Shown: piece after piece, positions 1 through 42,352 of the stretch | Layout of the letters: each line of letters starts with the position of its first letter | Position numbering within the stretch: position 1 is the first letter of the stretch | Source: Loigolactobacillus iwatensis | GTDB lineage: Bacteria; Bacillota; Bacilli; Lactobacillales; Lactobacillaceae | Assembly (NCBI RefSeq): GCF_003950295.1 | Contig: NZ_RHNP01000026.1 | Coordinates: forward strand, 1-42,352 | DNA: 42,352 bases | Direction of reading: 5' to 3' | Position numbers and translations under genes: made by a program | Notes under the pieces: generated by a model | Databases searched by the model: none | What the model was told of the DNA's origin: nothing | The model's input: only the letters and a program-made list of their open reading frames with translations

Positions 1-25
1 GTGAGCTCTTTTTCTGCACAAAAAT

Positions 26-62
26 CCTGTTAATAGTTTACCATTTGTAAACTATCAACAGG
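26..62. terminator. Inverted repeat, probable terminator
   Basis: Arms 26-41 and 47-62 pair almost fully, with one internal A/C mismatch, around a short loop. A run of A precedes the stem (T-run when read on the minus strand) and AAAAA follows it. It may end a gene lying left of the window. No coding sequence is supported in 1-319. Confidence 0.5.
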
Positions 63-217
63 AAAAAGTATAGAGCCCAATTTTAAGGGTGATCTTTTTT
101 AGTGGCTTAAGGATTTAAATTAAACATTTTGGCAAATAAATAACGTCAGCATTGATTCAATAAAACCAGGGAGTGGAATAAAAGTCTGGATTTACGTTCT
201 AGAATGGCGTTCGAAAA

Positions 218-255
218 TAAGCGGAGGCTGGGATTTTTGTCCCAGCCTCCGCTTA
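218..255. terminator. Bidirectional intrinsic terminator
   Basis: A perfect 16-bp GC-rich stem (218-233 with 240-255) closes a 6-nt loop. The plus side is followed by CTATTTTTG and the minus side by TTATTTTCG. It lies 64 bp past the stop of the LCP gene and can end that transcript. The stem is related in sequence to the one at 8658-8700. Confidence 0.8.
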
Positions 256-319
256 CTATTTTTGATCATTTACTCTAGTACATGGACCCTAAACTGACTT
301 TTGTACTACTTTCATTTTT

Positions 320-1411
320 TTACTTTTCGGTGGTTTGTGTTTCGGCGGTGTGATTATAGTTACCATAGATGTAAAAGTACTGGTTACTAACGCCGTCAAA
401 AGTTGGGTTCATACTATTTTGATAAGTTTCCGCGTTGGATAAAGTTGTTGCTGAAAGGCCAAGTTCTTTACGGATTTTTTTCGATAAACGATTTAATTCC
501 TTAGTTGAAGCAACTTGGTAGGAAGAGCCGGTAATCCAGGCATCTTGGCCTTGAAGTTGGTCAGATTTTATATCGGCGGTAGCCCCGCGGTAGTGGAGGG
601 CAAGCGTTTTGATTTGCGCAAAGGTTAAATTGGTGCGGACATTCTTTTCTAAATCCTTTAAAACCTTGTCGTAATCAAACAGCATCTTTGGCGTAGCGGC
701 TTTTTTCAAAATTGCTCGAATGACTTGTTGTTGCCGAATTTGCCGCCCATAATCACCACGCGGATCCTCATGGCGCATTCTAGTATAAGCAAGTGCCTGC
801 TCACCGTTTAAGTGGTGCATTCCTTTTTTGAACTTTTGGCCGCCAGTCCAAACACTAGTGAAGGAAAATGGAATATTAACGTCAATACCACCGACGTCAT
901 CAACCAGCGTTTGAAGGGCGCCCATATTGATGGTCATGTAATAACTAACGGGAACGTTTAATAGGTGTTGGACACTATTAACGGCCATTTTAGAGCCACC
1001 TAGGTCGTAGGCAGCGTTAATCTTTTCCATAGCGTTATTCTGTGAACCACTTAATTCTGCTAGCGTATCACGGGGAATAGAGTTCAAGGTCATTTTTTTA
1101 GTATCAGGATTAATTGTTGCGAGAATAATCGTATCCGAGTTACCACGGTAAGTTCGTCCCGCAGCGCCAGTATCAGCTCCTAATAATAAAATACTAACGG
1201 GCTTGTGTTGTTGAATAGTGGTTGTCGTTGGAATACCATCCTTAGCGTACATACCCTTAATTGTCTTACCAGTATCATGATAAAATTTAACGATAAAGAT
1301 ACCACTGAGAATCAGAATAATTGAAATAATGAGTAATAGAATCTTAGTGAATGGGTGGCCTTTCTTAGGCGGCCGCTGTGCCATTCGCGATGGTGTATCA
1401 GTCTCTTCCAT
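320..1411 (-). CDS. LCP (LytR-CpsA-Psr) family cell-wall glycopolymer ligase
   Basis: LCP enzymes act on the outer face of the membrane and move undecaprenyl-linked glycopolymers such as teichoic acid or capsule onto peptidoglycan. The 363-residue protein has a short basic cytoplasmic tail, one membrane segment at about residues 22-45, then the LCP domain. Visible motifs are SILLLGAD, the RGNSDTIILATINPD stretch, NSIPRDT, VDDVGGIDV, and the Arg-rich YTRMRHEDPRGDYGRQIRQQ segment that binds the lipid pyrophosphate. The ATG start has an AGGAGG site 5 nt upstream. It is a single gene ending at the 218-255 terminator. Which glycopolymer it transfers cannot be told from sequence. Confidence 0.93.
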   Translation of the reverse strand: MEETDTPSRMAQRPPKKGHPFTKILLLIISIILILSGIFIVKFYHDTGKTIKGMYAKDGIPTTTTIQQHKPVSILLLGADTGAAGRTYRGNSDTIILATINPDTKKMTLNSIPRDTLAELSGSQNNAMEKINAAYDLGGSKMAVNSVQHLLNVPVSYYMTINMGALQTLVDDVGGIDVNIPFSFTSVWTGGQKFKKGMHHLNGEQALAYTRMRHEDPRGDYGRQIRQQQVIRAILKKAATPKMLFDYDKVLKDLEKNVRTNLTFAQIKTLALHYRGATADIKSDQLQGQDAWITGSSYQVASTKELNRLSKKIRKELGLSATTLSNAETYQNSMNPTFDGVSNQYFYIYGNYNHTAETQTTEK

Positions 1412-1441
1412 GTCTTCCTCCTATTGCTGCAATCTGTTTCT

Positions 1442-1469
1442 ATTATAGCCGATTTTTTAATGATAGCAA
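1442..1469 (-). promoter_or_regulatory. Promoter for the LCP gene
   Basis: Read on the minus strand: -35 TTGCTA (1464-1469), a 16-bp spacer, and a perfect -10 TATAAT (1442-1447), about 30 bp before the ATG. Confidence 0.6.
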
Positions 1470-1514
1470 TTAGCGCCAAAGGTTTAAGGGATTATTATGA
1501 AATCAAAAATGTGT

Positions 1515-1543
1515 TTGACATTAGAAAATGATGGTGTTATTGT
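1515..1543 (+). promoter_or_regulatory. Promoter of the metA-metY T-box leader
   Basis: A consensus -35 TTGACA (1515-1520), a 17-bp spacer and -10 TATTGT (1538-1543). Transcription would start near 1550 and run through the T-box. Confidence 0.65.
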
Positions 1544-1549
1544 TAGAAA

Positions 1550-1838
1550 CAAGTTAAATAATTCAAAGTGTTGAAGAGAAGAGTAACTGAATTATTTTTG
1601 TTAGCGAGCCCTGATTGGTGAAAGTGGGTAAAAATAAATTTGGTGAAGATGGTCTTGGAGCTTGTTAGTTGGTGCTGTAAGCAGTGCTAATTATCCGTCT
1701 GCAAACGATAACTTGCAAAGGTATAGTTAATAAGATGTACCTGATAAGGTCATGATTGTGAAATCAAGGCAAATATGGGTGGTAACGCGAAAGCTTTCGT
1801 CCCTGTTACGTTAAAGTAACGGGATGAAGGCTTTTTTA
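1550..1838 (+). promoter_or_regulatory. T-box riboswitch, methionine type
   Basis: This leader senses uncharged tRNA and controls transcription of metA-metY. The hallmark T-box sequence GGGTGGTAACGCG lies at 1777-1789, and its GGT bulge pairs with the tRNA acceptor end. Stem I shows the AGTA bulge near 1581, the GGTG-containing apical region near 1616 and the conserved CTTGGAG at 1654-1660. The specifier triplet is read as ATG (1649-1651), inside GTGAAG-ATG-GTC, matching tRNA-Met and the methionine genes downstream. The terminator helix (1791-1809 with 1816-1832) ends in a T-run at 1832-1837. Uncharged tRNA-Met should favour the antiterminator. Confidence 0.93.
1791..1838 (+). terminator. T-box conditional terminator
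   Basis: AAGCTTTCGTCCCTGTTAC pairs with GTAACGGGATGAAGGCTT (one bulged T, two G-U pairs), followed by TTTTTTATTTT. The 5' arm overlaps the region that would instead pair with the T-box sequence when uncharged tRNA binds. Confidence 0.9.
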
Positions 1839-1856
1839 TTTTATGGAGGCGAGCAT

Positions 1857-2705
1857 ATGATGTCCGTAGAGCAAGATTTAAGTAAGCAGTTGGTATTAAA
1901 TACGACTAATGATTTTAAAGCGAAAACGTTAACAATTCTGGTGTTGAATTTAATGCCAAATAAATTGGAAACCGAGGGACAATTTGTCGATTTATTAAAT
2001 GATCAGAATCATAATCTGGCTTTAACTTTCCTTTACCCGGAAACGCACCACTTTAAGTCGGCCGACACATTACCTTACTTACAGGAAAGTTACGCCACCT
2101 TCTCGCAAATTAAAGCAGGTTATTACGATGGGTTAATTATTACCGGGGCACCAGTAGAGACACTGGATTTTTCGTTGGTGGATTATTGGCGTGAATTTGG
2201 TGAATTGGTCGATTGGTCAAAGACACATGTTTCCCAAACTTTATTTATTTGTTGGGCGGCACAAGCAGGATTGTTTCATGATTACGGTATTAAGAAATAT
2301 CCAGTTCGACCTAAAATATTTGGTATTTTTGGGCATGAAGTTCGGCAGCAGGCGCCATTAGTTGAAGGATTACCAGAGACTTTTTATTTACCACATTCAC
2401 GTAACACAACATTAAAGTCCGCCGATATTCTGGCGCACCCGGATTTACGTTTATTAGTAGATGATTCCGATGTTGGTCCCGTAGTTGTTCAGAGCAGGGA
2501 TGGCCGGCAAACTTTTATAACCGGGCACCCAGAATATAGTACCCAAACGTTGGCCAATGAATACCGCCGTGATTTAAAGGCGGGGATTCCGATCACTTTA
2601 CCGGAAAATTACTTTTATGCCAACGATCCAACGCAGAAAATCATCAATCGTTGGCAACCAGCAAGTCAACAATTGATAAAGAATTGGTTTAAGTCATTTA
2701 AGTAA
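1857..2705 (+). CDS. metA: Homoserine O-acetyltransferase, MetA family
   Basis: It acylates homoserine as the first committed step of methionine synthesis. The product is 282 residues, a normal MetA length. The catalytic Cys132 sits in FICWAAQAG, Lys36 in LMPNKLETE, and His224/Glu226 in TGHPEY. Glu101 in TGAPVETLDF matches the residue that specifies acetyl-CoA rather than succinyl-CoA in Bacillus cereus MetA (E. coli has Gly there), so O-acetylhomoserine is the likely product. The neighbour metY uses that compound. The start is the ATG at 1857, 7 nt after GGAGG (1845-1849). An upstream in-frame ATG at 1824 lies inside the T-box terminator and is rejected. Regulated by the Met T-box. Confidence 0.93.
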   Translation: MMSVEQDLSKQLVLNTTNDFKAKTLTILVLNLMPNKLETEGQFVDLLNDQNHNLALTFLYPETHHFKSADTLPYLQESYATFSQIKAGYYDGLIITGAPVETLDFSLVDYWREFGELVDWSKTHVSQTLFICWAAQAGLFHDYGIKKYPVRPKIFGIFGHEVRQQAPLVEGLPETFYLPHSRNTTLKSADILAHPDLRLLVDDSDVGPVVVQSRDGRQTFITGHPEYSTQTLANEYRRDLKAGIPITLPENYFYANDPTQKIINRWQPASQQLIKNWFKSFK

Positions 2706-2769
2706 ACTCATTTCCAAATTAAGTTGATTAATAAATAAACTGCACACTAATTTAAAGGAGAGAACAATA

Positions 2770-4047
2770 ATGAGCGATAAAAAATTAAGATTTGAAACAT
2801 TACAAGTTACTGCTGGTCAAACAGTTGATGAAACTGGTGCCCGGGCCGTTCCTATCTATCAAACAACCTCTTATGTTTTTAAGGACGCAAAGCAAGCTGC
2901 AGGCCGTTTTGCACTCACGGACGCAGGGAACATTTATACGCGGTTAACGAACCCAACAACAGATGTGTTGGAAAAACGAGTAGCGGCATTAGAAAACGGA
3001 ACTGCCGGTGTTGCGCTGGCTACTGGATCGGCAGCAATCACGGCAGCAATTTTAAATGTGGCCGAAACGGGTGACGAAATTGTTTCGGCAAGTACAATTT
3101 ATGGTGGGACTTATGATCTTTTCAGCGTTACGTTAAAACGTCTTGGAATTACGACTCATTTTGTTAATCCTGATGAACCGGCTAACTTTGAGGCGGCCAT
3201 TAATGAACACACCAAGGCGTTGTACGTTGAAAGTATTGGTAATCCGGGAATTAATTTAGTTGATTTTGAAGCAATTGGTGCAATTGCCCATAAACACGGT
3301 TTAATTTTAATTGTTGACAACACTTTTGGGACGCCATACTTAGTTCGACCATTAGATCACGGTGCTGATGTTGTTGTACATTCGGCAACTAAATTTATTG
3401 GTGGTCATGGCACTTCAATGGGTGGTGTTATTGTGGAAAACGGCCAGTTTGATTATGCTGCTAGTGGTCGCTACCCGGGATTTACCACACCTGATCCTGC
3501 TTATAACGGTTTAGTTTGGACGGATGTTGCACCAGCGGCATTTACAACTAAGGCACGTGCGCAACCCTTACGTGATACTGGTGCCGCAATTAGTCCGTTT
3601 AACTCATTTTTATTAATTCAAGGTTTAGAATCACTATCTTTGCGCGTTGAGCGCCACGTTAGTAATAGTCGAAAGATTGTTGAATTTTTAAAAAATCACC
3701 CTAAAGTTGCTTGGATCAACTACCCTGAATTACCTGATAGTCCATACAAGGCGCTGGCCGATAAATATTTCAAAAATGGCGTTGGTTCAATCTTTACGAT
3801 TGGCTTAACTGGTGGTGAGAAGGCGGGCAAAAACTTTATTGAAAAGCTTAATCTGTTCTCACTTTTAGCCAATGTTGGGGACGCTCATTCATTAGTAATT
3901 CATCCTGCCTCAACAACTCACGCGCAGTTAAATGAAGCAGAATTAAAGCAAGCCGGGATTACGCCGGATCTGATTCGACTTTCGATTGGGATTGAAAACG
4001 TCGATGATCTAATTGCTGATCTTGACCAGGCGTTGGCACAAGTTTAA
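2770..4047 (+). CDS. metY: O-acetylhomoserine aminocarboxypropyltransferase (sulfhydrylase)
   Basis: This PLP enzyme of the Cys/Met metabolism family joins O-acetylhomoserine and sulfide to give homocysteine. The 425-residue length is usual for MetY and longer than MetB/MetC types of about 380 residues. The PLP lysine is Lys208 in [12 protein letters not shown]. Other family marks are YTRLTNPT near residue 56, ATGSAAI near 84 and VDNTFGTPY at 182-190. It starts 64 bp after metA behind AAAGGAGAG and no terminator separates the two, so they form one T-box-controlled operon. Together they bypass the transsulfuration route by direct sulfhydrylation. Confidence 0.94.
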
Positions 4048-4054
4048 AGGAAAG

Positions 4055-4107
4055 ATATCGATCGGGTAGGCGGCCTTGAAGGGTTACTTATTCGATCGAT
4101 ATTTTTG
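4055..4107 (+). terminator. Terminator of metA-metY
   Basis: The arms ATATCGATCG (4055-4064) and CGATCGATAT (4093-4102) pair perfectly and are followed by TTTTG. The intervening 28 nt are loosely structured. Confidence 0.7.
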
Positions 4108-4117
4108 CAAAAAAATA

Positions 4118-4161
4118 GAAGTCAAATTGGTTATAACAATTAAGTTAACCAATTTGATTTC
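4118..4161 (-). terminator. Terminator of the minus-strand gene at 4172
   Basis: Inverted repeat with arms 4118-4137 and 4144-4161. Read on the minus strand it ends in CTATTTTTTTGC, a good T-run. It lies 10 bp past the stop codon. Confidence 0.8.
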
Positions 4162-4171
4162 TAGATTCAAT

Positions 4172-4558
4172 CTACTTTAATGCCGAATCCTCGTTAATCA
4201 AGCGTGTAATTTTATTAATTTCGGCGTGAGCATTTTCAGCCGAATCCCGTGGAATGACGAACTGAGACTGCATTTTATGTGGATCTAAATTTAGCGGAAC
4301 CGTTATTACGGATAAAAAAGAATGTTCATTAACACCCTTGTTAGTTGGTTCTTGTGCCGTTAATGCAGCAATCTTCTCGGGATGTGTTTTTAGTGGGATT
4401 AGATAATCGGCCAAAACACGGTAAGCGTAGTATTCGGCCTCTTCATAGAGTTCTCCCTGGGCGCTTAACTTAGGAATGTTTAGAAAATCAATTAAATATT
4501 GTTCATCATGTTTAGTGGTTCGAGTGGTAAAGTGGTAATCTTCGCTGTCTGTCATCAT
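4172..4558 (-). CDS. Hypothetical protein, 128 aa
   Basis: I do not recognise the family. The product is acidic and soluble, with no membrane segment or signal peptide. The N-terminal half is rich in Glu/Tyr (YEEAEYYAYRVL at about 38-49), which looks helical. A beta-rich middle (EHSFLSVITVPLNLD at about 78-92) follows, then a charged C-terminal helix. AAAGGAG lies upstream of two consecutive ATG codons (4558 and 4555). The second has the better spacing, so the protein may be one residue shorter. It is a single gene with its own terminator. A 209-bp AT-rich gap separates it from the aldo/keto reductase. Confidence 0.8.
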   Translation of the reverse strand: MMTDSEDYHFTTRTTKHDEQYLIDFLNIPKLSAQGELYEEAEYYAYRVLADYLIPLKTHPEKIAALTAQEPTNKGVNEHSFLSVITVPLNLDPHKMQSQFVIPRDSAENAHAEINKITRLINEDSALK

Positions 4559-4767
4559 GCTTCTCCTTTAATCATCACAAAAATAACTGCTAATTTCTTA
4601 AATGTGATTTTAAGTAACATTAAGTTAAATTAACAGTTTTTTCATCTGTATCTAATGTATGCCATTTAGGTGTTATCTGCAAACTATTTGGCAAAGTATT
4701 TAACTGACGAAATTTTAGTAGTGAGAAGTGGAATAACGTAAATAGTCCAACTATAAAAGCTGTAAGG

Positions 4768-5616
4768 CTAATGGTATTGGTGCTCTAACTCATAGACTAG
4801 TTCAGGATCATCACCAGTTCGCTGATTTTTATTCAATTGATTGAGGCTTGTCATGTCAACATCACTTAGCGTGAAATCATAAATCGCGGCATTTTGTGCA
4901 ATACGCGCCGGATTCTGTGACTTTGGAATAAAGGATAGGCCACGTTGTAAATGCCAGCGTAAAATAATTTGTGCGGGCGTCTTAGCGTATTTAGTGGCCA
5001 ATTGTCCAATGAGGGGGTCCTTTAAAACGGTTCCGCGGCCTAAGGGACTCCATGCTTGAGTAATAATGTGATTTGCCTTTCCGTAATTGACTAAGGCCTC
5101 TTGTGACAAGTAAGGGTGATTTTCAATTTGATTAACAACTGGCATTTCGTTGGCCTGGGTTGCCAAGTAATCTAAGTGAGTTTGGTGAAAATTAGAGACG
5201 CCAATCTCACGAACCGTTCCTTCTTGTTTTAGATGTTCAAACGCCCGCCAAGTTGCAAAAAAACTAGAGTGAATTGGCCAGTGAACTAGGAGTAAGTCAA
5301 CATAGTCAGTGCCCAAGCGTTGCAAGGAATCATCAAAGGAGGCCAACGTGTTGTCATAGCCCTGATTCTTTTCAGCAATTTTAGTGGTAATAAACAGTTC
5401 ACTTCGTGGGACGTTTGTTTGTTTCAGAGCTTTACCTAACATCGTCTCGTTAGCGTAGGCCTGTGCAGTATCAAACAAACGATAGCCAGAATCAATTGCT
5501 TGGTTGATTGCCGTGTTCATTATTTTTTGATCATCTAATTTATAGACACCAAATCCTTCGATTGGCATTTTGTAACCGTCAGGAAACGAATAACGATCCA
5601 TAATTGATTTTGTCAT
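4768..5616 (-). CDS. Aldo/keto reductase (2,5-diketo-D-gluconate reductase type)
   Basis: A cytoplasmic NADPH-dependent carbonyl reductase of the AKR superfamily, 282 residues, the usual length for this subgroup. The catalytic tetrad is complete: Asp49 and Tyr54 in FDTAQAYANE, Lys79 in FITTKI, and His112 in LLVHWP. The NADPH-side motif IGVSNF lies near residue 138, and SPLGRG and IPKS (near 231) are also present. The ATG start has AAGGAG 8-9 nt upstream. The physiological substrate cannot be deduced. Only 63 bp separate it from the DUF368 gene upstream and no terminator is visible there, so co-transcription is possible. Confidence 0.93.
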   Translation of the reverse strand: MTKSIMDRYSFPDGYKMPIEGFGVYKLDDQKIMNTAINQAIDSGYRLFDTAQAYANETMLGKALKQTNVPRSELFITTKIAEKNQGYDNTLASFDDSLQRLGTDYVDLLLVHWPIHSSFFATWRAFEHLKQEGTVREIGVSNFHQTHLDYLATQANEMPVVNQIENHPYLSQEALVNYGKANHIITQAWSPLGRGTVLKDPLIGQLATKYAKTPAQIILRWHLQRGLSFIPKSQNPARIAQNAAIYDFTLSDVDMTSLNQLNKNQRTGDDPELVYELEHQYH

Positions 5617-5679
5617 AGTATTAGCTCCTTCAAATTTAGATTCACTTTAAGTCTAGAACATTTTTGACCTAAAGCAAAC

Positions 5680-6579
5680 TTAACTTGCCTTTTTTTCTTG
5701 TGGTTTATCGAAGAAAAAGGTTAATAAACCACCCGCGATTAATGCAACTAATACCAGCAAACAATTTCCAATTGTAAATTGCCAAGTTGGGGTAATTCCG
5801 CGCTGAACCAAAATAAGAATGGCGGCCAAAACAACGCCCCAAACGATGGCGTAAATCTGTGCTTCAAATTTCTTTAGTAAGTAGGTCATTAATCGGGCCA
5901 TAATAAATAGTCCTAGAACGGCACCAATTGTAAATGGCACCAAAAGTAAAATTGTACTAAGTACGGACGCTGCAGTTTGGAAATCAGCCTTGAAAAGGGC
6001 AATAAAGAAGTCAATGACTTGGCCCATTGCGTTGTAAATTGTACCGTATTGGCCGATAACCATTAACATAATGGCACCGGAAATACCGGGGATCATCATT
6101 AAAGCAACAACGAAGAAACCGGCAAATAACATTGTCCCAAAGGCCATTGGCGAATTTAGACTGGATAAGGCAATGTGATTTTCGGCTTGACTATTTGTGG
6201 ACAACTGCGTTAACCCGTAAATAAAGCCAAAGCCAATCAATGGCCAAAGTAATTGATACCAATGAAATTTTAACGGCTTAACCTTACGCCACATAAACGG
6301 AATTAGGCCTAGCATTAATCCAATAAATAGGGCGTAACTAGGTAGTGGAAACTGGACTGTTAACCAGAGAACACCCTTTGTTGCCGCTATGATGCCAATT
6401 AGGGCACCAACGGCAATCGGAGTTAGAAAGCGAAGACTGGCAAGTGGTTGGCGTCTTAATTGATTGATCTTTGCCATAATTGGTTCGTAAAGTCCAACAA
6501 CAACGGCAAAAATACTACCAGACAGACCTGGAATAACGAGCGCTAACCCAATAAAAAATCCTTTAACTGCATTTAACAT
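5680..6579 (-). CDS. DUF368 family polytopic membrane protein
   Basis: A 299-residue integral membrane protein with about eight hydrophobic segments. The duplicated signature of DUF368 is visible as ALVIPGLSGS (near residue 14) and MIPGISGAIMLMVIGQYG (near 162), two half-repeats facing each other. DUF368 proteins (PopT/PTGG family in recent work) have been linked to recycling of undecaprenyl phosphate across the membrane, which would fit the cell-wall genes nearby, but that is inference here. The start is the ATG at 6579, 6-7 nt after GAGGGGG. A TTG at 6594 lies over this ribosome site and is rejected. Confidence 0.9.
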   Translation of the reverse strand: MLNAVKGFFIGLALVIPGLSGSIFAVVVGLYEPIMAKINQLRRQPLASLRFLTPIAVGALIGIIAATKGVLWLTVQFPLPSYALFIGLMLGLIPFMWRKVKPLKFHWYQLLWPLIGFGFIYGLTQLSTNSQAENHIALSSLNSPMAFGTMLFAGFFVVALMMIPGISGAIMLMVIGQYGTIYNAMGQVIDFFIALFKADFQTAASVLSTILLLVPFTIGAVLGLFIMARLMTYLLKKFEAQIYAIVWGVVLAAILILVQRGITPTWQFTIGNCLLVLVALIAGGLLTFFFDKPQEKKAS

Positions 6580-6665
6580 AGCTGACCCCCTCAATTTTTT
6601 GATCTGATTATGCTTAATTGCAAGCGTTTCTCTAAGTATACGAAATTTTTAGGGGGATTGTCACC

Positions 6666-7568
6666 TTATTTGGTAGTTTGATTGAACGTTAAGGGTGTGG
6701 TGGGTACTTCGATTCCGGCCTCGGCCAAGGCCCGCATATAGGCAGCTAAGTAATCGCTTTGAATGCGACCCTGAGCACCATTCTTAGTGTAAAGTACCAC
6801 GCGTAAAGCCAGGTTACCGTTGCCAAGGTCCACAATCCCAAAAATATCGGGACCACTTTCAATGTCAGGGTACTTTGGTGTTAGCTCTTGGTTAACCTCA
6901 TTCAAAATAGTCGTTACCTTTTTTGGATCTGTTTTTGGAAAAAGTCGGACGTCAAGTTGAATGCGCATATTGTTACGGGAAAGGTTACTAACAATATTGA
7001 TGTTGCTATTTGGGATGTAATTCAAAGTACCATCGAAGCTTTTAACTTGAGTAACTCGCAGGCCAAGTGCAGTAACGATACCTTCAATACTACCGATGAT
7101 AACGTGATCACCTACGTCTAATTGTTGTTCCAATAAAATAAAGAAGCCGGAAAGAATGTCCTTCACTAAATTTTGTGCGCCTAGACCAAGTGCCACACTT
7201 AAGATGCCGGCACTGGCAATCAACGTTCCAACTGGTACACCAAGAACGCTTAAAACCGCATAAAGGTAGAAAAAAAAGATTACGTATTTAACGGTATTAT
7301 TAACTAAAATAAAAATTGTTTGGGAACGGCCCTCACTAATGTTGCGGTTGACCTTATAAGTGTTGAAGCTGCGGTCAATTAATAAGCGCGCTATTTTATT
7401 AATTAACCAGAATAATAATGAAAATAGAATGATTTCTAAAACTGTACCTAAAATTTTGTTAAGAATATCAATCCATTGGATACTTTCAACGAAACGAGTT
7501 AATAAATTTGCTTGATGATTAACGCTTTTATTAAGCGCAGCCTCGGTTAATTGCATTGTCGCTAGCAT
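6666..7568 (-). CDS. Small-conductance mechanosensitive channel, MscS family
   Basis: A 300-residue membrane protein that would open under membrane tension and release solutes in hypo-osmotic shock. There are three hydrophobic segments at about 35-60, 88-108 and 113-145. The last contains the pore-lining helix with the conserved GLGAQNLVKDILSG, then FFILLEQQLDVGDHV, which starts the beta domain. The rest is the cytoplasmic cage. Its length and layout fit the YkuT type. The ATG start follows AAGGGTGA. An 86-bp gap to the DUF368 gene on the same strand has no clear terminator. Confidence 0.93.
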   Translation of the reverse strand: MLATMQLTEAALNKSVNHQANLLTRFVESIQWIDILNKILGTVLEIILFSLLFWLINKIARLLIDRSFNTYKVNRNISEGRSQTIFILVNNTVKYVIFFFYLYAVLSVLGVPVGTLIASAGILSVALGLGAQNLVKDILSGFFILLEQQLDVGDHVIIGSIEGIVTALGLRVTQVKSFDGTLNYIPNSNINIVSNLSRNNMRIQLDVRLFPKTDPKKVTTILNEVNQELTPKYPDIESGPDIFGIVDLGNGNLALRVVLYTKNGAQGRIQSDYLAAYMRALAEAGIEVPTTPLTFNQTTK

Positions 7569-7642
7569 AATGTCACCCTTTTTTTATAATATAAATAAGT
7601 GTAACAAAGGCGACTTTAAAATAGCAAATCGCTACTCTTTGA

Positions 7643-7671
7643 TTGAAGAAAGCGTTAAATGATGCTATCCT
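7643..7671 (+). promoter_or_regulatory. Promoter of ytxG-ytxH
   Basis: -35 TTGAAG (7643-7648), a 17-bp spacer and -10 TATCCT (7666-7671), 30 bp before the start codon. The spacer holds AGAAAGCGTTAAAT, which matches a CcpA operator only loosely (two mismatches). Confidence 0.55.
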
Positions 7672-7700
7672 AAAATTATTAAGTAAAAGGAGGCTATGAT

Positions 7701-8159
7701 ATGACTGGTGGTGAAGCTGCTGCTTTAATTGCTGCAATTGCATTTCTGATTCTTGTTTTCTTTATTGTGCTCGTTTTAATTCGGGTAACAAAAATTATGC
7801 GGGAAGTTCAGACAACTGTGGCCGAAGCAAACCGCACAGTAACAACAGTAACAAGTGACGTTGATGCACTTTCAAAGGAAGTTGAAGGTTTGTTGACCAA
7901 AGCAAATGTCTTACTTGAAGATGTAAATGGTAAGGTGGCGAACTTGGACCCCGTCTTTCAGGCCGCCGGTGATCTTGGCGAAAGTGTTTCGGACGTTAAT
8001 GAAGCCAGTCATCATTTGGTGGAACGGTTAACTAACATTGGTAATTCAACGGCCAAAGCTTCAACGCTGGGTCGAGTGGGGGTAGGAGCGTTACGTTTCT
8101 ACCAAAATCATCGCCGCAAAAAAACAACAACTGATAATACGCAAGGGAGCGATTTATAA
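7701..8159 (+). CDS. ytxG: DUF948 family protein, YtxG-like
   Basis: A 152-residue membrane-anchored protein. Residues 5-28 form a single membrane segment, and residues 33-115 form a long amphipathic helical region (VQTTVAEANRTVTTVTSDVD and similar heptads) that probably makes a coiled coil. A basic tail ends the chain (NHRRKKT). YtxG and YtxH are general-stress proteins in Bacillus; their biochemical role is unknown. The ATG follows AAAGGAGG with good spacing. Its stop overlaps the ytxH start by one base (TAATG), so the pair is translationally coupled. Confidence 0.88.
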   Translation: MTGGEAAALIAAIAFLILVFFIVLVLIRVTKIMREVQTTVAEANRTVTTVTSDVDALSKEVEGLLTKANVLLEDVNGKVANLDPVFQAAGDLGESVSDVNEASHHLVERLTNIGNSTAKASTLGRVGVGALRFYQNHRRKKTTTDNTQGSDL

Positions 8160-8611
8160 TGGCTAAAGGAAAATTTTTGTTTGGTTTTCTACTTGGAGGT
8201 GCCACTGCATTTGCAGCAACACGTCTGTTAGCACCAGAATCAAGTGACGAATTAAAGGATAATTTAGCACGAAAGGTCAATCAGTTACGCGATAAGACCG
8301 CTGATTACGCTGATTTTGTTGACGATGCGGCCAATGACTTTACGGACGCTGCTGGTGAAACAACGGATACATTGAAGGATGCAGCCAGTGACGTTAAATC
8401 TAATTTACAAGATTCAGCGGCTGATTTGAAAGACAATGTTGCTGATGATGCGGACTATGCAGATATCAACATTGATGGCCACAGTGCCTTTGGTGAAGCC
8501 AAGGATAATATCACATCGGCAGCAAGTAGCGCTGCTGATGAGGCTGATGACAAATTAAAAGAGGCAACTGATGATTCAACTGCCTCGTCAAGTGATGCCG
8601 ACGAAGATTAG
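8159..8611 (+). CDS. ytxH: YtxH domain protein
   Basis: 150 residues. A membrane segment at about 5-24 (FLFGFLLGGATAFAATRLLA) is followed by a very acidic, Ala/Asp-rich helical tail. The tail carries loosely repeated units such as DAASDVK, DSAADLK and DDAANDF, similar to 11-residue amphipathic repeats of LEA-like or apolipoprotein-like proteins. The YtxH domain covers the first 70-80 residues. It is co-transcribed with ytxG and ends at the terminator at 8658. Likely a stress-related envelope protein, by homology only. Confidence 0.88.
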   Translation: MAKGKFLFGFLLGGATAFAATRLLAPESSDELKDNLARKVNQLRDKTADYADFVDDAANDFTDAAGETTDTLKDAASDVKSNLQDSAADLKDNVADDADYADINIDGHSAFGEAKDNITSAASSAADEADDKLKEATDDSTASSSDADED

Positions 8612-8657
8612 TTTTAACTATTAGTTGGTGGGACCTTCGTTTGAATATTGAGGAAAT

Positions 8658-8700
8658 AAAGAGAAGCGGCTAGGACTTTTTGTCCTAGCCGCTTCTCTTT
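8658..8700. terminator. Strong intrinsic terminator after ytxH
   Basis: A perfect 19-bp stem (8658-8676 with 8682-8700), a TTTTT loop and a following T-run. The core (AAGCGGCTAGGAC) resembles that of the terminator at 218-255. The 166 bp from here to the pepQ stop show nothing clear. Confidence 0.9.
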
Positions 8701-8866
8701 TTTATGGCTCTATTTGGTAAGTAAGCTAAAATTTGTTGCTGTATCCTCTTAAAAGTTTGCGCAAGAAGGCTACTAAACTTTATTAGCAGTTTTGGTCAGT
8801 AATACTTTGAACTGAAGGTCTTTCCAAACACTCCCTTAAGCTAAAGTGCCTTTTTTGGATTGGTTA

Positions 8867-9964
8867 TTAGTTAATGTACTGTAATTCCTTTGGTGTGTGG
8901 GTAAACGGTTTTGCCCCTGTTTCAGTAACGTGGACACAATCTTCAATTCGAACACCAGCAACACCAGGAATATAAATCCCGGGTTCAATTGAGAAACACA
9001 TGCCAGGTTGTAATTCCATATTATTACCCGCCATAATTGAAGGAAATTCATGCGTGGAAGTACCAATTCCATGACCTAAGCGGTGAATAAAGTAGTCACC
9101 GTACCCGGCCTTGGTAATCACATCCCGGGCAATTTGATCTAATTCTGCTGCTGTAAGACCTGGTTTGACGGCTGCCTGAGCTGTTAGTTGTGCCTCCAAA
9201 CAGACCTTATGAATATCAAGTGCCTTGTCACTAGGTTTACCGAAAGCAATGGTTCTCGTAGCATCGCTCATATAACCCTTGTTAACGGTGCCTAAATCGA
9301 ATAAAACAAGTTCATTTGGTGCAAGTTTTGTTTCTTTAGGTTCGCCGTGAGGATCAGAGGCGTTAGTTCCAGCTTGAACAATTGTGCCAAAGCTCATTTT
9401 CATCACGCCTTGTTGCATTAACGCGTATTCAATTTCGGCGACAATCTGTTGTTCGGTTCGGCCGGCCTGAACAGCCTTAAAGCCAACACTGAAAGCATAA
9501 TCGGCCTGCTTACCAGCCTCGTCCATTAGGGCAATTTCGGCGGGCGTTTTAATCAATTTGGCCTTTTCAATAAAGCGACTAGCATCGCCAGGGAAGGTTG
9601 CTTCCGGAAAATATTTCAGGATTGTTTCGTAACGGCCAACAGGTAGATCATCTTTTTCAATTGCCCAACGCAGGGAGTTTGGCTGGCGGTTTTTGATCTG
9701 TTCTGCAATGATGGCAAAAGGGTCTTCGTGATCTAAGTAACCATAATCACCATATTTCCAGCCAGCACCCTTGACTGCTTCAACTTCTAACTGAGGTCCA
9801 AAATAGAAGGGATCTTGATCTGGAAAGACTAAGAGTGCTTGCACACGTTCTTCTGGTTCAGCATAAAATCCGGAGAAATAGGCAACGCTTGTTGGGTTGC
9901 TGATGAAGGCTACATCTAAATTATTTTCTTGTAGCCAATGACTTAAACTCTGTAAGTGGTCCAT
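8867..9964 (-). CDS. pepQ: Xaa-Pro dipeptidase (prolidase), M24B
   Basis: A cytosolic metallopeptidase that splits dipeptides ending in proline, part of the casein- or peptide-use set of lactic acid bacteria. It has 365 residues. The N-terminal creatinase-like domain (about 1-130) precedes the pita-bread catalytic domain. Metal ligands are visible: two Asp in FDLGTVNKGYMSDATRT, His in HRLGHGIGTSTHEFP, Glu in FSIEPGIY and Glu in VRIEDCVHV. The ATG follows AAAGGATG. It sits head-to-head with ccpA, the classic Lactobacillus arrangement, with a 213-bp shared intergenic region. Confidence 0.96.
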   Translation of the reverse strand: MDHLQSLSHWLQENNLDVAFISNPTSVAYFSGFYAEPEERVQALLVFPDQDPFYFGPQLEVEAVKGAGWKYGDYGYLDHEDPFAIIAEQIKNRQPNSLRWAIEKDDLPVGRYETILKYFPEATFPGDASRFIEKAKLIKTPAEIALMDEAGKQADYAFSVGFKAVQAGRTEQQIVAEIEYALMQQGVMKMSFGTIVQAGTNASDPHGEPKETKLAPNELVLFDLGTVNKGYMSDATRTIAFGKPSDKALDIHKVCLEAQLTAQAAVKPGLTAAELDQIARDVITKAGYGDYFIHRLGHGIGTSTHEFPSIMAGNNMELQPGMCFSIEPGIYIPGVAGVRIEDCVHVTETGAKPFTHTPKELQYIN

Positions 9965-10088
9965 AAAATCATCCTTTCTTAACTAAAGTCAGTATAGCAT
10001 ATTCAACACCCCGCGTTAGCAGATACCCATTAATGCTTGGTTTAAATAAATTATGAAAACAATCATGTAAGTTTTATGAAAAAAGGCT

Positions 10089-10103
10089 TTAAAACGCTTG
10101 CAT
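10089..10103 (-). promoter_or_regulatory. Candidate CcpA operator (cre) at the ccpA promoter
   Basis: Read on the minus strand it is ATGCAAGCGTTTTAA, one mismatch from WTGNAANCGNWNNCW. It overlaps the -35 box of ccpA. A second one-mismatch candidate, ATGAAAGCGGAGAGA, lies at 10152-10166 just before the ribosome site. Either would allow autoregulation of ccpA. Confidence 0.45.
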
Positions 10104-10126
10104 TTGTTTTCAAACTTTGTTAAATT
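10098..10126 (+). promoter_or_regulatory. Promoter of ccpA
   Basis: -35 TTGCAT (10098-10103), a 17-bp spacer and -10 TAAATT (10121-10126), giving an untranslated leader of about 45 nt. Confidence 0.55.
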
Positions 10127-10177
10127 GGTAAAGGTGAATTTATGAAAACAAATGAAAGCGGAGAGAGGGACTTATAA

Positions 10178-11179
10178 ATGGAAAAACAGACAATTACAAT
10201 TTACGATGTTGCCCGTGAGGCAAGTGTCTCGATGGCAACCGTTTCGCGGGTTGTTAACGGTAACCCAAACGTTAAACCGGCAACGCGCAAAAAGGTTTTA
10301 GAGGTGATTGATCGTTTAGATTACCGGCCTAATGCTGTTGCTCGTGGTTTGGCTAGCAAAAAAACAACGACAGTCGGGGTTATTATTCCGGATGTAACCA
10401 ATATTTATTTTTCATCATTAGCACGGGGAATTGATGACGTTGCAACGATGTATAAGTACAATATTATTTTGGCTAACTCTGATGAAAACGGTCAAAAAGA
10501 ATTACAAGTGTTAAATACGTTGTTAGCTAAACAAGTGGATGGCATTATTTTCATGGGTAATCAGATTTCGACTAATATGCGTTCGGAATTTGCCCGTTCA
10601 AAAACGCCAATCGTTTTGGCCGGCTCAGTTGATTCGGATGAAGAAATTGCTAGTGTCAATATTGATTATATTGCTGCCGTTGAAGAAGCAGTTAGTACTT
10701 TAATCCGCCACGGCAATAAGAAGGTTGCTTTTGTTACCGGTAATATGGACCAACCAATTAATGGATTATACCGGTTAAATGGGTATAAAAAGGCCTTAGC
10801 AAAGGTTGGCTTACCATTTGATGAAAAGCTAGTATTTGAAACTGAATATAGTTATAAGGCCGGTGAAGCAATTTGGCCAGAAATTAAGGCTACTGATGCG
10901 ACGGCCGCAGTAGTTGGTGACGATGAACTAGCAATTGGATTACTCAATGGTGCTGGTGATGATAACGCCAAATTCCCAGATGATTTTGAGATCATCACAA
11001 GTAATGATTCCAAGCTAACTGAGATGTCACGACCAAAGATGAGTTCAATCACACAACCTTTATATGATATTGGTGCGGTTGCAATGCGTTTGTTGACTAA
11101 GTTAATGAACAAAGAAGAAATTGAAAATCAAACAATTCTTTTACCTTACGGAATTGTGGAACGTGGTACTACTAAATAG
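10178..11179 (+). CDS. ccpA: Catabolite control protein A, LacI family
   Basis: The global carbon-catabolite regulator of Firmicutes. With HPr-Ser46-P it binds cre sites. 333 residues. The LacI-type helix-turn-helix is at 5-26 (TIYDVAREASVSMATVSRVV), with the hinge helix NAVARGLASKKT at about 53-64. The periplasmic-binding-protein-like core follows, starting VGVIIPDVTNIYFSSLARGI. These are diagnostic CcpA sequences. The ATG has GAGAGAGGGA upstream. It is transcribed divergently from pepQ and ends at a strong hairpin. At least one strong cre candidate in this window lies at the small RNA promoter at 29360. Confidence 0.97.
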   Translation: MEKQTITIYDVAREASVSMATVSRVVNGNPNVKPATRKKVLEVIDRLDYRPNAVARGLASKKTTTVGVIIPDVTNIYFSSLARGIDDVATMYKYNIILANSDENGQKELQVLNTLLAKQVDGIIFMGNQISTNMRSEFARSKTPIVLAGSVDSDEEIASVNIDYIAAVEEAVSTLIRHGNKKVAFVTGNMDQPINGLYRLNGYKKALAKVGLPFDEKLVFETEYSYKAGEAIWPEIKATDATAAVVGDDELAIGLLNGAGDDNAKFPDDFEIITSNDSKLTEMSRPKMSSITQPLYDIGAVAMRLLTKLMNKEEIENQTILLPYGIVERGTTK

Positions 11180-11202
11180 TAGTTAATCGTTTTTTGATAA
11201 AG

Positions 11203-11248
11203 AATGTGGCGTCGAAACAAAAATCAATTTTTGTTTCGACGCCACATT
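11203..11248. terminator. Terminator after ccpA
   Basis: A perfect 21-bp stem (11203-11223 with 11228-11248) closing a TCAA loop, followed by TTTTATT. Confidence 0.92.
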
Positions 11249-11276
11249 TTTATTCCTCGATACTTCTTCTACCATT

Positions 11277-11303
11277 TTGGCAAAATAATCTTTGGTGTAT
11301 ACT
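11277..11303 (+). promoter_or_regulatory. Possible promoter for the 57-aa membrane protein
   Basis: TTGGCA (11277-11282), a short 15-bp spacer, and TATACT (11298-11303), about 30 bp before the start. Confidence 0.4.
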
Positions 11304-11333
11304 AAAAGTGTAAGAATAAATGGAGGCGATCTC

Positions 11334-11507
11334 ATGCGGAATTTTGCACGATCGGCAGGATGTTCGATCTTTTTTGTTATTTTTTACGCAGTTGTTTTAG
11401 TGGCGGTTATTTTTCAGGCTAACATGTTGGCCATGTTGTTGATGGCAATTGGTATGCTACTAAACGCAGTGATTAATCTGGGTGCGCGCTACCAAACTAA
11501 AAAATAG
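11334..11507 (+). CDS. Small membrane protein, 57 aa
   Basis: The family is unknown to me. Residues about 8-27 and 30-50 form two hydrophobic helices (CSIFFVIFYAVVLVAVIF and MLAMLLMAIGMLLNAVINLG), so it is probably a hairpin-type inner membrane protein with a basic tail (RYQTKK). I chose the ATG at 11334 because TGGAGGCGAT ends 3-8 nt before it. An earlier in-frame ATG at 11292 has no ribosome site and overlaps the promoter. It lies between two terminators, so it is its own transcription unit. Confidence 0.75.
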   Translation: MRNFARSAGCSIFFVIFYAVVLVAVIFQANMLAMLLMAIGMLLNAVINLGARYQTKK

Positions 11508-11529
11508 GCTAAATTAAAAAGGCAACGTA

Positions 11530-11582
11530 AAAAAGCAGGTAGTTTACTAACCAGAAATTGATTAGTAAACTGCTTGCTTTTT
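11530..11582. terminator. Bidirectional terminator
   Basis: The arms AAAAAGCAGGTAGTTTACTAA (11530-11550, with G-U pairs) and its partner at 11562-11582 form a 21-bp stem bordered by T-runs in both directions. It serves the small membrane protein on the plus strand and the penicillin-binding protein on the minus strand. Confidence 0.85.
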
Positions 11583-11591
11583 TATAATAGA

Positions 11592-14153
11592 TTATCTACT
11601 TGTTGTTCCAATACCAATGTTCTGGCGTTTATTAATTGAAGTTGAACTACTACTTGGAATAACTTCGCCACCAAACAAGGCAGCATCAGGGTCACCACCA
11701 TTAAAGTAGTTTTTCCAGAAAGCGTTATAGGCTTTTTTGGAACCCCCAATTGCAAAACGATATTTAACTGGATCAGGTGACCAGCCGGCGTAAAGTGATT
11801 TAGTTTTGCTTCCACTAATAGCCTGGCGTGAGCCTTGATAGCTTATTCGTCCAGGTAGTCGGCCAGTTGACTTAGTGACAGAAACTTCTGTCACTCCAGA
11901 AGGGCGAGTGCGTCGTTGGGTAGTTCCAAGAATGCTACTATCCGTGGTATTGATCGCATTAGCTAAGTTGGTCCAGTAGGCATTACTAACCTCACCGGAA
12001 GTATCCGTCAAGTTATACGAGTTTCCGTAGAAATTATCGTAACCAGTCCAAGTTGCTAACGTGACCTTTGGTGTGCTACCAACGAACCAACTATCCCGGT
12101 TATCATTTGAAGTACCAGTTTTACCTACAAGATTGCTGGTATTAAACGTTGCTGCACCAGGAATTTGACTGGCAGTTCCCTGAGTAACAACGGAACGCAT
12201 CATGTTTGACATTACATAGGCCGTTGCAGGCGAGAAGACCTGCGTGGTTTTTGGTTTATGTTGATAAACAGTTTTTCCGTTATTATCAGTAATTTTTGAA
12301 ACAACGTAAGCATCAGTGTGTTTGCCACCATTTGAAAGCGTGGTGTAAGCGCTGGCCTCATCGGCAACACTAACTCCGTATTGGGTACCACCAAGTGCTA
12401 AGCCAAGTTCTTTGTAGTCCTTATTGGTTAACTTAATCCCCATCTTTTCCATGTACGGCTTCACTGAGCCGTGTTTGCGCACTTGGTTATAGAGGTTGAC
12501 AGCGGGAATATTATAAGAATATTTAAGGGCATCACGAGAACTAACAAAACGATTCTGAATTGTTTGACCGTAATCGGTTGGCTTATAGCCATTATAATTA
12601 ACCTTAAAATCAGCGATCTTAGTTTCCGATCCAATGAGCTTGCGCTGAATGGCAGGACCATAAACTAATAGTGGTTTAATTGATGAGCCAGGGGAACGCT
12701 TAGTGTCAAAGGCGTGATTAATTTGTGTGACGGAAAAATCACGTCCGCCAACAAAGCCAAGGATGGCACCAGTGTGGTTATTAAGCAACACGCTACCATT
12801 TTGCGCCGGTTCTTTAACGTGAATCGTTTTGCCGGTCTGCGGGTCAGTTGACGTATCCTCATGTGTTGGACCAAATGTGTTGCCTTGTTCTTGGACCACG
12901 TTTTGCATACTATCGTAAACGGACTTATTGATTGTGGTGTAAACATGATAACCACGTTCAGTCAACAATTGGGAAGCCTGTTGGTAATACTGTTGATAAA
13001 GGTTGTTATCCTGATTGACCTCAGTTGCGGTCAATCCATCTTTTTTGTAAAGTTGCTTCATTAAAATATTTCGTGCGTCTTTAGTAACCAAGTTATAAAC
13101 GTAACCGTATTTCTGGGTCGGCTCCGGATTTGGTTGCTTACTAAGAAAATCTTTTTTGAGATCGTACTTTTCAGCGGTTTGCCACTGTTGTTTAGTGATT
13201 TTATTGTCCCGGTACATTCTGAACAAAACAACGTTCTTACGGTCTAAACCAAGTGAAAGATTCTTTTTCAAAGAGCCGTTATTCTTATAAGGTGTATAGA
13301 CTGAAGGACTTTGTGGTAGTCCGGCAATAAAGGCTACTTGTGGTAAGTTTAGGTCACTGGCTGGCTTTCCAAACAGCCCCTCCGCTGCTTCTTGAACACC
13401 GGCAACATTCTGGCCCTTATTATTTCGACCAAAGGTGGCGGCATTTAAGTAGGCCTGGAGAATTTCTGATTTTGAAAAGTATTTGTCGACACGTAGAGCA
13501 AGTAAAATTTCGCTAGCCTTACGTTTAAACGTCGTTTCAGAGTTTAACAATTGCATTTTAACTAATTGTTGGGTCAAAGTTGATCCACCAGTTTGCGTGC
13601 CAATTCCGGTTAAACTAGAAAAAAGGGCACGCACAACTGATTTAGGAACGACACCATGATGCTGATAGAAGTATTGATCTTCCGTTGATGTAATCGCCTT
13701 AGTTAAATTCGGTGAAATTTGATTAATTGAAACTGGCGTGCTAGTGATATTTGTTTGTAATTCACCTAATTTGACATTTTTAGCAAAATATAAATTTGAA
13801 GGTGCGTAATCACTATTAATTGCCGTTTTCATTGTATTATAACTTGGTATTGTATCCTTATTGAGTAATGACGCAAAATAACCTAGGCCAATTCCCACTG
13901 TTAATGTGCCAACAATCAATAAAAATGAAGCAATATGTAAGAATAAACTCTTTAAGACACTTATCGTGATGTTTAAATAGTAAAAGAAAGCTTCACGTGG
14001 GGTCGCATTTTCTTTGAACGTGATTTTTGGAAAACGCAAGAATTCAATAATACTATGCCCTAAACGACTAAAAAAGCCATGCATACCCTTCGTATGGTTA
14101 CCCGAGCGTGTGCGTCGGTCAGACCTTGAGTTATGGTCGTCTTTCAACTTCAT
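11592..14153 (-). CDS. Class A penicillin-binding protein (glycosyltransferase/transpeptidase)
   Basis: A bifunctional peptidoglycan synthase of 853 residues, probably of the lactobacillal PBP2A type. A long basic cytoplasmic tail (1-60) precedes the membrane anchor at about 65-95. The GT51 domain follows, with catalytic Glu158 in STEDQYFYQHHGV, then GGSTLTQQLVK (189-199) and the later YLNAATFGRN. The transpeptidase has Ser489-x-x-Lys492 (SPGSSIKP), Ser545-Tyr-Asn547 and Lys677-Thr-Gly. The C-terminal 80 residues are low in complexity and Ser/Thr rich. The ATG comes only about 4 nt after AAGG (AAGGTGGG-ATG), tighter than usual. No other start is better supported. Confidence 0.95.
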   Translation of the reverse strand: MKLKDDHNSRSDRRTRSGNHTKGMHGFFSRLGHSIIEFLRFPKITFKENATPREAFFYYLNITISVLKSLFLHIASFLLIVGTLTVGIGLGYFASLLNKDTIPSYNTMKTAINSDYAPSNLYFAKNVKLGELQTNITSTPVSINQISPNLTKAITSTEDQYFYQHHGVVPKSVVRALFSSLTGIGTQTGGSTLTQQLVKMQLLNSETTFKRKASEILLALRVDKYFSKSEILQAYLNAATFGRNNKGQNVAGVQEAAEGLFGKPASDLNLPQVAFIAGLPQSPSVYTPYKNNGSLKKNLSLGLDRKNVVLFRMYRDNKITKQQWQTAEKYDLKKDFLSKQPNPEPTQKYGYVYNLVTKDARNILMKQLYKKDGLTATEVNQDNNLYQQYYQQASQLLTERGYHVYTTINKSVYDSMQNVVQEQGNTFGPTHEDTSTDPQTGKTIHVKEPAQNGSVLLNNHTGAILGFVGGRDFSVTQINHAFDTKRSPGSSIKPLLVYGPAIQRKLIGSETKIADFKVNYNGYKPTDYGQTIQNRFVSSRDALKYSYNIPAVNLYNQVRKHGSVKPYMEKMGIKLTNKDYKELGLALGGTQYGVSVADEASAYTTLSNGGKHTDAYVVSKITDNNGKTVYQHKPKTTQVFSPATAYVMSNMMRSVVTQGTASQIPGAATFNTSNLVGKTGTSNDNRDSWFVGSTPKVTLATWTGYDNFYGNSYNLTDTSGEVSNAYWTNLANAINTTDSSILGTTQRRTRPSGVTEVSVTKSTGRLPGRISYQGSRQAISGSKTKSLYAGWSPDPVKYRFAIGGSKKAYNAFWKNYFNGGDPDAALFGGEVIPSSSSTSINKRQNIGIGTTSR

Positions 14154-14373
14154 CCCACCTTAATAAATCAAAATACTCCTATGTATTATAACAGATTGCT
14201 TTTTAAATGCAGTGCAAAAATTAAGAAGTTAACAAAAACGAAAACTTTTTGCTGAAAATAGAGCTGGTAGTGAAATACGAAAAATGTCATGATAGTAAAA
14301 AGTGTTACTAGTGGCATAAACGAGATGTTGCATTCATATAAAATAGATATTAGTTTACCTAGGAGGCTTGGAG

Positions 14374-15063
14374 ATGTACACAACTTTACTATTTGATCTA
14401 GATGATACGTTACTTGATTTTAAAGCAGCCGAAAAACAAGCGCTAAGTAGTCTTTTTCGAGAATTACGGTTGCCATTAACACAAACAATTCAGCAACGCT
14501 ATGCTACATTAAATACTGGCTTATGGCAAGAGTATGAATTAGGAAAAATTACCCGGGAAACATTGTTGAAAACGCGGTTCACACTTTTATTTAAACAACT
14601 AGACCAGAAAATTGATGGTGTTGCCTGTGAAAAAAGGTACCGAAGTTATTTAAGCAAGGGACACGCGTTAGTTCCCCATGCCAGTGAAATTTGCGGAATC
14701 TTGAAACAAGATTTTCATTTAGAAGTTGCAACGAATGGAATTGCCAAAATGCAGTTACAACGGTTAGCGGATTCAGGCCTAGATAATTATTTTGAACGTG
14801 TTTTTGTTTCCGAAGAAGCAGGTTTTCAGAAACCACAGTTGGAATTCTTTAATTATATTGCACAAGAGTTACCATACTTTGAAAAGGAAAGGACGCTAAT
14901 AATTGGCGATTCGTTGACGTCGGACATTGCTGGTGGCAATCGATTTGGGATTGATACTTGTTGGTTTAATCCTAATTTAGTTACCAATCAAACAAGTACC
15001 ACACCAACATTTCAAATCAGACAATTACCCGATTTAATCAAATTATTGGGACAACAAAAATAA
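14374..15063 (+). CDS. HAD family hydrolase, YjjG/YfnB-type 5'-nucleotidase
   Basis: A cytoplasmic haloacid-dehalogenase phosphatase, 229 residues. Motif I is FDLDDTLLDF (Asp8 nucleophile, Asp10 acid/base). Motif II is the Thr in VATNG near residue 128. The Lys of motif III is in GFQKPQLEF, and motif IV is GDSLTSDIAGG. The length, the helical cap after motif I and the LDDTL.DF start resemble the YjjG/YfnB group, which acts on pyrimidine nucleotides and damaged nucleotides. Substrate is inference. The start is the ATG at 14374, 7 nt after AGGAGG (14361-14366). An in-frame TTG six bases earlier is ignored. Confidence 0.88.
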   Translation: MYTTLLFDLDDTLLDFKAAEKQALSSLFRELRLPLTQTIQQRYATLNTGLWQEYELGKITRETLLKTRFTLLFKQLDQKIDGVACEKRYRSYLSKGHALVPHASEICGILKQDFHLEVATNGIAKMQLQRLADSGLDNYFERVFVSEEAGFQKPQLEFFNYIAQELPYFEKERTLIIGDSLTSDIAGGNRFGIDTCWFNPNLVTNQTSTTPTFQIRQLPDLIKLLGQQK

Positions 15064-15111
15064 ACACGAAATAAGCGGTAAATTTCACTGGTTTACCACT
15101 TATTTCGTGTT
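15063..15111. terminator. Bidirectional terminator
   Basis: A 20-bp stem with one mismatch (15063-15082 with 15092-15111) starts in the last base of the HAD stop codon and is followed by TTTTAATTT. It also lies 40 bp past the minus-strand baeRF gene and can terminate both. Confidence 0.85.
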
Positions 15112-15150
15112 TTAATTTAATTTTAAAAAGTAATGATTAGACTGTTTTGC

Positions 15151-16290
15151 TTAACGATAGCGACTAATTGCACAGGCAGTCTGTCCTTCTGGCATTTGTT
15201 CGCTAGGGATAATCACAACTTTACCGCCAAAGTTTAACGTATAATCACTCAGATCAAAGAGTAGATTATGGCGTTGGCCGATGGGAGTGCTTTGATCTAG
15301 TCCATCGGCCGTCATAATTCCGGCCGCAAAGCCATCTTGTGCCAACAGTAGAGTATCAATTTGTCCGGCTTTGGCTGCCAAAACTAAATCTTGCGAAGTT
15401 GTAAGAATTTTTCGCTGGGGAATTGCGTTTTGGTAACGATCTAATGTAATGGCGACAATTGCAGCAGCCCACTGTTGGTGTAATGGTTCAGTTTGTTTTT
15501 GAATTTGTTCTTTACTGAGATTAGCAGGGGAGGCCGTAATTTTTAAATGCTGTGCCAAGGCACTATTTTTACTTAATTGACGGAATAACGCTTGATTTTC
15601 GCTTAAACCGAACAGAATTAAACGTTTTGAATCAGTGTGGTCGATGAGATAATCATCAATCGCCTGATAATAATTGTGGTGGTCAATCTCAGTTTCTTCA
15701 TCTTTAGCGTTATGGCCGTGATAGCTGACACTACCAGCACCATCGCCGTTTGTTCGAAAATTGAGGTCACCACCCTTAATTTCTTCACCTAAGGCCTTTT
15801 TAAGTGTCGTTGGTGCGTCTTCAGGGAATGTAATTTCGCTAAACCGCTGACCTTCGTATTTAAAGAGGCGAAAACTATCTTGGTTTAAACAGAGCAACGT
15901 ATAGTCAAATTGACGCTGATTATTATTGATAATGGGCATCAGATCTGGAAACCGGCTAACACTGACACGTTGAGTGACTGCTGAGTTTAAACGGGTAACC
16001 ATCATTTCATTTTGATTAACGATAATTCCCAGACTGATCGACAACTGATCACGCCAAAATGTTGCGTCACTTAAGAGTGGTGTCAATTGTGCTTCAAAAG
16101 ATGACCAATTTGTTTCGGGAAATAGGGTGGTAAACTGTTCCTTGGCTTCCTTTAATAAATTTTTATAAGTGATTTGTGATTTTTCTGCTTCGTTTCGCAG
16201 TGGCAGTGTGTTCAGATAAATTGAGACAAACGGGCCGTGCTGCAGATCGTTAAGTAACGTTTTCAAATCAATGTAATGTGTTGTAACCAT
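15151..16290 (-). CDS. baeRF family protein (bacterial eRF1-like)
   Basis: 379 residues, soluble. The domain order resembles the bacterial archaeo-eukaryotic release-factor-like (baeRF) families, which descend from the aRF1/eRF1 fold. The N-terminal part has FVSIYLNTLP, and the centre has the long charged loop VSYHGHNAKDEETEIDHHNY where eRF1 carries its GGQ region. RLILFGLSENQALFRQL follows, and the chain closes with GGKVVIIPSEQMPEGQTACA and ISRYR, a typical baeRF tail. No GGQ tripeptide is present. A role in ribosome rescue or hibernation has been proposed for the family but is not established. The ATG at 16290 follows AAAGGAGG by 8 nt; an earlier start 36 bp upstream has no such site. Confidence 0.8.
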   Translation of the reverse strand: MVTTHYIDLKTLLNDLQHGPFVSIYLNTLPLRNEAEKSQITYKNLLKEAKEQFTTLFPETNWSSFEAQLTPLLSDATFWRDQLSISLGIIVNQNEMMVTRLNSAVTQRVSVSRFPDLMPIINNNQRQFDYTLLCLNQDSFRLFKYEGQRFSEITFPEDAPTTLKKALGEEIKGGDLNFRTNGDGAGSVSYHGHNAKDEETEIDHHNYYQAIDDYLIDHTDSKRLILFGLSENQALFRQLSKNSALAQHLKITASPANLSKEQIQKQTEPLHQQWAAAIVAITLDRYQNAIPQRKILTTSQDLVLAAKAGQIDTLLLAQDGFAAGIMTADGLDQSTPIGQRHNLLFDLSDYTLNFGGKVVIIPSEQMPEGQTACAISRYR

Positions 16291-16389
16291 AAGGTAGTCC
16301 TCCTTTGATGATGAAAGTATTGCCAATTCAGGCTACCTTAAGGTTAACAAGTTATCGGGATAAAAGCGATAAATATGCTAACGAGTTTT

Positions 16390-16932
16390 CTAATCGGAAA
16401 TCTGGAAGTAGCGAATTCGTTTGTAAAGTAATGCACCAAGCCACCCAGCTGCAGCGGCCTTAATGATTGCCGGAATAATAAAGGGTATAAAGCCGGCATT
16501 AAAAGCGGCGGTGGCGGAAAGATGACCGCTAAATGCTAACCAAATAGTTCCCATGATTAACGTTGCGAACGCACCTAGTAAGTTAGCGGTTATAGCGTGA
16601 AAATAGTGATAGCCGAAATGTTGCAAGTAACTGCCGGTAATCCAGCCCGTTAATAGAAAACCAAATAGAAAGCCACCAGTTGGTCCAAATAACGCGCCAA
16701 TCCCAGATGCCATTCCGGCAAAAACGGGCAATCCAATCAGGCCAAGTAGAAGATAGATTGTAATTGCCCAGCAACTGTATTTTCGTTTAAGTACAGTGGC
16801 ACAGAGTCCAATGGCAAACGTCTGACCAGTTAAAGGCACTAATCCAAGTGGTACGATCAATTGCGAAAAAATGGCGATAATGATGGCAAATTCGGCTGCT
16901 AAAATAAATCCTTTTAATTGTGTGTGTGTCAT
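16390..16932 (-). CDS. bioY: Biotin transporter S component BioY
   Basis: The substrate-binding membrane subunit of the ECF-type biotin importer. 180 residues, about six membrane segments, normal family length. The signature region LPVFAGMASGIGALFGPTGG (about residues 64-83) is intact, and FAIGLCATVLKRK precedes it. The start is the ATG at 16932, 8 nt after AAAAGGAG. The reading frame extends upstream into birA but has no better start. It lies 13 bp after birA and shares its transcript. No EcfA/EcfT genes are next to it, so it should use the general ECF module encoded elsewhere. Confidence 0.95.
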   Translation of the reverse strand: MTHTQLKGFILAAEFAIIIAIFSQLIVPLGLVPLTGQTFAIGLCATVLKRKYSCWAITIYLLLGLIGLPVFAGMASGIGALFGPTGGFLFGFLLTGWITGSYLQHFGYHYFHAITANLLGAFATLIMGTIWLAFSGHLSATAAFNAGFIPFIIPAIIKAAAAGWLGALLYKRIRYFQISD

Positions 16933-16945
16933 TGTGGTTCTCCTT

Positions 16946-17917
16946 TTATTGATAATAAACTTTAGTGACTTCTCCTGAACTAATTGTCCGTTGGCCAGTA
17001 GTTGTTTGTAACAGGAGCTCACCGTGATTGTTAATGCCGGTGACTAGTCCGCTAAGCTGTTCATTGCCTTGTTTGAGCGTTACTTGTTTACCAGTTAAAA
17101 ACGAATTTTCACGATAATCAGTTAGAAAATGGCCCGCAGGATAATTAGGATAAATCGTGAAAAATTGCGTTAGGATTTCGGCAATTAACTGATTACGCGT
17201 TGTTGTGGGCTTTGTTGTAAATAAGGCGCCGACTTTGTTTTGTAAGTTACCATCCAGTGGTGTATCTGGTGCCGCAAAATCTAAGCCGATTCCGATAATA
17301 ACGTCAGTAATGTGCTGTGTTTCAAAGTCGGTGACCGCTTCTGACAAAATACCACAGATCTTTTTATCATTTAAGTAAAGGTCATTCACCCATTTGATTT
17401 TAGTTTTAATGCCGGTTGTCAGTTTGATTGCTCGAAAAACGGCAACGGCAGTGGCGGTTGTTAGTAAACCAACGTCGGTTAACTGAGTTGTCGGTTTGAG
17501 AAGTAAACTAAGGTAAATTCCAGAGTTCTTTGGAGAAATAAATGGCCGGCCATAACGCCCATAGCCACGTGTCTGTTGATTGGCAATTAAAACTTGGGGC
17601 ACGTCATTGCGCTGGGCCGCAAGCTCTTTTGCTTTTTGATTAGTGGAAGCAAGAGTGGGATAAACACTTAACGGCAGTGTTTGCAGTTCATTTGGTAAAA
17701 AATGCTGAATAGCAGTTTTACTAAGTAGGTCATTTTCCACGTAGCGGTAACCAAATTGGGCCTTGCTTTCAATTAAGTAGCCGTCCTTTTTAAGTTGCTG
17801 AATGGCCTTCCAAATAGCAGTTCGTGAAAGGTTAAGCCGTTGAGCTAAAATTTCACCGGAAATAAATTGATCACTGGCCGTTATAAGTTCTTGAAGCAGA
17901 CGTTCTTTAGTTGACAT
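16946..17917 (-). CDS. birA: Bifunctional biotin-[acetyl-CoA-carboxylase] ligase and biotin repressor
   Basis: Group II biotin protein ligase, 323 residues. It loads biotin onto acetyl-CoA carboxylase and represses biotin uptake. The winged helix is at about 17-60 (LAQRLNLSRTAIWKAIQQLK). The ligase has RGYGRYGRPF in place of the common GRGRxGR loop, KWVNDLYLNDKKICGIL with the conserved Lys, and an SH3-like C-terminal domain with GINNHGELLL. The ATG follows GAAGGACT. Right upstream is a BirA-type operator, so the birA-bioY operon is probably self-controlled by biotin status. No biotin synthesis genes are seen in the window, suggesting reliance on uptake. Confidence 0.95.
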   Translation of the reverse strand: MSTKERLLQELITASDQFISGEILAQRLNLSRTAIWKAIQQLKKDGYLIESKAQFGYRYVENDLLSKTAIQHFLPNELQTLPLSVYPTLASTNQKAKELAAQRNDVPQVLIANQQTRGYGRYGRPFISPKNSGIYLSLLLKPTTQLTDVGLLTTATAVAVFRAIKLTTGIKTKIKWVNDLYLNDKKICGILSEAVTDFETQHITDVIIGIGLDFAAPDTPLDGNLQNKVGALFTTKPTTTRNQLIAEILTQFFTIYPNYPAGHFLTDYRENSFLTGKQVTLKQGNEQLSGLVTGINNHGELLLQTTTGQRTISSGEVTKVYYQ

Positions 17918-17937
17918 TTTTATCAGTCCTTCAATTC

Positions 17938-17968
17938 TTGTTAACCATATTAAATTAGTGGTTAACAG
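17938..17968 (-). promoter_or_regulatory. BirA operator upstream of birA-bioY
   Basis: The inverted repeat TTGTTAACC (17938-17946), a 13-bp spacer and GGTTAACAG (17960-17968) matches the Gram-positive BirA box TTGTTAAC-N15-GTTAACAA with one mismatch. It lies 21-51 bp upstream of the birA ATG, over the likely promoter. Confidence 0.85.
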
Positions 17969-18125
17969 GATGATAACTTAATTAATTATAAAATGCTAGC
18001 TAAAATGATAGAGAAATATCATTTTGTTTTCGTGGGCGTATTAAATTTAGATTACGAATGGGTCAAAAGTAATTTTTTGATTAGAAAGCATGTTAAGCTT
18101 AAGTTATTAAAAGGGAGGTAATGTT

Positions 18126-18374
18126 GTGACCTGGGAGCATTTTTTGGAACATCGTGTTGACGACCAAAAAGGTGATGGGCACAGTGTGACCGTTGACGTG
18201 CCAAATGCTAAAGAACAGTTGACACTAAAGATTGACGCTGATGTGTACGAGACTTTGGCAAAAGAGAACGGCAAACTGGAGCAACTGGTGAAGCACTTAT
18301 TAAGTCGTCACCGGAAGCAAACCACAAAAGAGACCATTGTAATCAATAAGCGTAATCTTCGGATTTTCCTTTAA
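18126..18374 (+). CDS. Hypothetical protein, 82 aa, GTG start
   Basis: I do not recognise it. The first half is predicted beta-rich and acidic (SVTVDVPNAKEQLTLKIDAD). The middle looks helical (VYETLAKENGKLEQLVKHLL), and the end is basic (SRHRKQTTKE...NKRNLRIFL). A DNA- or protein-binding role is possible but unsupported. AGGGAGG ends 7 nt before the GTG at 18126. The ATG five bases upstream is in another frame and closes at once. It has its own terminator at 18432. Confidence 0.7.
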   Translation: MTWEHFLEHRVDDQKGDGHSVTVDVPNAKEQLTLKIDADVYETLAKENGKLEQLVKHLLSRHRKQTTKETIVINKRNLRIFL

Positions 18375-18431
18375 ACTTTGCGTATGGTTAAAAGAGCAGA
18401 AGAAGGTATAATCGCTATTGATTAACAAGAG

Positions 18432-18469
18432 TGCCGCAGACAAGTAATAGCTTAGTTGCGGCATTTTTT
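18432..18469 (+). terminator. Terminator after the 82-aa gene
   Basis: TGCCGCA (18432-18438) pairs with TGCGGCA (18457-18463), with AAG/CTT continuing the stem inside, followed by TTTTTTC. Confidence 0.75.
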
Positions 18470-18538
18470 CTCGTTTGGAATCCGTTTATCAAAACCCATT
18501 GTCGAGTAATAACATTCTTTAATGAATTACCTAATTAA

Positions 18539-18571
18539 CTTAGCCGATTGTAAATTGCTAAGCTTTTTTTT
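18539..18571 (+). terminator. Weak hairpin with T-run upstream of the ASCH gene
   Basis: CTTAGC (18539-18544) and GCTAAG (18557-18562) are followed by eight T. It is only 37 bp before the ASCH gene, so it could be read-through control or an attenuator rather than the end of a unit. Confidence 0.4.
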
Positions 18572-18607
18572 ATAATTAAATTAGTTTAAAGATTGTGGAG
18601 GTAAAGG

Positions 18608-19066
18608 ATGAATAATGAATCGGCGCAAAAAATGTGGGCAGCCTTTGTGGAAGAACATCCGGAGATCACGGCTACCTATGATGTCTGGTCTTTCGGCAGT
18701 ACAGCTGAATCTGCTGATCAGTTGGCACGGTTAGTGATCGCCCATCAAAAAACTGCGACGACTTCGAATTATGCACTGTATCGGCTAACTAATGAGCCAG
18801 TGCCAACTGTGGGGCGCTATAGTGTTATTTTAGATGGTCATCAACAAGCAGTTGCCATTATTCGAACAACGGCTATTCAAGTACTTCCATTTGGGGATGT
18901 TGGTGTTGATCAGGCCTACGCTGAAGGTGAAGGCGATCAAACAATTGCTTACTGGCGAAATATTCACCGCAAAGTATTTACCGATGAGTTGGCCGCCGTT
19001 CAAAAAACGTTTACGGATCAATCATTAGTTTTACTGGAACGATTTGCGTTACTTTTTCATGATTAG
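18608..19066 (+). CDS. ASCH domain protein
   Basis: 152 residues, soluble. The ASC-1 homology (ASCH) domain covers about 25-150 and shows GRYSVILDGHQQAVAIIRTT at about 75-94, then PFGDVGVDQAYAEGEGDQ and AYWRNIHRKVF, the typical C-terminal half. ASCH proteins have a PUA-like fold and are thought to bind RNA or modified nucleosides (E. coli YqfB is an N4-acetylcytidine amidohydrolase). The specific role here is unknown. The N-terminal helix MWAAFVEEHPEI is also common in the family. The ATG follows GGAGGTAAAGG. Confidence 0.87.
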   Translation: MNNESAQKMWAAFVEEHPEITATYDVWSFGSTAESADQLARLVIAHQKTATTSNYALYRLTNEPVPTVGRYSVILDGHQQAVAIIRTTAIQVLPFGDVGVDQAYAEGEGDQTIAYWRNIHRKVFTDELAAVQKTFTDQSLVLLERFALLFHD

Positions 19067-19089
19067 GTGTATTTGAAAAGTTATTCAGG
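19067..19089 (+). repeat. Partial copy of an intergenic repeat
   Basis: The sequence GTGTATTTGAAAAGTTATTC directly after the ASCH stop resembles the 5' ends of the elements at 21946 and 29841. The rest of the 197-bp gap up to 19263 is AT-rich, with nothing clear besides the next ribosome site. Confidence 0.35.
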
Positions 19090-19263
19090 CACTTGCATTT
19101 TTCACCGGCTATTTATAAATTATTTTTTGATTTTTTCGATGGATTACATAATAAAAACAACAACTGCTAGTAATGACAAACTCAGTGGGTTAGAATAATA
19201 CTAAATTTAGATTATTTTTGTACCAGCACCGAGTAGACATTAGAGAAATTAGGAGGATGTTTA

Positions 19264-19443
19264 ATGCATTATGAAAGTAAGGTCTTCACGACTTATGCTC
19301 AAGAACTTGAGCACCGTTTAAACAAGGTATTGGCTGACATTAGCGATAATAACCACGAGTTGGTCGATGTTAAGTTAACACCGATTAAAAATGATGATAG
19401 CATTGATACTGATATGATTTTGGTTGTTGTTATTTCGCGTTAA
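19264..19443 (+). CDS. Small Cse60/DUF2758-like protein, 59 aa
   Basis: The open frame runs ATG 19264 to TAA 19441-19443, with AGGAGG 8 nt upstream. The product begins MHYESKVFTTYAQELEHRLN and ends MILVVVISR. The layout, with a helix after a short strand, then ELVDVKLTPI and a final beta strand, resembles the small Cse60-like family (named after a sporulation gene but common in non-sporulating lactobacilli). Function unknown. Codon use and the strong ribosome site make it a real gene despite its size, and it is followed at once by a terminator. Confidence 0.75.
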   Translation: MHYESKVFTTYAQELEHRLNKVLADISDNNHELVDVKLTPIKNDDSIDTDMILVVVISR

Positions 19444-19448
19444 CATTT

Positions 19449-19522
19449 AAAAAAGAGGTTGTGAAGTGCCCCGGTATTAGATTTTAGTCCAATACCGGAG
19501 AGTCACTTTACGGCCTCTTTTT
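19449..19522. terminator. Long bidirectional terminator
   Basis: The outer arms AAAAAGAGGTTGTGAAGTG and its partner at 19504-19522 pair with G-U help, and the inner CCGGTATT/AATACCGG continues the stem. T-runs lie on both sides. It ends the 59-aa gene and may end pepV, which stops 110 bp away on the other strand. Confidence 0.85.
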
Positions 19523-19632
19523 GTTTCCAAATATTATTCTAGAACGTGTGCCAAAAGTTTGGGCTCACAGCGAAACTTAACCTAATGATCTCCGGTCCAG
19601 CTTCAATTTTATCAAAAAATATAAATTAAAAT

Positions 19633-21036
19633 TTACCGCGCCAGCTCGTAAATGGCCTCAGCGTAGATGGCGGTTGCCCGTAAAAGGTCAGTTAATGGCA
19701 GATACTCGTCAGGTTGGTGCATGACATTCTCACGATTTGGGAATAACGCACCAAAAGCAACACCACGTTTGAGCAGGCGTCCATAAGTACCACCACCAAC
19801 GATCTGTTCATGTCCCTTTTCACCAGTTTGTTTTTCGTAAACTTTTAGTAGTGTTTGGACTAACGGATCGCTAGCAGGAACATAATGGGGCGTCATTGCG
19901 TGGCCCAATTGCTCAATCTTAACGTTAGGGTCCAGCGTTTTGGCTAAAGCAGCAATAATGGTAGCGACATCTGTTCCTTTAGGATAACGAACGTTAAGCG
20001 TGATCGTTGCCGCTTGGTTAATCACGTAGGTAAAGAGATCGGGACTGGCCGTTAAATCACCCATAACATCGTCAGTGTAAGCAATTTTAAGTAGCTTACC
20101 TCGAGAATCATTATGAAAATAGTGGGCAATTGTTTGCAAATACTGTTCACCTGCGGCATCGAAATTATATTTGGCCAAAAATTTGGCCAAATAAGTAGCG
20201 GCGTTAATGCCGTCTTTTGGTTCTTGCGAGTGGGCAACTTTACCATAAAGAGTGAGTGTCACTTGGTCAGCAGTTGGTTGATAATTGCCACTAATAGGAT
20301 TAGCGGCCAAATAAGTTTCAAAGGCGGCTTTTAAAGTTGGTGTTACCCCGGAAATCACTGCGGTAGCTGATTGGGGAACCATATTTGTCCGTAGACCACT
20401 GGTAAAGCTAGTTAAAGTTAAGTCGGCTGATTTTATTTCACTGTTAGGTGTAAAAGTTAATTTAAAATCTGTAATACCTTTTTCACCATTAATAATTGGA
20501 AATTCGGCGTCAGGTGAAAAACCAAAATCAGGTATTTTCTCTGTTTCCTGATAACGGTTTAGGCCGTACCAACCAGATTCTTCATCGGTTCCGAGAATAA
20601 AATGAACTTGTTTGGTTAATGGCAACTTAAGGTCTCGAATAATCTTTAAAGCATAATAAGCGGCCAGGGAAGGGCCTTTGTCATCACTGGTTCCGCGACC
20701 GTATAAACGACCATCCTTATGAGTTAGTTTGAAGGGGTCGCTCTGCCAGCCAGCACCAGCAGGAACAACATCCATATGACCGAAAATTCCTAAAATTTCT
20801 TTACCTGCGCCGTATTCAATTCGACCGGCAACATTAGCAATATTTTTGGTTTTGAAGTTGTCACGTTTAGCGAGGGCTAGCATTTTCAGTAAGGCATCCC
20901 TCGGACCAGGTCCTAGAGGTGCCGCTTCAGTTGCTTGCGTATCATCGCGGGCGCTATTGATTGCAACGATGTCACTTAAATCTTGCAGTAAATCCGTTTG
21001 ACGTTTTGCTACTTCTTCTTCCCAATTAATTGGCAT
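19633..21036 (-). CDS. pepV: Dipeptidase PepV, M20 family
   Basis: A cytosolic zinc dipeptidase of broad specificity, a hallmark of Lactobacillaceae proteolysis. 467 residues, the usual length. Zinc and catalytic residues match L. delbrueckii PepV: His87 and Asp89 in FGHMDVVPAG, Asp119 in GTSDDKG, Glu152-Glu153 in GTDEESG, and the last His in MHQPDEYLPL. The lid domain lies between about residues 185 and 380. The ATG follows AGGTGG. It is a single gene between converging and diverging neighbours. Confidence 0.96.
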   Translation of the reverse strand: MPINWEEEVAKRQTDLLQDLSDIVAINSARDDTQATEAAPLGPGPRDALLKMLALAKRDNFKTKNIANVAGRIEYGAGKEILGIFGHMDVVPAGAGWQSDPFKLTHKDGRLYGRGTSDDKGPSLAAYYALKIIRDLKLPLTKQVHFILGTDEESGWYGLNRYQETEKIPDFGFSPDAEFPIINGEKGITDFKLTFTPNSEIKSADLTLTSFTSGLRTNMVPQSATAVISGVTPTLKAAFETYLAANPISGNYQPTADQVTLTLYGKVAHSQEPKDGINAATYLAKFLAKYNFDAAGEQYLQTIAHYFHNDSRGKLLKIAYTDDVMGDLTASPDLFTYVINQAATITLNVRYPKGTDVATIIAALAKTLDPNVKIEQLGHAMTPHYVPASDPLVQTLLKVYEKQTGEKGHEQIVGGGTYGRLLKRGVAFGALFPNRENVMHQPDEYLPLTDLLRATAIYAEAIYELAR

Positions 21037-21284
21037 TGTGCCACCTGCTTTCTAAAAAGGTTTATTCAGTATAGCCTGAATTAACTGAACTGCCAATTAA
21101 AATGTACCTTAGATTAGAATTGCGGTAGGATTATTTCGAAGGGTTGACCAAAGAAGTGCAAGCGTATTTTTATGAAAAACATGTGATTTGGCGCTTTTAA
21201 CCACAGATTAACGTTGGAAGGGATTTTTTTAATAGTACTCGAAGCGCTACGGTTAATTAATAAAATCAGGTGAGGAATGATGAT

Positions 21285-21941
21285 ATGACAAACGAACAGA
21301 TTCAAAAATTGGCCCAGGCAACTAGGTATATGCACCAAGTATTAGATCAGGATACTACTGGGCATAGCAGTGATCACATTGAACGTGTGGTACGGTTAAC
21401 CCAACGCTTATGTCAGGATGAGGGAGTGGCCGATTATCTTGCTTTGATGGCCGCAACTTTACATGACGTTGTGGATGATAAATTATTTGCAAGCGTCGCA
21501 GAAGCACGTCAGGCACTGCAGCAATTTTTAGATAAAATTACCGTTGACGCAAAGGAACAGGCTGAACTATGGCAAATTATTGATCATATGTCTTACCGAA
21601 AAAATATTGATCAGAAACAGCAGTTATCAATTGCTGGTCAAATTGTTCAAGATGCCGATCGATTGGATGCGATTGGTGCGATTGGCATTGCCCGTACATT
21701 TTATTTTGGTGGCCATTTTGGTGAAAAAATGTACGATCCGCAATTAGCACCCCGAACTAATTTATCGGCTAGTGATTATAAAAGCGGCGAAAGCACGGTT
21801 ATTAATCATTTTTATGAAAAGCTATTACGGTTGCAAGATCAGTTGAACACAGCGGCAGCAAAGAAAATTGCGCTAAAACGTCAAACGCGAATGCTTAATT
21901 TTTTGACAGATTTTAAGGCAGAATGGGCGGCAGAGGATTAG
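21285..21941 (+). CDS. HD domain phosphohydrolase
   Basis: 218 residues, soluble. The HD motif is split in the usual way: His in SSDHIERVVRL (near residue 30), HD in AATLHDVVDD (near 65), and a last Asp in VQDADRLDAIGAIG (near 127). This matches the YedJ-like group of metal-dependent phosphohydrolases; substrate unknown. The start is the ATG at 21285 behind AGGTGAGGA. A GTG 15 bp upstream overlaps that site and is rejected. It is followed immediately by a repeat-like hairpin. Confidence 0.88.
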   Translation: MTNEQIQKLAQATRYMHQVLDQDTTGHSSDHIERVVRLTQRLCQDEGVADYLALMAATLHDVVDDKLFASVAEARQALQQFLDKITVDAKEQAELWQIIDHMSYRKNIDQKQQLSIAGQIVQDADRLDAIGAIGIARTFYFGGHFGEKMYDPQLAPRTNLSASDYKSGESTVINHFYEKLLRLQDQLNTAAAKKIALKRQTRMLNFLTDFKAEWAAED

Positions 21942-21945
21942 GAAG

Positions 21946-22056
21946 TGTTTGAAAAAGCGTCTAGGTTCTATTTTGTCTCGGTCACCACAAGAACTAGCAG
22001 GGTAAAGTTTGTCAGGTTACAACATGGCAAACACAAAAGCGTACTTTTTCAAACGC
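21946..22056 (+). repeat. Intergenic repeat with terminal inverted repeats
   Basis: The arms GTTTGAAAAAG (21947-21957) and CTTTTTCAAAC (22044-22054) pair perfectly over 11 bp. The 5' part (TTTGAAAAAGCG, AGGTTCTATTTTG) and an inner AAAGTTTGTCAG-like stretch recur at 29841. It is non-coding and lies right behind a stop codon. Confidence 0.5.
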
Positions 22057-22118
22057 GATTTAGGCGTGAAGCCTGATTAAAGGGGTAAAACGGTTTTTTT
22101 CTTGTTAACTAAAAATGA

Positions 22119-22163
22119 AAAAGCGCTGTAACAGGTCATTATTCCTTGTTGCAGCGCCTTTTT
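22119..22163. terminator. Bidirectional terminator at the arsR stop
   Basis: AAAAGCGCTGTAACA pairs with TGTTGCAGCGCCTTTT (one mismatch). On the minus strand the stem starts in the arsR stop codon and is followed by TTTTTCATTTTT. Confidence 0.8.
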
Positions 22164-22485
22164 ATTTTTCCGTTACGTGTTGAATCATCTGACCAAAAAT
22201 AGTAATGACGTGTTTATCGGCCAAAGAGTAGAAAATGATTTTACCTTCCCGACGATTTTTAACAAGGCCGGCCTGCTTCAAGATGTGCAGTTGATGTGAA
22301 ATTGAGGACTGTGACTTTGCTAACAGGGCCACAATGGTAGAAACAGGTAGTTCTTCTTCAAACAAAGTGTAAAGGATCCGAACACGCGTCTGGTCACCAA
22401 AAACTTTAAAGAGCGTTGTCATTTTTTCTAAAACGTCATCGGCAGGAACAACTAGGTGTCCTTGCGGTAGTGGTTTATCGACCAT
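22162..22485 (-). CDS. ArsR/SmtB family metal-sensing repressor
   Basis: 107 residues. The winged helix covers about 25-95, with the recognition helix AKSQSSISHQLHILKQAGLV. No cysteine is present, so the alpha-3 thiol site of ArsR/CadC is missing. The alpha-5 site is complete: Asp90, His92, His103 and Glu106 in ADKHVITIFGQMIQHVTEK, the spacing of SmtB and CzrA (Zn/Co) sensors. It is therefore probably a zinc-type sensor. Its start overlaps the stop of the GNAT gene (TAATG), and its GGAGG site lies inside the codons for Gly-Gly-Ser of that gene. No metal transporter is adjacent, so its target is not evident. Confidence 0.9.
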   Translation of the reverse strand: MVDKPLPQGHLVVPADDVLEKMTTLFKVFGDQTRVRILYTLFEEELPVSTIVALLAKSQSSISHQLHILKQAGLVKNRREGKIIFYSLADKHVITIFGQMIQHVTEK

Positions 22486-22979
22486 TACAGTGATCCTCCT
22501 AAGGGTTTAACCATATTATACCAAGTGACTTGGCCGTGGGTTGAGCTTGCAACACCGGCATTAGTGAAACCAGCCGTCTCGTAAAATGGAATTAAACGTT
22601 CTTCGCAAGTTAAAGTGATCGTTTGGCGCTCATGTGTCAAGGCGTCCTTTTCTAAGGCCTTTAAAAGTGCTCGGGCAATTCCTTGTTGGCGAAAACTAGG
22701 TGCAACGGCCAGGCCCAGGACACTTTGGTAACCACCAATTGTCGGATTAGGCTGCGTTTGGTCAAACAGGTCATCACTAATGTAAGGTTGATCGATAACT
22801 GGACCGTTAATAAAGCCCACAACTTGGGATTGGACTTCGGCAACAAAAAAAGTATCGCTGATAGTGGCAATTCGATTTTCAAAGGCCGCTTTAGTTGCGG
22901 CTTTTGCGGGACTAAAACCAGCGTGTTCAATATCCAATAATGCCGGTAGATCAGTGGAACGAACGTGACGAATTTTCAT
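22485..22979 (-). CDS. GNAT family N-acetyltransferase
   Basis: 164 residues, cytoplasmic. Acetyl-CoA site motif A is visible as LGLAVAPSFRQQGIARALLKAL (about residues 88-109; the QQGIA loop is the Q/RxxGxG/A motif). The N-terminal IRHVRSTDLPALLDIEHAGF and the C-terminal LIPFYETAGF are typical of the family. The substrate is unknown; small amines or a protein N-terminus are possible. The ATG follows AAGGAG. It sits 24 bp after the GDPD gene and overlaps arsR by one base, so the three genes are probably one transcript. Confidence 0.9.
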   Translation of the reverse strand: MKIRHVRSTDLPALLDIEHAGFSPAKAATKAAFENRIATISDTFFVAEVQSQVVGFINGPVIDQPYISDDLFDQTQPNPTIGGYQSVLGLAVAPSFRQQGIARALLKALEKDALTHERQTITLTCEERLIPFYETAGFTNAGVASSTHGQVTWYNMVKPLGGSL

Positions 22980-23003
22980 AGTTAAACTCCTTAATAATTT
23001 AAA

Positions 23004-24392
23004 TTAGTGGTGATTAAATTCATTTATAATTCTCATAAAATGGCCATTGATAACAATTGGCCTCGTCACTTGATTTAGTGCAGGTGGCTGAAGCAAGTCA
23101 ATTGATGTTAGACGCTTGGATGGTGGTAGTTTAAAGTAGTCGGCCCGTTGTGCAGTAGATTGATTGGTTAAATTGACTAAAACTTGGTTACTTTGTAGCC
23201 AGCCCTGTTGGTTAATTTGAAACCAAAGCTTATCTTTAACTACTTTAACGGCAGTGATTTTACCGCTACCACTGAATAATCGTTGACTGGTTGTTGGTGT
23301 TAACGGATTATTCCATAATTGTGGACGGTACTGATTTGGTTTTAATTGGACGTTTAAACCGAGGTAGGGATGTGCTAATTGGTAATTAGTACCGAAATTT
23401 AAGTTAACGGCGTTTACCCACCGACCATCGGTTAATTCGGCTTGGGAATAACCTGCCTTGGTAACGATTGTACTAATCTGAAGTGGCTCGCCAGCAGTTA
23501 CTGAGTTACTCTCTTGCTGGTGAATGTAGGGATTAGTCCAGGTGGCCGCAGAATAAGTTGTTGTGACAGTGGCCACCTGATTGACAATATGTTGGTGACT
23601 ACCATTTTTTGCTTGTGCGTAGGCGGCAACAGTTGCTGGGTAATTGGTCACAACACCATCAACGTTGTTAAGGGTAATTGCCGGAATTACACTGGCCGGT
23701 TCCGTCATTTCACTCCAAACGTAGATCTTTTTGTTTAAACGGTGTATTTGTTGGATAATATCGGGCGTGACGACGGTGTCCTGGAGACTAACACCAGTCA
23801 CGAATTGTAAATCGGCCATTGAAATATCTGTCAGGTCATTAGCAAGTAGTAACCGGGGAACCTTTGGGAGCAAAACGCTCATTTTTTGCAAGCTGTCAGC
23901 AGAAAATGAATGAATGATGACGCGATCTTGCATGTGGTATTGATTAATTAAAGCTGCTAGCTTGGCCTCCATATCAATTGGTTTTTGTTTATTCTTTTTG
24001 GTTTCTAAGATAAATTTGGCTTCTGGTTGGTTGGCATAATGTTCGAAGAGCTGCTGTAATGAATGAATTGGTTCACCATTAGTTTCATGGGCCTGCTGAA
24101 TTTCATTAAAAGGCGTTTTGGAGATAGCCATATTTTGACCGGTAACCCGCTTTAGATTACTATCGTGTGAAACAACTAAAACACCATCGGAACTTTCTCG
24201 TAAATCAAGTTCGCAGTAGCTTGCACTGGCAGCAAAACCATCATTAAGGCTCTGAAAAGTTTCTTCAGGGGCGGCTAATGGGTCACCGCGGTGGGCAACA
24301 ACTGTGAAGCCACTTAAGACTAGTTGGCAGCACAGTAAACTAATAATGCTAAGAACGCGCCAACTTAATTTCTTTAACACAACGAAAGTCAC
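23004..24392 (-). CDS. Membrane-anchored glycerophosphodiester phosphodiesterase with C-terminal SH3-like region
   Basis: 462 residues. An N-terminal hydrophobic segment (about 8-31, signal or anchor) puts the enzyme outside the membrane. The GDPD barrel covers about 30-255, with His34-Arg-Gly-Asp, PEET (42-45), Glu61/Asp63 in CELDLRE and His76 in VSHDSN, all catalytic or Ca-binding residues of the family. The last 190 residues are separate, beta-rich and Trp-containing (GRWVNAVNLNF, KLWFQINQQGWL). They look like two SH3-like or GW-like wall-binding units. Likely substrates are glycerophosphodiesters from lipids or teichoic acid. The start is a GTG, 4 nt after AGGA, so the exact start is uncertain. 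Confidence 0.85.
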   Translation of the reverse strand: MTFVVLKKLSWRVLSIISLLCCQLVLSGFTVVAHRGDPLAAPEETFQSLNDGFAASASYCELDLRESSDGVLVVSHDSNLKRVTGQNMAISKTPFNEIQQAHETNGEPIHSLQQLFEHYANQPEAKFILETKKNKQKPIDMEAKLAALINQYHMQDRVIIHSFSADSLQKMSVLLPKVPRLLLANDLTDISMADLQFVTGVSLQDTVVTPDIIQQIHRLNKKIYVWSEMTEPASVIPAITLNNVDGVVTNYPATVAAYAQAKNGSHQHIVNQVATVTTTYSAATWTNPYIHQQESNSVTAGEPLQISTIVTKAGYSQAELTDGRWVNAVNLNFGTNYQLAHPYLGLNVQLKPNQYRPQLWNNPLTPTTSQRLFSGSGKITAVKVVKDKLWFQINQQGWLQSNQVLVNLTNQSTAQRADYFKLPPSKRLTSIDLLQPPALNQVTRPIVINGHFMRIINEFNHH

Positions 24393-24496
24393 TCATTCCT
24401 ATCTAAAATGAAATTCTTATCAGCTTCTAGTATAGCCGATTTTGGCTAGTTTGTAAGCTTCACGACGCGGCTTAATTAAAACTTCAAAATGAGTTG

Positions 24497-24525
24497 TTGG
24501 TTCACAAAAAGATATCTTGTATACT
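24497..24525 (+). promoter_or_regulatory. Promoter of the nucleoside transporter gene
   Basis: -35 TTGGTT (24497-24502), an exact 17-bp spacer and -10 TATACT (24520-24525). The 80-nt leader that follows has no riboswitch I recognise. Confidence 0.65.
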
Positions 24526-24613
24526 AGGAATATTGTTTATCGCTAATCTTGGTCGGCTTTGGAGGTGGATTATTTAAGCGGGCCCGTTAAATCATTGAAA
24601 GAAGGGTGAGGGA

Positions 24614-25864
24614 TTGTTCTATCTAATCGTTAATATTATTGGGATTTTTGTTTTTTTATGTGTTGCGTTTTTATTTTCGAAAAATAAAAAGCAGATCAAT
24701 TGGCGCTCAATTGTTATTATGTTGGTTATTAATTTTGTGTTGGCCTGGTTCTTAACTAGTTTTTCAGTTGGAACGGCAATCGTTAAGGGAGCCGCTGATG
24801 GCTTTAATTGGCTGGTTGATGTTGCCTACACCGGAATTGCATTCGCACTTCCCAGCTGGGTTCATATGAAAAATATGGATTTTGTAACGAGTGCATTGCT
24901 ACCAATTCTGATGATTGTACCGTTATTTGATATTTTAACCTATATCGGCGTTTTGCCGTTTATCATTAAATGGATTGGCCGTGGCCTAGCTAAGATTACG
25001 GGTCAGCCAAAATTTGAATCTTTTTTTGCTGTTGAAATGATGTTTTTAGGTAACACTGAAGCTTTGGCCGTTTCGAGTCTACAGTTAAAGCAAATGAAGG
25101 GCCAGCGTGATTTGACTTTGGCCATGATGTCCATGAGTTGTGTGACTGCCTCAATTCTAGGTGCTTACACAAAAATGATGCCTGGTCAATTTATTTTAAC
25201 GGCAGTTCCGATTAATATTATTAATGCCATTATTGTAACTAGTTTATTAAATCCAGTAAAAGTGACACCAGAAGAAGACACGATCGCTAAAATGACTGGG
25301 AGTGCGGCCGAGGTACCAGCCACTGCCGGAAGCGAAGCAACGGCGAGTACACCTCAAAAACGTGAACCTTTTTTCTCTTTCTTAGGAGATTCTATCTTAG
25401 GTGCCGGTCGGCTAGTCCTTATTATTGCTGCCAACGTAATCGCCTTCGTTGCCTTAGCAGCCTTAATTGATAAATTACTTAAATTAGTTAATCCGTGGCT
25501 AACCTTAGAGCATATTCTAGGAATTGTGATGTTCCCGTTTGCTTGGTTGACCGGATTAAATGTGCAAGATGCTTTTAAATTTGCACAGTATATGGGGACT
25601 AAGCTTGTGACCAACGAATTTGTTGTCATGGGGAAAGTATCACCAGTTATTAACCAATTTCAGCCCCACTTTAGAGCAATGCTGACGGTCTTTTTGACGT
25701 CCTTTGCTAATTTTTCTACCATTGGGATGGTCATTGGGGCTTTTAAGGGAATTGTTAATAAGGAAAAGAACGACTTAATTTCATCAAACGTTGGCTACTT
25801 ATTGCTTTCAGGGATCCTAGTTTCTTTACTATCATCAGCAATTGTTGGTGTTTTCGTTTGGTGA
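24614..25864 (+). CDS. nupC: Concentrative nucleoside transporter, NupC/CNT family
   Basis: A polytopic membrane protein of 416 residues that imports nucleosides with H+ or Na+. The CNT core is clear: the N-terminal helices, PILMIVPLFDILTYIGVLPF (about 96-115), and the signature FFAVEMMFLGNTEALAVSSL near 137-156, where the Glu and Asn bind nucleoside. The C-terminal TSFANFSTIGMVIGAFKG (about 355-372) carries the second hairpin. The start is a TTG at 24614 with GAAGGGTGAGG just upstream. It stands about 230 bp before the nucleoside hydrolase operon and has its own terminator. Together they form a nucleoside-use block. Confidence 0.94.
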   Translation: MFYLIVNIIGIFVFLCVAFLFSKNKKQINWRSIVIMLVINFVLAWFLTSFSVGTAIVKGAADGFNWLVDVAYTGIAFALPSWVHMKNMDFVTSALLPILMIVPLFDILTYIGVLPFIIKWIGRGLAKITGQPKFESFFAVEMMFLGNTEALAVSSLQLKQMKGQRDLTLAMMSMSCVTASILGAYTKMMPGQFILTAVPINIINAIIVTSLLNPVKVTPEEDTIAKMTGSAAEVPATAGSEATASTPQKREPFFSFLGDSILGAGRLVLIIAANVIAFVALAALIDKLLKLVNPWLTLEHILGIVMFPFAWLTGLNVQDAFKFAQYMGTKLVTNEFVVMGKVSPVINQFQPHFRAMLTVFLTSFANFSTIGMVIGAFKGIVNKEKNDLISSNVGYLLLSGILVSLLSSAIVGVFVW

Positions 25865-25949
25865 TTTTCGTTTTGAAACACGCCTGAATTTGAGATTAGT
25901 CGATAAAAAGTACTGGTAAATTTATTTTTAAGTCCTTCCTAGGTATAGG

Positions 25950-26000
25950 ATAGAGAACAGGTTCAACTTCAAAAAAAGCTGAATTGTGTTCCCTATTTTT
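25950..26000 (+). terminator. Terminator after nupC
   Basis: An imperfect stem (25950-25968 with 25978-25996) around an A-rich loop is followed by TTTTT. Confidence 0.65.
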
Positions 26001-26029
26001 TAGTCACTTTTTAAGCAATTATATCGAAA

Positions 26030-26058
26030 TTGAAAAGGCTTACTAGCTATGCTATGCT
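26030..26058 (+). promoter_or_regulatory. Promoter of the nucleoside hydrolase-rpiA operon
   Basis: -35 TTGAAA (26030-26035), a 17-bp spacer and -10 TATGCT (26053-26058), 39 bp before the start codon. Confidence 0.65.
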
Positions 26059-26097
26059 TTTGCTGGAAGTTCTTTTTAGATGAAGTGGGGGAATAAA

Positions 26098-27054
26098 ATG
26101 GCAAAAAAGAAGCTTATTTTAGATTTAGATACGGGAATTGATGATGCGTTGGCTATTGCCTACGCAGTTGCTAGTGAGGAGGCCGACTTAATTGGTGTTA
26201 CCAGTACGTATGGCAACGTTGTGACTAAGCAAGCGGCGGCCAATAGTTTACGTATTTTAGATTTATTGGGTCAATCCAACGTACCAGTTTACCTGGGGCT
26301 ACCACACTCATCAACTAGTAATCATTTTGACGTTATGGCGGTTTCCCAAGACATTCACGGGGTTAACGGGATTGGTGAGGTGGAACTAGAAAAGTCGCAA
26401 CGCCAGCCAGAAAACGAATCGGCCGTTGATTTTATGATTCGCTCGGCAAAAACTTACGGGGCCGATTTAACAATTATTCCGACTGGACCAATGACGAATT
26501 TAGCGGCGGCAATTGCCAAAGCACCTGAACTAACCGCGCTAGTTGGGAAGGTTACGTTTATGGGTGGTGCCTTGACCGTTCCAGGGAATGTTACTGAAGT
26601 AGGTGAGGCAAATATTAATCAAGATCCCACCGCTGCAGATGCGGTTCTACGCAGTTCAACCAGCTTAACAATGGTCGGCTTGGATGTCACCTTGAGAACG
26701 TTATTAACCCGTAAAGAGACTAAATTATGGCGCTCATTAGGAACTAAATCTGGGCGGGCCTTTGCCGATATTGTCGACTATTACATTGCCGCCTACGCCC
26801 GATTGAGTGCCAATTTAAAGGGTTGCGCGTTACATGATCCATTAGCAGTTGGTGTAGCGTTAGATCCTGATTTGGTCCAAACAATTGATTTAAATATGAA
26901 GGTTGAAACTGAGGCGCCCTTTGCGGCCCGGACGGTTGGGGATGTGGATCGATTGAATGAGCCCACTAACGTAAAAGTCGCTGTCAATGTTGCCGCAGAA
27001 CGCTTCTTACAGCGTTTTATGCAACGGTTGACCTGGTTATTTGCACAACATTAA
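26098..27054 (+). CDS. Inosine/uridine-preferring nucleoside hydrolase (first copy)
   Basis: 318 residues. It hydrolyses the N-glycosidic bond of ribonucleosides to base plus ribose. The Ca-binding aspartate cluster near the N-terminus reads DLDTGIDDALAIA; the usual Pro is Thr here, but all Asp are kept. TGPMTNLAAAI (about 130), FMGGAL and the C-terminal HDPLAVGVAL, which gives the active-site His and last Ca ligand, are present. The start is the ATG at 26098 behind GTGGGGGA. An ATG 18 bp earlier has no ribosome site. It is co-directional with rpiA (24-bp gap) and a second hydrolase of low identity, so the two may differ in purine or pyrimidine preference. Confidence 0.93.
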   Translation: MAKKKLILDLDTGIDDALAIAYAVASEEADLIGVTSTYGNVVTKQAAANSLRILDLLGQSNVPVYLGLPHSSTSNHFDVMAVSQDIHGVNGIGEVELEKSQRQPENESAVDFMIRSAKTYGADLTIIPTGPMTNLAAAIAKAPELTALVGKVTFMGGALTVPGNVTEVGEANINQDPTAADAVLRSSTSLTMVGLDVTLRTLLTRKETKLWRSLGTKSGRAFADIVDYYIAAYARLSANLKGCALHDPLAVGVALDPDLVQTIDLNMKVETEAPFAARTVGDVDRLNEPTNVKVAVNVAAERFLQRFMQRLTWLFAQH

Positions 27055-27078
27055 TTAATAAATTGAGGAGCGATAAAA

Positions 27079-27801
27079 TTGACACAAGATGAATTGAAAA
27101 AAATGGTTGGTGAAAAGGCCGCAACATACGTTGAAGATGGTATGGTTGTTGGACTTGGGACTGGTAGCACCGTCAAATTTATGGTAGACGCCCTAGGCAA
27201 GAGAGTTGCAGAAGAAGGACTAAAAATTACTGGTGTTCCGACCTCGGATCGAACAGCGGCCCAAGGTCGGCAACTTAATATTCCAATTAAAAATGTTGAT
27301 GAAGTTGATCATATTGATTTAACAATTGACGGCGCCGATCAAATTGACAAAAATTTTCAAGGCATTAAGGGCGGTGGCGCGGCTCATTTATTTGAAAAAA
27401 TTGTAGCTATTAATTCTAAACGTAATATTTGGATTGTTGATGAATCCAAAATGGCCACTAAATTGGGTAGTTTCCCACTACCGCTAGAAGTTATTCCTTA
27501 CGGTAGTCAGCAGCTTTATAAACGACTGGCCGCTAAGCAGTTAAACCCGAATTTTCGAAAGCAGGCTAACGGTGATTTAGTCCAAACTGATTCTAAAAAT
27601 TATATAATTGATTTAAAATTAGGTACAATTGATGATCCATTTGGTTTAGCTGATTATTTAAACCGGCAAGTGGGGGTTGTTGAGCATGGTTTGTTTTTAA
27701 ATGTTGTTAACACAGTTATTGTTGGCTATGGCTATGGCGATGGGCCAAAGGTACTTGAAGCACCAGAAAGAGTTACTTACCAACAAACAAAGGAGCATTA
27801 G
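27079..27801 (+). CDS. rpiA: Ribose-5-phosphate isomerase A
   Basis: It interconverts ribose 5-phosphate and ribulose 5-phosphate in the pentose phosphate pathway. 240 residues, slightly longer than E. coli RpiA. Motifs are [15 protein letters not shown] (about 25-39), [11 protein letters not shown] with the two catalytic Asp, and [12 protein letters not shown] with the Lys and the general-base Glu. VEHGLFLN near the C-terminus also matches. The start is TTG at 27079, 8 nt after GAGGAG. Placement between two nucleoside hydrolases links it to using the ribose released from nucleosides. A ribokinase would be needed as well and is not in the window. Confidence 0.96.
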
Positions 27802-27803
27802 GC

Positions 27804-28739
27804 ATGCCAACCAAGATTATTCTAGATTGTGATCCTGGGCATGACGATGCCATTGCGTTAATGTTGGCTGTTGCTTCACCAAAGATTGACCTATTGGCAG
27901 TTACATCATCCGCCGGTAATCAGACACCAGACAAAACTTTGAATAACGTTTTACGTTTATTGACGTTAATGAAACAACAGCAAGTTCCCGTGGCCGCCGG
28001 TAATCAAACACCGCTACTACAAGATTTACAAATTGCGGATGATATTCACGGAAAGACGGGCCTAGATGGCGCAACATTACCAGAGCCAGATTTTGCACCG
28101 CAACCTGTTCCCGCAGTAGAATTAATTGCGCAAACGTTACGCCAAAGTGATGTTCCAGTGACTCTGGTTGTGACTGGTCCGATGACCAACGCTGCGTTAT
28201 TTTTGGCTGTTCATCCAGAGTTAAAATCAAAAATTAAACGGATTGTTTTTATGGGTGGGGCCATGGGAATGGGTAATTGGACTCCCACAGTAGAATTCAA
28301 CATGTTTGTTGATCCTGAGGCCGCTAAGCTGGTGATAAATTCTGGTGTACCTTTAACCATGGCCGGCCTAAACGTTACTCATCAAGCACAAATCTTACAG
28401 AAGGACGTAGAGACAATGCGGCAAATTAATAACCCAGTTGCACAGGCGGTCACGGGGTTATTAGATTTCTATCGTATTTATTATAGCCAGCCAAAGTGGA
28501 AATTTGAAGGAACGCCCGTTCATGATCCCTGTACAATTGCATGGTTAATTGATCCGACAATGTTTGAAAGTGCTTACCGCAACGTCGATGTTGAGACTAA
28601 GGGTGATCTAACCCGTGGTGAGACATTAGTTGACTATTATCATTTGACTAATAAGCCAGAAAATACGGATGTTTTATTGAAAATTAACCGGGAAAAATTT
28701 GTTGCCTTGCTTGTTGAAGCACTTAAAACTTTTAGTTGA
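27804..28739 (+). CDS. Ribonucleoside hydrolase, RihA/B/C-like (second copy)
   Basis: 311 residues, same fold and reaction as the first copy. The signature is canonical: DCDPGHDDAIALMLA at about 7-21. It also has DDIHGKTGLDG near 75, TGPMTNAALF near 126, FMGGAMGMGNWTP with EFNMFVDPEAA, and HDPCTIAWLID with the active-site His. These features are closest to the Rih group of pyrimidine or mixed-specificity hydrolases. Only 2 bp separate it from rpiA, and its AAGGAG site lies in the rpiA C-terminal codons, so the two are coupled. The downstream 122-aa gene is 34 bp away and may belong to the operon. Confidence 0.94.
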   Translation: MPTKIILDCDPGHDDAIALMLAVASPKIDLLAVTSSAGNQTPDKTLNNVLRLLTLMKQQQVPVAAGNQTPLLQDLQIADDIHGKTGLDGATLPEPDFAPQPVPAVELIAQTLRQSDVPVTLVVTGPMTNAALFLAVHPELKSKIKRIVFMGGAMGMGNWTPTVEFNMFVDPEAAKLVINSGVPLTMAGLNVTHQAQILQKDVETMRQINNPVAQAVTGLLDFYRIYYSQPKWKFEGTPVHDPCTIAWLIDPTMFESAYRNVDVETKGDLTRGETLVDYYHLTNKPENTDVLLKINREKFVALLVEALKTFS

Positions 28740-28773
28740 ATTTAAATTTTTAATATGAAAAGAAGCGTTTAGT

Positions 28774-29142
28774 ATGAGAATTTCATTGAATCAGCTCGCC
28801 GATTTAAAGGAAATCATTCAAAAGGATGATCAGACACGGCCGGCAACCTTGTTGTTTTTCATCAGTAATAAAAAGCTAAATCAGCCAACCACTCTGGGAT
28901 TTGGTGCGACTGCGGATACCAGTAAAGTAAGTGAGCAACAGTATGTGGTTGAATATCGGAGCAAATATTTAAGGGCAACCCTACAGGGCCAAACTAGTTT
29001 GAAAACATTTACGAGTTCAAGAAAGGCCCTACTCGCTTTACGTGATTTTGAATTTAGTCAAACGTTTACCTTACAGCAGGCACTTAATTCAAATGAAGGT
29101 GACCTGGTTTTATTGGATGATGCTACTAAACAAGAATTATGA
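28774..29142 (+). CDS. Hypothetical protein, 122 aa
   Basis: I do not recognise it. Soluble, no signal or membrane segment. The N-terminal helix MRISLNQLADLKEIIQKDD is followed by a beta-rich region (TLLFFISNKK, YVVEYRSKYLRATL), then a helix (SSRKALLALRDFEF) and an acidic end. The ribosome site is weak (AAAGAAGCG). It follows the second nucleoside hydrolase by 34 bp without a terminator, so it may be the last gene of that operon. No link of function can be drawn. Confidence 0.65.
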   Translation: MRISLNQLADLKEIIQKDDQTRPATLLFFISNKKLNQPTTLGFGATADTSKVSEQQYVVEYRSKYLRATLQGQTSLKTFTSSRKALLALRDFEFSQTFTLQQALNSNEGDLVLLDDATKQEL

Positions 29143-29184
29143 GATTTTGGTAATTTTTAAATGGCATTAAAATTATAAAATAGC

Positions 29185-29213
29185 TAGAAATATCTAATTG
29201 TTTGTGTTATATT
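29185..29213 (+). promoter_or_regulatory. Promoter of candidate small RNA 1
   Basis: -35 TAGAAA (29185-29190, weak), a 17-bp spacer and -10 TATATT (29208-29213), with a TG one base upstream, an extended -10. Start of transcription would be near 29220. Confidence 0.5.
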
Positions 29214-29219
29214 ATAGTA

Positions 29220-29346
29220 ACCATTTATTTATCTTCCTCTAACATAACCTGTTTGAGTATGATATTGATGTAAAAGATAACTTCCTCAGCTTTTACATCA
29301 AACTTCCGAAAAAGAACCTGTGAATTTTGTGCAGGTTCTTTTTTGT
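29220..29346 (+). ncRNA. Candidate small RNA 1 with CU-rich loop
   Basis: About 125 nt without an open frame behind a ribosome site. A 12-bp perfect stem (29265-29276 with 29290-29301) shows a 13-nt loop containing CTTCCTC, and the same heptamer occurs unpaired at 29233-29239. A third CTTCC lies between the stem and the terminator. The element ends at a strong terminator (29311-29346). Pyrimidine-rich loops of this kind pair with Shine-Dalgarno sequences in csRNAs and RsaE-like RNAs. No homologue is claimed. It could also be a leader attenuator. Confidence 0.55.
29311..29346 (+). terminator. Terminator of small RNA 1
   Basis: AAAGAACCTG (29311-29320) and CAGGTTCTTT (29332-29341) form a 10-bp stem with an 11-nt loop, followed by TTTTG. 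Confidence 0.88.
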
Positions 29347-29359
29347 TATTTAAAATAGA

Positions 29360-29388
29360 TTGACAACGCTTACAGCGTATGCTAATAT
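29360..29388 (+). promoter_or_regulatory. Promoter of candidate small RNA 2 with cre operator
   Basis: -35 TTGACA (29360-29365, perfect), a 17-bp spacer and -10 TAATAT (29383-29388), one of the best promoters in the window. TGACAACGCTTACA at 29361-29374 matches the cre consensus TGWAANCGNTNWCA at all but position 4 and covers the -35 box. ACGCT-TAC-AGCGT (29366-29378) also forms a perfect inverted repeat in the spacer. CcpA bound here should block transcription. Confidence 0.65.
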
Positions 29389-29394
29389 TTCTTC

Positions 29395-29478
29395 GTAAGG
29401 TATTTCATCATTACCTTTAAATCAATTCTCTTTCTCTCTTATGCCAACCACTGTTCCGCAGACAGTGGTTCTTTTTTT
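29395..29478 (+). ncRNA. Candidate CcpA-controlled small RNA 2
   Basis: About 85 nt between a near-perfect promoter and a terminator. A 6-bp hairpin (29397-29402 with 29412-29417) is followed by an unpaired CU tract (TTCTCTTTCTCTCTT, 29426-29440), then the terminator stem. No ribosome site precedes its only ATG (29441), so it is probably non-coding. The architecture, two stem-loops flanking a pyrimidine tract under a cre site, resembles the CcpA-repressed RNA RsaI of Staphylococcus. That is an analogy of layout, not of sequence. Confidence 0.6.
29446..29478 (+). terminator. Terminator of small RNA 2
   Basis: AACCACTGT (29446-29454) and ACAGTGGTT (29462-29470) form a perfect 9-bp stem followed by CTTTTTTT. 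Confidence 0.9.
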
Positions 29479-29505
29479 GCCTAATAAAGTAAAAACCCGT
29501 ATAAT
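29477..29505 (+). promoter_or_regulatory. Promoter of the 102-aa gene
   Basis: TTGCCT (29477-29482), a 17-bp spacer and a perfect TATAAT (29500-29505). Its -35 overlaps the T-tract of the preceding terminator, and the start of transcription would fall at about 29512, right at the ribosome site. Confidence 0.6.
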
Positions 29506-29527
29506 AAACCGGCAGGAGATGATTTTA

Positions 29528-29836
29528 ATGCAGGTAATCAACTTAGATTTGATACAAGAAATTATGCAAAATGACGGTAGTACGTACCTTGATATCTCCA
29601 ATATGACTATGAATGGGCGTGCAGAATTGGCGGCTATTCGAGGCTATATCAAAGAAGTACGAATTATTCAACTAAACATTCCGCACTCAACAGCATTAGC
29701 AACTTATGAAAAGTACGTAAATGAACATTTTACAATACCGCCCGAAAAATTCACTGAATGGATACCGTGGTTACCTAATGATGAGGCTAGCAAGGCGGCC
29801 TACCAGACAGTTATCAGCGAGAATCATGTTGGCTAG
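29528..29836 (+). CDS. Hypothetical protein, 102 aa
   Basis: Family not recognised. Soluble, with a helical start (INLDLIQEIMQND), a Met/Asn-rich stretch (YLDISNMTMNGRAELAAIRG), and the beta-strand-like KEVRIIQLNIPHS before a helix and the Trp-containing FTEWIPWLPNDEA. I place the start at the ATG at 29528, 9 nt after AGGAG (29514-29518). An in-frame ATG at 29441 lies in the terminator of small RNA 2 and has no ribosome site. The mRNA leader would be very short (about 16 nt). A repeat element follows the stop. Confidence 0.65.
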   Translation: MQVINLDLIQEIMQNDGSTYLDISNMTMNGRAELAAIRGYIKEVRIIQLNIPHSTALATYEKYVNEHFTIPPEKFTEWIPWLPNDEASKAAYQTVISENHVG

Positions 29837-30141
29837 TGAGTGCTTGAAAGAGTGTTCAGGTTCTATTTTGCCGTAGCAGATTATTATTGATTCCACTGGT
29901 GTTTGAACTCGGGGATTTAGTGCAAGGCTAACAAGGTGAAATTTGTCAGTTTGAAATGTTGCTTTTTAGGAGATATTGTTACTAATTTGGTGATGAAAAA
30001 TACAGGTTAATTAAAGCCTCCTGAGTTTATCCAAGTGTAGGGACGTAAATTAATTCAGCATTTTTATTGGCTAAACTATACTTTTGGCATAACGTTTTTA
30101 ATAATAAAATGAAAGAAAAATGGTTTTTTATTAAAAAATGG
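29837..30141 (+). repeat. Non-coding stretch with second copy of the intergenic repeat
   Basis: The first 120 bp (29841-29960) resemble the element at 21946: TGCTTGAAAGAGTGTTCAGG then TTCTATTTTG, and later GTGAAATTTGTCAG. The remainder to 30141 is AT-rich and I see no gene in it. Confidence 0.45.
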
Positions 30142-30171
30142 TTTACAAGAATGTGGCTAATATGGTATAAA
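30142..30171 (+). promoter_or_regulatory. Promoter of tRNA-Asn copy 1
   Basis: -35 TTTACA (30142-30147), an 18-bp spacer and TATAAA in TATAAATAAT (30166-30171), 32 bp before the tRNA. Confidence 0.6.
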
Positions 30172-30203
30172 TAATGTGTTGAGTTTTTAGAGAAACTCGT
30201 AAT

Positions 30204-30275
30204 TGTCCAGTAGTTCAGCGGTAGAATACCGGTCTGTTAAACCGTAGGTCGTTGGTTCGAACCCAACCTGGACAG
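30204..30275 (+). tRNA. tRNA-Asn (GTT), copy 1
   Basis: 72 nt cloverleaf. Acceptor TGTCCAG/CTGGACA plus discriminator G, D-arm GTTC-AGCGGTA-GAAT, anticodon loop CTGTTAA with GTT at 34-36, T-arm GTTGG-TTCGAAC-CCAAC. CCA is not encoded. The anticodon stem CCGGT/ACCGT has a C27-U43 mismatch. It reads AAC and AAU codons. Confidence 0.95.
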
Positions 30276-30354
30276 TTAAATAACTTTATTGATAATGTTA
30301 TTTATTCAACAGAGTAGTATAATCATGGTATTATGTAAAACTTTAAAAAAGGGC

Positions 30355-30384
30355 TTTACAATTTACTTATGATTATGGTATAAA
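30355..30384 (+). promoter_or_regulatory. Promoter of tRNA-Asn copy 2
   Basis: -35 TTTACA (30355-30360), an 18-bp spacer and TATAAA (30379-30384). The boxes and the ATGGTATAAATAAT context are the same as for copy 1, so the duplication included the promoter. Confidence 0.6.
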
Positions 30385-30405
30385 TAATATACAAGTTATA
30401 TTTAT

Positions 30406-30477
30406 TGTCCAGTAGTTCAGCGGTAGAATACCGGTCTGTTAAACCGTAGGTCGTTGGTTCGAACCCAACCTGGACAG
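30406..30477 (+). tRNA. tRNA-Asn (GTT), copy 2
   Basis: Identical over 72 nt to the copy at 30204, including the C27-U43 mismatch and the absence of an encoded CCA. It lies 130 bp downstream in the same direction and is followed by a terminator. Confidence 0.95.
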
Positions 30478-30482
30478 TCTTT

Positions 30483-30512
30483 AGAGCATCCGCTATGCGG
30501 ATGCTCTTTTTT
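30483..30512 (+). terminator. Terminator after the tRNA-Asn pair
   Basis: AGAGCATCCGC and GCGGATGCTCT (11-bp perfect stem, TAT loop) are followed by TTTTT. It begins 5 bp after tRNA copy 2. Confidence 0.93.
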
Positions 30513-30756
30513 GCGGTTTGTTAAGGTGTTTTGAAAACAATTTTGCTAGTATTTCATGATTAAATGGGCTTAAGTATTTAAGTAACCTCTACGACACTTG
30601 CCAATTTAAATAAATGCTGGCACCACCTAAATTAGTGTTATAAATTATGCTAAAATAGGATTTGTTGATTTAAATGAGAATTAGCTAAGCTGAGGCCTGA
30701 TTTATTTGCCTTAATTCTAATTTTATTTAGCTGATTTTAACTTGTCTGGAGGGACG

Positions 30757-32058
30757 ATGTTGAAAAAGTATCATTTTTTGCGCTTAAATTTAGGTTGGCG
30801 AATTTTAATTGGTCTTATTTTAGGACTAATTGTTGGCGCAATTTTTTACCAGAACAAGGTTGCAGTGGCCATTTTACAACCAATTGGGACGATCTTTATT
30901 AATTTAATTAAAATGATTGTTTTACCAATTGTTATCTCTTGTTTGGTTGTTGGAATTGCAAAAATGGGGGATATCAAGAAGCTTGGCCGTGTTGGTGGGA
31001 AGACTATCATCTATTTTGAACTAATGACAACTATCGCAATCGCTTTAGGCTTGTTGGTTGGTAATTTAACTAAACCGGGGGATTCAATCAATATTAATAC
31101 CTTGAGCAAGGTATCCATTAGTCAATATACAACTGCGGCTAAATCTGCTGGGCATCAGGGCTTAGGCACAATATTTATGAATATTGTACCGACTAATTTT
31201 TTTCAAGCACTGGGCAACGGGGACATGATACCAGTGATTTTCTTCACTGTAATGTTTGGCTTAGGAATTGCTGCAATTGGCAAAAAAGGGACCTTACTGA
31301 TTGACTTTTTTGATGCTGTTTCCGAAGTGATGTTCAAAATGACCAACTGGATTATGCAGCTAGCGCCAATTGGTGTTTTTGCTTTGATCGGTGTCACGAT
31401 TGCTCAGTTTGGACTCAGTGCTTTAAAGCCACTGGCGCTATTTTTACTGATTACTTACGCCACAATGATTATTTTTGTTGTTGTGGTGATGGGGCTTGTG
31501 GGAAGATTATGGCACATTAATATTTTTGATTTACTACGGGTAATTAAAGATGAGGTTATACTGGCATTTTCTACGGCTAGTTCAGAAGCGGCGTTACCAA
31601 AAATTATTGAGAAAATGCAAAAATATGGTGTCAGTCAAGGAATTGTCGGCTTTGTTGTACCAACTGGTTATACATTTAACCTTGATGGTTCGGCGATTTA
31701 TCAGTCCTTAGCCGCTTTATTTCTGGCACAGGCTTACCATATTCACTTAAGCATCGGCCAACAGATTACACTTTTAGTCGTACTCATGATCACCTCTAAA
31801 GGAATGGCCGGCGTTCCTGGTGCGTCTTTTGTTGTCTTATTAGCGACAATTTCAACGATTGGTGTACCTGCAGAAGGACTTGCCTTTATTGCGGGAATTG
31901 ATCGGTTAGTCGATATGGGAAGAACGGCTGTTAACGTCGTTGGTAATTCTTTGGCAGCGATGATTGTTGCTAAATCGGAACATGAATTTGATGAAGCTCA
32001 GAGCCAAGAATACCTAAGCCATTTTAAAACGTTCCCTAAAACGACTAAAGTGAGCTAA
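30757..32058 (+). CDS. Dicarboxylate/amino acid:cation symporter, GltP type (DAACS family)
   Basis: A 433-residue membrane transporter importing glutamate, aspartate or C4-dicarboxylates with protons or sodium. Family motifs are present. The re-entrant loop HP1 carries AFSTASSEAALPKI. TM7 carries PTGYTFNLDGSAIYQSL with the NLDG motif, and HP2 carries KGMAGVPGASFVVL. TM8 has IDRLVDMGRTAVNVVGNSLA with the substrate-binding Asp and Asn. The start is the ATG at 30757 after GGAGGGACG. A TTG 15 bp earlier covers that site and is rejected. Substrate choice cannot be fixed by eye. It is a lone gene, with AT-rich flanks on both sides. Confidence 0.94.
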   Translation: MLKKYHFLRLNLGWRILIGLILGLIVGAIFYQNKVAVAILQPIGTIFINLIKMIVLPIVISCLVVGIAKMGDIKKLGRVGGKTIIYFELMTTIAIALGLLVGNLTKPGDSININTLSKVSISQYTTAAKSAGHQGLGTIFMNIVPTNFFQALGNGDMIPVIFFTVMFGLGIAAIGKKGTLLIDFFDAVSEVMFKMTNWIMQLAPIGVFALIGVTIAQFGLSALKPLALFLLITYATMIIFVVVVMGLVGRLWHINIFDLLRVIKDEVILAFSTASSEAALPKIIEKMQKYGVSQGIVGFVVPTGYTFNLDGSAIYQSLAALFLAQAYHIHLSIGQQITLLVVLMITSKGMAGVPGASFVVLLATISTIGVPAEGLAFIAGIDRLVDMGRTAVNVVGNSLAAMIVAKSEHEFDEAQSQEYLSHFKTFPKTTKVS

Positions 32059-32244
32059 ACATCTGAATTTGAATTAGTTTCGGTGTAAACTAGAGCGTGT
32101 TCTCAAGTTAGGTTATGTTTGGAAAATACATTTATTAGTATTTATCTGACTGATTTAGTGTAAGCGTGCTTGAAAAGTTAACTATGGGATTTGGGTTGAA
32201 ATAATTAAACTGAGCTCTTTTTAATGATTGAGGAAGTGGTAAAA

Positions 32245-32868
32245 GTGCAATATTTTACGGCGGATACACATTTCTTTCATGAACAATTGTTGGGAAATAA
32301 TGATTTTGCACCGCGGCCATTTAAAAATGTTACGGCGATGAATCAAGCAATTATTACCGCTTGGAATGCGCGAGTGAGTGATAAGGATGTTGTTTATCAT
32401 TTAGGGGATATTGCCATGCACCCCAGCAATTATCCAGGAAATGATGAAGTGTTTGAAATTCTAAAGCAATTGAACGGTCAGATTATTTTCATCAAAGGGA
32501 ATCATGATAATCGGGATTTATTTAAGTTCTTGGCTAAACATAATTGGGACGTTTTTCCGGACAAACCTAAATTCAGGTTTCATGATGTAGGGGTCTTAAT
32601 TAAGATGAACCATTTTCAGTTCTTTATGACTCATTACCCGATGATGATGGGAATTGTAAAGCAGACAATGAATTTGCATGGTCATATTCACCATTCAAGT
32701 GTTCCAATTGCAGAAGATATCAATGTTGGCATTGATACACCAGAGACTGTTTTTTTGAAAAATTCACCACCATTTGGGACGCCCTTTTCGGAAGCAGAAT
32801 TATTTGAGATGTATTCTGGAAAGAAAGCTTACTTGATTAAAAATAAACCCGTTAATAAATATAATTAG
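32245..32868 (+). CDS. Metallophosphoesterase
   Basis: 207 residues, soluble, calcineurin-like fold. The dinuclear metal motifs are all visible: TADTHFFH near the start (DxH), HLGDIA, IKGNHDN (GNHD), MTHYP and HGHIHH. It resembles small phosphoesterases encoded by phages and Firmicutes; the substrate is unknown. I favour the GTG at 32245 as start because AGGAAGTGG lies upstream and the catalytic domain begins at its third residue. An ATG at 32224 in the same frame would add seven residues but has no ribosome site. The 186-bp gap before it is AT-rich without clear signals. Confidence 0.85.
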   Translation: MQYFTADTHFFHEQLLGNNDFAPRPFKNVTAMNQAIITAWNARVSDKDVVYHLGDIAMHPSNYPGNDEVFEILKQLNGQIIFIKGNHDNRDLFKFLAKHNWDVFPDKPKFRFHDVGVLIKMNHFQFFMTHYPMMMGIVKQTMNLHGHIHHSSVPIAEDINVGIDTPETVFLKNSPPFGTPFSEAELFEMYSGKKAYLIKNKPVNKYN

Positions 32869-32953
32869 ATATTGATTAAATCACACATTGATTTTTAATA
32901 ATTCCTTCGGTACAATTAAAGCCTAATTAGGGGCAATTAAAGGAGTATCAATT

Positions 32954-33196
32954 ATGGAGGAAAATAATAAATCTTTAGCAGATTTTCGTAATTTTATATT
33001 AGCGGCATCATTACCGACTGAGCGGGAGACAGTCAATAACTTATTACTTTTGGCATTGCACAAATACCGGAAGCAACAGATGTCAACGGCTTATCTGGAA
33101 TATAGTTTATTTCCGCAGCTATTACCACTACTACAGGCCGATCAGGTGAATCCAGTGCGAGGTGTTTTAGAACGTTACGGCCAGACAGTTGATTAG
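32954..33196 (+). CDS. Hypothetical protein, 80 aa
   Basis: Not recognised. It is mainly helical by composition (LADFRNFILAASL, NNLLLLALHKYRKQQ, LFPQLLPLLQADQ), without a membrane span or signal. AAAGGAG lies 9 nt before the ATG. It sits between a metallophosphoesterase gene and the yunD operon with about 86 bp on each side. The clean ribosome site and neighbour-like codon use support a real gene. Confidence 0.68.
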   Translation: MEENNKSLADFRNFILAASLPTERETVNNLLLLALHKYRKQQMSTAYLEYSLFPQLLPLLQADQVNPVRGVLERYGQTVD

Positions 33197-33283
33197 GGTT
33201 TGATGGCAGTTGCTTTAGGCTGACTTGACGTTCACTGATTTTATCTTTAAGGTAAAATTATAGTAAAGGAAGGAAGGCTCCTT

Positions 33284-34672
33284 ATGGCTGAGATCATTGA
33301 TTTTTTTCACACGAATGATATGCATTCGCATTTTGAGACCTGGCCACGTATTCGGCGTTATTTAAAGCAGCAACAGGACGGCTTTCGTGCAAAAGGTGAT
33401 ACTGTTTATACAGTGGATATTGGCGATGCCATGGACCGGATGCACCCGTTAACTGAGGCAACTAACGGCCAAATTAATACACAATTACTTAATCAGGTTG
33501 ATTATGACGCAGTTACAGTTGGTAACAACGAAGGAATAGGCAATTCTAAGCGACAATTAGAACAACTGTACGAAAAGGCTAATTTCCCCGTAGTTTTGGC
33601 AAACTTAAAAGATAAAAAGACGCAACAACAACCAAAGTGGGCTCAGCCATATTTAATTAAGGTTACAAATGAAGGGACCCGCGTTGCGTTTATCGGAATG
33701 ACGGCGCCTTACATTTCAACTTATCGACCTAATGGCTGGGACCCAGAATTAATTCAGAATGCAATGCCTAAGATACTCGCCGATTTAGCAGGTAAATATG
33801 ATGTTTTAGTTTTGCTATCTCACCTTGGTATAACGATGGACAAACGAATTGCGGCCAAGTATCCTGAATTTGACGTTATTATGGGTGGCCATACGCACCA
33901 TTTATTGCCAACCGGACTGTTAATCGGAAAGACAATGGTGGCTGCCGCCGGACGTTTTGGTGATCATGTCGGTCACGTGCAATTGACCCTTAATCAAGAT
34001 CATCAAGTTCAACAAAGCGTGGCTAGTGTGGTGACAACAACAAAATTACCTGTCGAAGCTGCTGATGAGGCTGAAATTACGGGTTATTTAACAGCTGGCC
34101 ATGAACAGTTGGCCAGCCAAGTTATTACCCAATTACCCCATGCCTTGACGAGTAAGCCAATTGGGCATTCGACTTTAATGGACGTAAGTTTAGCGGCGGT
34201 TGCTAGAGCGGCCAAAACGGAAGTTGCATTACTTAACACAGGGGTGTTTCTAGGTGATTTTGCTGCGGGTCCGGTAACTGCAGATGATTTACATACCGTA
34301 TTACCTCACGCGATGCATTTACTGCGGGTTACTTTACGCGGAACTGACGTCTGGCGTCTAATTATGGAAATTGAAAAGAACCGTCAATTTTTGCAACATT
34401 ATCAATTGCACGGTCTCGGGTTTCGCGGTAAGATTTTTGGCGATATGGTGTATAAGGGAATTACGGTAAATTTGTTAAGCCGAACGGTCTATTGGCTAGG
34501 AAAACCGCTTGATCCAGAGGCCACGTACACCTTGGCCGGAATGGACACCTACCTTTACTTTCAATTTTTCCCAACGATAAGTATTGTTGGTGATAGTGAA
34601 GTTCTGTTTCCAGGTGTACTACGTAACGCCGTTGCAAGTTATCTCAAAGATGGAAAGGAGGAAGGTAAATGA
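33284..34672 (+). CDS. yunD: Cytoplasmic metallophosphatase/5'-nucleotidase, YunD-like
   Basis: 462 residues with the UshA-type two-domain layout. The N-terminal metallophosphatase has FFHTNDMHSHFE (residues 7-18), VDIGDAMDR, VGNNEG (the usual GNHE with Asn for His), LLSHLG and MGGHTHH. The C-terminal 5'-nucleotidase domain starts at about 270. Unlike UshA it has no signal peptide, so it should act in the cytoplasm. The substrate is unknown. It overlaps yutD by 4 bp (ATGA) and heads the yunD-yutD-yutF-TIGR01906 operon. The ribosome site is AAGGAAGG. Confidence 0.9.
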   Translation: MAEIIDFFHTNDMHSHFETWPRIRRYLKQQQDGFRAKGDTVYTVDIGDAMDRMHPLTEATNGQINTQLLNQVDYDAVTVGNNEGIGNSKRQLEQLYEKANFPVVLANLKDKKTQQQPKWAQPYLIKVTNEGTRVAFIGMTAPYISTYRPNGWDPELIQNAMPKILADLAGKYDVLVLLSHLGITMDKRIAAKYPEFDVIMGGHTHHLLPTGLLIGKTMVAAAGRFGDHVGHVQLTLNQDHQVQQSVASVVTTTKLPVEAADEAEITGYLTAGHEQLASQVITQLPHALTSKPIGHSTLMDVSLAAVARAAKTEVALLNTGVFLGDFAAGPVTADDLHTVLPHAMHLLRVTLRGTDVWRLIMEIEKNRQFLQHYQLHGLGFRGKIFGDMVYKGITVNLLSRTVYWLGKPLDPEATYTLAGMDTYLYFQFFPTISIVGDSEVLFPGVLRNAVASYLKDGKEEGK

Positions 34673-35262
34673 GTACGACGAAGAGTGCCACACCAGATAA
34701 GGCAACCGAGGAAAAAAGTACCGGGATTGATTTGGCCACCGAAATTTCACAAATTGCTAGTAGCGATCCAGACGAGGTTAAGCTTGACCGTGTTTTAATG
34801 GAAACAGATACTATGATGACAATTGACGGGCATCCCTATGAATTAGTGACCAATTACCATGACGGTTTTGATAAAGAAAAATTGGGTGAACGATTTAGCG
34901 ATATTTTAACTAAATATGATTATGTCGTTGGCGACTGGGGCTATGAACAACTGCGGCTCAAGGGCTTTTACAGCCCAACTAATCGCCGTGCACGGCGAGA
35001 TCAATTAATTACAACTTTAGAGGATTATTTATTTGAGTACTGTAATTTTGGTTGTGCTTATTTTGTCCTCCATCAAGTTAATCCACCAAAGCAACCGACA
35101 GCACCGCGGCGAAAGCGATCACGACGGCCGCGAAAGGCACAAATTAATGAACGTCAAGTTAGTGTTAAGCCAATCAAAAAAGGTGCCAAGGCTGAAAAGT
35201 CGCCGCGCAAACGGCACTTTACGATTCGTGAAAAAAGTAAGCGAAAGACAGGAGAAAATTAG
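34669..35262 (+). CDS. yutD: YutD family protein (DUF1027)
   Basis: 197 residues. The conserved YutD core covers about 45-140: YELVTNYHDGFDKEKLGERF, YDYVVGDWGYEQLRLKGFY and ARRDQLITTLEDYLFEYCNF. The last 55 residues are a very basic Lys/Arg tail (RRKRSRRPRKAQ, KRHFTIREKSKRK), which suggests binding to RNA or another polyanion. That is inference; no function is established for the family. Its ATG overlaps the yunD stop, and AAAGGAGG lies in the yunD end. yutF follows after 3 bp. Confidence 0.88.
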   Translation: MSTTKSATPDKATEEKSTGIDLATEISQIASSDPDEVKLDRVLMETDTMMTIDGHPYELVTNYHDGFDKEKLGERFSDILTKYDYVVGDWGYEQLRLKGFYSPTNRRARRDQLITTLEDYLFEYCNFGCAYFVLHQVNPPKQPTAPRRKRSRRPRKAQINERQVSVKPIKKGAKAEKSPRKRHFTIREKSKRKTGEN

Positions 35263-35265
35263 CAG

Positions 35266-36036
35266 ATGCAAAAGAAGTACAAGGCCTATTTTATTGATCT
35301 TGATGGGACACTTTATCGTGGCAAGGAGAAAATTCCTGCTGCTTCCCGGTTTATTGCACGTTTACAGGCACAAAACATTCCTTTTTTAGTGTTAACGAAT
35401 AATACAACACAAACGCCTGAAGTTGTTGCTGCTAATTTAACGAAGAATTACGATATGCAGATTAAGCCTGAGAATGTGTTTACTGCTGGTTTAGCAACTG
35501 CTGCTTATATTCGGTCGTTAAATCTTGGCAACCGAGTTTACGCAATTGGTGAACTCGGTTTAAAACAAGCCATTTTAAATCAGGGTTTTCAGTTTGATGA
35601 TCTTAATCCTGATTACGTTGTTGTTGGTTTGGATTGGGATGTTACGTACCGAAAATTTGAAAAGGCAACTTTGGCAATTCAAAAAGGGGCTAAATTTATC
35701 GGAACTAATGCGGATACGAATCTACCTAATGAACGTGGGCTAGTTCCTGGTGCTGGTTCTGTGATTGCTTTTGTTGAGCGATCTACCCAGCAAAAGGCGA
35801 CTTACGTTGGTAAACCACAGCCAATTATGCTAGAGGCGGCGTTAAAACAGTTTGGTTTGCGCCAGGAAGAAGCCGTGATGGTGGGGGATAACTATAATAC
35901 GGACATCTTAGCAGGAATTAATACTGGCGTGGATACACTGTTAGTTTACACTGGTTATTCCAAACCCGCTGATATTGAAAAGGTTATTGTGAAGCCGACG
36001 TACGAGATTCAAAGTTTAGACGAATGGGACGTTTAA
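35266..36036 (+). CDS. yutF: HAD-IIA family phosphatase, YutF-like (TIGR01457)
   Basis: 256 residues, cytoplasmic. HAD class IIA (NagD-like): motif I FIDLDGTLYRG (Asp nucleophile near residue 10), motif II VLTNNTTQTP near 43-52, the Lys in YVGKPQPIMLEAAL near 184, and motif IV MVGDNYNTDILAGINTG near 205. A C2-type cap lies between motifs II and III. B. subtilis YutF acts on p-nitrophenyl phosphate; the natural substrate is unknown. AGGAG precedes the ATG, and the stop overlaps the next gene by one base. Confidence 0.92.
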   Translation: MQKKYKAYFIDLDGTLYRGKEKIPAASRFIARLQAQNIPFLVLTNNTTQTPEVVAANLTKNYDMQIKPENVFTAGLATAAYIRSLNLGNRVYAIGELGLKQAILNQGFQFDDLNPDYVVVGLDWDVTYRKFEKATLAIQKGAKFIGTNADTNLPNERGLVPGAGSVIAFVERSTQQKATYVGKPQPIMLEAALKQFGLRQEEAVMVGDNYNTDILAGINTGVDTLLVYTGYSKPADIEKVIVKPTYEIQSLDEWDV

Positions 36037-36686
36037 TGCTTTGGCGTGCCGGGCGCTTTCTAAATTGGCTAGGTCTATTTTTGTGGTTATTAAGCTTGAC
36101 CATTATTCTGACCTTTGGTTCAACTTGGCTTTACCGACTTGACATTCATTATTTTGAAATCTTAAAGGGTGTCCCAATGACTACGGCAACATTGATGAAG
36201 AACTACCACCAGATGTTGAGTTACGTTACGCTACCATGGGTTCAGAATCTACACATGACGGATTTTGAAAGTTCCTTTGCGGGAACGTTACACTTTACGG
36301 ATGTTCGCCATTTGGTGTTTATTGATTATGCAGTTTTTTTGGTGACTAGTGTGACGAGTTGGTTGTTTTTACGCTTTTTACACCGTAAACGACAACTATG
36401 GCAATTGATTCGGCCATTTCAATTTATGATGGGAATTCCGTTTGTTGTTCTATTTTTACTGGCAATGAACTTTCAGACTTTTTTTACTGATTTTCATAAA
36501 TTGCTTTTTCGGAATAGTGATTGGTTATTTGATCCCAACACGGACCCAATCATTTTGGTTTTACCAGAAGGCTTTTTTATGCACTGTTTTATATTGGCTA
36601 TTATTTTACTAGAAGTATTTTTGCTAATTGGTGTTTTAGTTGGAAAAAGGGCGTTGAAAAAGAGTCCAGATAAGATGGGTTCTTAA
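36036..36686 (+). CDS. TIGR01906 family integral membrane protein
   Basis: 216 residues, with four hydrophobic segments at about 9-33, 100-122, 138-158 and 190-212. The extracytoplasmic part between the first two contains MTTATLMKNYHQMLSYVTLP and the F.H..DVRHL-type stretch TLHFTDVRHLVF, both characteristic of this family. Function unknown. I place the start at the ATG overlapping the yutF stop (TAATG, 36036) with GGGA 6 nt upstream. An ATG 12 bp earlier is possible. It is the last gene of the operon. Confidence 0.83.
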   Translation: MLWRAGRFLNWLGLFLWLLSLTIILTFGSTWLYRLDIHYFEILKGVPMTTATLMKNYHQMLSYVTLPWVQNLHMTDFESSFAGTLHFTDVRHLVFIDYAVFLVTSVTSWLFLRFLHRKRQLWQLIRPFQFMMGIPFVVLFLLAMNFQTFFTDFHKLLFRNSDWLFDPNTDPIILVLPEGFFMHCFILAIILLEVFLLIGVLVGKRALKKSPDKMGS

Positions 36687-36721
36687 AAATTCAATGGTTA
36701 ATTGACTAGTAAATTCCTAGG

Positions 36722-36753
36722 ATTAAACTAAAGATTTACGGTTTAATTTTGAT
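36722..36753 (+). terminator. Weak terminator-like hairpin
   Basis: ATTAAAC (36722-36728) pairs with GTTTAAT (36741-36747), followed by TTTGAT. AT-rich and weak, but in the right place after the operon. The rest of the gap to 36926 shows nothing clear. Confidence 0.35.
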
Positions 36754-36926
36754 TTAAAATTGTTGGTGGTAATGGTTCAAGTAACTGTTTGGATCAAGTT
36801 AGAAAATTGATATTTTGAGTTAGTGTACCGTAAAATTAATTCATAAATTTAAACAAATACGTTTACACTAAATTAGTTAGGTAAGTACTAGTAAGGGTCT
36901 TTTCCAAAAACAATCGAGGTTTATAG

Positions 36927-37238
36927 ATGGAAATTAATGAATTCACCAACCGTGCCCGCAAAATTCGTACGGCTTATCATGAATTAGAGGTCAAGCAAGA
37001 TGGGCGGCCATGGACGACTGAACAGGATGCCTTGGCATTTCTCACTGATGCTGGGCTCGTTGGGCGTCTAGTTATGGCACAGCAAGGTAGTTGGCCCGCA
37101 GCACAATCAGAATTTTCACTGGACTACAAAATTGCGGAATCAATTTGGTGGTTGAGTTCTCTGGCCGATGCCAACGATATTGATATGACCACTGCACTAG
37201 AGAGCTTTTTACGGTCACGGGAACAGCATTTAAAGTAA
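36927..37238 (+). CDS. MazG-like family protein
   Basis: 103 residues, all helical. The order INEFTNRARKIRTAYHELE, GRPWTTEQDALAFLTDAG, LVGRLVMAQQGSW, KIAESIWWLSSLADANDIDM resembles the small MazG-like proteins of the all-alpha NTP pyrophosphatase superfamily. Some metal-binding acidic residues common in the family are not conserved here: the second helix has DAGLVGRL where GDVGDLAKL is usual. Activity is therefore doubtful. The ribosome site is CGAGGTTT, modest. It is a lone gene. Confidence 0.65.
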   Translation: MEINEFTNRARKIRTAYHELEVKQDGRPWTTEQDALAFLTDAGLVGRLVMAQQGSWPAAQSEFSLDYKIAESIWWLSSLADANDIDMTTALESFLRSREQHLK

Positions 37239-37314
37239 TTAAAGAAAAAGTATTAAAGAATGATTTATTGATAGTGGAGTGAACTAACAAGTTTTCTTTC
37301 CTACAGCAAACATT

Positions 37315-37353
37315 AAAAAAAGGGACCTCGGCAAAATTTCTGTCGTAGTCCCT
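37315..37353 (-). terminator. Terminator of the DedA gene
   Basis: Read on the minus strand: AGGGAC (with an inner TGTCG-type stem) pairs with GTCCCT and is followed by TTTTTTTA. It lies about 120 bp past the DedA stop. Confidence 0.7.
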
Positions 37354-37475
37354 CTTGGTTTTAAATAGTTTAACGGTTACTGTGTAAATAGATGTTTTAA
37401 AACTATTTTAATAATGGTTCTGCGGCGTAGCAGTTACTAATTTTTAACGGAAGATAGCTTGAATGTTCACTGTTT

Positions 37476-38129
37476 TTAGTCAGTATCGAGGTTAGTTGCA
37501 TGATGTTGACGTAAGAGTGTGATTAAAACGGGAATTAGTGAGATTGCTACAATGCCAACGACTACAATTGAAAAATGATCTTGGACAAAGGGCATATTTC
37601 CAAAGAAATGACCTGCCATCAGGCAAACGGTTACCCAGAGAAAACCACCAAGTACATTGAAATGGCTAAATTTTCGGTAATTCATGTGGCTACCGCCAGA
37701 AATGAAAGGAACAAAGGTGCGGACAATTGGCATAAATCGGGCAATAGCAATGGCCTTGCCGCCATGCCGATTGAAGAACTGTTCGGCCTGTGCCATTTTT
37801 TGTTTATCAATGAAACGATTAAACCAGCGATAATTGGTCGCCTTGGTTCCTAGTAGGCGGCCAATCTCGTAGTTAAGTGTATCACCGAGGACAGCGGCCG
37901 CAAAGAAAGTTACAAATAGAAACCAAATGTTTAAGTGATAGGCCGGATTTGCCGCTAAAGCACTGGCTGCAAAGAGCAGTGAATCACCAGGTAAGAAAGG
38001 TAAAATAACGACACCAGTTTCAACAAAGATAAGTAAAAAGAGTATTAAATACGACCAATTACCAAAACTGTTGACCAAAGTAACAAGGTGGGTATCAATG
38101 TTTAGTACAAAATCAATTAATTGGGGCAT
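37476..38129 (-). CDS. DedA family membrane protein
   Basis: 217 residues of the DedA/VTT superfamily, implicated in lipid carrier (undecaprenyl phosphate or phospholipid) scrambling across the membrane. Conserved sequence: FVETGVVILPFLPGDSLLF (about 36-54), GDTLNYEIGR with the Gly-Asp, and FIARFMPIVRTFVPFISG-like RFMPIVRTFVPFISGGSHMN (about 133-152). These give the re-entrant loops and key Glu/Arg residues. About five hydrophobic segments. AAAGGAG lies before the ATG. Confidence 0.93.
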   Translation of the reverse strand: MPQLIDFVLNIDTHLVTLVNSFGNWSYLILFLLIFVETGVVILPFLPGDSLLFAASALAANPAYHLNIWFLFVTFFAAAVLGDTLNYEIGRLLGTKATNYRWFNRFIDKQKMAQAEQFFNRHGGKAIAIARFMPIVRTFVPFISGGSHMNYRKFSHFNVLGGFLWVTVCLMAGHFFGNMPFVQDHFSIVVVGIVAISLIPVLITLLRQHHATNLDTD

Positions 38130-38246
38130 AGACGTCTCCTTTAGTTGGTTTTCTTATTTGTTTGAGTATACTGAAAAATGGTGAACTTAGCTAGTTTTAA
38201 TTGTTAGTTTAAGTTAATTCTAATAATTAGACTGAAAATTTTAAAA

Positions 38247-38284
38247 AAAGATTGAATCCAAATAGAATTTTGGGTTCAATCTTT
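38247..38284 (-). terminator. Terminator of the yumC-pgpA operon
   Basis: A 17-bp stem (AAAGATTGAATCCAAA and its partner, one G-U pair). On the minus strand it is followed by TTTTTTTAAAA. It lies 84 bp past the stop. Confidence 0.82.
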
Positions 38285-38368
38285 ACGTTTTTAGCACCAT
38301 TACTTATTAAAAATAAGTGGAATTCTTCATTATTAGCTGTGGGCGATTATTTTTTAGCGAATTAATTT

Positions 38369-38875
38369 TTAATAAATATCGTCTTCTTCTTCGGGATGTG
38401 CGTGTGCAAGGCGACTGGCAGCGGCTGCCGCAATGGCACCTACGATATCATCTAAAAAAGTATGAATTTTACCTGGTTGATGTGCGTTCAAGATGGCGAG
38501 AATTCCAGGTTTAACTTTATCAATATAGCCATAATTGGTAAAGCCGATTGAACCGTACACGTTAACAATTCCTAACGCCATAATCTCGTCAATACCATAC
38601 AGGCCTTCATCTTCGGTTAAAATACTTTGAAGCGGTTCGTCAAGTTGGTGCTTCTCAGTTAAAACGTCAAGTTGAATACCCGTGATAATTACATTTTGAA
38701 CTTCACGCTTACGTAAAACGATCTCAACGCTGTTTTCACACTCGGTCTCCTGTAAGTCTTTAATGTAGTCCTTTTGTAAAAATAGGACTAACTTTGCAAT
38801 GTCACTAACTTCGACACCGCGTTTGTGAAGATCAGCAACTGCGATGTCGTGTAATTTTTCTTGATTTGGGGTCAT
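38369..38875 (-). CDS. Phosphatidylglycerophosphatase A-like protein, YutG type
   Basis: 168 residues without a membrane span, like Bacillus YutG. Family features are LHDIAVADLHKRGVEVSDIA at the start, EDEGLYGIDEIMALGIVNVY in the middle, GYIDKVKPG near 116-124 and HTFLDDIVGAIAAAAASRL near the end, with the conserved Asp pair. PgpA enzymes dephosphorylate phosphatidylglycerol phosphate; the activity of YutG-type proteins is inferred from homology. The acidic tail HPEEEDDIY is typical. It lies 27 bp after yumC and is co-transcribed with it. Confidence 0.88.
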   Translation of the reverse strand: MTPNQEKLHDIAVADLHKRGVEVSDIAKLVLFLQKDYIKDLQETECENSVEIVLRKREVQNVIITGIQLDVLTEKHQLDEPLQSILTEDEGLYGIDEIMALGIVNVYGSIGFTNYGYIDKVKPGILAILNAHQPGKIHTFLDDIVGAIAAAAASRLAHAHPEEEDDIY

Positions 38876-38902
38876 TAGTTTGATAACTTCCTTTAGCGAT
38901 AC

Positions 38903-39895
38903 TTAAGCAATTGAGGTGCTATGAAGTGGCTGCCGACGTTCGGGATAAAGTGCTACTGAAATATGGTTAACAGCAGTGGGTGCTTCGCCAAAACCAGAGG
39001 CGATTAACTTAACCTTACCAGGGTACGTAACGCTATCGCCCACACCGTAAATTCCAGGAATCTCGGTTTCAAGGTTCGTATCAACCTTAAGTGCGCGGTG
39101 CTCCAATGGTAATCCCCAATCGCGTAAGACGTGATTATCGGCCGTAAAGCCATAGTTAACTAATAGGTCATCAACTTCTAAAGTAAGTCGGTCTTCTGAT
39201 TTTGCCTTTTTTAAATCAAGACTTAAACCGGCATTTTTTTCATTAACGGCATCAATTAGGTAAGGCGTTACGATTTTAACGGACGAGTTCTCCAGTCGTT
39301 TAACACTTGATTCTAAACCGCGAAAACGATCACGGCGGTGAATTAAATAAACTTGCTTAGCCGTCTTTTCTAATGTTAAGGCCCAATCGATCGCTGAATC
39401 ACCACCACCGGCAATTGCAACTGTTTTACCAGCAAAGTCGGCGACGTTATGGACAAAATAGAAGACCTTTTCATCCTCCAGTGTTTGATCATAGTCAATT
39501 GCAAGTTTTCGTGGCGCAAATGAGCCACCACCGATGGCAACAATAACACTGCGCGATTTTGTTTGGCCCTTAGCAGTTGTAATTGTAAAGCCATCTTCAT
39601 GTTTATCTATCGAAGTTACTTCTTCACCGCAGCGAATTGTTGGTTTAAAGTCGTCAAATTGAACAAGTTGCTTGTTCAGTTCGGTTACTAAATTTTTTCC
39701 TTGGATTTGGGGGAAACCAGCAACATCACGAATAATTTTTTCAGGATAAAGAGTTGTTACTTGACCACCAAGTTCAGGTAAACTCTCAATTAGTTGCGTA
39801 TCCAGTTCCCGCATACCTGCGTAGAAAGCCGTAAACATACCAACGGGACCCCCGCCGATAACAGTTAAATCATAAATGTGTTCCGTTTTGCTCAT
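38903..39895 (-). CDS. yumC: Ferredoxin/flavodoxin--NADP+ reductase, YumC type
   Basis: 330 residues, thioredoxin-reductase-like fold but without the CxxC redox pair, which separates it from TrxB. The FAD-binding motif GGGPVGMFTAFYAGMR is at about 13-28, and the NADP-binding motif IAGGGDSAIDWAL is near 160. GVGDSVTYPGKVKLIASGFG near 290 completes the FAD site. Homologues reduce ferredoxin or flavodoxin with NADPH. GGAGG precedes the ATG. A 17-bp palindrome sits 26-42 bp upstream of the ATG and may be an operator. Confidence 0.94.
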   Translation of the reverse strand: MSKTEHIYDLTVIGGGPVGMFTAFYAGMRELDTQLIESLPELGGQVTTLYPEKIIRDVAGFPQIQGKNLVTELNKQLVQFDDFKPTIRCGEEVTSIDKHEDGFTITTAKGQTKSRSVIVAIGGGSFAPRKLAIDYDQTLEDEKVFYFVHNVADFAGKTVAIAGGGDSAIDWALTLEKTAKQVYLIHRRDRFRGLESSVKRLENSSVKIVTPYLIDAVNEKNAGLSLDLKKAKSEDRLTLEVDDLLVNYGFTADNHVLRDWGLPLEHRALKVDTNLETEIPGIYGVGDSVTYPGKVKLIASGFGEAPTAVNHISVALYPERRQPLHSTSIA

Positions 39896-39920
39896 GTATT
39901 TTTTCCTCCATTTAAACTAA

Positions 39921-39937
39921 TATCATTAATAATGATA
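39921..39937 (-). promoter_or_regulatory. 17-bp palindrome, candidate operator of yumC
   Basis: TATCATTA-A-TAATGATA is a perfect 8-1-8 inverted repeat just downstream of a -10-like TATGCT on the minus strand. The arm order (ATTA-n-TAAT) differs from Fur/PerR/Zur boxes (TAAT-n-ATTA), so the regulator is unclear. Confidence 0.45.
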
Positions 39938-40159
39938 ACTCTAGCATAAATTGATTAACCTGGGTAGATTGTTTCGGGGATTAAAAGTGTGGTGTGTAAA
40001 AAGATACCTGGATTCTAATTCTGTTATTAAGAATTATTGACTAAGTATCGGAAATTGTTTTTTAGCCTATTAGGATAAATTGGTCAAAAAATACTAAATG
40101 ATAGCAATTTTTAAACGCAGCCTCATTTTACGATAAACGCTAGTATTTTCATTGGATTC
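39938..40159. other. AT-rich intergenic region without genes
   Basis: This is the bulk of the 320-bp gap between the divergent yumC and cyclophilin genes. No open frame with a ribosome site, no repeat, and no terminator stem are seen. Confidence 0.5.
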
Positions 40160-40168
40160 TGGTATGAT
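40160..40168 (+). promoter_or_regulatory. Extended -10 promoter of the cyclophilin gene
   Basis: TGG-TATGAT is a TGn-extended -10 box about 48 bp before the ATG. No good -35 is seen. Confidence 0.45.
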
Positions 40169-40215
40169 AATGTGAGTTAATTAATGACTTTAAAAATAAA
40201 AGCAGGGGGAAAATA

Positions 40216-40803
40216 ATGACTTATCCACAATTAGATTTAGAAAATGTACAAGGACCTAAAGCAGTAATTACGACAACTTTAGGGGTGATTACGGTTCAGT
40301 TATTTCCAGAACAAGCACCTAAGACTGTTGAAAATTTTGTTGCCCTAGCTAATCAAGGCTATTACAATGGCATTATCTTTCACCGAGTGATTCCAGATTT
40401 TATGATTCAAGGTGGCGATCCAACAGGAACAGGTGCTGGTGGTGAAAGCTCGTTTGGCGGACCCTTTGCGGATGAATTCTCCCAGGAGCTTTTCAATCTC
40501 AATGGTGCCTTATCCATGGCCAATGCAGGGCCAAACACAAATGGTAGCCAATTTTTTATTGTGTCCAACGAAAATGTACCAGCACAAATGATTGAACAGT
40601 TGCAGGAGGCCAATTATCCTGAAGAAGTGATTGCAGTGTATAAGCAAGGCGGTACGCCCTGGCTTGATTTTCACCACACTGTATTCGGTCAGGTGATTTC
40701 TGGTATGCCAGTTGTGAAAAAGATCAGTCAGGCTGCGAGTGATGCACAGGATAAGCCTAATGAAGATGTTATTATGACAAGTGTCAAAATTGAGGAAGCC
40801 TAA
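40216..40803 (+). CDS. Peptidyl-prolyl cis-trans isomerase, cyclophilin type
   Basis: 195 residues, cytoplasmic, no signal peptide. The cyclophilin active site is recognisable: FHRVIPDFMIQGGDPTGTG (about 55-73, with the catalytic Arg in FHRV), the FADEF segment, the MANAGPNTNGSQFFI core and HTVFGQV. An insertion of about 20 residues (VPAQMIEQLQEANYPEEVIA) between the last two is usual in Lactobacillales homologues. It helps protein folding at proline bonds. AGGGGGA precedes the ATG, and a strong terminator follows. Confidence 0.95.
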   Translation: MTYPQLDLENVQGPKAVITTTLGVITVQLFPEQAPKTVENFVALANQGYYNGIIFHRVIPDFMIQGGDPTGTGAGGESSFGGPFADEFSQELFNLNGALSMANAGPNTNGSQFFIVSNENVPAQMIEQLQEANYPEEVIAVYKQGGTPWLDFHHTVFGQVISGMPVVKKISQAASDAQDKPNEDVIMTSVKIEEA

Positions 40804-40865
40804 GGAATAATTGGAAAGGCGAATCGATTTAGGTGTACTTTCTCTAGATTGAAATAGTAGAAAAA

Positions 40866-40917
40866 AAGAACGGTAGGTACGACAAAATTAGCAATTTGTC
40901 GCACCTACCGTCTTTTT
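40866..40917 (+). terminator. Terminator of the cyclophilin gene
   Basis: The arms at 40871-40890 and 40893-40910 (CGGTAGGT-A-CGACAAA.. with its partner, one mismatch) form a long stem around a short loop, followed by TCTTTTTATT. Confidence 0.88.
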
Positions 40918-41255
40918 ATTGGGCTATTAAAATTGTGAAAGAAAGATTATCTTACTCTTTCTACTAAATTGGTTGGGAAAATACTAGTAAAAGTATGTCT
41001 CTGTGCTCGCAGCGTTCTTCTAGAAGCTGTGCGATTTTTTCTGAATGGGGAGCGGGGTTAAGCCGTTTTCGTTCTATAGTACTAATAAATAGGTGGTTAA
41101 CAACAGGTTCAAATATTAGACTTATCTCTTCAAAATTTAGTTGGCACCGAGATAAATGTAGAAATTTTGCTACTGGCTCGAACAAATAAGTAGGATTTCT
41201 TTAGGGATTAATTTAAGCCAATGATTTTTTAAATTAATAATACATAGATCTAAAG
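40918..41255. other. Gap without a supported gene
   Basis: Two overlapping open frames of 60-73 codons occur on opposite strands here. Neither has an ATG with a ribosome site: the minus-strand one begins at a TTG shortly after an in-frame stop. A decayed gene cannot be excluded, but I do not call one. Confidence 0.5.
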
Positions 41256-41272
41256 TTTGAAACACTTTCAAA
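41256..41272. repeat. Small palindrome upstream of the S1-domain gene
   Basis: TTTGAAA-CAC-TTTCAAA is a perfect 7-3-7 inverted repeat ending 8 bp before the -35 box at 41281, a possible regulatory site. Confidence 0.35.
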
Positions 41273-41280
41273 ACCATTAG

Positions 41281-41309
41281 TTGCACTGATAAATTGGCTT
41301 CGCTATAAT
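41281..41309 (+). promoter_or_regulatory. Promoter of the S1-domain gene
   Basis: -35 TTGCAC (41281-41286), an exact 17-bp spacer and a perfect TATAAT (41304-41309), 36 bp before the ATG. Confidence 0.75.
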
Positions 41310-41344
41310 ATAATCTTGAATGAGTTAAAAAAGGGGTGACTAAG

Positions 41345-41716
41345 ATGACTTATAGAATTGGGGATGTTGTTACTGGTTATGTGACGGGAATTCAACCCTA
41401 TGGCGCCTTTATAGCTTTGGATGACGAGGTTCAGGGTTTAATCCATATTTCTGAATGTCAGCATGGCTACGTTAAGGATATTAAATCACTTCTAGAAGTT
41501 GGCGACAAAGTTCAGGTTCAAGTTTTGGATATTGACGAGTTTACTCAAAAAATTAGTTTATCAATGCGTTCGCTGGAAAAGCACCGAGAGTTTTCTTCTA
41601 AATTTCGACGTAAGCACTATTGGACGAATCGTGATGATAAAATTGGATTTGCACCAATTGCGGCAAATTTATCAGGCTGGATTGCGGATGCGTTAAAAAA
41701 TTTAGTAACAAAGTAA
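41345..41716 (+). CDS. yugI: S1 RNA-binding domain protein, YugI/CvfD (general stress protein 13) type
   Basis: 123 residues. The S1 domain fills about 1-74: YRIGDVVTGYVTGIQPYGAF, GLIHISE, VGDKVQVQVLDID and KISLSMRSLE, all standard S1 strands. A basic stretch (HREFSSKFRRKHYW) and a helical tail follow. Such proteins bind RNA and are linked to ribosome or translation stress responses (GSP13, CvfD). The start is the ATG at 41345. A GTG at 41336 overlaps the AAGGGGTGA ribosome site and is rejected. The next gene follows after 12 bp. Confidence 0.9.
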   Translation: MTYRIGDVVTGYVTGIQPYGAFIALDDEVQGLIHISECQHGYVKDIKSLLEVGDKVQVQVLDIDEFTQKISLSMRSLEKHREFSSKFRRKHYWTNRDDKIGFAPIAANLSGWIADALKNLVTK

Positions 41717-41728
41717 GAGGGAATAAAG

Positions 41729-42121
41729 ATGCAAAAAATTGCGGGCACAATAATGGTATTTGATGGATCAGGAGCGCCGGAATTTTTAGTAACCAAAGAT
41801 CGGCAGGATCAATTTAAATTGCTGCTAACCGATTTTAATGAACAAAAAACGCCACTTGCCAATATTTTGGAGGCACTAAAAATAAGGCTGAAGGTTGACG
41901 TTAGTGATTTACGTCTTAGTGAGTTAAGCAATGTCGAAGTCGATCAAAAGAAATTATCGTTATTTATTTTTGAATGGGGAAAAGTTTCAACTAAAACGAT
42001 AGATCACTATTCGGCAGTCTTTCAGACGGAAGGTTATCAATTCAAGGCACCGCGAGAACTGCGCGAGTTGTTGAAGCGAATTGATATTCGGGGCGTTCCA
42101 TATTTCAATAAAAAGGGTTAG
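41729..42121 (+). CDS. Hypothetical protein with Nudix-fold-like layout, no Nudix box
   Basis: 130 residues. The sequence starts like a Nudix protein (KIAGTIMVFDGSGAPEFLVT) and continues with a helix and strands in similar order (LFIFEWGKV, YQFKAPRELRELLKRI), ending as many Nudix proteins do. The GX5EX7REUXEEXGU catalytic box is absent: the region after LLLTDF reads NEQKTPLANILEALKIRLKV and lacks the REUXEE core. If the fold is right, it is a non-catalytic member. AGAGGGA precedes the ATG. It is co-transcribed with the S1-domain gene. Confidence 0.7.
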   Translation: MQKIAGTIMVFDGSGAPEFLVTKDRQDQFKLLLTDFNEQKTPLANILEALKIRLKVDVSDLRLSELSNVEVDQKKLSLFIFEWGKVSTKTIDHYSAVFQTEGYQFKAPRELRELLKRIDIRGVPYFNKKG

Positions 42122-42140
42122 AAGGGCAACATTTTTATAA

Positions 42141-42178
42141 CTGAATAAATGTAAATTTATTCGGCAACTTAATTTTTT
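42141..42178 (+). terminator. Probable terminator after the S1/Nudix-like operon
   Basis: CTGAATAAAT (42141-42150) and ATTTATTCGG (42155-42164) form a 10-bp stem with a GTAA loop. The T-run is 8 nt further on, so the strength is uncertain. Confidence 0.45.
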
Positions 42179-42199
42179 GAAATAAAATTACGATTTATC

Positions 42200-42228
42200 T
42201 TGACGCACTTTATGAATGTTGGTATAGT
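42200..42228 (+). promoter_or_regulatory. Promoter P1 of a gene beyond the window
   Basis: -35 TTGACG (42200-42205), a 17-bp spacer and -10 TATAGT (42223-42228). Confidence 0.7.
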
Positions 42229-42278
42229 ATTTGTTGTTGCCAATATAGTTTTTCTAGTTATACAATTAAGAAAAATTC

Positions 42279-42307
42279 TTGACAACAAATTAGATTCTTG
42301 CTAAACT
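42279..42307 (+). promoter_or_regulatory. Promoter P2 of a gene beyond the window
   Basis: -35 TTGACA (42279-42284, perfect), a 17-bp spacer and -10 TAAACT (42302-42307), 79 bp after P1. The downstream 45 bp to the window end hold no start codon with a ribosome site. Confidence 0.7.
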
Positions 42308-42352
42308 ATAAAAGTTGTCGCGTTAAGTAAACTTGAATATTGATTGAATAAA

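Follow-up and report, generated by a model that had tools for sequence, protein, structure and literature searches.

The window analysed here, a 42,352-nt stretch of Loigolactobacillus iwatensis DNA, contains at 29360-29478 a compact unit with its own promoter and terminator and without a conserved protein, as expected of a CcpA-repressed base-pairing small RNA (Table 1). The promoter noted in an earlier sequence-only reading was confirmed by direct reading and by a promoter scan; it matches the consensus at 10 of 12 bases and has a TG ahead of the -10 box. The cre overlapping its -35 box had been claimed as a 13/14 match but is better than that, and is the sole exact match to the operator consensus within the window. 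One-mismatch cre matches were found 7 times in the window against 7.35 expected, so the box by itself is no proof. The short hairpin, unpaired CU tract and terminator described in that reading are likewise all present. The RNA 29396-29478, whose ends are deduced from the -10 box and the terminator, folds at -17.6 kcal/mol, whereas shuffled versions average -6.6 (z -5.3; 0/200 match it), and the CU tract stays unpaired in this predicted fold. The claim that the unit lacks coding potential needs a qualification, as a mechanical 131-aa frame does open at 29441. This frame merely continues in frame into the downstream gene, which has its own start at 29528.

Table 1. Positions of the small-RNA unit and associated features in the window.
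Feature	Position	Strand	Basis or remark
ccpA ribosome site, earlier proposed target	10161..10170	+	judged not a conserved target
Small-RNA promoter TTGACA-N17-TAATAT	29360..29388	+	direct reading and promoter scan; -35 TTGACA 29360-29365, -10 TAATAT 29383-29388, 17-nt spacer
cre (CcpA operator) TGTAAGCGTTGTCA, overlapping -35 box	29361..29374	-	14/14 against TGWAANCGNTNNCA
Predicted transcript, ~80 nt	29396..29478	+	start from -10 box, end from terminator
5' hairpin AAGGTA...TACCTT, 6 bp	29397..29417	+	fold
Unpaired conserved stretch ATCAATTCTCTTTCTCTCTTATGCC, proposed pairing region	29421..29445	+	includes CU tract CAATTCTCTTTCTCTCTT, 29423-29440
Intrinsic terminator and T run	29446..29477	+	scan; 10-bp helix 29446-29470, T run next; nine helix pairs changed on both sides
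Uncharacterised 102-aa protein gene	29528..29836	+	linked to the RNA; own promoter-like box 29477-29505

The small RNA is single copy in its own genome. A BLAST search with the region 29140-29530 matched 20 of 60 genomes, its own included, one of which (G021) matched just the terminator immediately upstream of the RNA. The tract was not used as bait in this search, and all 19 RNA loci found, again including its own, carry an identical 18-nt tract. Allowing one mismatch, 197 of the 397 Lactobacillaceae genomes contain the tract, and they represent 18 of 40 genera. Two matches (G323 and G353) were judged from their surroundings to be chance, leaving 195 genomes, a tract-based count in which many loci, such as nine of genus g19, were not viewed singly. 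A scan of named contigs placed the tract in at least 14 named genera among the matches listed, which also include chance matches in unrelated bacteria. These genera are Lactiplanti-, Levi-, Lenti-, Ligi-, Limosi-, Liquori-, Lati-, Secundi-, Pauci-, Furfuri- and Loigolactobacillus, Pediococcus, Dellaglioa and Periweissella. The RNA, at 82.9% identity, is also present in two Latilactobacillus curvatus records filed as plasmids (NZ_CP016468.1 and CP117684.1; 220 and 592 kb), which may be chromosome pieces.

The sequence-only reading had looked to a covariance search in relatives, and to conservation of the cre box and CU tract there, to decide its case; each came out in its favour. A covariance model of 36 homologues, run with stricter filter settings, matched 32 of 395 genomes of the order, every one in Lactobacillaceae. 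Across the aligned homologues 87.4% of cells are paired and the covariation score is 0.352, compared with 0.190 for shuffled and at most 0.171 for slid alignments. In the terminator, 9/9 counted helix pairs vary on both sides. The 5' hairpin is paired in 94.0% of cells and gives little or no covariation because its sequence is nearly invariant. Rfam 15 returned no match for the window (gathering score) or for five homologous loci (E up to 1). This comparative evidence marks the unit as a conserved gene for a small RNA, whose family is new but of a known kind.

To assess CcpA control we reduced 168 tract loci to 140 distinct ones, of which 120 passed a crude hairpin filter. The 20 failures comprised 17 chance matches and three exceptions (L. 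selangorensis, L102 and L156). Among those passing, two were chance (L058 and L116) and one lay too close to a contig end (L103), leaving 117 homologues. Their best -35/-10 pairs match at 9-11 of 12 bases. Within 75 nt every one of the 117 carries a cre, which is exact in 88 homologues and has a single mismatch in the other 29. Mononucleotide shuffles gave an exact cre in 0.02% and a one-mismatch cre in 2.5%, a control that is generous to the cre claim in view of the kinship among the homologues and the resemblance of TTGACA itself to a portion of cre. The operator lies on the -35 box in 94 homologues (88 by script and six Lactiplantibacillus loci assigned by eye), on the -10 box in 18 and just upstream of the promoter in five. 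The 18 are Limosilactobacillus-type and Pediococcus genomes, in which cre begins 13 nt past the start of the -35 box. A cre on either box should repress, and 112/117 are so placed. In 23/117 homologues the operator has been relocated yet retained, and no other observation argues as strongly for selection on CcpA binding. The CcpA control proposed at the outset is supported by this distribution, and the small RNA is very probably both conserved and CcpA-repressed.

The five homologues with an upstream cre are all from Loigolactobacillus (L005-L009). Here cre begins 22 or 23 nt before the -35 box, with one mismatch in the wider scan and two in a narrower one, and its central CG is altered in four of the five. 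In B. subtilis, cre upstream of a promoter is linked with activation (PMC8414754). The sign of control is thus possibly different in these five, where by analogy CcpA may activate the RNA. Variant loci were also observed among the filter failures. In L. selangorensis (L017/L071) a cre-like -35 region is present in a promoter placed considerably further upstream, so that the 5' part is longer, and in L. saerimneri (L102) a cre-like -35 region precedes a 5' hairpin of other sequence. In Weissella minor (L156) the tract lies between a hairpin and a terminator and no cre was recognisable on viewing the locus; this RNA is possibly a form free of CcpA control.

We then considered what the tract might pair with. 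The ribosome site of ccpA itself had been proposed, as the basis of a feedback loop, together with the caution that pairing by so low-complexity a tract could be chance. The 10-bp pairing with bases 29429-29438 exists, with an energy of -16.3 kcal/mol in this genome against -14.7 in its sister G007, and is the strongest among 38 window starts (of 43 listed ORFs, five overlapping ones were removed and a few starts were altered by script). The caution was justified, as 147/1000 shuffled tracts pair equally well. The site is absent from two further Loigolactobacillus genomes (-7.9 and -8.5 kcal/mol). Pairing ranged from -6.7 to -14.8 kcal/mol in 13 other RNA-bearing genomes and from -4.4 to -14.6 in 13 genomes without the RNA, some of whose starts are misplaced. 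Despite its top rank in the window, we rejected ccpA on the shuffles and on the weak sites in relatives. It is probably not a target, and the feedback loop is unlikely.

Genome-wide, nine ribosome sites of L. iwatensis fit GAGAGRRRGR-N(1-12)-ATG, compared with four for the reversed pattern. The best of these nine, among which ccpA ranked seventh, belongs to an N-acetylglucosamine PTS IIBC gene (G000:C1:58630; TIGR01998, NCBIfam, above cut-off), pairing at -24.0 kcal/mol with 2/1000 shuffled tracts as strong. Chosen in this way, the permease gene is the best candidate target seen in its own genome. The nagE leader gives no information on conservation because it is nearly identical in G000 and G007. 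Directly after the best full-length complement of the tract in L. iwatensis (L179) there is no good gene start.

In Levilactobacillus, nagB-like sites pair at -17.9 to -21.0 kcal/mol in 5/5 loci, a strength equalled by 4 to 27 of 500 shuffles of the tract; the family assignment of this gene falls just under cut-off (TIGR00502, 236.4 vs 236.9). Outside that genus nagB sites are mostly weak. Shuffling was applied to 12 of the 13 other loci and ten were unremarkable, exceeding 5%, so nagB was rejected as a target there; the exceptions, at or below 5%, are L018 (10/500) and L142 (25/500). Further candidates assigned by NCBIfam above cut-off are araD and gpmA in Levilactobacillus, gpmA in a Pediococcus genome and purB in a Dellaglioa genome. 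A beta-glucoside PTS in Lactiplantibacillus is a fragment scoring under cut-off. Putative argJ (Lactiplanti- and Lentilactobacillus) and ammonium transporter (Furfurilactobacillus) genes were named by reading their sequences. Many further site matches fall at non-sugar genes, and only a minority of candidate target genes have a cre ahead of them. An ABC exporter whose site matched in four genera was rejected because this stretch lies partly within codons of the preceding gene and also occurs in genomes without the RNA (15 vs 9 genomes, Mann-Whitney p 0.12). The ribosome sites of the gene downstream of the RNA, ordinary Shine-Dalgarno sequences by eye, and those of glmM, unremarkable at -7.5 to -14.7 kcal/mol, were also discarded. 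The list of targets is only suggested.

Counting sites across genomes gave a broader measure. Distinct sites fitting TAAGAGAGRRRG-N(1-14)-ATG number 26 across 30 RNA-bearing genomes and 1 across 15 that lack the RNA, compared with 8 and 1 for the reversed pattern. A permuted purine control, which can still pair with the tract over about 6 bp, gave 38 and 18 (Fisher p 0.004 for 26/1 against 38/18). Counted by genus, sites occur in 10/15 with the RNA and 1/9 without (p 0.013). A wider set, tallied by hand and containing the same 30 and 15 genomes, gave 190 rows in 195 RNA genomes and 49 in 202 without the RNA (reversed pattern, 45 and 25). At least one match is present in 105 and 44 genomes, respectively. 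The odds ratio in this set is 2.2 (p 0.011), falling to 1.6 (p 0.16) when Levilactobacillus is removed, and both enrichment tests take no account of kinship or genome size. Enrichment of tract-complementary ribosome sites is thus moderate, and is non-significant without Levilactobacillus. The recurrence of a site within a genus is weak evidence since it is seen in RNA-less genera too, and the pattern searches showed no gene serving as target across most genera.

These results bear on a different role for the tract in a CcpA-controlled RNA, in which it would mainly bind a protein or sponge another RNA instead of meeting many ribosome sites. Such a role would fit the modest target enrichment and a tract conservation far exceeding that of any target found. 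Set against this, RNA-bearing genomes have tract-complementary ribosome sites more often, and the analysis identified neither a protein nor an RNA as partner. We regard it as unlikely, though it is the most serious of the alternatives. Pairing with ribosome sites is the likely mechanism.

The surroundings of the RNA were considered next. The 102-aa gene lies 3' of the RNA on the same strand in 124/127 members of its cluster, an association that could make the unit a leader or attenuator of this gene with no separate RNA. An intrinsic terminator and a separate TATAAT-like box nevertheless stand between the two. Other genes intervene in some Lactiplantibacillus, and in L004/L128 the 102-aa gene is elsewhere and inverted. 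The gene was found in 73/395 genomes of the order, every one Lactobacillaceae, and some of these retain it without the RNA. The RNA is thus linked to the gene but is not its leader, because the gene has its own TATAAT-like box and is kept without the RNA; we hold the leader reading to be very improbable. The 102-aa protein has a confident predicted fold (best model pLDDT 94; two of five models poor), with no PDB match at E <= 0.001, no Pfam match below 0.01, none shared among members, and no NCBIfam match.

Genes upstream of the RNA vary. By our own reading of their sequences they appear to be glmM and glmS in Limosilactobacillus, glmM in Ligilactobacillus, nagB-like genes in Periweissella and Paucilactobacillus, and a teichoic-acid exporter in others. 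In the window a second small-RNA-like unit adjoins upstream (29213-29345). Its parts are a promoter-like TAGAAA-17-TATATT, the sequence ATCTTCCTCTAACA, a long hairpin that pairs perfectly below its loop ATAACTTCCTCAG, and a terminator (29307-29345). Positions 29219-29345 fold at -36.7 kcal/mol (z -6.9). A 5' stretch AACCATTTATTTAT(Y)TTCCTCTAACA lies upstream of the RNA in 6/8 Loigolactobacillus loci viewed, the window included. Two tRNA genes of equal Rfam score lie about 200 bp apart in the window, at 30204-30275 and 30406-30477.

A small peptide translated from the AUG 3' of the tract could be proposed from the near invariance of that AUG and from the mechanical frame opening there. The frame, however, crosses the covarying terminator, whose sequence changes freely, the AUG is missing in several Lentilactobacillus homologues, and the CU tract stands upstream in place of a purine-rich ribosome site, making a peptide extremely improbable. 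A chance arrangement without function has next to no probability: in the window taken alone, matches resembling a promoter or a terminator and cre matches with one mismatch come close to chance, but conservation, covariation and cre relocation over many genera count against it, and the conservation has already refuted it.

Taken together, our results point with fair confidence to an old, trans-acting, base-pairing small RNA of Lactobacillaceae under catabolite control. On good sugar, CcpA and its co-repressor bound to cre at the -35 box would exclude RNA polymerase, as the position and conservation of the operator suggest. When sugar is low the promoter would open, producing an RNA of about 80 nt with the 5' hairpin, the exposed invariant CU tract and the terminator; the fold and the terminator covariation are shown, and the transcript itself is predicted. 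Pairing of the tract with purine-rich ribosome sites (UAAGAGAGRRRG type) would then block translation. Its targets would be a small, lineage-varying set with carbon and amino-sugar genes prominent, such as the N-acetylglucosamine PTS in L. iwatensis and nagB-like genes, araD and gpmA in Levilactobacillus. A bolder version is possible but doubtful: the RNA, found across much of the family, would be a translational arm of catabolite control, in which one invariant tract recruits lineage-specific sugar and amino-sugar genes through ribosome-site mutation and cre has moved among three promoter positions, possibly with reversed sign in part of Loigolactobacillus.

Lactobacilli are major food and gut bacteria. 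A conserved unit joining an operator to a pairing strip, which is predicted to cover ribosome landing sites of sugar-use genes, offers a test, in laboratory species that are harmless, of how catabolite control is shared between translation and transcription. How a repressor site evolves can also be followed here in a clean natural experiment, since cre has shifted among three promoter positions while the remainder of the gene was retained. Our literature search of titles and abstract openings found no description of this small RNA and no CcpA-controlled trans-acting small RNA in lactobacilli.

Unpaired pyrimidine-rich motifs aimed at ribosome sites are known from the csRNAs of Streptococcus, LhrC of Listeria and RsaE/RoxS. 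Their motifs are C-rich (UCCC type) and their control differs; the tract described here alternates C and U, and its presumed switch is CcpA. 6S RNA, which mimics promoters, is another point of comparison. In lactic acid bacteria, cre overlaps the -35 box of 6S RNA in about a third of them, and the level of 6S RNA, 210 nt long in one case, rises about threefold when ccpA is mutated in Lactococcus (PMC8414754). The two RNAs are alike in being non-coding with a cre overlapping the -35 box. They differ in length, 6S RNA being much longer than the roughly 80 nt of the RNA described here, which also carries a CU tract. The Rfam 6S models gave no match in the window (gathering score) or at five homologous loci (E up to 1).

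The closest parallel is RsaI of Staphylococcus, whose targets are glcU_2, fn3K and icaR. In S. aureus, RsaI is described as a 111-nt RNA that is repressed by CcpA when glucose is plentiful and pairs with the ribosome sites of glcU_2 and fn3K, a sugar-uptake gene being among its targets (PMC9266662). RsaI, here compared by description, belongs to another bacterial family and has different targets from those predicted here. Our RNA matched no Rfam 15 family, and by this indirect route no sequence kinship was found. The likeness in layout and logic stands: similar size, repression by CcpA (very probable here) and, as predicted for our RNA, pairing with ribosome sites and a sugar-uptake gene as target.
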